From assembly GCA_035574275.1 (NCBI GenBank), contig DATLYY010000029.1, positions 1 through 37,126 of the forward strand: 37,126 nt of DNA. Direction: 5' to 3'. This DNA is from Verrucomicrobiia bacterium (lineage in GTDB: Bacteria; Zixibacteria; MSB-5A5; DSPP01). Position numbers and translations under genes: made by a program. Below are positions 1 through 37,126 of this stretch, piece by piece. The stretch's first letter is position 1; each line of letters begins with the position of its first letter. The notes below the pieces were generated by a model that was not told where the DNA came from, did no database searches, and saw only the letters and a list, made by a program, of their open reading frames with translations.

Positions 1-64
1 TTCCGCTGGGGATGGCGCTCTGCGCCCTGGCCGAAACCGGCGAGCCCCGGGCCGCCGCAAATTT
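1..64. repeat. 64-bp direct repeat, copy 1 (copy 2 at 558-621)
   Basis: Bases 1-64 are identical to 558-621; the match ends where copy 1 reads G at 65 and copy 2 reads T at 622. Copy 2 lies in frame inside the 3' end of the PilM-like gene. Copy 1 sits upstream of the same gene in a different reading phase. A real short duplication is possible, but an exact repeat at the very edge of the sequence that also breaks the frame is typical of a contig-end assembly overlap. Confidence 0.95.
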
Positions 65-634
65 GTGGAGCAAATCGCCGGCCCTTTTTCCAAGAAAGGG
101 GCCGCCGATCTGGCCTTCGGCAATGCGGCCTTTGGACTGGCGGCCGTTTTTTTTGCCTCCGGCCTCCCGCCGGAGGCGGCGACCGCCCTCGTCAACTTGG
201 GGGAGGATTTTGCCACGGTGGCGGTTTTGGACCGGGGGGAATTGACCTGCGTTAACGAGATTCCCTCTCCGCCCGGGTATCTCGATTCCACGGAAGGGGG
301 GGAGCTGGCCGAGACGCGGGAGCTTTTGCGGAAGTCACTTTTGGAGCGGTACGGCATCGAGCTTTCGACCCTTCTGCATCTGTTGGGGTTCCGAGCCACG
401 CAAACCGGAAAAATCGATTCGGTCTATCTGGGGGGGCCGGGGGCGGGCGTCGGCTCCCTTGCCGCCGCGCTGGGAGAGCTGGGAGGGGTACGCGTGGGGC
501 ATCTGACCACGCCGCTGGTTCCATTCCCTTCCGAGGAGCCGCCCGAACGGTGGGCCGTTCCGCTGGGGATGGCGCTCTGCGCCCTGGCCGAAACCGGCGA
601 GCCCCGGGCCGCCGCAAATTTTTTGGCGTACTGA
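65..634 (+). CDS. PilM-like actin-fold protein, C-terminal part (5' partial)
   Basis: This is the C-terminal part of a protein whose true start is not visible; the frame is open back to base 2 through the suspect repeat, and GTG at 65 is only the first usable start codon. The segment ALVNLGEDFATVAVLDRGEL resembles the phosphate-2/adenosine region of PilM-type actin-like ATPases. The later VYLGGPGAGVGSLAAALGEL followed by a short strand resembles their nucleotide-binding Gly-rich loop, and PilM proteins also end with a region like VPLGMALCAL. PilM proteins are cytoplasmic and recruit PilN to the type IV pilus platform. This copy is not next to pilN, pilO or pilQ; it lies 10 bp before rsmD. A more distant ASKHA-fold protein (EutJ or FtsA-like) is the alternative. 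Confidence 0.5.
   Translation: MEQIAGPFSKKGAADLAFGNAAFGLAAVFFASGLPPEAATALVNLGEDFATVAVLDRGELTCVNEIPSPPGYLDSTEGGELAETRELLRKSLLERYGIELSTLLHLLGFRATQTGKIDSVYLGGPGAGVGSLAAALGELGGVRVGHLTTPLVPFPSEEPPERWAVPLGMALCALAETGEPRAAANFLAY
558..621. repeat. 64-bp direct repeat, copy 2
   Basis: Exact match to bases 1-64, here in frame in the C-terminal codons of the PilM-like gene. This copy is presumably the native one because it continues smoothly to the stop codon at 632-634. Confidence 0.95.
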
Positions 635-644
635 TTCCTCCGGC

Positions 645-1199
645 ATGACCCTGCGGATCGGTTCCGGAAAATTCAAGGGAAGAAAACTTTACACCCCCCG
701 GGGAAAAGAGCGATTTTCCTCCGGCCGGACGAAGAAAGCGCTCTTTGATTTTTTGGCCCCGTACCTCGAGGGCGCGGCCGTGCTGGACTTGTTCGCCGGG
801 GCGGGCGGGCTTGGGATCGAGGCGCTCTCGCGGGGGGCCCGCTTCTGCTTTTTTGTGGAAATGGACGCGCAGGCGGTTTCGGTCTTGAGCAATAACCTGG
901 CGGGTTTGTTTTCTTCGGAGCAGTACGAAGTTCGGCGGGAGGATTTTCGCCGCTCGCTGCCGCGCCTTTTTGCCGGTGGAAAAAAGTTCGATTTGGTTCT
1001 GGCCGACCCCCCGTACCGGCAGGATTTTCTGGATGAACTCTCTTCGATCTGGGGAAAGTATCCGGCTTTGCGTCCAGACGGGCTTTTGGCCGTCGAACAT
1101 TCAAAAAAACAGCATTTTGACGCACCGGAAAACCTGGCGCTTATGGAAAACCGGCGGTACGGGGATACGATGATTTCCTACTTCAGGGCACGGGGATGA
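645..1199 (+). CDS. rsmD: 16S rRNA (guanine966-N2)-methyltransferase RsmD
   Basis: RsmD transfers a methyl group from S-adenosylmethionine to the N2 of G966 of 16S rRNA in the assembling 30S subunit. The 184-residue length is normal for the family. The N-terminal MTLRIGSGKFKGRKLYTPRG matches the RsmD opening (RI..G..kGR.l..P.g). The SAM-binding loop VLDLFAGAGGLGIEA is at about residues 46-60, followed by the acidic end of strand 2 (VEMD). The catalytic DPPY, diagnostic of N6-adenine and N2-guanine methyltransferases, is at 121-124. The stop codon overlaps the coaD start in an ATGA, so the two are probably translationally coupled. This rsmD-coaD pairing is very common in bacteria. Confidence 0.95.
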   Translation: MTLRIGSGKFKGRKLYTPRGKERFSSGRTKKALFDFLAPYLEGAAVLDLFAGAGGLGIEALSRGARFCFFVEMDAQAVSVLSNNLAGLFSSEQYEVRREDFRRSLPRLFAGGKKFDLVLADPPYRQDFLDELSSIWGKYPALRPDGLLAVEHSKKQHFDAPENLALMENRRYGDTMISYFRARG

Positions 1200-1678
1200 A
1201 GAAAGCGCTCTATCCCGGCACCTTTGACCCGATAACAAACGGACATCTGGATTTAATCGAGCGGGCGTTGGCGCTGTTTGACGGCCTCCTCGTCGCCGTG
1301 GCGGAAAACCCGCAAAAATCCCCCCTCTTTTCCCTTGCGGAGCGAAGCGAGCTTTTAAAAAATGTCTTGTCCGGTTTTCAAAAAGTGGAGATCATCAGCT
1401 TCGGCGGATTGACGGCGGCTTTGGCGAAGGAAAAGGGGGTCACCGCCATTGTGCGCGGGCTGCGGGCGGTTTCCGATTTTGAGTATGAATTTCAAATCGC
1501 CCTGATGAACCGGCGGCTGGCGCCGAAAGTGGAAACCGTTTTTCTGATGCCGTCGGAGAAATATACCTACTTGAGCTCCACCATCATCAAAAACGTTTTT
1601 TCGCACGGCGGGGATATTTCCGGGATGGTGCCGGAGGCGGTAATGGAAGCCCTTAGGAAAAAATTCGGTCACAAGTAA
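1196..1678 (+). CDS. coaD: Phosphopantetheine adenylyltransferase CoaD
   Basis: CoaD catalyses the fourth step of coenzyme A synthesis, adenylating 4'-phosphopantetheine with ATP to dephospho-CoA, in the cytoplasm. The 160-residue length is typical. The nucleotidyltransferase T/HxGH signature is seen as GTFDPITNGHLDL (residues 8-20), preceded by the family-typical ALYPG. The mid-protein VRGLRAVSDFEYEFQIALMN block and the C-terminal SEKYTYLSSTIIKNV, equivalent to the ISSTxxR region, also match CoaD. The start ATG overlaps the rsmD stop. Nothing looks unusual. Confidence 0.96.
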   Translation: MKKALYPGTFDPITNGHLDLIERALALFDGLLVAVAENPQKSPLFSLAERSELLKNVLSGFQKVEIISFGGLTAALAKEKGVTAIVRGLRAVSDFEYEFQIALMNRRLAPKVETVFLMPSEKYTYLSSTIIKNVFSHGGDISGMVPEAVMEALRKKFGHK

Positions 1679-1690
1679 CGGGGCGGCAAT

Positions 1691-1734
1691 CGGTTAATTT
1701 TCGGCCAAATCGGCGAAAATTCGCCGACAAACCG
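1691..1734 (+). other. Intergenic inverted repeats with two mutually exclusive hairpins
   Basis: Two possible stems share the same bases. AATTTTCG (1696-1703) can pair with CGAAAATT (1714-1721). TCGGCG (1710-1715) can pair with CGCCGA (1722-1727), and this stem can extend by two inner A-T pairs. An outer CGGTT (1691-1695) and AACCG (1730-1734) can close the structure. No run of T follows, so it is not a classical terminator. It could act as an end signal for rsmD-coaD or as a leader element for the lipoyltransferase gene. Confidence 0.5.
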
Positions 1735-1835
1735 TTTCTTCCGGTCAAATCCGACAAAACAAGTCGTTGTCTTACAATTACATACAAAAACGGAGACGGG
1801 CGTTGTTTCCGGCACGGCAGTTGACTTAACAAGAT

Positions 1836-2732
1836 ATGGCCAAAAAGGTGGAAACGGGAAGCGGCGTCTGGCGATTGCTTATAAATCCGCCTTTGAATGG
1901 CTACCTTAATATGGCCCTTGACGAATTGTTGCTGGAAGAAGCCAAAAGAGGGATGCGCCCCCCCACCCTGCGCTTTTATCAATGGGAAGGGGACTGGATT
2001 TCGTACGGCTATTTTCAAACTCCCCGCCGGGCGTTCAACGTCGAGGCCGCCCGCGAAGCGGCGGTTTCCTCCGTGCGCCGGATAACGGGGGGGAGGGCCG
2101 TTTTGCATTCGGAGGATTTGACCTATTCGTTAGCCGCCGGGGATGCCCAGAAAGAGGGTTTGGGGTCGTCCTTAAAAGAAACCTACCGGCAGATCGCCCG
2201 TGCCTTGACCTCCGGTTTTACGCGGCTCGGTTTGCCGGTAGCGTTTTCTTTGCGACAGGAAAGAGCGGCCCCTTCCCCTTCCGCCGGGCTGGCGGCCTGT
2301 TTTTTGACCTTGTCCGACTACGAAATTTCGGCGGATGGAAAAAAATTGGTGGGCAGCGCGCAGCGCCGGGAGGGTTCCGCTTTTTTGCAGCACGGCTCGA
2401 TTCCCTTAACGGCGCGCAACCGGGAACTGGCGGAGCGGGTCCTGGCGCGAAGTGCGGAAGCAGCATCTCCGGGCAACGGCCTTTCAAACTTTCGCTCCCG
2501 ATACGCCACAGTGGAGGAGGCGGCCGGAAGGGAAGTTTCCATCGAAACGCTTACGGCCGCCCTGCAGGAAGGATTTTCCGGCGTTTTTGGCGTCGAATTT
2601 GAAGAGGAGAGGTTATCATCCAGCCAATGGGCGAAGGCGGAAGATCTTGCGGAGAAATATTCATCCAACGCGTGGAATGAAAGAAAGCCCCGGGAAGCCA
2701 AAGCCGGCTTTTCGGCGGCCGTGCCGGAATGA
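1836..2732 (+). CDS. Lipoate/octanoate protein transferase, LipM-like
   Basis: This is a member of the biotin/lipoate A/B ligase family (298 residues), which attaches octanoyl or lipoyl groups to a lysine of lipoyl-domain proteins in the cytoplasm. The N-terminal NMALDELLLEEA, FYQWEGDWISYGYFQ and RRITGGRAVLH (residues 81-91) are conserved family blocks; the GGRAVLH loop binds the acyl group. A cysteine at 155 (AACF) followed by DYEISADGKKLVGSAQRR with Lys169/170 and LQHGSI resembles Bacillus LipM, an octanoyltransferase with a catalytic Cys. LplA ligases also share the GKK-hGSAQ lysine motif. I favour an octanoyltransferase of the LipM type but cannot exclude a ligase. It stands alone after a 157-bp gap; no good ribosome binding site precedes the ATG. 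Confidence 0.8.
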   Translation: MAKKVETGSGVWRLLINPPLNGYLNMALDELLLEEAKRGMRPPTLRFYQWEGDWISYGYFQTPRRAFNVEAAREAAVSSVRRITGGRAVLHSEDLTYSLAAGDAQKEGLGSSLKETYRQIARALTSGFTRLGLPVAFSLRQERAAPSPSAGLAACFLTLSDYEISADGKKLVGSAQRREGSAFLQHGSIPLTARNRELAERVLARSAEAASPGNGLSNFRSRYATVEEAAGREVSIETLTAALQEGFSGVFGVEFEEERLSSSQWAKAEDLAEKYSSNAWNERKPREAKAGFSAAVPE

Positions 2733-2756
2733 GGCCTTTTATGGGAGAAAAAAATC

Positions 2757-2786
2757 TTGACAAGAAAATGACCGATTCCGTATCAT
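2757..2786 (+). promoter_or_regulatory. Sigma70-type promoter of the TonB receptor cluster
   Basis: A perfect -35 hexamer TTGACA (2757-2762) and TATCAT (2781-2786, five of six to TATAAT) are separated by 18 bp. Transcription should start near 2793, leaving a leader of about 78 nt before the ATG at 2871, which has GGGAGG as its ribosome binding site. The same design occurs at 18724-18753. Confidence 0.75.
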
Positions 2787-2870
2787 ACGTCAAATTATGG
2801 ACAGCGGTTGCAGGAAAGTTTGTAGGTAGGAAGGACTTCGTTTCGGTCTCCGTCATTTCGGGAGGTTCGT

Positions 2871-5800
2871 ATGAGTAAATCGGTACGATTTATTTTTGTT
2901 TCGTTCGTTCTGGCCGGTATTTTGTTCGGGGGATTCAGTTCCGCCTTGGCCGCCAACGGCCAGGTGGCCGGGCGGGTTATAGAGAAAAAGACCAAGGAGC
3001 CGATTTTCGGCGCCAGGGTGCGGCTGCTTTTGCCGGACGGAACCTCCGCCAAGATGGGGGCGGTATCCGACGAGAAGGGGAATTTTCTCATTTTGAACGT
3101 GCCGCCGGGGGATTACCAAATCGAAATCAGCTACGGGCCCACATATAGGAAAGAGTTGTTTAAGGATGTGAAGGTCAAGTCCGACGACAAGTTTGAAACG
3201 GGCACGGTAGCTCTGGCGGAGCAGGCGTTCGAGGGAGACACCGTGGTGGTGACCGCCGGGCGAAAAGCCGAGATTCGCAAATACGAAAGCACCAGCAAGG
3301 TAAAGGTGGATGCCGGGGAAATCGAAAAGCTTCCCATCCGCAACGTCACCGAACTTTTGAAGGTGCAGGTCGGCGTGACTGTCAAGGACGGGCAGATTCA
3401 CATCCGGGGCGGGCGGCACGACGAGACCGTGTTCATCATCGACGGGGTGGAGGTGCGCAACATTTTGACGGGCTCTTCCAACCTCGGGGCGGAAAACTCC
3501 TCCAACATGAGCGTGGGGACGAACAGCATTCAGGAGTTTACGCTCATCAAGGGGGGGTTTGACGCCCAGTACGGCAACGCCACCTCCGGCGTGGTTTCCA
3601 TTTCCACCAAGGAGGGCTCCACGGACCGGACCCGCTTCCACGTGGAGTATTTCACCGATCGGTTCGCCTCCCCCACCTTCAGCAAGTACTCCTTCAACTC
3701 CGACCAGGTGCAGTTCAACCTCTCCGGGCCGGAGCCGTTTTTGGGCTGGATTTTCCCCAAGTTTTTAAACTGGAACACGGACGGGAAGGTGGCCTATTTT
3801 GCCTCCGTGGCGATGGACAAGACCGACACGCACCTTTCCTACAACAAACTGGCCTCCCCCTTGACCCGGAAGGATTTCGCCTCCACAAGCATCCTGGGGT
3901 TCGAAATACCGGACCGCAGCCAGAACACCTACAATACCCAGTTGAAATTCACCATCCGCCCCTCCGGTCTTTTGAAGCTGAACGTGGACTGGAAGGGGGA
4001 GTATTTGCGCTACAATTTCGTGGGACGAAATTTGCAATGGAGCTACCGCTATTCCCCCTCCACGGCCCAGGTGGTGAACGACCAGACCAACACCTTCAGC
4101 ATCAGCGCCGAGCACACGCTCTCCAAAAACACCTTTTACCGGGCCTTGATTTCCCACTACGACAAGGTGTACGTGGAGCGCCCGGGGGACCCCTACAACC
4201 CGGCCCACGGGAAAAACCCGGATTTGTTCAATTTTGAAGACCAGAGCGAAAGCTACAATGACATGAACAACAACGACCGCTGGGATGCCGGGGAGCCGTT
4301 CGTGGACGTTTTCCGCGAGGACACCACGGCAATCGGGGGACCGATTTACACCCCGCCCAACCCGGCGACCGGTTTCCCCGGCGACCCGTTCCAGGACTTG
4401 AACGGCAACGGGGTGTACGACGGGCCGGAGCCGTTTTTCGATGTCAACAACAACGGCCGATATGACGCCGACCGGGCGGACATCACCGGCGCGGACACGG
4501 ACATTCCGGAAAAGTTTGTGGACGGGGACGTCATTTTGGGGGAATCGTTCATCGACATGGATAAAAACGGGGTGTACGACCCGGCCATCGACCGCTTCAT
4601 CACCTGCAACTGCCCGGAAAACCAGGATTTGAATTTCAACTCCCAATATGACGGCGCGGGAAGCCCGTACACGGTCGGACTGCCGTACCGGGACTTGAAC
4701 GGCAACGGGGTGTACGACCCCCCCAACGGGGCCGCCATCCGCGAGGACGGGGAGCCCTTCATCGACCGGAACGGCAACGGGGTGTACGACCCGGGGAACA
4801 ACGGCTTTGTGGAGCCGGGCACCTACGTTTCCTCCGCGAACAGCACCCGGTTTCTGCCGGCCTACCAGAAACACGGCGTGGCCCAGACCACGTTCAAGTT
4901 CGATTTGAACTCGCAAGTGGGGACCCATTATCTTTCCTCCGGGCTGCAGCTCGATCTGGCCAAGCTGACGATGAACGACATCCAGGCGGTGCAGGTGCGC
5001 TACGCCGGTATTCCGGACTTTCAGGAATTTCCCGACCGGGGGATCACCCGCGACTCCTACGTGCGCCGGCCCTTGATCGGGGACGTTTACTTCGGCGACC
5101 GTGTGGAATACGGCCAGCTCATCGCCAATTTGTCCTTGCGCTACGATTTCTTTTTCCAGTCCGCGGGCTTGAACAGCGTGCGGGCGGCCGAGATTCTGGG
5201 GGACAAGCAGCCGGACCCGGTGAAAAACAAGCTCTCCCCGCGGATGGGCTTTTCCTACCCCATCAGCGAGCGGGCCAAGCTCTTTTTCAACTACGGCCAT
5301 TACTTCCAACTGCCGAACTTGAACCAGTTCTACCGCCGCTCCAACAACGTCACCACGGGGTTCGGCACGGTGGGGAACTTCAACCTGGACTACACCAAGA
5401 AAATCAAGTACGAATTCGGCAGCGAGATTCTTCTCTCCAGCAACTACCGGGCGGTTTTGACCGGCTTTTACAACGACGATTTCGGGCTCATCAATTCGCT
5501 GGTGAACCGCTACGGCAGCTACAACCGGGAGGAGTACGTCAACACGGACTACGGGCGGACGCGCGGGTTCGAGGCGGAGCTTTCCAAGGTGGGGGGAAGC
5601 TACTTCCAGGGATACCTGGACTACCAGTTCTCCATCGCCCTGGGGAAGAGCTCTTCGGAAATTTCCAACTTCCTGGACCGGCTGGCGGGAAACGAAATCA
5701 ACATCCAGGAGTTCCCGCTGGACTGGGACCAGACCCACCAGATTACGGTGAACTTGAACGTGAACGTCCCGAACGGGGACCATCCCCAGCTTTTCGGGCT

Positions 5801-6215
5801 CCGGATGCCGGACAACTGGAACATGAACTTCATCTGGCAGTACGGCTCCGGTTTTCCCTTCACCCCCAGCAACGTGTATCCCGGGCTGCCGGCGGCCCGC
5901 ACCGATTTATCCCGCCGGAATTCGCTCCGGCTTCCGCCGAACAGCCGGGTGGACGTCCGCTTTCAAAAATCGTTCCGGGTATGGAAGCAGGACTACACCT
6001 TCCAGCTCTGGATAAGCAACTTGTTCGACCGGAAGAACGTGGCCGCCGTTTCCGGCGGAGGTTCCAGCAATACCGGGCGGACCAACACCAACTTGGTTCG
6101 GCTGGACCCGGTGAGCGGGTACTACGTGGCTTTGCCGGGGACGCCGGTGCAGGACGACCCGCGCAACTATGAAACCGGCCGGAACATAAAAATGGGGATT
6201 TCCATTGACTTTTAA
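2871..6215 (+). CDS. TonB-dependent outer membrane receptor with inserted calcium-loop-like repeats
   Basis: The 1114-residue protein has a Sec signal peptide (residues 1-28, cleavage after ALA). A carboxypeptidase-regulatory-like domain follows (about 30-115, GRVIEKKTKEPIFGARVRL). DTVVVTAG (123-130) is a TonB-box-like segment, and a plug domain lies at about 135-240 (IHIRGGRHDETVFIIDGVEV). The beta barrel ends in the aromatic terminal strand GISIDF, as outer membrane barrels do. Such receptors import ligands with energy from TonB, or act as transport pores in Bacteroidetes-like groups. Oddly, residues 464-640 carry seven DxNxNGxYD-type loops, likely facing outside. The gene is first in a cluster and has a strong promoter and ribosome binding site. 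Codon use is strongly biased to C-ending codons, as in highly expressed genes. The ligand cannot be read from the sequence. Confidence 0.9.
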   Translation: MSKSVRFIFVSFVLAGILFGGFSSALAANGQVAGRVIEKKTKEPIFGARVRLLLPDGTSAKMGAVSDEKGNFLILNVPPGDYQIEISYGPTYRKELFKDVKVKSDDKFETGTVALAEQAFEGDTVVVTAGRKAEIRKYESTSKVKVDAGEIEKLPIRNVTELLKVQVGVTVKDGQIHIRGGRHDETVFIIDGVEVRNILTGSSNLGAENSSNMSVGTNSIQEFTLIKGGFDAQYGNATSGVVSISTKEGSTDRTRFHVEYFTDRFASPTFSKYSFNSDQVQFNLSGPEPFLGWIFPKFLNWNTDGKVAYFASVAMDKTDTHLSYNKLASPLTRKDFASTSILGFEIPDRSQNTYNTQLKFTIRPSGLLKLNVDWKGEYLRYNFVGRNLQWSYRYSPSTAQVVNDQTNTFSISAEHTLSKNTFYRALISHYDKVYVERPGDPYNPAHGKNPDLFNFEDQSESYNDMNNNDRWDAGEPFVDVFREDTTAIGGPIYTPPNPATGFPGDPFQDLNGNGVYDGPEPFFDVNNNGRYDADRADITGADTDIPEKFVDGDVILGESFIDMDKNGVYDPAIDRFITCNCPENQDLNFNSQYDGAGSPYTVGLPYRDLNGNGVYDPPNGAAIREDGEPFIDRNGNGVYDPGNNGFVEPGTYVSSANSTRFLPAYQKHGVAQTTFKFDLNSQVGTHYLSSGLQLDLAKLTMNDIQAVQVRYAGIPDFQEFPDRGITRDSYVRRPLIGDVYFGDRVEYGQLIANLSLRYDFFFQSAGLNSVRAAEILGDKQPDPVKNKLSPRMGFSYPISERAKLFFNYGHYFQLPNLNQFYRRSNNVTTGFGTVGNFNLDYTKKIKYEFGSEILLSSNYRAVLTGFYNDDFGLINSLVNRYGSYNREEYVNTDYGRTRGFEAELSKVGGSYFQGYLDYQFSIALGKSSSEISNFLDRLAGNEINIQEFPLDWDQTHQITVNLNVNVPNGDHPQLFGLRMPDNWNMNFIWQYGSGFPFTPSNVYPGLPAARTDLSRRNSLRLPPNSRVDVRFQKSFRVWKQDYTFQLWISNLFDRKNVAAVSGGGSSNTGRTNTNLVRLDPVSGYYVALPGTPVQDDPRNYETGRNIKMGISIDF
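4260..4795 (+). repeat. Seven EF-hand/dockerin-like loop repeats inside the TonB receptor
   Basis: Aspartate-led loops of the form D-x-N-x-N-G-x-Y-D begin at residues 464, 509, 524, 562, 586, 608 and 632 of the receptor. Typical examples are DLNGNGVYD, DVNNNGRYD and DMDKNGVYD, usually followed or preceded by GEPF(I/V)D. Two copies are identical over about 27 bases of DNA (from 4395 and 4692). Similar loops bind calcium in dockerins and thrombospondin type 3 repeats; calcium binding here is inferred. Confidence 0.8.
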
Positions 6216-6240
6216 CGCCGATTTTGCAAGGAGAAGAGGA

Positions 6241-9200
6241 ATGGCTATCCGGCGCATTTCCGCAGTGGTTTTGGGGGCGATTTTGACCGCCTGGTTTGGC
6301 GCGGCTTCGGGACGGATGCTAAAGGACGTTAAGACGCAGAGTTCCGCGCTCCCCTCCGCGTACAAAGTGAACGCCGCCTGTTTGCCCAACAAGGACCAGT
6401 GCACCCACAAGGTGGGGCGGTTGTGGTTCACGGTCACCAACTACGGATTTTTCGGAAACCAGACGGACCAAAACCTGCGGGACTGCCTGACCGGCGGGCT
6501 TTCCTCCTCGGCGGAATTTCCGGGCGGTTCGCGGGTGGAATATCTTTTTCAAGGGGCTTTGTGGGTGGGGGCGGTGGTGGCGGGGGACACCCTTGTATCC
6601 CTCGGCACGGACGGCTGGGTTTTTGATTCGGACCGGGGGGAGCTGCACGCCGACTGCGAGAATGTGGGGGGGATGATCAAGCGTTCCAGAAACCCGAACA
6701 GCCCGTTTTACGACAGCGTGAACGCCATTTCCGACCAGGATATCATTGCCGTGATGTACGATACTCTGACCGATCCGGGTTTTGTGGAAAACCCGGACCC
6801 GCAGGACGGCAAACCGTTCCGGCCGATGGGACTCAAGGTCATCCAGAAAAGCTATTCCTGGTCGGCCGGCTGGGGGCAGGACTGGGTGATGCTGGACTTC
6901 AACATTGTCAATCTGGGCCAGAAGCCGCTTTCAAACGTTTATTTGGGGGTGTTTGTGGATGCCGACGTGGGGCATTTCGGCACGCCCAATTATTTTGAGG
7001 ATGATTTGTCGGGTTTCAAGGTTTCTGTGCCGAACGAGCGGCTGGCGGCCTGCCCGGACACCATCAATCTGGTGTACGTGCACGACGACGACGGGGATCA
7101 AATCAACGGCGCTTACCGGCCGACCAGCCCGACGGGGGTGACCGGCATCCGGGTGGTGCGGGCGCCCGTGCCGCTGAACCAGGTGAAAACCTCCTTCAAC
7201 TGGTGGACCCCCAACGGAACCGTATCGCTGGACTGGGGCCCGCAGAAGGTGCCCGGGCGCCGGAACTTTTCCGGCGGGCTGGGGCAGCCGGAGGGGGATG
7301 CGATGAAGTATCACTACATCTCCAACGGGGAATTTGACCTGGACCAGATTTGGAGCGCGCTCAACCACAATTCCACGGACTACGGATTCGGCACGGGCTG
7401 GATGCCCCCGCTTTCCGACGCGGCGGCCGCCATCGACATTGCCAACGGGTTTGACACCCGCTACGTGGTGGGATACGGCCCCTTCAATCTGCTTCCCTTG
7501 GTGGACGACCCGAGCGACACGCTGCGGCTTACACTGGGATACATTGCCGGTCTGGGGTTCCACCGGGATCCCTCCAACTACAACACCAATATCGGGGCGG
7601 TTCCGGAAAATTTGCGCGACCCGTTCAAAATCGAGCGCTATCAGAGCAACTTGAATTTTCAGGCCATCGCCACCAACGCCCGCTGGGTGCAGCGGGTTTT
7701 TGACAACGAAACCATCATTGACACGGTTCCCTGCGGAAACCCCGGAGATTCGGTGGAACGGCGGTTTGGAGACGGGATTCCGGACTTCAAAGGGCCGCAG
7801 CCGCCGCCGATCCCCCCCGCGCAGGTGATTACCAACCAGGGGGAGATTCTGGTGCGCTGGTTCGGCAAGAACACGGAAAACGTGGTGGATGATTTTTCCG
7901 GAGGGCTGAAGGATTTCGAGGGATACCGGATTCAGCTTTCCCCCAACGGGCAGTACTGGACGACGGTGGGATCCTTCGACAAAGTGGACTGGAAGGTGCA
8001 TATCCTTAATACCCGAAGAATTGACACTGTCGGCACCTCCGGCACCTGGCAGCCGACCGAATTGCCGCCTTTGAGCTGGGACGAGATTCAGCAAAGATAT
8101 GCAGTTCTTTGGGACACCTGCCTAAACAAAGTGGACAGCATTACCGACCCGCTCAATTGGCGCTATACAATTAACCGGCCCATTGACCCCAATAAGTACA
8201 AAGCTCCAACGGGCGTAAGAAGTGCAACCCCCGGTATTGAACGGCCCGGTGTGGATGTGACCCGGTGCAATCCCGACACGACCAAGACAGCCATTCGGGT
8301 GCGTATTTGTGCAAGCTGCGGGCCCGGTAATCAACCGGTGGACGAAATTATATATTTCGCGCCGCAGGATTATAATTTGGGGCTTTCACAGGTCAAGCTC
8401 TACCCGTCGGTGACCGACCCGGATAACGACAGTTCCTACTGGTACCAGTACAAAATATCCGGGCTTTATCCGGGGCAGGCGGTGTATCTGGCGCTGACGC
8501 CGTTTGATTTTGGCATTCAGACCCCAGTCAATTTTTTGGAGCCGCTCGAAGTGACTCCCAACTCGGCCGCCCAGCTTGTATATCCTTTGCCCAATGAGGA
8601 GTCCCGCCGCTACAGCTACGCCGTCTTTACCTACGATTTGGCCGCCGGGAGCTGGCGGGCGAACCCGTCGGCGATTATGAACTACGGGCTCATCCAGACC
8701 ACCTACGCCGGGCTTTGGGACACCTGCAACACGCGGGTCATCGACCCTGACAAATTCAACGGGCCGGACAGTCCGGCGCCGGACCCTTCGCGCTGCAACC
8801 CGGACTCGAGCCGGCGGGCCATCTCCATCCGCTTCTGCGATGCCTGCGGCCCCGGGGGAACGCCGGTGGACAGTTTGTTTTATTTCTCCCCCAGCGACAC
8901 CTTCAAAATATCGGTTTATCCCAATCCCTACCGGGTGGACCACGATTACAGCCACTTTGAAAACCCCAACAACGAGGTGCGGGATCCGGCCACGCGGGAG
9001 CATTTCCGCAAGTTGAATTTCATCAATCTGCCGGCCAAGTGCGTCATCCGCATCTACACTTTGGACGGGGATTTGGTGCAGGAGATCCGGCACGACAAGA
9101 ACCCGAACGCCTCCGATGCCGGGTACGAGTCCTGGAATTTGCTGACCCGCAACGCCCAGGCCATATCCGCCGGGCTGTACCTTTACACGGTGCAGTCCAG

Positions 9201-9267
9201 CGACGGGATTTGGACCGAGGATGGTTTGAAGAACACCCATGTTGGGAAAATCATAATCCTCAAATGA
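6241..9267 (+). CDS. Large secreted protein with a Por/FlgD-like C-terminal sorting domain
   Basis: This 1008-residue protein has no family I can name for its main part. The start is set at the ATG at 6241, which follows AAGGAGAAG and opens a signal peptide (MAIRRISAVVLGAILTAW); an earlier ATG at 6205 overlaps the receptor gene and lacks the signal sequence. The body looks beta-rich with fibronectin-like stretches near residues 515-570 (PPIPPAQVITNQGEILVRW). Two related Cys modules lie at 623-710 and 825-886. The C-terminal SVYPNPYRVD, the strand RIYTLDGDLVQEI and the ending GLYLYTVQSSDG to KIIILK match type IX secretion-like or FlgD-like sorting domains. It lies 25 bp after the receptor and before a PorV-like barrel, so it is probably exported and held at the surface with them. 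Confidence 0.8.
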   Translation: MAIRRISAVVLGAILTAWFGAASGRMLKDVKTQSSALPSAYKVNAACLPNKDQCTHKVGRLWFTVTNYGFFGNQTDQNLRDCLTGGLSSSAEFPGGSRVEYLFQGALWVGAVVAGDTLVSLGTDGWVFDSDRGELHADCENVGGMIKRSRNPNSPFYDSVNAISDQDIIAVMYDTLTDPGFVENPDPQDGKPFRPMGLKVIQKSYSWSAGWGQDWVMLDFNIVNLGQKPLSNVYLGVFVDADVGHFGTPNYFEDDLSGFKVSVPNERLAACPDTINLVYVHDDDGDQINGAYRPTSPTGVTGIRVVRAPVPLNQVKTSFNWWTPNGTVSLDWGPQKVPGRRNFSGGLGQPEGDAMKYHYISNGEFDLDQIWSALNHNSTDYGFGTGWMPPLSDAAAAIDIANGFDTRYVVGYGPFNLLPLVDDPSDTLRLTLGYIAGLGFHRDPSNYNTNIGAVPENLRDPFKIERYQSNLNFQAIATNARWVQRVFDNETIIDTVPCGNPGDSVERRFGDGIPDFKGPQPPPIPPAQVITNQGEILVRWFGKNTENVVDDFSGGLKDFEGYRIQLSPNGQYWTTVGSFDKVDWKVHILNTRRIDTVGTSGTWQPTELPPLSWDEIQQRYAVLWDTCLNKVDSITDPLNWRYTINRPIDPNKYKAPTGVRSATPGIERPGVDVTRCNPDTTKTAIRVRICASCGPGNQPVDEIIYFAPQDYNLGLSQVKLYPSVTDPDNDSSYWYQYKISGLYPGQAVYLALTPFDFGIQTPVNFLEPLEVTPNSAAQLVYPLPNEESRRYSYAVFTYDLAAGSWRANPSAIMNYGLIQTTYAGLWDTCNTRVIDPDKFNGPDSPAPDPSRCNPDSSRRAISIRFCDACGPGGTPVDSLFYFSPSDTFKISVYPNPYRVDHDYSHFENPNNEVRDPATREHFRKLNFINLPAKCVIRIYTLDGDLVQEIRHDKNPNASDAGYESWNLLTRNAQAISAGLYLYTVQSSDGIWTEDGLKNTHVGKIIILK
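8107..8370 (+). repeat. Cys module, copy 1, in the secreted protein
   Basis: Encodes residues 623-710, beginning LWDTC and ending YFAPQD, with cysteines at 627, 676, 690 and 693. It is homologous to copy 2 at 8713-8898. The DNA is visibly richer in A and T than its surroundings, for example ATA, AAT, AAA and GTA codons that are scarce in the rest of the gene. Confidence 0.75.
8713..8898 (+). repeat. Cys module, copy 2, in the secreted protein
   Basis: Encodes residues 825-886 with cysteines at 829, 852, 866 and 869. It shares LWDTC, RCNPDSS, AISIR, C..CGPGG.PVD and YFSPSD with copy 1, but lacks about 26 residues from the middle of copy 1. Codon use is the normal C-rich pattern of this cluster. 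Confidence 0.75.
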
Positions 9268-9292
9268 GCGCGAAGGAAAACGGACGGTGCAT

Positions 9293-10282
9293 ATGAAAAA
9301 AACAGCGGCAGGGATTTTGCTCGGCTTGCTCTGGGCGGGCGGTTCCGTCTGGGGACAGGCGAAGGTCGGCACGGCCGGGCTGCAGTTTCTGGAAATCGGG
9401 GTTTCGGCACGGGCCACCGCGATGGGGAACGCCTTTGCGGCGGTGACCAACGACATTTTCTCCGTGTACTACAATGCCGCCGGGCTGGCCGCCCTTTCCC
9501 GCCGGCAGGCGGCTTTCACTCACATCGATTACCCGGCCGGCATTCACTACGAGTTCGCCGCTTTGGCTCTGCCGGTACGCAAACTGGGAGGGGTCGTGGC
9601 GGTCTCCGTGTATGATTTTCAAAGCGGGGACATTCCCGTCACCACCTACAACTTTCCTTCCGGCACGGGGGAAATTACCAAGGCCCAGGATTTGGCCCTG
9701 GGAGTCACGTTTGCCCGCTACCTGACCGACCATTTCTCCTTCGGCTTCACCGGCAAATTCATTGTGGAGGCGTTGGATGACCGGGAGGCCTCCGGCTGGG
9801 CGGCGGACGTGGGCACTTTGTATGAAACCGGTTTCCGGAATTTCCGGATTGCCATGCGGATTTCCAACTTCGGTCCCAACTTCCGCTTCGGCCCTTCCGA
9901 CGAAAACTTCAAGGACTTTCCGCTGCCGATCGACTTTCATTTCGGCACGGCGATCGACGTGGTCCAATCCCCGCAGCACCGCACCACGCTGGCTTTTGAG
10001 GGGAGCCACCCGGCCGACAACCTGGAAAAATTCAACACCGGGGTGGAGTACTGGTATTCCGAAAAGATTGCGTTGCGCGCGGGGGTCAACATCCGCCAGG
10101 ACACGGACGCCCAGGAGGTTTTGACCGAGGACACGCGCAAATTCACCACCGGCGTGGGGTTTTCGGCGGGGGCCGGGTTCAAGCTTCCCGTGCAGCGTTT
10201 CAACCTCACCGCCGATTACGCCTTTCAGGACGCCCATGATCTGGGCTCCTTTCACCGCTGGTCGGTTTCTTTCACTTTCTAA
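9293..10282 (+). CDS. PorV/UPF0164-like outer membrane beta-barrel protein
   Basis: The 329-residue protein has a signal peptide (MKKTAAGILLGLLWAGGSVWGQ). The following VGTAGLQFLEIGVSARATAMGNAFAAV...IFSVYYNAAGLA is the hallmark N-terminus of the PorV/PorQ and UPF0164 barrels (GA..L.i...ar..amG.A..a.....a...NPAgl), and the protein ends in the barrel-like WSVSFTF. In type IX secretion PorV is the outer membrane shuttle that carries cargo with C-terminal sorting domains. Here it follows just such a cargo by 25 bp, supporting a functional pair. A GTG at 9287 is an alternative start with better spacing to the AAGGA at 9273; the ATG at 9293 gives the cleaner signal peptide. No other PorN/K/L/M-type gene is in the window. 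Confidence 0.82.
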   Translation: MKKTAAGILLGLLWAGGSVWGQAKVGTAGLQFLEIGVSARATAMGNAFAAVTNDIFSVYYNAAGLAALSRRQAAFTHIDYPAGIHYEFAALALPVRKLGGVVAVSVYDFQSGDIPVTTYNFPSGTGEITKAQDLALGVTFARYLTDHFSFGFTGKFIVEALDDREASGWAADVGTLYETGFRNFRIAMRISNFGPNFRFGPSDENFKDFPLPIDFHFGTAIDVVQSPQHRTTLAFEGSHPADNLEKFNTGVEYWYSEKIALRAGVNIRQDTDAQEVLTEDTRKFTTGVGFSAGAGFKLPVQRFNLTADYAFQDAHDLGSFHRWSVSFTF

Positions 10283-10309
10283 ATGCGCATAAAGGAGAAG
10301 TTTACCGGA

Positions 10310-12286
10310 ATGAAAAGGGTAGCATACGGGTTTGCTTACCTTGCAATTTTTGGCCTTCTTTTATCGGCCGGATGCACGGTGAAAAGAGTCGGGAAATCGC
10401 ATCAAAACACCCCCCCCAAGGTGTTTTTCTCCACCGTGCCGGTGGCCGGCACGGTCTTCACCCGGCCGGACCAGTTTTTCTGGTTTGCCTTGGACCGGGA
10501 CGGCTACATCACCGAGTTCCAGTACGCTTTGGTGCCCGATTCGGTGGTGCGGATCACCTTTTCCCCCCCGGAGAAGGAGGATTCCGTGGTGCGGGCCTTT
10601 TTGAGCGCCCATCCCGTGGATACGGACACCCTTTGGCACTGGAGGGTTGTGGACAACATTTTTAGAAACGGCCAGACCGACACCATTGCGCTGCCGACTT
10701 CCAGCCGGAATCCCGGGGACACAGCGACCCGGAACACGGTGGTCTTTGTCCGGGCGCGGGATGACCGGGGGGCGCTTTCGACCGCGAGCCGGAATTTTCC
10801 GGATTCCAACAGCATTGCCTGGCGGTATTTTGGGCGGAAAAACCGGCCGCCGAAGACACACTTTCAATCCATAGGCACCTGCAACAGATCGCCGGTGGCA
10901 AACCCGGGGTTGATACCCACTTTTTATTCCTTGGATTTCAACACGTATGACACGAGCGGATTTATGAAGGTGGGGCACTGCGGCATAACCATCTCTTGGT
11001 TTGGTTCCGATTCGGCTGATTATCCCAATCAGGAGCAGCCGCAGTTTGATTATTTTTGGGAGCTTTTCGGGCCGTTTGCCTCCACTCCCAATGCGGATAC
11101 CAACCGGCTTTGGGCCAGCACCACCTATCCGGTCCGGTGGCCCGGGCCGGGATCCGGCCAAAGCCCCACTCGGCAGACTTTCACATCGGCCACGTCGGTC
11201 ACCTTCTTCGGCCTGCGGGGGGCTGACACGCTTACCAATTTCCGGCCCGGGCTTTACCATTTCCGGGTGCGGGCGCGGGACGACGCCGGCGTGGTGGCCC
11301 CGCTGACCGTGTTCGCCGGCTCACCGGGGGCCGCCATCAATAACTTCCGGGTGGTTCATCCCCGTTTTGACCGGGATATCCTGCTGGTGAGCAAGTCCAC
11401 GACTACCGGCGGCGGCAGTTTCCTCAACAACGTTCCACCGTACGGGCTCATACCGGACGGCTCCACGCCGCCGCAGGAATCGATGCTGGTGCAGAATTAC
11501 TATCTCAAGCTTATCCGGGACGCCGGCTACGGCGCCCGAATCGATTCGGCTTTGGACGTGAAGTTTTTCAGCGAGAAGTCGGATCCCAACTTTTTATCAA
11601 CCACTCCTCCCATGCCCCTAAGCGAATCGCTTTTGGCCCGCTACAAGCTGGTCATTTTCCATAAAGAAAAGGTTTTTCCAACCGCTAACACCAATTTTCT
11701 TTCCATGCTGAAGGCGTACATGGATGCCGGCGGAAGCGTGTGGGGGATGGGGCGGGACGACTTGAGCGATTTATCGTTGAATTTTGGCGTGGCGCAGCCG
11801 GTCGAGCTTTTCTTTGAGCGGACCAACCCGATTCAAGGAGCGGGGTATTTCAACTTTGGTGCGGAAAAGATGTTTTATCATGCCCACGCCCTGTCCGTGG
11901 CGCGGGACAGCATAAGCCGGGAGGAGTTCGTGGGGGCCGATCCGAGCGACGACGCCACCGGCGAGGGATTTCCGCCTTTGGATATCGACACGGCGGTGGT
12001 TTTGCGCTACACGGTGGCCGCTTCGCGAAAGGATACCTCGCGCTACCGGCAGATGCCGGGCGTCAACTATTTTGTGCGCCAGCCGCGCAGCGAATTCCTG
12101 TATCTTTTCCGCTCGCCGGTGGGGGTGGCGGACACTTCGCACCTGCACGGCAAGGTGGTCGCCGTCCGCACGGATCGAACCTTCTTCAAGACCGCTTACT
12201 TCGGTTTCCCCCTGTACGGAATCAAGGAGTCCCAAGCCGTGCAGGTGATGCAGAAGATGCTGAACTGGTTTATCGGCCCGCCGTAG
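10310..12286 (+). CDS. Large outer-envelope lipoprotein of unknown function
   Basis: This 658-residue protein starts at the ATG at 10310, which has AAAGGAG nine bases upstream; an ATG at 10283 is less likely. A lipoprotein signal peptide ends in LLLSAGC, so Cys22 should be lipidated. Residues about 30-330 form beta-sandwich segments of fibronectin or Ig type (FWFALDRDGYITEFQYAL, later YHFRVRARDDAGV). The second half (about 355-655) begins DRDILLVSKST and has VIFHKEKVFPTANTNFLSMLKAYMDAGGSVWGMG, resembling a class I glutamine-amidotransferase-like or ThuA-like alpha/beta fold. I see no evident catalytic Cys-His-Glu triad. It is the last gene of the surface cluster and is followed by an intrinsic terminator. 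Confidence 0.7.
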   Translation: MKRVAYGFAYLAIFGLLLSAGCTVKRVGKSHQNTPPKVFFSTVPVAGTVFTRPDQFFWFALDRDGYITEFQYALVPDSVVRITFSPPEKEDSVVRAFLSAHPVDTDTLWHWRVVDNIFRNGQTDTIALPTSSRNPGDTATRNTVVFVRARDDRGALSTASRNFPDSNSIAWRYFGRKNRPPKTHFQSIGTCNRSPVANPGLIPTFYSLDFNTYDTSGFMKVGHCGITISWFGSDSADYPNQEQPQFDYFWELFGPFASTPNADTNRLWASTTYPVRWPGPGSGQSPTRQTFTSATSVTFFGLRGADTLTNFRPGLYHFRVRARDDAGVVAPLTVFAGSPGAAINNFRVVHPRFDRDILLVSKSTTTGGGSFLNNVPPYGLIPDGSTPPQESMLVQNYYLKLIRDAGYGARIDSALDVKFFSEKSDPNFLSTTPPMPLSESLLARYKLVIFHKEKVFPTANTNFLSMLKAYMDAGGSVWGMGRDDLSDLSLNFGVAQPVELFFERTNPIQGAGYFNFGAEKMFYHAHALSVARDSISREEFVGADPSDDATGEGFPPLDIDTAVVLRYTVAASRKDTSRYRQMPGVNYFVRQPRSEFLYLFRSPVGVADTSHLHGKVVAVRTDRTFFKTAYFGFPLYGIKESQAVQVMQKMLNWFIGPP

Positions 12287-12301
12287 GGGCGAATCGTTTC
12301 T

Positions 12302-12328
12302 AAAAACCCCGCTTTGGCGGGGTTTTTT
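12302..12328. terminator. Bidirectional intrinsic terminator
   Basis: A GC stem CCCCGC (12307-12312) and GCGGGG (12317-12322) with loop TTTG is flanked by AAAAA on the left and TTTTTT on the right. It can therefore end transcription of the surface cluster and, on the other strand, of the convergent minus-strand gene whose stop lies at 12327. Confidence 0.92.
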
Positions 12329-14633
12329 ATTGCCGGGAATTCAGCAGCGCTTCCACAATTGCCAGCTTTTCCCGGGCAGGCGGGAAGTTCGGGTTCAGTT
12401 CCAGCGAACGGCGAAAAGCCTCTCTGGCCTTTAGAAACTCGTTCAGCTTGGCCAAGGCCAGCCCGTAGTTGTAGAAGAGGGCGAAATTGTCCTGCTTTTG
12501 GGAAAGGGCTTTTTCAAAGTAGGGGAGGGCTTCCGCCGACCGGCCGGCATAGTCCAGGGCGGTTCCCAAATCGGCGGCCGCATCGGCATTGGCCGGGTTT
12601 TCGACCAGCGCTTTTTGGAAATAGTCCATGGCGCGCGGAAAGTCATTCTGCTCCCCGCGGCTGCGCCCGAGGAGGTAAAAGATGCGGGATTTCAATTCGA
12701 CCAGGTTTTCTCCAAACTCCCGCGAAGCGACAAAAAAAGGCTGGGGGTCATACGACGGCTGATAGTTTTGCAGACTATCCAAGAGGGCCTGCAGAAGCGG
12801 TTCGGCCGCCGCGTAGCGCTTGGCTTCCAACAGGAACGAGGCCTTTAGGAAACGCCCCAAAAGAAAGCTTGGGCAGTTCTTTTCCCCCCGCTGCAGAACA
12901 AAAAGCGCGCTGTCGGGCATTTGCAGGGCGCGGTAGGCCAGGGCCCAGTTCAAATAGGCGTCCTGAAAGTAGGGCCTGGCGGCGGCCGATTTTTCCGCCC
13001 AATAAACCGCCAGTCGGGGGAAACCTCTCAACCGCTGGATGAGAGAGAGGTTGGCGGCCGCTTTTTCCGATTGGGGGTCCACTTCCAGCTCTTTTTTGAA
13101 CTCTTCTTCGGCAGTTTTCAAGTCCCCCTGCTTCAGCGCGACCACCCCCAGGTTCAAGTGCGCGTATTTGAATTTCGGATCGAGTTGAACGGTCTGGTGA
13201 AACAACTGCCGCGCTTCGGCCCAGTTCCCCTGCTCCAAATGAACGTTGCCGAGGCGAAACAGGCCGGCGGGTTTGGGATTCTTGGTAAAGCCGTAGAGAT
13301 TGGAATTGACCAAAGAGGAAAAAATGGCCAAGGCCGCAACATAGAAAAGAAGGTTTTGCTTTTCGCGAAAGCGCCTCCACAATTCAAACACGGCATAAAC
13401 CGCAAACAAAGTCAAAAACGGCAGAACCGGCAGGCGGAAGCGGGCGTTGACGAAAAAAAGAATGACGGAAAAAGCATAAAGCAAAACAAAAAAGGAGAGG
13501 AACCGGGCTTTGCGGTTCACAAAGGAAAACACGAGGCCCAGTAGCCCCAGCGGGCCGATGAGCCAGAAGCCGATGGGAAGGAATCGAATAAGCGAGGAGT
13601 TTTTCCAGAAAAGATAAATGTCCTGATTGTTGGAAATCTCGAATCGCGTGAAGAATAAATAGGTTTTTTTCAAAAGCAGTTTGAGGGCAGCCGCCGGTTC
13701 GCTTTTCCAGTACTCCAGCCCTTTTTTATACCAAAAGTCTGACAATTCGGCGGAGGAAAGCTCCGTTCCCGTTTCCGCTTTGGCCATCGCGCGGATATCC
13801 GCCAGTTCCCAGTTGGTCTGCAGCCGCCCCGGCATCATAGAAGTGAAACCGTCGGCGTCCGGGTTATTGCCGATGTAGAAGTTGATACCCCCTTGGGAGG
13901 CGATTAAAACCAACGGTTTTTCCGCCCGGTAATTGTGGATGGCCACGGGCAGAATGGGGAGAAAAACTCCGATGAGAAACAAGGCGGCGAATTTAAATTG
14001 CCGTTGCAGAATTTCGCTTTTGTGGAAGCAGTACCAAATCCAGAAAAGAACGGCGGGAATGAGAATCAGAATGTTGGGCCGCGTGATGGCGGAAAGCCCG
14101 AGCCAAAGACCGGTTAGGAGCCAGTTGAGCGGCGATGGAGTTTCTTTGGCCTTGTACAGAAAGATAAAAATCAGCAAGTCGAGCGGAATCAAGAGGAAAT
14201 CCAAAAGCAACTCACCTTCGAAATAAATAACGCTTGCATATGTTGCAAAAATGACGCCTGTAACAATGCCCATCTTTTTTCCAAAGAGACGGACGGCCAA
14301 AAGGACAAGCAAGACCACACCCAGCGCTCCGATGACGTACTGAACGATTCGGGGCGCGAGGTAATTGTGCCCGAAAACATAATAGACCAGTCCCAACAAA
14401 TAGGGATAAAGCGGAGCGCGGAAAAAGGCCTGGGGCTGGGCCAACTTGCCCGCGGCCACGGCCTGCGCCCATTCGTCGTGATAGCGGGCGTCAAGAGTCG
14501 GGTATTTAAAGGTTGGATTGGCGTAAATCTGCGACAGATACAACAGGCGACAAAAAAGGGCAAAAAGGAATAGGAGCATCAGGGTTTTTTTTGTGAGTGT
14601 ATTTTTTGCCTTGCTGGTAAGGGTATCGTTCAT
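12327..14633 (-). CDS. GT39/ArnT-like membrane glycosyltransferase with C-terminal TPR domain
   Basis: The 768-residue protein has two parts. Residues 1 to about 440 are a polytopic membrane domain with roughly ten hydrophobic segments. An early loop DARYHDEWAQAV (48-59) and FRAPLYPYLLGL match the acidic and substrate-facing loop of the PMT/ArnT superfamily, which moves sugars from polyprenyl-phosphate carriers to targets on the periplasmic side. From about residue 450 to the end, TPR units follow (FRLGNVHLEQGNWAEARQLF, LNLGVVALKQGDLKTAEEEF, LGTALDYAGRSAEALPYF, YNYGLALAKLNEFLKAREAF). The TPR part may bind acceptor proteins, as in other GT-TPR fusions. An in-frame TTG at 14657 would add eight residues; neither start has a good ribosome binding site. 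It lies just after the SDR gene, probably as one operon. Donor and acceptor are unknown. Confidence 0.82.
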   Translation of the reverse strand: MNDTLTSKAKNTLTKKTLMLLFLFALFCRLLYLSQIYANPTFKYPTLDARYHDEWAQAVAAGKLAQPQAFFRAPLYPYLLGLVYYVFGHNYLAPRIVQYVIGALGVVLLVLLAVRLFGKKMGIVTGVIFATYASVIYFEGELLLDFLLIPLDLLIFIFLYKAKETPSPLNWLLTGLWLGLSAITRPNILILIPAVLFWIWYCFHKSEILQRQFKFAALFLIGVFLPILPVAIHNYRAEKPLVLIASQGGINFYIGNNPDADGFTSMMPGRLQTNWELADIRAMAKAETGTELSSAELSDFWYKKGLEYWKSEPAAALKLLLKKTYLFFTRFEISNNQDIYLFWKNSSLIRFLPIGFWLIGPLGLLGLVFSFVNRKARFLSFFVLLYAFSVILFFVNARFRLPVLPFLTLFAVYAVFELWRRFREKQNLLFYVAALAIFSSLVNSNLYGFTKNPKPAGLFRLGNVHLEQGNWAEARQLFHQTVQLDPKFKYAHLNLGVVALKQGDLKTAEEEFKKELEVDPQSEKAAANLSLIQRLRGFPRLAVYWAEKSAAARPYFQDAYLNWALAYRALQMPDSALFVLQRGEKNCPSFLLGRFLKASFLLEAKRYAAAEPLLQALLDSLQNYQPSYDPQPFFVASREFGENLVELKSRIFYLLGRSRGEQNDFPRAMDYFQKALVENPANADAAADLGTALDYAGRSAEALPYFEKALSQKQDNFALFYNYGLALAKLNEFLKAREAFRRSLELNPNFPPAREKLAIVEALLNSRQ

Positions 14634-14660
14634 TCTTAATAGTCGGTTTTCAACCAAGAA

Positions 14661-15452
14661 CTAAAATATTGTGCGAGTTGAGCCGCCGTCCACCGGCAGG
14701 GCGGCGCCGGTGATATAACTCGCTTTTTCCGAAGACAGAAAGACTACCGCGGCGGCAATTTCCTCCGGTTTGGCCGTCCGCCCCAAAGGAATTCCCGCTT
14801 CCCAGCTTTTGATAATCTCCTCCGGCGTTTTGCCGCTTTGCAGGGCGGCCTTTTCCGCCAGTTCCCTCTGGCGGCCGGTCAGGGTGTAGCCGGGCAAAAC
14901 GGTGTTGACGGTGATGTTGTGTTTCCCTAGGTCAGCAGCCAATACTTTGGCGTAGCCCAACAGCCCAGCTCGGAAGGTAGAGGAGGAGGCAAGGGGGGGA
15001 ATGGATTGTTTCGCGGCTATCGAGGAGATGAAAACGAGCCGCCCCCAGCCGGTTTTTTGCATCGCCGGTGTGACCAGGTGGGCAAGCTTCATCACCGAGC
15101 GGAGAATCAAATCATGCGCTTTCGTCCAGTCGTCCGGCGCCAATTCGTTCCAGCTTCCGGCGGGCGGGCCGCCGGTGTTGGTCACCAAAACCTGCGCGGG
15201 GCCGTGGATTTTTTCCGTTTCTTTCACCCAGCTCTCAATGTCGTTTTCCCGGGCCAGGTCGCACGCAAACGAAAAAGGATGGCAGCCGGTTTTTTGATGC
15301 AAAGTTTCAACCGCGGCAGCCAATTTTTCGGGATTATGGGAACAGATGGAGACCTTGGCTCCTTCGGTCAGGAAAAGCCGGGCGGTCGCCAACCCGATGC
15401 CGGAACTGGCGGCGGCCACCAAGACCGATTTATCCTTCAATCCCAAGTCCAT
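14661..15452 (-). CDS. SDR-family oxidoreductase with altered active site
   Basis: The 263-residue Rossmann protein is related to FabG-type 3-oxoacyl reductases. The start is set at MDLGLKDKSVLVAAASSGIG, the usual family opening; an upstream start at 15488 would add 12 unconserved residues. The nucleotide-binding A-A-S-S-G-I-G motif is at 14-20, TNTGGPP replaces the NNAG motif, and ISS holds the catalytic-type Ser143/144. The expected YxxxK is absent: the aligned positions read Ser157 and Arg161 (SSTFRAGLLGYAK). The C-terminal VLPGYTLTGR and ITGAALPVDGG are normal. A subgroup of SDR proteins shares this replacement; whether it keeps reductase activity is unclear. It lies upstream of the glycosyltransferase on the minus strand. 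Confidence 0.85.
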   Translation of the reverse strand: MDLGLKDKSVLVAAASSGIGLATARLFLTEGAKVSICSHNPEKLAAAVETLHQKTGCHPFSFACDLARENDIESWVKETEKIHGPAQVLVTNTGGPPAGSWNELAPDDWTKAHDLILRSVMKLAHLVTPAMQKTGWGRLVFISSIAAKQSIPPLASSSTFRAGLLGYAKVLAADLGKHNITVNTVLPGYTLTGRQRELAEKAALQSGKTPEEIIKSWEAGIPLGRTAKPEEIAAAVVFLSSEKASYITGAALPVDGGSTRTIF

Positions 15453-15681
15453 TTTATCAATATACCCCGGTTGTTGCGGAGAGCGCAAATCGTAGTTGAA
15501 AGTGTGCAGGTGGAAGCATAGGGAAAGCCCCCAATTACCTCCGCCGAACCGGCACGTGGACCTTTCTTTATGTCCGCTTACTTTAAGCCGGCGTTGAGGT
15601 TATCAGTGGAGAAAGGCCTTGCTATCCTGTATATAAGAACCTGAGCCAGCTGCGGCATAGGCATTGCCGGTTCATAGGGAT
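15453..15681. other. Divergent intergenic region without recognised element
   Basis: This 229-bp gap separates the minus-strand SDR gene from the plus-strand secreted protein and must hold promoters for both. I see AT-rich stretches such as TATATAAG near 15630 but no -35/-10 pair with acceptable spacing, and no RNA gene. Confidence 0.4.
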
Positions 15682-17373
15682 ATGAAGCTTCGCCACGGGT
15701 TTTTCCTTACAATCAGCCTGTTTGTACTTGGCGTTCCGAGTTTGATTTTTGGCGAATGGGTGGGAGAAGCGCTCAAGCAGGCAAAGAACCGGGCGGTCGC
15801 AGGAATTGTTCCTCCCCATTCGCTTGCGGCTGCCAACTCCTCCGGACAGATTTTGCTGGGATATGATTCCGGCCCGGCGATTTATTTTCCGCAATCGGCG
15901 GTGGCGGGGTCAATGTGGGGGGTGCGCTTCTCCCCTTTGCAAAGTTGCAGCTTGATCGCCTTTTCGGTTTTCTCGGCCGGAGGGGGGGGAAGCGTACGGG
16001 TCCGTATTTTCGACGACTCTGAGGGATTCCCTTCCCAGGAATTGATTTCTTCCTTCTCTGTCGAACTGGGAGGGGATTTGACCCAACAGGTCATTTATTT
16101 ACCCTTCCCGGTTGATGTCGGTGAAAACGAGTTTCACGTGGCTTTTGAACTTCTGGCCGGGGGGCCCCCTTATATCGCCGGCGACGATGACGGCGGCAGC
16201 GGACATTCCAGCTATGCTCCGCCCGGCGGCGGCTGGAGTGAAATGAACACCGCGGATTTAACCGTGCGAGCCTTTGTCCGCTACTATGGCCCGGATGAAA
16301 TCCCGCCGCAGCTCGTTCATTTTCCGCCGGACGCCGCTTTTGCGGAGGAGGGGCTTTTGATAAACGCCCAACTCTCCGATTTTTCGGGCATATCCGAGGC
16401 AACCGCGCATTATTCCATCAACGGCGGGATTTGGAATACGGCTCCCATGGTGGGGAAGGGGGAAACGTTTGAAGCCCGGGTTTCACCGCTTTCGGCCGGC
16501 TCAACGGTGCGATATTTTATCGAGGTCAAGGATGGAGCACCTGTGCCGAATCTCGCCTTTTCGCCGGCGGGCGGATCGCAAACCCCCTATGAGCTTCCGG
16601 TTTATGCCGGCCGCCAAATCAAGTACGACGACGGCTCGGCCGAGGATTTTTTCGTGGCGGATTACCGATTCGACGACAACCGTTTTGCCGTGCGATTGAC
16701 GCCGGAGGTTTATCCGGCGCAGCTTCGCTCGCTTCGGGCATACGTGAATGACACGGCCCGGTTTTACTTTTCCGTCTGGTCCGATTCCGCAGGTTTGCCG
16801 GGACGGCTGATTTCCGGCCCGTGGCAGGCCGGACTTGAACAGACGGAGCGGGGATGGGTCGATTTTGAACTGCCTGCCAGCGGCCGTCCGGTGGTTGAAA
16901 ATGGAGACTTTTTTCTCGTCGTTCAATGGGCGGCCTCTTCCCCCACACAGCCGGGGGTGGGGTCGGATGGCGCCCTGCCGGACGGCCGCTCGTTTTTTCA
17001 CACCGGCTCAAGCGGATGGAAAGGCTGGATTTATAACGATTGGATGCTGCGGGCCTCGTACGTGGCCGTCAAGACAACGGCAGAAAACCGGCCGCTGAAG
17101 TTTTCACTGGAGCAGAACGTTCCCAACCCGTTCAACCCCTCCACCGAAATCCGTTTTCGACTGGAGCAACCTTTGGTCGCCGAGCTGGCTGTTTACAATG
17201 TGTTGGGGCAAAAAATAAGGGTTCTTGTCGCCGGAAACCTACCCAAAGGGGAACACGTGACCGTTTGGGACGGACGGGATGAACGGGGACAGGCGCTTTC
17301 CTCCGGGGTATATTTCTACCGCCTTCACACGGAAAACCGGGTATTGACCCGGCGGATGGTTTTGATCAAATAG
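15682..17373 (+). CDS. Secreted protein with a type IX-like C-terminal sorting domain
   Basis: The 563-residue protein has a signal peptide (MKLRHGFFLTISLFVLGVPS). The start is the ATG at 15682; a TTG at 15664 would precede it without support. Residues about 60-200 are beta-rich (VRVRIFDDSEGFPSQEL, then a GDDDGGSG loop). A domain at about 210-300 resembles an Ig-like metal or carbohydrate module (YYGPDEIPPQLVHFPP to YFIEVKDGAPVPN). A second jelly-roll-like region follows (YDDGSAEDFFVADYRFDDN). The last 85 residues are a clear sorting or FlgD-like domain: NVPNPFNPSTEIRF, ELAVYNVLGQKIRVL, VWDGRDERGQALSSGVYFYR and a basic-hydrophobic end RRMVLIK. It is probably exported by the same route as the 6241 protein. 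A small inverted repeat GATCC-N6-GGATC overlaps the stop codon. Its target is unknown. Confidence 0.8.
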   Translation: MKLRHGFFLTISLFVLGVPSLIFGEWVGEALKQAKNRAVAGIVPPHSLAAANSSGQILLGYDSGPAIYFPQSAVAGSMWGVRFSPLQSCSLIAFSVFSAGGGGSVRVRIFDDSEGFPSQELISSFSVELGGDLTQQVIYLPFPVDVGENEFHVAFELLAGGPPYIAGDDDGGSGHSSYAPPGGGWSEMNTADLTVRAFVRYYGPDEIPPQLVHFPPDAAFAEEGLLINAQLSDFSGISEATAHYSINGGIWNTAPMVGKGETFEARVSPLSAGSTVRYFIEVKDGAPVPNLAFSPAGGSQTPYELPVYAGRQIKYDDGSAEDFFVADYRFDDNRFAVRLTPEVYPAQLRSLRAYVNDTARFYFSVWSDSAGLPGRLISGPWQAGLEQTERGWVDFELPASGRPVVENGDFFLVVQWAASSPTQPGVGSDGALPDGRSFFHTGSSGWKGWIYNDWMLRASYVAVKTTAENRPLKFSLEQNVPNPFNPSTEIRFRLEQPLVAELAVYNVLGQKIRVLVAGNLPKGEHVTVWDGRDERGQALSSGVYFYRLHTENRVLTRRMVLIK

Positions 17374-17388
17374 ATCCTTCCCCGGATC
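17373..17388. other. Short inverted repeat between convergent genes
   Basis: GATCC (17373-17377) and GGATC (17384-17388) surround a TTCCCC loop just at the stop codon of the secreted protein. There is no T-run after it, so at best it is a weak end signal in the 30-bp gap between convergent genes. Confidence 0.3.
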
Positions 17389-17403
17389 GCCAATCGTGCT
17401 ATT

Positions 17404-18546
17404 TTAGGCTTTGCCCGGACCCGGCAACTGCTGGGAAAGGCGATAACTCCCCAAGATTACGGCCCCCAGCCCAATCCAAGCGGTGGCCAAAAGCACGAGC
17501 ATTCCGAAGAAGGGGATTTCCTCCAGCAACTGGATCACCAATACTCCCACGGTCATCGAAGCGTAGAGGGAGATGGGACCTTCCTTTCGAAAAAGCCGCA
17601 AGATTCCCTCCCCCAGCGGGAGGCCGGTGAAATTGCAGGCCAGAACCAAAGCCACCAGGTAAAATGCGGTGAGGGCCAAAGTAAGGGGAAGGCCGATGAT
17701 GATCACGGCAAAAAGCAGGGCCAACACCGGTATTACCACGAAGCTCAAAAGGCCGATCCCCAATGTTTTCAAAAAGGAGGAGGAAACCGTCGATTTCAAG
17801 ACAGCCATCTGCTTTTGAAACAAGGCGATCAAAAGAAAACCAGTCAACAGCTCGCTGGCGCGCCAAACCAGCCACCAAAAAATGCTCCATCCCGAGAACG
17901 GTTTGCCATCCTTCTTTTTGGGGAGGTTGTGGGTGGTCTGGCCGGTGATTACCGCTCCTTCCTCGATGGTTGCTTCTTTTTTGCTTGTGTACGTAAGGTC
18001 CCCTTCAATCCGGGCCGTGGAGGCAAGGGTGACTTTGTCGGCTTTTATTTTGGCCCCCCGGCCGACCGTGCCGGCAATAACCACCTCCCCGCCGTAGAAA
18101 TTCAGGCTGCCATTAATTTTTCCCCCCACCATCAAATTACCGCTGAAGACATGGACGTCCTTGGCCACGGAGGCCCCTTCCGGCAAACGAGCCGTACCGC
18201 AAAAGGCCACAAGGTTTCGCCCCACGATGCCTTCCACGGTCAAATCCGAACAGAAAGCCCGCAGGGACCCTATTACCGGGCCCTTTGCGGATATATGCTG
18301 GCCGGCGGCAATCACGTTTCCATCCACCGGGCCGGAGAGTGAAAGGCCGCTTCCGGCAAAGAGCAGATCCCCCGTTATACGGCCGGACAGGGAGGCTTCC
18401 TTGACCGCCAGAATAAGGTCATCATCTACCAAGCTGTCCGTTTTTAATGAGAAATGTTCCCCGCCAGCAAGCCGGGTGGCGGAGGCGGTAATGGAAAAAG
18501 CAAAAACTGCGGCGATGGAAAGAAAAACCGTCAATCTGTTTTTCAC
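17404..18546 (-). CDS. Bactofilin/polymer-forming-domain membrane protein
   Basis: The 380-residue protein starts at GTG 18546, placed five bases after a perfect AAGGAGG (18558-18552, minus strand); a TTG three bases earlier is too close. A signal peptide (VFLSIAAVFAFSITASA) is followed by a beta-helical polymer-forming domain at about 40-215. Its short repeats read G.i.GdL, GpVdGNV, GpViGSL, GiVGrNLv, GkinGsLnfyG and arIeGDLtY, as in bactofilin-like proteins. About four hydrophobic segments then follow (230-375), including SELLTGFLLIALF and a Gly-rich end. Bactofilins are usually cytoplasmic scaffolds; here the signal peptide places the beta-helix in the periplasm, anchored by the membrane part. 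Similar proteins are annotated only as hypothetical polymer-forming proteins. Confidence 0.75.
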   Translation of the reverse strand: MKNRLTVFLSIAAVFAFSITASATRLAGGEHFSLKTDSLVDDDLILAVKEASLSGRITGDLLFAGSGLSLSGPVDGNVIAAGQHISAKGPVIGSLRAFCSDLTVEGIVGRNLVAFCGTARLPEGASVAKDVHVFSGNLMVGGKINGSLNFYGGEVVIAGTVGRGAKIKADKVTLASTARIEGDLTYTSKKEATIEEGAVITGQTTHNLPKKKDGKPFSGWSIFWWLVWRASELLTGFLLIALFQKQMAVLKSTVSSSFLKTLGIGLLSFVVIPVLALLFAVIIIGLPLTLALTAFYLVALVLACNFTGLPLGEGILRLFRKEGPISLYASMTVGVLVIQLLEEIPFFGMLVLLATAWIGLGAVILGSYRLSQQLPGPGKA

Positions 18547-18675
18547 CAAAACCTCCTTGTTATCCTCGGGCGGAATATAAACAAACCCGGCACAAAGTCA
18601 TCTATCTTTACGTGCCGCTTCCGGTTAAGTTGCCGCGAAAGGACGGGGAATCGCCGTTTTAATGAGAAACTTTTC

Positions 18676-18705
18676 ACAAACAAAAAAAATAGATAAAAAG
18701 TTGCC
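18676..18705 (+). promoter_or_regulatory. AT-rich stretch upstream of promoter, UP-element-like
   Basis: A run of A-rich sequence (CAAACAAAAAAAATAGATAAAAAG region) lies about 20-45 bases upstream of the -35 hexamer at 18724. Such A-tracts can contact the RNA polymerase alpha subunit and raise promoter strength. The claim rests on composition and position only. Confidence 0.4.
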
Positions 18706-18723
18706 GGCGGCGCGCAAAAATTC

Positions 18724-18753
18724 TTGACAAATCCCGCAAAAGCTGCGTATCAT
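18724..18753 (+). promoter_or_regulatory. Sigma70-type promoter of the small-protein/sigma54-activator operon
   Basis: TTGACA (18724-18729), an 18-bp spacer and TATCAT (18748-18753) repeat exactly the hexamers and spacing of the promoter at 2757-2786. The flanks also agree: TC before and A after the -35, and CG before the -10. The expected start is near 18760, giving a leader of about 82 nt. Confidence 0.78.
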
Positions 18754-18758
18754 CTATG

Positions 18759-18796
18759 CAAGCCCGGCACCCCCATGGAAGTCGCCGCCGGGTTGC
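18759..18796 (+). other. Possible leader hairpin
   Basis: In the untranslated leader, CCCGGC (about 18764-18769) can pair with GCCGGG (about 18789-18794). This would make a GC-rich hairpin some 50 nt before the GGAGGAGA ribosome binding site of the small secreted protein. It may stabilise the message; no known riboswitch is recognised. Confidence 0.35.
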
Positions 18797-18841
18797 CGCT
18801 GGTGTCTGCCCATAAACTCTGTGGATGCAGAGGGAGGAGAT

Positions 18842-19153
18842 ATGAAAATGATGCGGTGGTTTTTAAAACTCGTAAGTCTTTTGCTTTTGGTTTGTTTATT
18901 GATCGGCCCCGTTTTGGCCCAGGCAACCACCGCTTATTCCCCCATTAATCCTTGCGATGAACATCCGTGGGATTTTTTGAAATATGCGTATAAAGTGGAG
19001 GTTTTGGTCGTTACCACCGATTATGTCCTGTTGGCGGTTTGGTATACAAGGGAGCAGACCCAGCCGACCATAATTCGCATTGACTTTGGTAGTGAATCCG
19101 CTTCCGGAAGTAATAAAATGCGCGCCAAGAATTCATACATCTTCACCGAATGA
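18842..19153 (+). CDS. Small secreted protein of unknown function, coupled to the sigma54 activator
   Basis: This 103-residue protein starts at the ATG at 18842, seven bases after a strong GAGGAG. The first 27 residues are a signal peptide (RWFLKLVSLLLLVCLLIGPV, cleavage likely after VLA). That leaves a mature chain of about 75 residues, starting QATTAYSPINPCDEHPWDF and ending SYIFTE, with a single cysteine. I recognise no family. The stop codon overlaps the start of the next gene as ATGA at 19150-19153, so synthesis of the two is linked. A secreted product made in step with a TPR-containing regulator suggests a signal or a sensed envelope protein, but the sequence does not prove either. It could also be a fragment of a longer ancestral protein. 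Confidence 0.72.
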   Translation: MKMMRWFLKLVSLLLLVCLLIGPVLAQATTAYSPINPCDEHPWDFLKYAYKVEVLVVTTDYVLLAVWYTREQTQPTIIRIDFGSESASGSNKMRAKNSYIFTE

Positions 19154-21960
19154 GCGAAGCAATGAAGCTGGCCGACATACAAGAAAGCTGGCAGGTCTTC
19201 GTTGAGGCCCGGCGGTTTTTGGAGGCGGGGAAGCCGGCCGAGGCCCGGTCGATTATGCTGGCCCACGAGCGGCATGCGCCCCCTTTCCGGGCCGCCGAAG
19301 AGGAAGCGGAAGCGGCGCTTTTGTGGGCTTGGATTTTCCACCGGGAGAACGCCTACACCGAGGCCATTGCCAAAGCCCGGCAGGCCTACAGCGGTTACCG
19401 GTTGACTTCCAACCATACCGGCGCGGCCGAGTCCCTTTATCTATTGGGACTGCTTTTTGCACTCACCGGGGAACTGCGGGAAGCGGAGAAATCGCTTGCC
19501 GACGCTTTGGCCAATTACCGCCGTGCCAGCGATCAAAAAGGGATTGCCCAAACCTACAGCGAGCTGGCGCGGCTGGCCTTTATCCGCTCCGATTTAAAAA
19601 CGGCGGAAGAACATTTATTGGAGAGTCTGGAGGCCGCCCGCGCGGCCGCCGACAGTCCCGGGGAGGGAAGGGTGTGGGGAAATTTGGGACGGGTGCAGTT
19701 TTTGGCCGGCCGCTGGGAAGAGGCGGAAAAGTCGTTGCGGTTGGCTCTGCTGGTAAACGGGGGAATCAAGGCCCGGGCGAGCCAAGCCCGAAACCATCTT
19801 TCCTTGGCTTATCTGTACGGGCATCAGGGACGGTCGGCCGAGATGGAAAAGGAATTTTCTTCAGCCCGGGAAATTATCCGGGAGGAAAATTTACATCGGG
19901 AGGAAGTGATTTATCATGAATACCGGGGGGAGGCGTTTTTCTGGCGAAAGGAGTGGGGCAAGGCGGAAAGCGAATACCGTGAGGCATTGACCCTTGGAGA
20001 GCGTCTGGCCCCCCATTCCGGTCTTGTAACCCAGGTTCAGCGGCGCTGGGCGGAATTGCTCCTGGCGCAGGAACGACCACAAGAAGCTGCCCGCCGTGCC
20101 GAAGAGGCCCTGAAACTGGCGCAGGTGCTTTCTGAAAAAGAGGAGATTGTAGCCTGCCTGCGGGTTTTGGCGGAAGCTTGGATGGAGACCGACCGGCCGG
20201 AAAAGGCAAAGGCCGCTTTGGATGAGGCGCTTTCGTTTTTGCCTTCTTTGGCGCTCCCCGTTGAAGAAGTACGTCTGAAGCTTTCGGCCGTCTGGCTTTT
20301 GCCCGCGGCCGAAGCGGACCAAGCACAACAGCATCTTGAAGAAACGGTCGCCGCGTTGACCCGGCTGAAGCTGGCGCCGGTGTTCACCGAGCCACTTTTC
20401 CGGACGGCCGAGAGGCTTTTGGCAAAGAAGCGGATATTACTCCTCGAAAAAGTTCTGGAGATTCTGGAGCGGTTGGAGCCGGTGCTGCAGCTTTCGGATG
20501 AGAGTCGCAGACAACAGGTGTCACTGGCGGCGCGATTGGCGGAAAGCAAGGTTTCCTTCGCCTATTCGGCGGAAAATCGTTACGCTTTGTTCTTGAATTT
20601 AAGCCGCGAGGAGACCCTGGAAGCGAAGCTTTCGCTTTTGGTCCGGGAGTTGAAAGCCCAAGCGGCGACTTTGTACAGCTTTGCCGATGGCCGGAAGGAA
20701 CCGGAGGCCGCCGTGGGTGAATTACCCCCCTCGCTTTTCAGCTCCAATGGGAACGAGACCGACGAGCCCCGGCTGTCGGTACTTTCCAACGGGGCGCTTT
20801 TTTCCGCTTTGAGCCTGCCCCTTATGGTGGAAGGAGAAAAAGCCGGCGTTCTGCACCTTTCCAAACAGGGCCGACCGTTTTCCCAGGAGGAATTAAATCT
20901 TGCCGCGGCCGCGGCCGCCCATTTTGCCTTGGAACTCTCCCATTTGACCAAAAAGAATTTAGTCCGGGAAAATGAGCGGCTTTTGGCCACGCTGGAGGAA
21001 AAGTGTGCCTTTCCCAACATCATTACCCGGTCGCCGCTCCTTTTTTCAGCCATTGAAGCGGCCGCGCGGGTCAAGGATTCCGACCTTTCCATTCTGCTTT
21101 TGGGTGAAACCGGCGTGGGGAAGGACCTTTTGGCCAAGACCATTCATTTCCAATCCAACCGGAAGGAGTACCGCTTTGTTTCGGTAAACTGCGCCGCCCT
21201 GCCGGAAACGCTTTTGGAGTCGGAGCTATTCGGCCATCGCCGCGGAGCCTTCACCGGCGCCGACCGGGATAAACCGGGACTTTTCGAGGAGGCGGACGGC
21301 GGCACCTTTTTTCTGGACGAGGTGAGCGAAATCCCGCTTTCCGTGCAGGCCAAGCTTTTGCGCGTGTTAGAAGAAAAGGAAGTGGTGCGGTTGGGAGAAA
21401 CCCGCCCGCGCAAGGTAAACGTCCGCTTGATTTCGGCCGGAAACAAGGATTTGAAGCCCCTGACAGAAACCGGCCATTTCCGGCAGGATTTGTTCTACCG
21501 GCTTTCCGCCTTTACGCTTAAATTGCCGTCCCTGCGGGAGCGGAAGGAGGATGTTCCGCTGCTTCTGGAGCATTTTGCCGAAAAGTACGCCAGCGGAAAA
21601 AAACTGCGTTTCAATCCCGCCGCCTTCGAGCTTTTGTGCGCCTACGAATGGCCCGGAAACGTCCGGGAACTGGAAAACGAAGTGCGCAAGCTGGCGGTTC
21701 TGGCCGACGAGGGGGGGTTAGTCGCCCCCGAACTGCTATCCGCCAAGTTCTTCGGCCCGGATGAAAAATTCAACGCCTGCCATCCGGCCACGTTCTCCCT
21801 TTATGCCTTCATCGCCGAAGCGGAAAAGAAACACATCCAACGGGCCCTCGTGGAAGCTGGCGGGGTGAAAAAACGGGCGGCTGAATTGCTCAAAATTCCG
21901 GAGTCAACGTTGCGGCTCAAGCTCAAAGAATACGGCATCCAGCCCCCCGAGGGACGGTAG
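19150..21960 (+). CDS. TPR-GAF-sigma54 transcriptional activator
   Basis: This 936-residue cytoplasmic protein activates RNA polymerase with sigma54. The N-terminal 1-400 is built of TPR-like helices (SLYLLGLLFALTGELREAEK, AQTYSELARLAFIRSDLKTA, GRVWGNLGRVQFLAGRWEEA). A GAF-like domain lies at about 470-600, followed by a short coiled linker. The AAA+ domain has Walker A GETGVGKD (652-659), the sigma54-contact loop GAFTGA (699-704), Walker B GTFFLDE (718-724) and FRQDLFYRLS. The Fis-type helix-turn-helix at the end is AAELLKIPESTLRLKLKEYG. There is no receiver domain, so it is not a classical response regulator; the TPR and GAF parts are likely the sensors. It overlaps the small secreted protein gene by four bases. 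Target genes are unknown, and no clear -24/-12 promoter was found here. Confidence 0.9.
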   Translation: MSEAMKLADIQESWQVFVEARRFLEAGKPAEARSIMLAHERHAPPFRAAEEEAEAALLWAWIFHRENAYTEAIAKARQAYSGYRLTSNHTGAAESLYLLGLLFALTGELREAEKSLADALANYRRASDQKGIAQTYSELARLAFIRSDLKTAEEHLLESLEAARAAADSPGEGRVWGNLGRVQFLAGRWEEAEKSLRLALLVNGGIKARASQARNHLSLAYLYGHQGRSAEMEKEFSSAREIIREENLHREEVIYHEYRGEAFFWRKEWGKAESEYREALTLGERLAPHSGLVTQVQRRWAELLLAQERPQEAARRAEEALKLAQVLSEKEEIVACLRVLAEAWMETDRPEKAKAALDEALSFLPSLALPVEEVRLKLSAVWLLPAAEADQAQQHLEETVAALTRLKLAPVFTEPLFRTAERLLAKKRILLLEKVLEILERLEPVLQLSDESRRQQVSLAARLAESKVSFAYSAENRYALFLNLSREETLEAKLSLLVRELKAQAATLYSFADGRKEPEAAVGELPPSLFSSNGNETDEPRLSVLSNGALFSALSLPLMVEGEKAGVLHLSKQGRPFSQEELNLAAAAAAHFALELSHLTKKNLVRENERLLATLEEKCAFPNIITRSPLLFSAIEAAARVKDSDLSILLLGETGVGKDLLAKTIHFQSNRKEYRFVSVNCAALPETLLESELFGHRRGAFTGADRDKPGLFEEADGGTFFLDEVSEIPLSVQAKLLRVLEEKEVVRLGETRPRKVNVRLISAGNKDLKPLTETGHFRQDLFYRLSAFTLKLPSLRERKEDVPLLLEHFAEKYASGKKLRFNPAAFELLCAYEWPGNVRELENEVRKLAVLADEGGLVAPELLSAKFFGPDEKFNACHPATFSLYAFIAEAEKKHIQRALVEAGGVKKRAAELLKIPESTLRLKLKEYGIQPPEGR

Positions 21961-21981
21961 TCGCCTCTTACTCCCTCAAAC

Positions 21982-22012
21982 TTGACTTTTCCTCCAGCGG
22001 TTTGGATATTTC
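21982..22012 (+). promoter_or_regulatory. Possible promoter for the sugar-nucleotide genes
   Basis: TTGACT (21982-21987) is followed by GATATT or TATTTC about 17-19 bases downstream, ahead of the ATG at 22040. Neither hexamer is strong, so this is tentative. Confidence 0.35.
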
Positions 22013-22039
22013 TTTTTCCCCGCTTTTGGGGTCAAACCG

Positions 22040-22495
22040 ATGATCGCCGGCGTCCGTTTAAAAGAACTTAAGGTAATCCCCGACGAGCGGGGGCGCTTGA
22101 TGGAGATTTTGCGCTCGGACGACGAGCTTTTCATCAAGTTCGGCCAGCTTTATATGACCTGCGTCTATCCGGGGGTGGTGAAGGGGTGGCATTATCACCA
22201 CAAGCAAATCGACAACTTTGCCGTGGTGCGCGGAATGGCCAAAATCGTGCTCTACGACTCCCGCGAAGGTTCGGCCACCAAGGGGGAGATCAATGAGTTT
22301 TTTCTGGGGGAACACAACCCCAAGCTTTTGCAAATCCCGGCCTTGGTTTACCATGGATTCAAGGGGATTTCCACCGAGGAGACCATCATCATCAACTGCC
22401 CCACCGAGGTGTACCACTACAAAAACCCGGACGAGTACCGGGTGGACCCGCATAAAAACGACATTCCGTACGACTGGGGCCGGAAAGACGGATGA
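22040..22495 (+). CDS. dTDP-4-dehydrorhamnose 3,5-epimerase family protein (RmlC-like cupin)
   Basis: The 151-residue cupin is of the short RmlC-like type that often accompanies RmlB. It reads VIPDERGRLMEILRSDDELF, then YPGVVKGWHYHHKQ, where classical RmlC has the active-site LRGLHYQ, then NFAVVRGMAKIVLYDSRE, LLQIPALVYHGFKGIS and a conserved tail DEYRVDPHKNDIPYDWGRKDG. The expected job is to epimerise or isomerise a dTDP-4-keto-6-deoxy sugar for surface polysaccharide. The WHYHHK variation leaves open whether it epimerises C3 and C5 or does another sugar isomerisation. The stop overlaps the rmlB start (ATGA), so the two enzymes are made together. Confidence 0.82.
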   Translation: MIAGVRLKELKVIPDERGRLMEILRSDDELFIKFGQLYMTCVYPGVVKGWHYHHKQIDNFAVVRGMAKIVLYDSREGSATKGEINEFFLGEHNPKLLQIPALVYHGFKGISTEETIIINCPTEVYHYKNPDEYRVDPHKNDIPYDWGRKDG

Positions 22496-23520
22496 AGGTT
22501 TTGGTCACCGGCGGAGCCGGATTCATCGGTTCCAATTTCGTCCGCCATCTGCTTTCCTCCCGGCCAGATGTTGAAATCATCAATTTCGACAAGCTGACCT
22601 ATGCGGGCAACCTGGAAAATTTGTCGGATGTAGAAGCCAGCCCGCATTACCATTTCATCCGCGGCGATGTGGCGATACGCGCCGAACTGGAGCCGGTATT
22701 TTCGGAAAAAATCTGGGGAATTGTCCACTTCGCCGCCGAATCGCACGTGGACCGGAGTTTGTATTCGCCGCTGGTTTTCGTCGAGACGAACGTTTTCGGC
22801 ACGGGGAATTTGCTCGATTTGGCCCTGCGGCACAAGGTGGAGCGGTTCGTGCACATCTCCACGGATGAGGTGTACGGCAGCACCGCCTCCGGAAAATTTT
22901 CCGAAACTTCGCACCTGAACCCGACTTCCCCCTATTCCGCCTCCAAGGCCTCTTCCGACCTGCTGGCCTTGGCCTATTTCAAGTCCTTCGGGCTGCCGGT
23001 CGTCGTTGACCGGTGCACGAACAATTTCGGTCCATATCAATTTCCGGAAAAACTGATTCCCCTGTTTGTTACCAATGCGATGGAAAACAAACCCCTGCCG
23101 GTTTACGGCGACGGGCTGTACGTGCGGGACTGGCTTTTTGTCGGCGACCACTGCCGGGCCATCGAGAAGATGCTTTTCGAGGGAAAACCGGGGGAGATTT
23201 ATAACGTCGGCGGCAGCAACGAACTGACCAACCTGGACATCACCCGCCGGATTTTGGCGCGGCTGAAAAAGCCGGAGTCGCTAATCACCCACATCGCCGA
23301 CCGCCCCGGCCACGACCGGCGGTATGCCTTGGATGCCTCCAAATTGCAGCGGGAACTGGGCTGGAAGGTTGAGCAGCCCCTCGAACAAGCGCTCGATTCC
23401 ACCATCGACTGGTATGCCAACAACCGTTCCTGGTGGCAGAAGGTCAAGTCCGGCGAATACCAGCAGTATTATGATAGGCATTACGGAGTCCGGATGGGTT
23501 CGGCCAGAGCCGGGCTTTGA
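22492..23520 (+). CDS. rfbB: dTDP-glucose 4,6-dehydratase
   Basis: RmlB/RfbB converts dTDP-glucose to dTDP-4-keto-6-deoxyglucose with bound NAD, the step before the RmlC-like enzyme. The 342-residue length is typical. The extended SDR features are clear: GGAGFIGSNF (7-16) for NAD, NFDKLTYAGNLENL, typical of RmlB, HFAAESHVDRS, STDEVYGS with the catalytic Asp-Glu of dehydratases, and YSASK (148-152) with the catalytic Tyr and Lys. NNFGPYQFPEKLIPLF and YGDGLYVRDWLFV close the sugar-binding part. No rmlA or rmlD is present here. A hairpin with a T-run overlaps the stop codon. Confidence 0.95.
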   Translation: MKVLVTGGAGFIGSNFVRHLLSSRPDVEIINFDKLTYAGNLENLSDVEASPHYHFIRGDVAIRAELEPVFSEKIWGIVHFAAESHVDRSLYSPLVFVETNVFGTGNLLDLALRHKVERFVHISTDEVYGSTASGKFSETSHLNPTSPYSASKASSDLLALAYFKSFGLPVVVDRCTNNFGPYQFPEKLIPLFVTNAMENKPLPVYGDGLYVRDWLFVGDHCRAIEKMLFEGKPGEIYNVGGSNELTNLDITRRILARLKKPESLITHIADRPGHDRRYALDASKLQRELGWKVEQPLEQALDSTIDWYANNRSWWQKVKSGEYQQYYDRHYGVRMGSARAGL

Positions 23521-23531
23521 GCTCTTTTTTT
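23506..23531 (+). terminator. Probable intrinsic terminator after rfbB
   Basis: AGAGC (23506-23510) and GCTCT (23521-23525) can pair around a 10-nt loop that holds the stop codon, and seven T follow. The stem is short, so strength is uncertain. It separates the sugar genes from the pilus operon. Confidence 0.5.
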
Positions 23532-23657
23532 AAACGTACCCCTCTTCGATAACTTCATCGCTCCATCATTTCCCGTGTTGTTTCAATTATTGGGTCTGCC
23601 GGACTACTAAACTTATCCTTTTTGCCGATAAGAGATTAGGGGGATAGGTACATCCAG

Positions 23658-25394
23658 ATGGAGAGCAAGAAGCGCATTGGCGAACTGTTTCTGGAGAAAA
23701 AGTTAGTCACCCAGAAGCAGCTGGAAGAGGCGCTTAAAATACAAAAGAAGACCGGCGAGCGGGTCGGCGATATTTTGATCCGCCAAGGGGTAATCACCGA
23801 GGAGGATTTTCTTTCGGTCATTTCCGAAAAACTTTCCATTCCCAAGGTCAACGTGGACAACCTGGTCATCGCCCCGGAGGTAATCCGCCGGGTGCCGGTG
23901 GAACTGGCCCGAAAACACCGGCTGATTCCCATTTTGCAGCTGGGGGGCGCGCTCACTGTGGCGATGGTTGACCCGCTGGATTTGATTGCAATTGAAGAGT
24001 TAAAGTATCATACGGGGCTGGAAATCAACCGGGTCATCGCTGCACCGTCCCAAATCCAAAAAGCGATTTCGGACTATTACACTGTGCAGGATTCGGTGGC
24101 GGAAGTGGTCCGGGAGATGGGTTTTTCCGGCGAGGATTTCAGCAAGGAATTTGCAGAAGCATCCAAAAAAGCGGGGGAGGCCACGGATGAAGCGGCCGAC
24201 GACGCCCCCATCATCCGGCTGGTCAACCTGCTTTTGACGCAAGGGATCCGGGATTCCGCCTCCGACATACACATCGAGCCGGAAGAGACCCAGCTTCGGG
24301 TGCGCTTCCGGATTCACGGGCTTATGCGGGAGGCGGCCAATCCCCCCAAGGATCTGGCGCCCGCCATCGTTTCGCGCATCAAAATCATGGCGAACATGGA
24401 CGTTTCCGAAAAGCGGCTGCCGCAGGACGGGCGCTTCACCCACCGGGTCGAAAAGCATGAGGTTGATTTCCGCGTCTCCACGCTGCCCACCATTTTCGGG
24501 GAAAAAGTCGTTCTTCGAATTTTGGACAAATCCAGTTTGGCCATCCATTTAGAAAAAGCCGGCATGTCTTCTTCCCAACTAGAGCGACTGCGAGCGGCGA
24601 TGAAAAAGCCGGAGGGGTTCATTCTGGTCACCGGCCCGACCGGCAGCGGCAAGACTTCGACCCTTTACGGCATTCTGCGCGAACTGAACTCGGTGGAAAA
24701 AAACATCATCACCGTCGAAGACCCGGTGGAGTATCACATCCCCTTCATCTCCCAGGTGCAAACCAACGAGAAAGCGGGGTTATTTTTTGCCAACGCGTTG
24801 CGCTCGATTCTGCGGCAGGATCCGGACATCATCATGGTGGGCGAAATCCGCGACCGGGAGACGGCGGAGATCGCCGTCCGCTCCGCCTTGACCGGGCATC
24901 TGGTGCTTTCCACCCTGCACGCCAACGACGCCCCGTCCACCGTGGCCCGTCTTTTGGACATGGGGGTGGAGGCGTACCTCTTGGCCGCCTCGCTGGTAAC
25001 GGTGGCGGCCCAGCGGCTGGTGCGGCAGATTTGTCCGGCCTGCAAGGAGAAAGTGACGGTGCCGGAGGCGCTCCGCAAGGAACTCTGGATCGACGACCCG
25101 AAGGCGGTTTTTTACCGGGGAGCGGGCTGCCGGGAATGCAAGCAGAGCGGTTTTTCCGGACGGCTGGGGCTCTTCGAAATGCTGGTGGTGACCGATTCCA
25201 TCCGGGAGTTGATTGCCGCCCGGGCTTCCACGGCCGTCATTTTGGCGGAGGCCCGCAAGCAGGGAATGAAGCTTTTGCGGCAGGACGGGGCGGAAAAGGT
25301 TTTGGCGGGGCTGACCACCGTGGAGGAGGTTTTGCGGGTCACCTCGGCCGGGGATTTTGCCGATATACCAAAAGGGGAGTTGGTTTCCGCTTGA
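23658..25394 (+). CDS. pilB: Type IV pilus assembly ATPase PilB (GspE family)
   Basis: PilB is the hexameric cytoplasmic ATPase that drives pilus extension. The 578-residue protein begins with an MshEN/GspII_E_N domain (RIGELFLEKKLVTQKQLEEA, then RVGDILIRQGVITEEDF) that in relatives can bind cyclic di-GMP. The ATPase core shows Walker A GPTGSGKT (326-333), the Asp box ITVEDPVEYH, Walker B DPDIIMVGEIRD and the His box GHLVLSTLHANDA. The zinc-binding tetracysteine is at 459, 462, 491 and 494 (CPACK and CRECK), as in PilB/GspE but not PilT. The 137-bp gap upstream probably carries the operon promoter, which I could not identify. It is the first gene of the pilus operon. Confidence 0.95.
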   Translation: MESKKRIGELFLEKKLVTQKQLEEALKIQKKTGERVGDILIRQGVITEEDFLSVISEKLSIPKVNVDNLVIAPEVIRRVPVELARKHRLIPILQLGGALTVAMVDPLDLIAIEELKYHTGLEINRVIAAPSQIQKAISDYYTVQDSVAEVVREMGFSGEDFSKEFAEASKKAGEATDEAADDAPIIRLVNLLLTQGIRDSASDIHIEPEETQLRVRFRIHGLMREAANPPKDLAPAIVSRIKIMANMDVSEKRLPQDGRFTHRVEKHEVDFRVSTLPTIFGEKVVLRILDKSSLAIHLEKAGMSSSQLERLRAAMKKPEGFILVTGPTGSGKTSTLYGILRELNSVEKNIITVEDPVEYHIPFISQVQTNEKAGLFFANALRSILRQDPDIIMVGEIRDRETAEIAVRSALTGHLVLSTLHANDAPSTVARLLDMGVEAYLLAASLVTVAAQRLVRQICPACKEKVTVPEALRKELWIDDPKAVFYRGAGCRECKQSGFSGRLGLFEMLVVTDSIRELIAARASTAVILAEARKQGMKLLRQDGAEKVLAGLTTVEEVLRVTSAGDFADIPKGELVSA

Positions 25395-25505
25395 ACCGGG
25401 TTTCTGCGGAGGGGTTAACTCCAAGTAGGGCCGAAGCTTGAAGAGGGCTCAAAAAACGAGGGTTTGGTAGGGGGCTTGCTTAACTGGATATGAGACGATT
25501 GCTAT
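25395..25505. other. Gap between pilB and pilC, no element recognised
   Basis: The 111 bp between pilB and pilC is long for this tight operon. It holds G-rich stretches (GGGCCGAAGC and a GGTTTGGTAGGGGGC segment) but no match to a known riboswitch, promoter pair or small gene. The pilC start at 25506 has no obvious ribosome binding site. Confidence 0.35.
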
Positions 25506-26720
25506 ATGTTACCGGAATTTAATTACCGTGCCGTGGACCGGATGGGTATCTCCTTGTCCGGCACGATGCAGGCCGAAACCGCCTCGGATGTTTCGCTGCG
25601 GCTGGACCGTATGGGGTACATCCCCCTTTCGGTGGAACGCAAGGAAGAAGGCATTTTGCATGCCTTTCGCTGGGGAAGCCGCCGGGTGCCCCTTTCCGAG
25701 CTGATAGTTTTCACCCGCCAGCTTTCCACTCTGTACCGCGCCGGCATACCCATTTTACGCGCCCTGGCGGTGCTGTCCGCCCAGGCGGATCACCCCCAAC
25801 TGCGTTCGGCCATCGAGCAGGCCCGATCCGATTTGGAATCGGGGGTCACCCTCGCGGAGGCGTTTTTGCGCCAGGAAAAGATCTTCGGCAAGCTGTTCGT
25901 CTCCTCGATAAAAACGGGGGAGGCGACCGGGCATTTCGACCAGGTATTGGACCGGCTCGCGGAGTTTTTGGAGCGGGAGATGAAAACCAAGGAGGATTTG
26001 AAGGATGCGTTGCGCTACCCGACCCTTGTGGTCATCGCCTTGGCGGGGGCGTTTGTCATTCTGGTGGCTTTTGTGTTTCCCAAGTTCGCCTTTCTTTTTT
26101 CCCGTTTCAATACGGAACTCCCCCTGCCCACCCGGATTTTGATGGGGCTCTCCGTATTTATCCGCGGCTATTGGTATTACCTCATTCCGCCTTTGTTCTT
26201 TGCGGGGTACTTTTTCAAGCGCTGGCTGGCCACGGACAGGGGGGAGGTATGGGCGGACGAACGAAAACTCAAACTGCCGATTCTGGGGCCGCTTTTTCTA
26301 AAAGTGGCGATGAGCCGCTTTTCGCACATGCTTTCGGTTTTGATCAAAAGCGGGCTCCCCATCATCCAGTCCCTGCAGGTGGTGCGGGGAGCCATCGGCA
26401 ACCGCATCATCGCCGGCGAAATCGAACGCGTGGAAGCGGGGATGGTGGAAGGGAAGGAGCCGAAGGAAATAATGGAGCGCTCGCCGGTTTTCCCGCCTCT
26501 GGCCGTGCAGATGTTTTCGGTCGGCAGCGAATCGGGCTCTTTGGACCGGATGCTTTCCGAGATGGCTTTCCATTACGACCAGGAGGTGGCCTACGCCACC
26601 CGACGGCTTTCCAAACTGGTGGAGCCGGCTTTGACCGCGGTTCTGGGGGCGACGGTGCTGTTTTTCGCCCTTTCCGTTTTTTTGCCGATGTGGAATTTGT
26701 TGAACGTGTTTAAACGATAA
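25506..26720 (+). CDS. pilC: Type IV pilus inner-membrane platform protein PilC (GspF family)
   Basis: PilC/GspF is the inner-membrane rotor turned by PilB. The 404-residue protein has the N-terminal signature FNYRAVDRMG and two T2SSF domains, at about 65-190 (FTRQLSTLYRAGIPILRALAV and GEATGHFDQVLDRLAEFLE) and 270-395 (FSHMLSVLIKSGLPIIQSLQ and VGSESGSLDRMLSEMAFHYD). Three long hydrophobic segments lie near residues 175-200, 218-237 and 377-398, as in the family. It is followed after 23 bp by the first prepilin gene. Confidence 0.93.
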   Translation: MLPEFNYRAVDRMGISLSGTMQAETASDVSLRLDRMGYIPLSVERKEEGILHAFRWGSRRVPLSELIVFTRQLSTLYRAGIPILRALAVLSAQADHPQLRSAIEQARSDLESGVTLAEAFLRQEKIFGKLFVSSIKTGEATGHFDQVLDRLAEFLEREMKTKEDLKDALRYPTLVVIALAGAFVILVAFVFPKFAFLFSRFNTELPLPTRILMGLSVFIRGYWYYLIPPLFFAGYFFKRWLATDRGEVWADERKLKLPILGPLFLKVAMSRFSHMLSVLIKSGLPIIQSLQVVRGAIGNRIIAGEIERVEAGMVEGKEPKEIMERSPVFPPLAVQMFSVGSESGSLDRMLSEMAFHYDQEVAYATRRLSKLVEPALTAVLGATVLFFALSVFLPMWNLLNVFKR

Positions 26721-26743
26721 ACAAAAACCAAAGGGAGGGGAGT

Positions 26744-27172
26744 ATGTTTCTAAAAACCAAAAACCAATCGGGTTTCACCCTGATTGAGCTGGTCATCATC
26801 ATCGTCGTTTTGGGCATCCTGGCGGCGGTGGCGATACCGCGCTACATGGACATTTCCGCCCAGGCGAAGCTGTCCGCCTGCAAGGGGGCTTTGGGCGGGC
26901 TGCGCTCCGGCGTATCCATTTTCTACGCCAACCGGGCGGTGACCACCGGTACGGCCACCTGGCCGACGCTGGCTGAAATTTCCACCCCGGGCGTGGTGAT
27001 GGAGCAGGCGATTCCGGCCAACCCGTACCAGCTTCCGACCAGCGCGCCGGACTCCATCGTCACCGGCGTCACCAAGGGTGTCATCGTGGGGACGCGCGGC
27101 GGCTGGGCGTATAACGCCGCAACGGGCGAGATCTGGCCGAACACCAACGTCGCCGGCGAAAACAACCTGTAG
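26744..27172 (+). CDS. Type IV prepilin 1 (probable major pilin or pseudopilin)
   Basis: The 142-residue prepilin is preceded by an excellent AAAGGGAGGGGAG ribosome binding site. The leader MFLKTKNQSG ends before FTLIELVIIIVVLGILAAVA, the class III signal cut by prepilin peptidase after Gly10, with Glu at position 5 of the mature chain. Then follow AIPRYMDISAQAKLSACKGAL and a short C-terminal globular part with only one cysteine, so there is no disulfide loop of the Pseudomonas PilA type. The strong ribosome binding site and first position among three pilins suggest it is the most abundant subunit. A perfect hairpin follows at 27195-27219. Confidence 0.9.
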   Translation: MFLKTKNQSGFTLIELVIIIVVLGILAAVAIPRYMDISAQAKLSACKGALGGLRSGVSIFYANRAVTTGTATWPTLAEISTPGVVMEQAIPANPYQLPTSAPDSIVTGVTKGVIVGTRGGWAYNAATGEIWPNTNVAGENNL

Positions 27173-27194
27173 CGGTTGGTAAAACTTCCGGTTT

Positions 27195-27219
27195 CATCCC
27201 GCCATAGGTCGGCGGGATG
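27195..27219 (+). other. Perfect 9-bp hairpin between prepilin genes 1 and 2
   Basis: CATCCCGCC (27195-27203) and GGCGGGATG (27211-27219) form a perfect GC-rich stem around ATAGGTC, 22 bases after the stop of prepilin 1 and 13 bases before the ATG of prepilin 2. No T-run follows. It could protect the upstream prepilin mRNA from 3' decay or limit read-through, giving more of the first pilin than of the second and third. Confidence 0.8.
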
Positions 27220-27232
27220 GTTGGGTGGTGCC

Positions 27233-27670
27233 ATGAAATCAGAGTCCGGATTTACGCTGGTGGAGTTGGTCATAATCATCGTCGTTTTGGGGGTGGTGGC
27301 GGCGGTCGCCATTCCGAAAATCGGCGACCTTATCACCGGCTCGAAAACCAACGCTACGAAAGAGGAAATGATGCGGCTGAAAGCGGCCATCATGGGAAAT
27401 TCGGCCGCAACCTCCGGAGGGCGCATTTCCGACCGGGGATACCGGGGGGACGTGGGGAGTTTTCCGCCCAATTTGACCGGCCTGGTGACGAGACCGGGGG
27501 GTGTGGCCATCTGGAATCCATACACCCGGCTGGGCTGGCACGGCCCCTACATTGATTCTACGGGAGGAGAATATCTGCGGGACGCCTGGGGGGTCAACTA
27601 CGTGTACGACTCCACGGCCCGGACGATAACCTCCACCGGTTCTGGGACGAACATTGTCATTAATTTTTAA
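27233..27670 (+). CDS. Type IV prepilin 2 (GspG-like)
   Basis: The 145-residue prepilin starts at the ATG at 27233; the frame is open further upstream but through the hairpin. The leader MKSESG precedes FTLVELVIIIVVLGVVAAVA, with Glu at mature position 5. The globular part has RISDRGYRGDVGSFPPNLTG, LVTRPGG, HGPYID, and the pseudopilin-like ending LRDAWGVNYVYDSTARTITS, which resembles the calcium-site region of GspG (DPWG..Y.Y). Prepilin 3 shares the motif GDVGS-PPNL-LVT-PGG, so the two are paralogues. Probable role: minor pilin or pseudopilin. Confidence 0.87.
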   Translation: MKSESGFTLVELVIIIVVLGVVAAVAIPKIGDLITGSKTNATKEEMMRLKAAIMGNSAATSGGRISDRGYRGDVGSFPPNLTGLVTRPGGVAIWNPYTRLGWHGPYIDSTGGEYLRDAWGVNYVYDSTARTITSTGSGTNIVINF

Positions 27671-27679
27671 GGAGATGGA

Positions 27680-28816
27680 TTGAAGACAGTTTCAGAAAAG
27701 GGTTTTACCCTGATTGAAGTCCTTCTGGTGATCATCGTCATCGGGATTTTGGCGGCAGTCGCCTTCCGGTCGATGGACGTGGCCCTGGACAACAGCCGCT
27801 GGGACGCCACCACGCAGGAGATGGAACGGCTTTCCTGGGCGATTGCGGGGAACCCCGATTTGTTCGCCAACGGTGTGCGTTCCGATTTCGGCTACGTCGG
27901 CGACGTCGGCTCCCTGCCGCCCAATCTGGACGCTTTGGTCACAAATCCGGGGGGGTACGCCACCTGGCGGGGGCCCTACATCCGGAACGACTTCAATCAA
28001 AACCCCAACGATTTCAAGACCGATGGATGGGGAAATCTGTACACCTACACCGGCGGGGTCACCATTACTTCCAGTGGCTCGGGCGGCAATCCCATCACCA
28101 AGCAGTATGCCAACGCTGCGGCGGATCTGACTTCCAACACCGTACAGGGGATAGTCACCGATGGACAAGGGAACGCGCCCGGAAGCTCCGCTTCCAGCGT
28201 TTCCATCCGCCTTACCTACCCGAACGGTTCCGGCGGAACGACCACCGCAACCACCAACCCGAACGCATCGGGCAACTACAGTTTCAACGGGGTTGTGCCG
28301 CAAGGAATTCGCATGGTCACGGCCATCTACACACCAACCAACGACACCTTGGTGCGCAATGCGGTGGTTTTGCCCAAGTCCACCACTTTGGTGGATTTTA
28401 AATTCCGCGGGAATCTGTGGGGCAGTGGAGGTGCAGGTGGTTCACTGGCCTATGTTTCGGGAACGGCTAATCTTACAGCCGGTGGAAGCGATCTTAATTT
28501 TGACATTAGAAACGTCGGTTCTTCCAGCGTTACCATCACGAGTATCCGCCTGACTTACAGTTCCTCCCCCACCGCCTACTATGAACGGGTACGGTGGGGC
28601 GGCAATACGGTGGGCAACCAGACCAATCCCCGTTTTGCCTCCGGCCAGACCGTCAACTTCAGTTCGTCGCAAACGCTGGGGGTCGGCGCAACCATCACCA
28701 TCCGCGTTGATAATTTTGAGACCTGTATCAGCGGCGGCTGCCCGGATGCGGATATGAACGGCACCACTTTTACCGTCGAATTTTCCGACGGCTCGACTGT
28801 GACTTTCTCGGTGTGA
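27680..28816 (+). CDS. Type IV prepilin 3 with large beta-rich C-terminal extension
   Basis: The start is a TTG at 27680, five bases after AAGGAG, which overlaps the stop of prepilin 2. The 378-residue protein has a short leader MKTVSEKG and the prepilin helix FTLIEVLLVIIVIGILAAVA (cut after Gly8, Glu at mature 5). A GspG-like head spans about 30-130 (DVGSLPPNLDALVTNPGG, GWGNLYTY). Two beta domains follow: a carboxypeptidase-regulatory-like domain at about 152-240 (VQGIVTDGQGNAPGSSASS, SGNYSFNGVVPQG) and a second beta sandwich at about 250-378 (FDIRNVGSSSVTITSIRLTY), with Cys-rich CISGGCPDAD. Two extra domains on a pilin usually mark a tip or adhesive minor pilin; that is an inference. Confidence 0.86.
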   Translation: MKTVSEKGFTLIEVLLVIIVIGILAAVAFRSMDVALDNSRWDATTQEMERLSWAIAGNPDLFANGVRSDFGYVGDVGSLPPNLDALVTNPGGYATWRGPYIRNDFNQNPNDFKTDGWGNLYTYTGGVTITSSGSGGNPITKQYANAAADLTSNTVQGIVTDGQGNAPGSSASSVSIRLTYPNGSGGTTTATTNPNASGNYSFNGVVPQGIRMVTAIYTPTNDTLVRNAVVLPKSTTLVDFKFRGNLWGSGGAGGSLAYVSGTANLTAGGSDLNFDIRNVGSSSVTITSIRLTYSSSPTAYYERVRWGGNTVGNQTNPRFASGQTVNFSSSQTLGVGATITIRVDNFETCISGGCPDADMNGTTFTVEFSDGSTVTFSV

Positions 28817-28835
28817 TTCTTTTTTGGGGGGAGAT

Positions 28836-30536
28836 TTGAAATTTTTGGGGGTCAAAAGGGAAACAAAAAAGGAAATCCCAGCGGGGCTTTTGTCTTCCCG
28901 GTCCGGGGAGTCCTCCCCGGAAGACCTGCTTTCCGGCTTGGTTGCCGGCCTGGGACGGCAGGTCTGGCGCTGGAAATCCTGGTGGCGCTACGAGCCGGAG
29001 GGGTTTTTCGGCTTCGATTTGGTTTCCGACCAACTCCGCTGGGTGCGGCTGGTCAAAAGGCCGAAGGCGGGCGTCCGTTTCGGCTGGCGGTGGGAGCTGG
29101 CGGGCTTCGGTATCCACGATCTGGCCCCCACCCCGGATTTTGATGAATCGGACAAGGAACGGGCGTTAATCGAATACCTGCAGGAGCTCGTTCCACCCGG
29201 CCGCCATCCCCGGGCCCGTTTTTATCTTTCCATCCAGGGGGCCGGGGTGCTTTTCCGTCGTTTTACCATTCCCGTTTTGAAAAAAAAATCGGAAGAGGAA
29301 CAGGCCGTTTTGTGGGAAGCCCGCAAGCAGACCCCGTTTCCGCTTGAAAACGCCTATTGGAGCTACCGGACGGTGCAGAAAGGGGCCGAGAAAAAAACGG
29401 AGGTGGTTTTTCTGGCGGTTTTGCGCTCCCTTTTGGACCGTCAGGTTGCGCTGTTTCTGCAGGCCGGCGTGCCGCTTTCCGGCGTCACGCTGGGAGGGTT
29501 CGGTTATGCCGAGGTTCTGCCCGCCCCCCTGCGGGAGGAAAGCGAGGCGGTCGGGGTTTTGGAGATTTCTCCCAAAAGCTCTTACTTTACCCTGTACGGC
29601 AAAAACGGAATGGAATTTTTCCGGGAGTTTTCCTCCGTCGGCTTAAAACCGGCCGACTTGGAGGCCGGGGGGCTGGCCCAGTTTTTGGAACCCCTGACGG
29701 CGGAGGTGCTTTCCTCGCTCGATTTCTACCAGGCCCAGGTTTCCGGACGGAGGGTCGTACGGTTGTTTCTCGCCGGGTTGCCGTCCGGCGACGTCACCAT
29801 TCCGGCCCATTTCGAGAACGTTTTGGGCGTCAAAGCTTCAGTGCTGTCCCGAACCCGGGAGCTTTCCTATGCCGTGGAGAACGCCGGCGAATTTGCCGAA
29901 CTGTATCCCTTTTTCGCCAAGGCGCTGGGAACCGCCCTGGCCCGGGACCGCGGTCTTTACCTCCTGCCGGAAGCGCTTCAAAAGAGATTTCAACTCCAGC
30001 ATCAAAACCGGCTGGTTTTCCGCCTCGCGTTGCCGGTTTTGGCCGCAGCCGCCCTTTTTCAGCTCTTTCATTTTTTCAAACTGAATTCCGCCGAAACGGC
30101 AGTGGCCCGCCTGGAACAGGAGTTGGTCCGCTTGGAGGCGGTACCAGGTTTTTCCCGGGCCGCCGAGCTGGAGAAAAAGATTTTGTCCACCCAGGCTTTT
30201 CTTTCCCAATTTGTCCGGTTCCCGGCCGTTTTTCCCTGGCATATGAAGGAACTTTCCAACCTGACCCCCCCGGAGATGGAGCTAGCCCGCGTCACGCTTC
30301 TGCCCGTGATGTTTGATTCGTTGTCCGCCCGTCAGAAGCACGGAGTGTTCGACAAACTGGAACTGGCCGGTTCGGCGACCGCCGCCTATGAGGAAACGGA
30401 TGCCATCGTGGTGGAGTTCATCCGCCGGCTGGAGCATTCGCCGTTCTTCGGGCCGGTCCGGGTGGTTTCCAAATCGGAAGAGAAATTCGGCAACCGGAAA
30501 ACGGTCGGTTTTGCCTTTGAGGTGGGGTTGCGATGA
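28836..30536 (+). CDS. PilM-PilN fusion protein
   Basis: The 566-residue product starts at TTG 28836, just after GGGGGGAGA; a TTG at 28824 lies within that ribosome binding site. Residues about 50-390 are PilM-like (actin fold): GFDLVSDQLRWVRLVKRPKA, FYLSIQGAGVLFRRFTIPVL, EEQAVLWEARKQTPFPLENA, the pilus-specific FPL.....Y motif, and VGVLEISPKSSYFTLYGKNG. A single membrane segment (394-414, VFRLALPVLAAAALFQLF) and a PilN-like coiled and ferredoxin-like domain to the end then follow. PilM normally is cytoplasmic and binds the short cytoplasmic tail of PilN; here they are one chain. The stop overlaps the pilO start (ATGA). Confidence 0.82.
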   Translation: MKFLGVKRETKKEIPAGLLSSRSGESSPEDLLSGLVAGLGRQVWRWKSWWRYEPEGFFGFDLVSDQLRWVRLVKRPKAGVRFGWRWELAGFGIHDLAPTPDFDESDKERALIEYLQELVPPGRHPRARFYLSIQGAGVLFRRFTIPVLKKKSEEEQAVLWEARKQTPFPLENAYWSYRTVQKGAEKKTEVVFLAVLRSLLDRQVALFLQAGVPLSGVTLGGFGYAEVLPAPLREESEAVGVLEISPKSSYFTLYGKNGMEFFREFSSVGLKPADLEAGGLAQFLEPLTAEVLSSLDFYQAQVSGRRVVRLFLAGLPSGDVTIPAHFENVLGVKASVLSRTRELSYAVENAGEFAELYPFFAKALGTALARDRGLYLLPEALQKRFQLQHQNRLVFRLALPVLAAAALFQLFHFFKLNSAETAVARLEQELVRLEAVPGFSRAAELEKKILSTQAFLSQFVRFPAVFPWHMKELSNLTPPEMELARVTLLPVMFDSLSARQKHGVFDKLELAGSATAAYEETDAIVVEFIRRLEHSPFFGPVRVVSKSEEKFGNRKTVGFAFEVGLR

Positions 30537-31105
30537 GGTTCGATCATCCGGGGTACCGCGTTTTGCTTTTATTTTTCCTGTTGGCGGGTTGGCTGGTGTT
30601 CGGGTATCTCCCGGTCCGGAAAAAGCAGGTTTTTGTTTCCGCCAAACAGCAGGAACTGGAATCAAGACTGGCCCGCTACCAGCGTCTGGCGCCGCAGATT
30701 CCGCTCTGGCAGGTGCGCCAGACCGAGCTGGAGGGCTCGGCCGGCCGGTTGGTGAACAGCCTGTACACCCCCTCCGCGGCCCAGAATTTTCTGGCCGATT
30801 TGATGGCGCTCTCCCAACAAGAAGGGCTAAAAGTTCTGGATGCCCGTCCCACTTTTTTTGAGCTTTTATCCGCCGTGCGGGATATGGATTCCACCCGGCC
30901 CAACCTCATCCGGCCCGTCTCCTTTTCCCTGAAAGTGGAGGGGGGTTACGCGGCCATAGCCGCCGTCTCGCAGAAAATTGAGGCGCTGCCCGCTTTTCGC
31001 GGCTATTTCCTCACCGAGGCGGTGCGGGGAACCGGCAGCGGCCGGGTGGAGGCGACTTTGGTTTTTTACGCCTATTTGATTGTCAACCCGGAGGCGGACG
31101 TTTGA
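30533..31105 (+). CDS. pilO: PilO-like pilus alignment protein
   Basis: The 190-residue bitopic protein has a cytoplasmic N-terminus, one membrane helix (VLLLFFLLAGWLVFGYLPV, about residues 9-27), a coiled coil (KKQVFVSAKQQELESRLARY) and a ferredoxin-like periplasmic domain (VSFSLKVEGGYAAIAAVSQKIEAL). This is the PilO/GspM plan, and its place between pilN-like and pilP-like genes fits. PilO pairs with PilN to link the platform to the outer membrane channel. The gene overlaps both neighbours (ATGA at 30533, TGATG at 31103). Confidence 0.8.
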   Translation: MRFDHPGYRVLLLFFLLAGWLVFGYLPVRKKQVFVSAKQQELESRLARYQRLAPQIPLWQVRQTELEGSAGRLVNSLYTPSAAQNFLADLMALSQQEGLKVLDARPTFFELLSAVRDMDSTRPNLIRPVSFSLKVEGGYAAIAAVSQKIEALPAFRGYFLTEAVRGTGSGRVEATLVFYAYLIVNPEADV

Positions 31106-31575
31106 TGGAGGAGGCCAAACGAAAGCGCACGCTCTATTGGATTTTGGTTTTTTCCATCCTCCTTGGGCTGTTGAATTTGAAATCGATTATGTCGATTGGC
31201 AAAAAGAGAACCGTTGCCGACCTGGATCCGGCCCTGGCATCCGTCCCTGCGGCGGCGCCGATGACGGCGGTGCCCGATTCGTTCGCCTACGAGCGCTTGA
31301 CGCCGGCGAAGAAAACGCGGCTCGCTTTGGGTTTCGGCCGCAATCCGTTTTACCGCGGGGCCGAGAAGGCGGCGGTTTCTACAGGCCCCTTCCGGCAGGC
31401 ATTTTCGGTTTCGGCCATTTCGCTAAAGGGAAGCTCGGCTTTTGCAGTCATCAACGGCCGGGTGGTCCAGGCCGGCGACTGGATCGAAGGGTTTCGGGTG
31501 CACGCCATAACGGAGGGGCGCGTGGTTTTGAACAAGGATGGAACGCTCTGGAATTATCCGCTCAAGGGGGATTGA
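31105..31575 (+). CDS. PilP/GspC-like periplasmic link protein
   Basis: The 156-residue protein starts at ATG 31105, overlapping the pilO stop. It has one N-terminal membrane helix (WILVFSILLGLLNLKSIMSI), a Pro-Ala-rich linker, the conserved GRNPFYRG motif and a small beta domain (FSVSAISLKGSSAFAVINGR, VVQAGDWIEGFRVHAI, GRVVLNKDGTLWNYPL). It resembles the homology region of PilP and GspC, which docks on the secretin N-domains. PilP proper is a lipoprotein; this one has an uncleaved anchor like GspC, so a mixed type IV pilus/type II secretion style is seen. Confidence 0.72.
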   Translation: MEEAKRKRTLYWILVFSILLGLLNLKSIMSIGKKRTVADLDPALASVPAAAPMTAVPDSFAYERLTPAKKTRLALGFGRNPFYRGAEKAAVSTGPFRQAFSVSAISLKGSSAFAVINGRVVQAGDWIEGFRVHAITEGRVVLNKDGTLWNYPLKGD

Positions 31576-31576
31576 A

Positions 31577-32860
31577 ATGAAAACGCTGGGTTTGCTTGTC
31601 ATTTTTGGATTGCTCGCCATGGCGGCGGCGGCGCAGGAAAAGCCGCTGACCGTCGTTACCGAGGACTCTAAAATCACGCTGGAGATGGAGGCTGCCCCCA
31701 TCGGGTCCGTATTGAAACTCCTCGCGGCGCAGAACAATTTAAACATCGTCTCCGGTCAGGAAGTGCGGGGCTCGGTTTCCCTGCGGCTGCGGCAGGTCAG
31801 TTTGGATGAGGCGCTTTCCTCCATCCTTCTGGCCAACGGCTACACCTATAGTCGGCAGGGGAACGTTCTTGTGGTTTTGGCGCAGGACAAGGATTACCCC
31901 CAGCAGCTGGAAACGCGGGTGTTTGAACTTTCCTATGTCTCCGCCGACTACGTGGCGGCGAGTTTGAAAAACGTTTTGTCCCCCAAGGGTAAAACCGACA
32001 TTTTCACCCGCGAAATCCGCCGCATAGAACCGGCCAAGCAGGCCCCGGCGACCATTCTGGTGGTGACCGATTTCGGGTACAACATCCCCCGCATCGAAAA
32101 AATCGTGGCGACTTTGGACAAACCGGCAAAGCAGGTTTCCATCGAGGTCAAGATGGTGGAAACCTCCCTGGACAAAAATTCCGATTTGGGATTGGAATGG
32201 CCGGATGGGATTGGCGCTTCCTTCGCGGACGCCGAACCGGCCAGCACGAGCAGCACCAGCACCACGGACGAAGCGAGCAAGGCTATGGTTTTCCCGGTCA
32301 AAGGGCGTCCCCGGTACGGCCGGCTGTCCGTGGAGCAGGTGGACTGGTTTTTAAACTATTTGACCACCCAGACCAACAGCAAGCTTTTGAGCAGCCCCAA
32401 GGTGACCACGCTGGACAACCAGGCGGCCAAGATCACCGTCGCAACGACCATTCCCTTGCAGACTTTGAACCGCTTCAGCGAAGGGGCCGCCGTGCAGGAT
32501 ATCGTCTCCTTTCAGGACAAGGAGTTCGGCATCATTCTGGACGTCACGCCGCGCATCAACGACGACTCCACCGTCACGTTGCGGGTGACCCCGACGGTGG
32601 AGGACATCATCAGCTTTACGGGGCCGCCCGACAACCAGCGCCCGATAACTTCCAAACGGTCCGTGGAAACGCAGATTCGGATGAAGGACGGGGAAACAAT
32701 GGTCATCGGCGGCCTGATCAAGGACAATGAGATCAAGACCGTGCGCAAGGTGTGGCTCCTGGGAGATATCCCGCTTTTGGGGAACCTTTTTCGCTCGAAC
32801 TCCAGGCAGAAAAACCAGACCGACCTTTTGATCATGATTACCCCCCGCATCGTGCGGTAG
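31577..32860 (+). CDS. pilQ: Secretin PilQ/GspD
   Basis: The 427-residue protein forms the outer membrane channel. It starts at ATG 31577 behind AAGGGGG. A signal peptide (MKTLGLLVIFGLLAMAAAAQ) is followed by an N0/STN-like domain (about 45-115, VLKLLAAQNNLNIVSGQEVR), an N1/KH-like domain (about 115-200, RVFELSYVSADYVAASLKNV) and the secretin core (200-427). The core has VEVKMVET-like SIEVKMVETSLDKNSDLGLE, TTLDNQAAKITVATTIPLQT, FGIILDVTPRINDDSTVTLR and the C-terminal GETMVIGGLIKDNE plus PLLGNLFR, all typical of secretins. A short Ser/Thr stretch (ASTSSTSTTDEASK) is inserted early in the core. The N-terminal AMIN domains of many PilQ proteins are missing, making it compact. Confidence 0.93.
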   Translation: MKTLGLLVIFGLLAMAAAAQEKPLTVVTEDSKITLEMEAAPIGSVLKLLAAQNNLNIVSGQEVRGSVSLRLRQVSLDEALSSILLANGYTYSRQGNVLVVLAQDKDYPQQLETRVFELSYVSADYVAASLKNVLSPKGKTDIFTREIRRIEPAKQAPATILVVTDFGYNIPRIEKIVATLDKPAKQVSIEVKMVETSLDKNSDLGLEWPDGIGASFADAEPASTSSTSTTDEASKAMVFPVKGRPRYGRLSVEQVDWFLNYLTTQTNSKLLSSPKVTTLDNQAAKITVATTIPLQTLNRFSEGAAVQDIVSFQDKEFGIILDVTPRINDDSTVTLRVTPTVEDIISFTGPPDNQRPITSKRSVETQIRMKDGETMVIGGLIKDNEIKTVRKVWLLGDIPLLGNLFRSNSRQKNQTDLLIMITPRIVR

Positions 32861-32940
32861 GTTTTTCCCCCTTCCCGTTCCGCTCCCTAAAAAGCGACAA
32901 TTCGCTTGGAGAAAACGCGGCTAAAAACTATTTTACCGGC

Positions 32941-33381
32941 GTGAAAGTTATCCGGCTTGCGATTATTCTGACGTTTTTTGTTTTGGCCGCCTGCGGAAAG
33001 AAAAAGCCGGACCCGGCCCAGCAACTTCGGGCCTTTATGGCCGACTGGGAACGGGCCGTCGATGCCAAGAATCCAGAAGTATTGGACTCTCTTTTGACGA
33101 CGGCCAAAAACGTCCCCCCCATCGACCCGCGGCAATTTTTAGCTGAAATTTACAGCGCGGAAGGAATTACGCGCGTAAATCTGGTTGGACGGCAGTTGGA
33201 TATTGGGGAGAAGCAGGCCACAGTCACCGGGCGGCTGGTGCGTTCCGGCATTTCCGACAGCTTGACGACTTTGAGTTTGAGCCTGCTCCGCGTGAAAAGC
33301 GGTTGGAAGCTGGCCGCCTATCAGCTGCGGCCTTTTGAGCCGGCCCGGCAGGACACGGCCGGTAAGGAGCCCCCCAATTAA
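32941..33381 (+). CDS. Small lipoprotein of unknown function
   Basis: The GTG at 32941 gives a good lipoprotein signal peptide (VKVIRLAIILTFFVLAAC) with lipobox LAAC and a following GKKKPDP linker; upstream starts in the frame overlap pilQ. The mature part of about 125 residues has an NTF2-like or DUF4440-like plan: helix (AQQLRAFMADWERAVDAKNP), a middle part with VLDSLLTTAKN, and curved strands (QATVTGRLVRSGISDSLTTL, SLLRVKSGWKLAAYQL). The final KSGWKLAAYQL is typical of such folds. It lies 80 bp after pilQ and its stop overlaps the next ATG. Any role in the pilus is unproven. Confidence 0.72.
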   Translation: MKVIRLAIILTFFVLAACGKKKPDPAQQLRAFMADWERAVDAKNPEVLDSLLTTAKNVPPIDPRQFLAEIYSAEGITRVNLVGRQLDIGEKQATVTGRLVRSGISDSLTTLSLSLLRVKSGWKLAAYQLRPFEPARQDTAGKEPPN

Positions 33382-34085
33382 TGGGCGCCGCAAACACTAA
33401 CGGCAAAAAAGCCCTTGTCCGGCAGATGTTTTCGGATTTGGCTCCCGATTACGACCGGCTGAACCGGATCATTTCCTTCAACTCCGACCGGCGCTGGCGC
33501 AGAAGGGCTGTGGGGCCGCTTTTTGACTGCAAAACGGTTGTGGATTTGTGCGCCGGAACGGGGGATATGGCGCTGGCGTTGTTAACCAACCCCGAATTTG
33601 AGGGAATGGCGGTGCTTTCGGATTTTGCCTTGCCGATGCTGAAATTGGCGAAAAAAAAATTGGAGCGCTTCCAAGGGCGGGCGTTTTTGGTTTGCGCCGA
33701 CGCCGAAAAACTCCCCTTCAAGGCGGGCGTTTTTGACGGCGCCACATTGGGTTTTTCGCTGCGCAATCTTGAAAACCTTTCCGTTTTCGCCGCCGAAGCA
33801 AGGAGGGTTTTGAAAACGGGCGGGGCGGGTTCTTTTCTTGAAATAGCCCATCCTTCCAACGGTGTTTGGGGGAAACTCTTTTACACTTATTTTTATCAAC
33901 TGATGCCGAAAATGGCGGGCCTTTTCACCCGCCACCGCCAGGCGTACCGCTATTTGCCGGAGTCGCTCAAGGTTTTTCCGCGGCAGAGCGAAGTGTCGGC
34001 GTTGTTTTTGCGCGAGAGTTTTTCCGAATCGCGCTACGAGAACCTCTGGGGCGGGCTGGCGGCCATATATAAGGTAAGAAAGTGA
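33381..34085 (+). CDS. menG: Demethylmenaquinone/ubiquinone methyltransferase
   Basis: The 234-residue UbiE/MenG-family protein methylates demethylmenaquinone with SAM, the last step of menaquinone synthesis. The N-terminal VRQMFSDLAPDYDRLNRIIS is the family signature, followed by FNSDRRWRRRAV, the SAM loop VVDLCAGTGDMALALL, CADAEKLPFKAGVFDGATLG with the PF...FD motif, and FSLRNLENLSVFAAEARRVL. The ending WGGLAAIYKVRK matches the W.GL..lh.g.K tail of UbiE. The ATG overlaps the stop of the small lipoprotein. Menaquinone rather than ubiquinone is assumed from the likely lineage. Confidence 0.92.
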   Translation: MGAANTNGKKALVRQMFSDLAPDYDRLNRIISFNSDRRWRRRAVGPLFDCKTVVDLCAGTGDMALALLTNPEFEGMAVLSDFALPMLKLAKKKLERFQGRAFLVCADAEKLPFKAGVFDGATLGFSLRNLENLSVFAAEARRVLKTGGAGSFLEIAHPSNGVWGKLFYTYFYQLMPKMAGLFTRHRQAYRYLPESLKVFPRQSEVSALFLRESFSESRYENLWGGLAAIYKVRK

Positions 34086-34124
34086 TGGTATCCTCACGAT
34101 TTCGGGGTTAAATAAGGAAGAGGT

Positions 34125-35342
34125 ATGGATTTCATATTGGCGTTCATAATCGGCATCGTGGTCGGCGGCGCGGCGGTTTTGGCGGTCGTCTGGATTAAGA
34201 GACGGGAAGCCAAAGCGGTCGCGCAGGAACTGTTGGCGCAAACCCAAGCGGAAAAACTGGCGGATTTGAACGCCGTTATCAATCATCTCCAAGCCGCCTT
34301 CGGCAACCTTTCCCTGGAGGCGCTTAAGCGAAGCTCCGACCAATTTATGCAATTGGCCCAACAGACCCTTGCCGTTCAAACCCAGACGGGGGGGAAGGAG
34401 CTGGAGGGGAAGAAGCAGCTCATCGACCAGACCTTGGAGGCGATGAAAGGGGAGCTTGCGCGGGTGCGGGAATGCATCCAGGTGTTCGAGAAAGACCGGG
34501 AGAACAAATTTGGCGAAATTGCCGCCCAGTTGAAGGCCACGGCGGAAAACAACCGCCGGCTGCAGGAGACCGCCGAACAGTTGAAGCTGGCCTTGGTCAA
34601 TTCCAAAACGCGCGGCCAGTGGGGGGAGCGGATGGCGGAGGACGTGCTGCGGCTGGCCGGGTTTATGGAGGGAATCAACTACAAAAAACAGCGGGAGCTG
34701 GCGGGGAACCGGCCGGATTTCACCTTTCTTCTCCCGCGGGACAAAACCTTGAACATGGACGTGAAATTTCCGTTCGACAACTATCTGCGTTACCTCGAAG
34801 CGGGAAGCGAATCGGAAAAGGAAAATTACAAAAGCGCCTTTTTGAAGGACGTGCGGGACCGGGTGCGGGAGGTGACCACCCGGGACTACATCAACCCGGA
34901 GGCGCAGACGGTTGACTACGTTTTGGTTTTCATCCCCAACGAGCAGTTGTACGGCTTCATTCTGGAAAACCAGACCAGTTTCATCGACGAGGCGTTGCGC
35001 AGCAAGGTGATCCCCTGTTCGCCGCTCACCCTGTACGCCATTCTTTCGGTCATCCGGCAGGGAATCGATAATTTTCAACTGGAGCAGGGGGCCTCCCGGA
35101 TGCTCGCTTTGATGGGGCGCTTCGCCAAGCAGTGGGAGGAGTTTATAAAGGGGTTTGAAAAGATGGGGAAACGGATCGAGGATGCCCAGAAGGAGTTCGA
35201 TACCTTGATGACGACCCGCCGCACGCAGCTGGAGCGGCCTTTGGCCCAGATTGAAGAGCTGCGCCGGCAAAAGGGGATCGCCGAGGGAGAGTGGGCGCTT
35301 GGGCCGGGCTCGGAGCCGCCTCTTTCCGGTGAGAATAATTAG
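34125..35342 (+). CDS. rmuC: DNA recombination protein RmuC
   Basis: RmuC-family proteins limit recombination between inverted repeats; the mechanism is thought to involve a nuclease-like fold. The 405-residue protein has an N-terminal membrane anchor (ILAFIIGIVVGGAAVLAVVW), a long coiled coil (about 27-185, rich in Gln, Ala, Glu) and then the conserved domain: TRGQWGERMAEDVLRLAGFM, FTFLLPRDKTLNMDVKFPFD, YINPEAQTVDYVLVFIPNEQ and VIPCSPLTLYAILSVIRQG. These match RmuC including the presumed active-site Asp-x-Lys (MDVKFP). GGAAGAGG precedes the ATG. It stands 39 bp after menG. Confidence 0.93.
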   Translation: MDFILAFIIGIVVGGAAVLAVVWIKRREAKAVAQELLAQTQAEKLADLNAVINHLQAAFGNLSLEALKRSSDQFMQLAQQTLAVQTQTGGKELEGKKQLIDQTLEAMKGELARVRECIQVFEKDRENKFGEIAAQLKATAENNRRLQETAEQLKLALVNSKTRGQWGERMAEDVLRLAGFMEGINYKKQRELAGNRPDFTFLLPRDKTLNMDVKFPFDNYLRYLEAGSESEKENYKSAFLKDVRDRVREVTTRDYINPEAQTVDYVLVFIPNEQLYGFILENQTSFIDEALRSKVIPCSPLTLYAILSVIRQGIDNFQLEQGASRMLALMGRFAKQWEEFIKGFEKMGKRIEDAQKEFDTLMTTRRTQLERPLAQIEELRRQKGIAEGEWALGPGSEPPLSGENN

Positions 35343-35368
35343 TCCCGTCCCAAGCGAACACGGACATA

Positions 35369-35971
35369 ATGAGAAAACCGATTTTTTTCCTTCTCCTTGT
35401 CGCCGGCTCCGCTTTACTGCTTGCCTCCGGCCTTCCCGGAAAAAAAAGTAAAGTCAAAAAAGTGCTGGACGGCGACACCATCGTTCTGGAAAGCGGGGAG
35501 AAAATCCGCTACCTCTGCATCGACTCGCCGGAGGAGGGGGAGCCGTTTCACGACGAGGCCAAACGGGTCAACGATTCCCTGGTTTCCGGCAAAGCGATAC
35601 GGGTGGAATTTGACCGCAAGGTGAAGGACCGGTACGGCCGCTACCTCGGCTATATCTGGCTGGATACGCTTCTGGTCAACGATTTTCTGCTCCGGCGCGG
35701 ACTGGTTTCGGTCTATTACTTCAAGCCGAATGACCGGTATCTGGCCCGCTTTGTCGCTTCCGCCAAAGGGGCCCGCGTAAAGAAGGCGGGGATCTGGTCT
35801 CTTCCACATTCCGATTTGGACTATTACGTCGGAAACAAAAACAGCTACCGGGTGCACCGGCCGGACTGCCCGCAGGCCCGCGGAATCAAGGCGAAAAACC
35901 GGGCGGAATTCGACAATCTTTTCGACGCCGCCGACGCCGGTTTCGCCTTCTGCCGCACCTGTAAACCGTAA
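35369..35971 (+). CDS. Secreted staphylococcal-type nuclease with Cys-rich C-terminal motif
   Basis: The 200-residue protein has a signal peptide (MRKPIFFLLLVAGSALLLAS) and an SNase (thermonuclease) domain at about 25-145. It shows VLDGDTIVL, the first catalytic Arg in IRYLCIDSPE, Glu in SPEEGEPF and the second Arg in DRYGRYLGYIW, all expected for Ca-dependent nuclease activity. After this, GNKNSYRVHRPDCPQARGIK and AFCRTCKP form an Ada-like/zinc-ribbon-type tail (His-x3-Cys plus Cys-x2-Cys). The same tail occurs on other secreted nucleases and competence-related hydrolases. It is likely periplasmic or extracellular, degrading nucleic acids. It is 26 bp downstream of rmuC. Confidence 0.88.
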   Translation: MRKPIFFLLLVAGSALLLASGLPGKKSKVKKVLDGDTIVLESGEKIRYLCIDSPEEGEPFHDEAKRVNDSLVSGKAIRVEFDRKVKDRYGRYLGYIWLDTLLVNDFLLRRGLVSVYYFKPNDRYLARFVASAKGARVKKAGIWSLPHSDLDYYVGNKNSYRVHRPDCPQARGIKAKNRAEFDNLFDAADAGFAFCRTCKP

Positions 35972-36175
35972 ATTTATGCCCGGAAGCCGATAAAGTTTCT
36001 CGGGCGGTGCTGCAACACCCCGCTGCCGAGCCGCGAACCGCCCCGGCGTATCCATTTTTGGACTTGCCCTGTTTATTCCTGAAAATCACAGATATTTTAA
36101 CCCCGTTTCAGTCAAGCTTTTCGCCGATTTTCCGATAAAAACAACGGGGCAAAAAAGTTTTTTAACGAGGGGGAT
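35972..36175. other. Gap before the response regulator, nothing recognised
   Basis: The 204-bp gap holds an AT-rich stretch around 36085-36160 but no clear sigma70 or sigma54 (GG-N10-GC type) promoter, no RNA gene and no terminator with a T-run. GAGGGGG at 36167-36173 is the ribosome binding site of the next gene. Confidence 0.5.
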
Positions 36176-37126
36176 ATGCCGTCCATTCTGGTTATCGACG
36201 ATAAAGAAAGCATGCGGGGTATGCTCGCCGAGACGTTGTCCGGCGAGGGGTACGACGTGGACACGGCCGCCGACGGCCGCACGGGAATCAGCCGCGCCCG
36301 CGAGAAAAAATTCGACGTTGTCCTGACCGATCTGAAGCTTCCGGAAATGGACGGCATCGCCGTTCTGTCCCAGTTGAAGGAGGCCGACCCGGATTTGGCG
36401 GTCATCGTGATGACCGCCTTCGGCACCATCGAGACCGCGGTGGAGGCGATGAAGCTGGGGGCGGTCGATTTCATCGCCAAGCCGTTCGATACGGACCGGC
36501 TGGGGGTCATCATCAAAAAAGCTTTGGAAAACCGCCGGCTGGTGGCCGAGAACGCCCTTTTGCGTGAGGAGTTGGATCAAAGTTTGGGCTTTTCGGAAAT
36601 CATCGGCCGCTCGGAAAAGATGGTGGACGTTTCCCGGCTGATTCAAAAAGTGGCCCAGTCGGACACCACGGTTCTGCTTTTGGGGGAGTCGGGCACCGGC
36701 AAGGAGTTATTCGCCCGCGCCATTCATAATCTCTCCCCGCGCAAAAGCCGCCCCTTTGTGGCGATCAACTGCGCCGCCATTCCTTCCGAGCTTCTGGAAA
36801 ACGAGCTTTTCGGCTCCGAGCGGGGGGCCTTTACCGGCGCCGTGGCGCGCAAGATGGGGAAATTCGAAATCGCAGAGGGGGGAACGATTTTTCTGGATGA
36901 AATCGGCGATATGTCGCCGGCCCTGCAATCAAAACTCTTGCGCGTTTTGCAGGAAAAAACCTTTGAGCGGCTGGGCGGAACGAAGCTTATTTCCGTGGAT
37001 GTGAGGGTCATCGCCGCCTCCAACGTCGATTTGAAGGAGGCGATCGAGAAAAAGACCTTCCGCGAAGATTTGTACTACAGGCTCTCCGTTTTTCCGATAA
37101 AAATACCCCCCCTGCGGGAGCGGCGG
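36176..37126 (+). CDS. NtrC-family sigma54 response regulator (3' partial)
   Basis: The first 317 codons of a two-component response regulator are present; the gene runs off the window. The receiver domain has acidic pocket residues Asp8 and Asp9, phospho-acceptor Asp52 ([12 protein letters not shown]), Thr80 and Lys102 (AKPF). A short linker leads to the sigma54 AAA+ domain with IIGRSEKM, Walker A GESGTGKE (170-177), [11 protein letters not shown] (GAFTGA at 217-222), [13 protein letters not shown] and the start of [20 protein letters not shown]. The DNA-binding C-terminus lies outside. Compared with the 19150 activator this one has a receiver and should answer to a sensor kinase, possibly encoded just beyond the window. 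Confidence 0.94.

Follow-up and report, generated by a model that had tools for sequence, protein, structure and literature searches.

The window analysed here, a stretch of 37,126 nucleotides from a Zixibacteria genome assembly, encodes a TonB-dependent receptor (2871..6215; 1,114 aa; all window features given below are on the + strand) whose extracellular loop L4 (aa 438–663; 4182..4859) is, according to the structural models, a helix-free domain of 200-odd residues or more, with EF-hand-type loops placed 15–25 residues apart or wider. This calcium-loop domain is undescribed so far. I consider it likely to be a self-folding surface domain on a TonB-dependent transporter, presumably stabilised by bound Ca2+, which would dock a partner or hold a substrate. 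The architecture, the position in the model, the conservation, a recurrent module and the gene neighbourhood speak for this explanation, while the low pLDDT of a shallow model, the weak prediction for aa 480–510, non-acidic residues at loop position 12 and Asn at loop positions 3 and 5 count against it.

Behind a signal peptide, the receptor possesses an N-terminal CarboxypepD-regulatory-like domain (aa 31–107; 2961..3191; PF13620 6.8e-10, PF13715 1.2e-9), followed by a plug domain (aa 139–241; 3285..3593; PF07715 6.4e-9, above cut-off) and a TonB-receptor barrel (PF00593 7.7e-16); the NCBIfam TonB receptor matches are all below cut-off. Between the N-terminal domain and the plug, the motif DTVVVTA (aa 123–129; 3237..3257) was recognised by eye, and I take it to be akin to the Ton boxes of E. 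coli. An AlphaFold2 model of the full-length protein, built from 24 sequences, has 22 countable barrel strands, with strands 1–7 at aa 255–437 (3633..4181; DSSP) and strands 8–22 at aa 664–1114 (4860..6212). The top Foldseek matches of this model in the PDB are all TonB-dependent transporters (PqqU, PhuR, PfeA and BtuB; E down to 2e-28), which it resembles in the plug, the 22-strand barrel and the Ton-box-like motif, and from which it differs by the additional CarboxypepD_reg domain. All of this agrees with the receptor identity proposed in an earlier note on this DNA. TonB_C proteins are encoded in the source genome, and the receptor would be energised by TonB; it is a putative TonB-dependent transporter, for which active substrate transport is predicted. 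SusC of Bacteroidota is likewise a TonB-dependent receptor with an N-terminal CarboxypepD_reg-like domain and surface-protein genes nearby, but the present receptor carries a loop domain in L4 and has no SusD-type partner among the scanned neighbours, in which the SusD Pfam family was not matched.

When strands are counted from the periplasmic plug in the AlphaFold2 secondary structure, most short turns are periplasmic and the insert points outward, between strand 7 (aa 421–437) and strand 8 (aa 664–683). The insert is therefore predicted to be extracellular loop L4, with the strand numbering read off the secondary-structure string, and the model places the loops between barrel strands on the outside, as the earlier note had supposed. 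Among homologs, the region that corresponds to aa 438–691 of the window protein is 214–321 aa long. In the full-length model most of the insert has a pLDDT below 50. A model of the fragment aa 420–710, obtained with 80 homologs, has a mean pLDDT of 82.9 and a pTM of 0.53. In this fragment model, aa 549–639 are nearly without helix or strand at a pLDDT of ∼95, aa 480–510 stay at ∼54–67, and no helix of four or more residues is found in the insert. The ordered stretch aa 549–639 belongs to extracellular L4 in the model, rather than to periplasmic turns. Such a prediction, coil yet ordered, fits metal-loop domains. A fold search of the insert against the PDB gave nothing better than E 0.38, and a sequence search of the PDB with the window insert alone gave no match; for the domain profile, the sole PDB sequence matches were weak ones to the EF-hand sensor GCAP1 (E 0.13 and 0.27).

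The receptor contains seven loops that follow D-x-[ND]-x-[ND]-[GDS]-x-[YW]-D, as identified by motif and homolog alignment. These are loop 1, DMNNNDRWDAGE (aa 464–475; 4260..4295), loop 2, DLNGNGVYDGPE (aa 509–520; 4395..4430), loop 3, DVNNNGRYDADR (aa 524–535; 4440..4475), loop 4, DMDKNGVYDPAI (aa 562–573; 4554..4589), loop 5, DLNFNSQYDGAG (aa 586–597; 4626..4661), loop 6, DLNGNGVYDPPN (aa 608–619; 4692..4727) and loop 7, DRNGNGVYDPGN (aa 632–643; 4764..4799), each range opening with the codon of the first D. A further motif, DGDxxxGE, is located at aa 551–558 (4521..4544). Seven loops in this place, accompanied by GEPF(I/V)D spacers, had been read in the earlier note, and both readings hold: GEPFVD and GEPFID occur in the sequence, along with the variants PEPFFD and GESFID. 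Position 6 is D in loop 1 and S in loop 5, and none of the loops contains Cys. The pattern D.[DN].[DN][GDNS].[YFW]D is matched seven times, versus 0.006 expected upon shuffling the whole protein and 0.011 upon shuffling aa 455–660 only (5,000 shuffles of each kind, with a maximum of one match in any of them). A stricter motif at the DNA level has 11 matches in the 2.5-Mb genome, five of which are inside the receptor gene, and none for the reversed-pattern control. Of the motif matches elsewhere in the genome, one belongs to an FG-GAP-like/dockerin-like protein and another to a subtilisin-like protein; these are unrelated.

An alignment of 87 homologous sequences was used to map conservation. 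In L4, 14 of 223 residues are identical in all 87, including D464, E475, D509, D551, D553, G557, E558, D562, D586, D632, N636 and D640; these comprise the position-12 Glu of loop 1, three residues of loop 7 (D632, N636, D640) and four of the DGDxxxGE motif. In all seven loops, at least 94% of homologs have one of the four residues D, N, E and S at positions 1, 3 and 5 (nearly always D or N), and ∼90% or more of the 87 have strictly D or N there; at position 9, one of these four residues occurs in at least 87%. Most homologs show the features of an EF-hand-type loop (D/N at 1, 3 and 5, D/N/S/T at 9, Gly at 6) at all seven aligned positions, and every loop has retained a position-specific signature of its own. 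Position 12 is acidic (E or D) in loop 1 in 87/87 sequences and in loop 2 in 85/87, so that in these two the canonical EF-hand pattern (PMC3123361) is complete. It is Asn in loop 6, non-acidic in loops 3 and 4 and mixed in loops 5 and 7, and the sites of these last four loops would require other ligands. At positions 3 and 5 Asn predominates, and this would be expected to lower calcium affinity.

It has been shown that Dx[DN]xDG loops bind Ca2+ in many unrelated non-EF-hand folds, mostly extracellular, even where no secondary structure flanks them; a new site arose when one such loop was transplanted between two strands (Rigden et al. 2011, PMC3123361). Four Ca2+ are bound by an irregular insertion of a Thermococcus subtilisin, and motif-bound calcium acts in folding (PMC3123361). 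The loops of L4 are alike in ligand spacing and in the lack of flanking secondary structure, and the insert resembles the irregular subtilisin insertion, which is stabilised by several Ca2+. The loops differ by a predominance of Asn at positions 3 and 5 and by forming a tandem of about seven, and an outer-membrane barrel context is absent from that study. Both the ligand positions and this literature agree with the proposal that the loops are of the EF-hand calcium type, a type also used in non-EF-hand proteins.

The insert could in principle be a dockerin, EF-hand or TSP3 domain, since these possess tandem EF-type loops of identical consensus, and Dockerin_1 was matched at E 0.0012 in one homolog (3/80 at E ≤ 0.1). 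I nonetheless find this barely credible, as the insert model has no helices of four or more residues, the window insert matches no Pfam calcium family, and no PDB fold match was obtained; the insert also lacks a cysteine pattern and has [G]EPFxD spacers of its own. The EF-hand family was rejected for want of a helix-loop-helix in the insert model, and dockerin for want of helices, with the window protein unmatched and only those three homologs weakly matched. TSP3 repeats are mostly coil. They were rejected because there was no match at E ≤ 1 for the window protein and none at E ≤ 0.1 for the homologs, and because the loops have no Cys. Membership of GEVED was rejected on Pfam, model and homolog tests.

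The earlier note had also reported near-identical DNA in two copies, and attributed it to recent internal duplication. A 27-nt block is indeed identical at 4395–4421 and 4692–4718, with 21 nt of it found again at 4770–4790, but the identity between loop copies is confined to the conserved coding motif and ends there. Compared with their positional counterparts in other species, the loops score 0.44–0.58, versus 0.28–0.47 with the other loops of the same protein, which indicates that the array is old. Recent duplication is rejected, given the phylum-wide array, the position-specific signatures and an identity that does not extend beyond the motif; sequence comparison points to an ancient array. 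Under the codon bias, a 27-nt identity would arise by chance with a probability of ∼5e-4 for one given pair, and since the block is therefore improbable, a small gene-conversion event is possible.

The same evidence bears on whether the insert might be a metal-free, acidic and flexible linker of low complexity, its repeats arising from recent slippage. The repetitive composition of the insert (39 acidic and 11 basic residues in 206 aa), the low pLDDT of the 24-sequence model and the one identical 27-nt pair would suit such a linker, but the ligand residues are invariant across the phylum, the loop signatures are position-specific, the pLDDT is high with a deep alignment, and the DNA identity is limited to the motif and owes part of its extent to codon bias. 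I regard this linker as very improbable.

Within the domain, a conserved core module of ∼104 aa (aa 541–644; 4491..4802), which includes the stretch of pLDDT ∼95, is shared with small lipoproteins. A profile search of the phylum also matched frames of 330–380 aa, and the ten that were fetched are lipoprotein-like, with an invariant Cys where the signal region ends and the module near the N-terminus (loci L141–L147 and L149, for example L141:1384-2448 and L142:6906-7946; L142 and L145 hold two copies each). Aligned with hhalign, the receptor and lipoprotein alignments match with a probability of 100 (E 7.6e-42) over 101 columns, at 43% identity. The C-terminal parts of these lipoproteins match no family, except for DUF3108_like in one. 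Their genes have no common neighbourhood and lie apart from the receptor cluster, and the profile search did not detect them in many genomes, that of the window included. Since the module recurs on proteins without a barrel, the C-terminal half of the L4 domain probably folds without the barrel. No Pfam family or solved fold was found here for this module, whose ∼100 residues make it suited to expression and structure solution.

Barrel peptides, and not the loops, served as probes in a scan of the GTDB genome set, which identified 80 loci. Nearly all of these bear the title Zixibacteria/Zixiibacteriota or GN15, and some only 'bacterium'; by title, the outliers are one Calditrichota and one Ignavibacterium. 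All 80 possess loops, 4–10 by a loose pattern, and the comparison with relatives suggested in the earlier note thus reveals a number that varies between lineages. With the domain profile, the domain was found in 82/83 sampled genomes of the phylum (mostly metagenome assemblies), usually in one receptor, and the sole exception (G001) is a masked contig, with N in that stretch. This contig (L013, G001:C6), of the same genus, reads N from just before the receptor loop region onward. Across Zixiibacteriota, each genome has essentially one copy of the receptor, whose role in these bacteria is probably a basic one. Seven of seven paralogous receptor genes, including one of the window's own genome, are without loops. 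The domain thus seems confined to this orthologous group, and as anticipated the loops are no usual part of TonB receptors. What is an ordinary loop in the paralogs examined is in this receptor a whole calcium-loop domain, kept through an uncultured phylum with its ligand residues invariant or nearly so. Outside the phylum, coverage consisted of the barrel-probe scan, plasmids and viral contigs, and no relatives of the domain were found on plasmids or in viral contigs. A search for papers that treat calcium or type IX secretion together with Zixibacteria and TonB-dependent receptors returned nothing.

Downstream of the receptor, the window encodes a 1,020-aa secreted protein of no Pfam family (6205..9267), with a weakly T9SS-sorting-domain-like C-terminus (NCBIfam, below cut-off), an outer-membrane protein of the PorV/PorQ family (9287..10282; NF033709 1.9e-62) and a 667-aa lipoprotein-like protein with no Pfam family above cut-off (10283..12286). 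The order lplA-like gene, receptor, (1,020-aa protein), PorV-family protein, lipoprotein-like protein is largely kept across the phylum (window 1836–14657; L047–L126), and ends at a convergent mannosyltransferase-TPR gene. The lplA-like gene is upstream in 53/64 loci. Where enough sequence is available, a PorV-family gene is downstream in 44/48 loci, adjoining the receptor in 30 and separated from it by the 1,020-aa-type gene in 14, the latter being absent from this place in many lineages; the 667-aa-type gene follows in 37/48. The source genome also contains an SprA-family gene (G000:C79:23013-27851; L127, L128; 641.6 bits over joined stretches), and a type IX secretion system is accordingly likely in this non-Bacteroidota lineage, as judged from sequence. 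Near the SprA gene lies a gene for an FG-GAP/VCBS-like repeat protein (L046, G000:C79), which contains many DxDxDG loops and is dockerin-like at its end.

In the preferred explanation, the acidic L4 chain would cross the periplasm and the assembling barrel unfolded, and meet millimolar Ca2+ outside the cell. Each DxNxNGxYDxxE-type loop would bind one Ca2+, and above the barrel mouth the chain would condense at the surface to an ordered cap. In L4, the core module with its four loops (the C-terminal half) would be an autonomous fold, and the N-terminal half contains a 15-residue-type repeat of variable number. The cap would most likely hold a substrate or dock a partner at the surface, for which products of the same gene cluster are plausible candidates, such as the PorV-family protein, the large secreted protein or the lipoprotein; this substrate or partner is the least certain part of the explanation.

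In BtuB, calcium bound near the extracellular substrate site restrains loop L2 and raises the affinity for B12 ∼1000-fold (PMC7360065). By this precedent, the loops of L4 may instead order the extracellular mouth as a calcium-dependent lid, under which a small nutrient or metal complex is bound tightly, with no partner protein. BtuB is among the fold matches, and the domain is located over the barrel mouth in the model. However, BtuB has a small cage of five aspartates, and not a multi-loop domain of 226 aa; the occurrence of the module on barrel-less lipoproteins means that a pore is not required, and the conserved PorV-family linkage hints at a role with surface proteins. Such a lid is possible, but I find it doubtful.

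The domain could also be a docking or adhesion module, with the receptor L4 and the lipoprotein modules binding the same surface ligand or each other, and uniting an outer-membrane complex with T9SS-type neighbours. Two architectures carrying the module, the cluster of PorV-family, secreted and lipoprotein genes and the SprA gene in the genome suggest this, against which the module lipoprotein genes are unlinked to the receptor cluster and undetected in many genomes, including the window's own; this reading, too, I find possible but doubtful. That the domain represents a new calcium-dependent family, so far only in Zixiibacteriota, which folds at the surface and serves as a shared docking module joining the phylum-wide receptor, the lipoproteins and T9SS-type proteins, I consider unlikely; if true, it would constitute a surface assembly system distinct from SusCD.

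A second calcium-loop architecture is possible in one further genome (G014), where a 719-aa lipoprotein-like protein (L151:94-2250) contains nine EF-type loops by the loose pattern, in a different arrangement.
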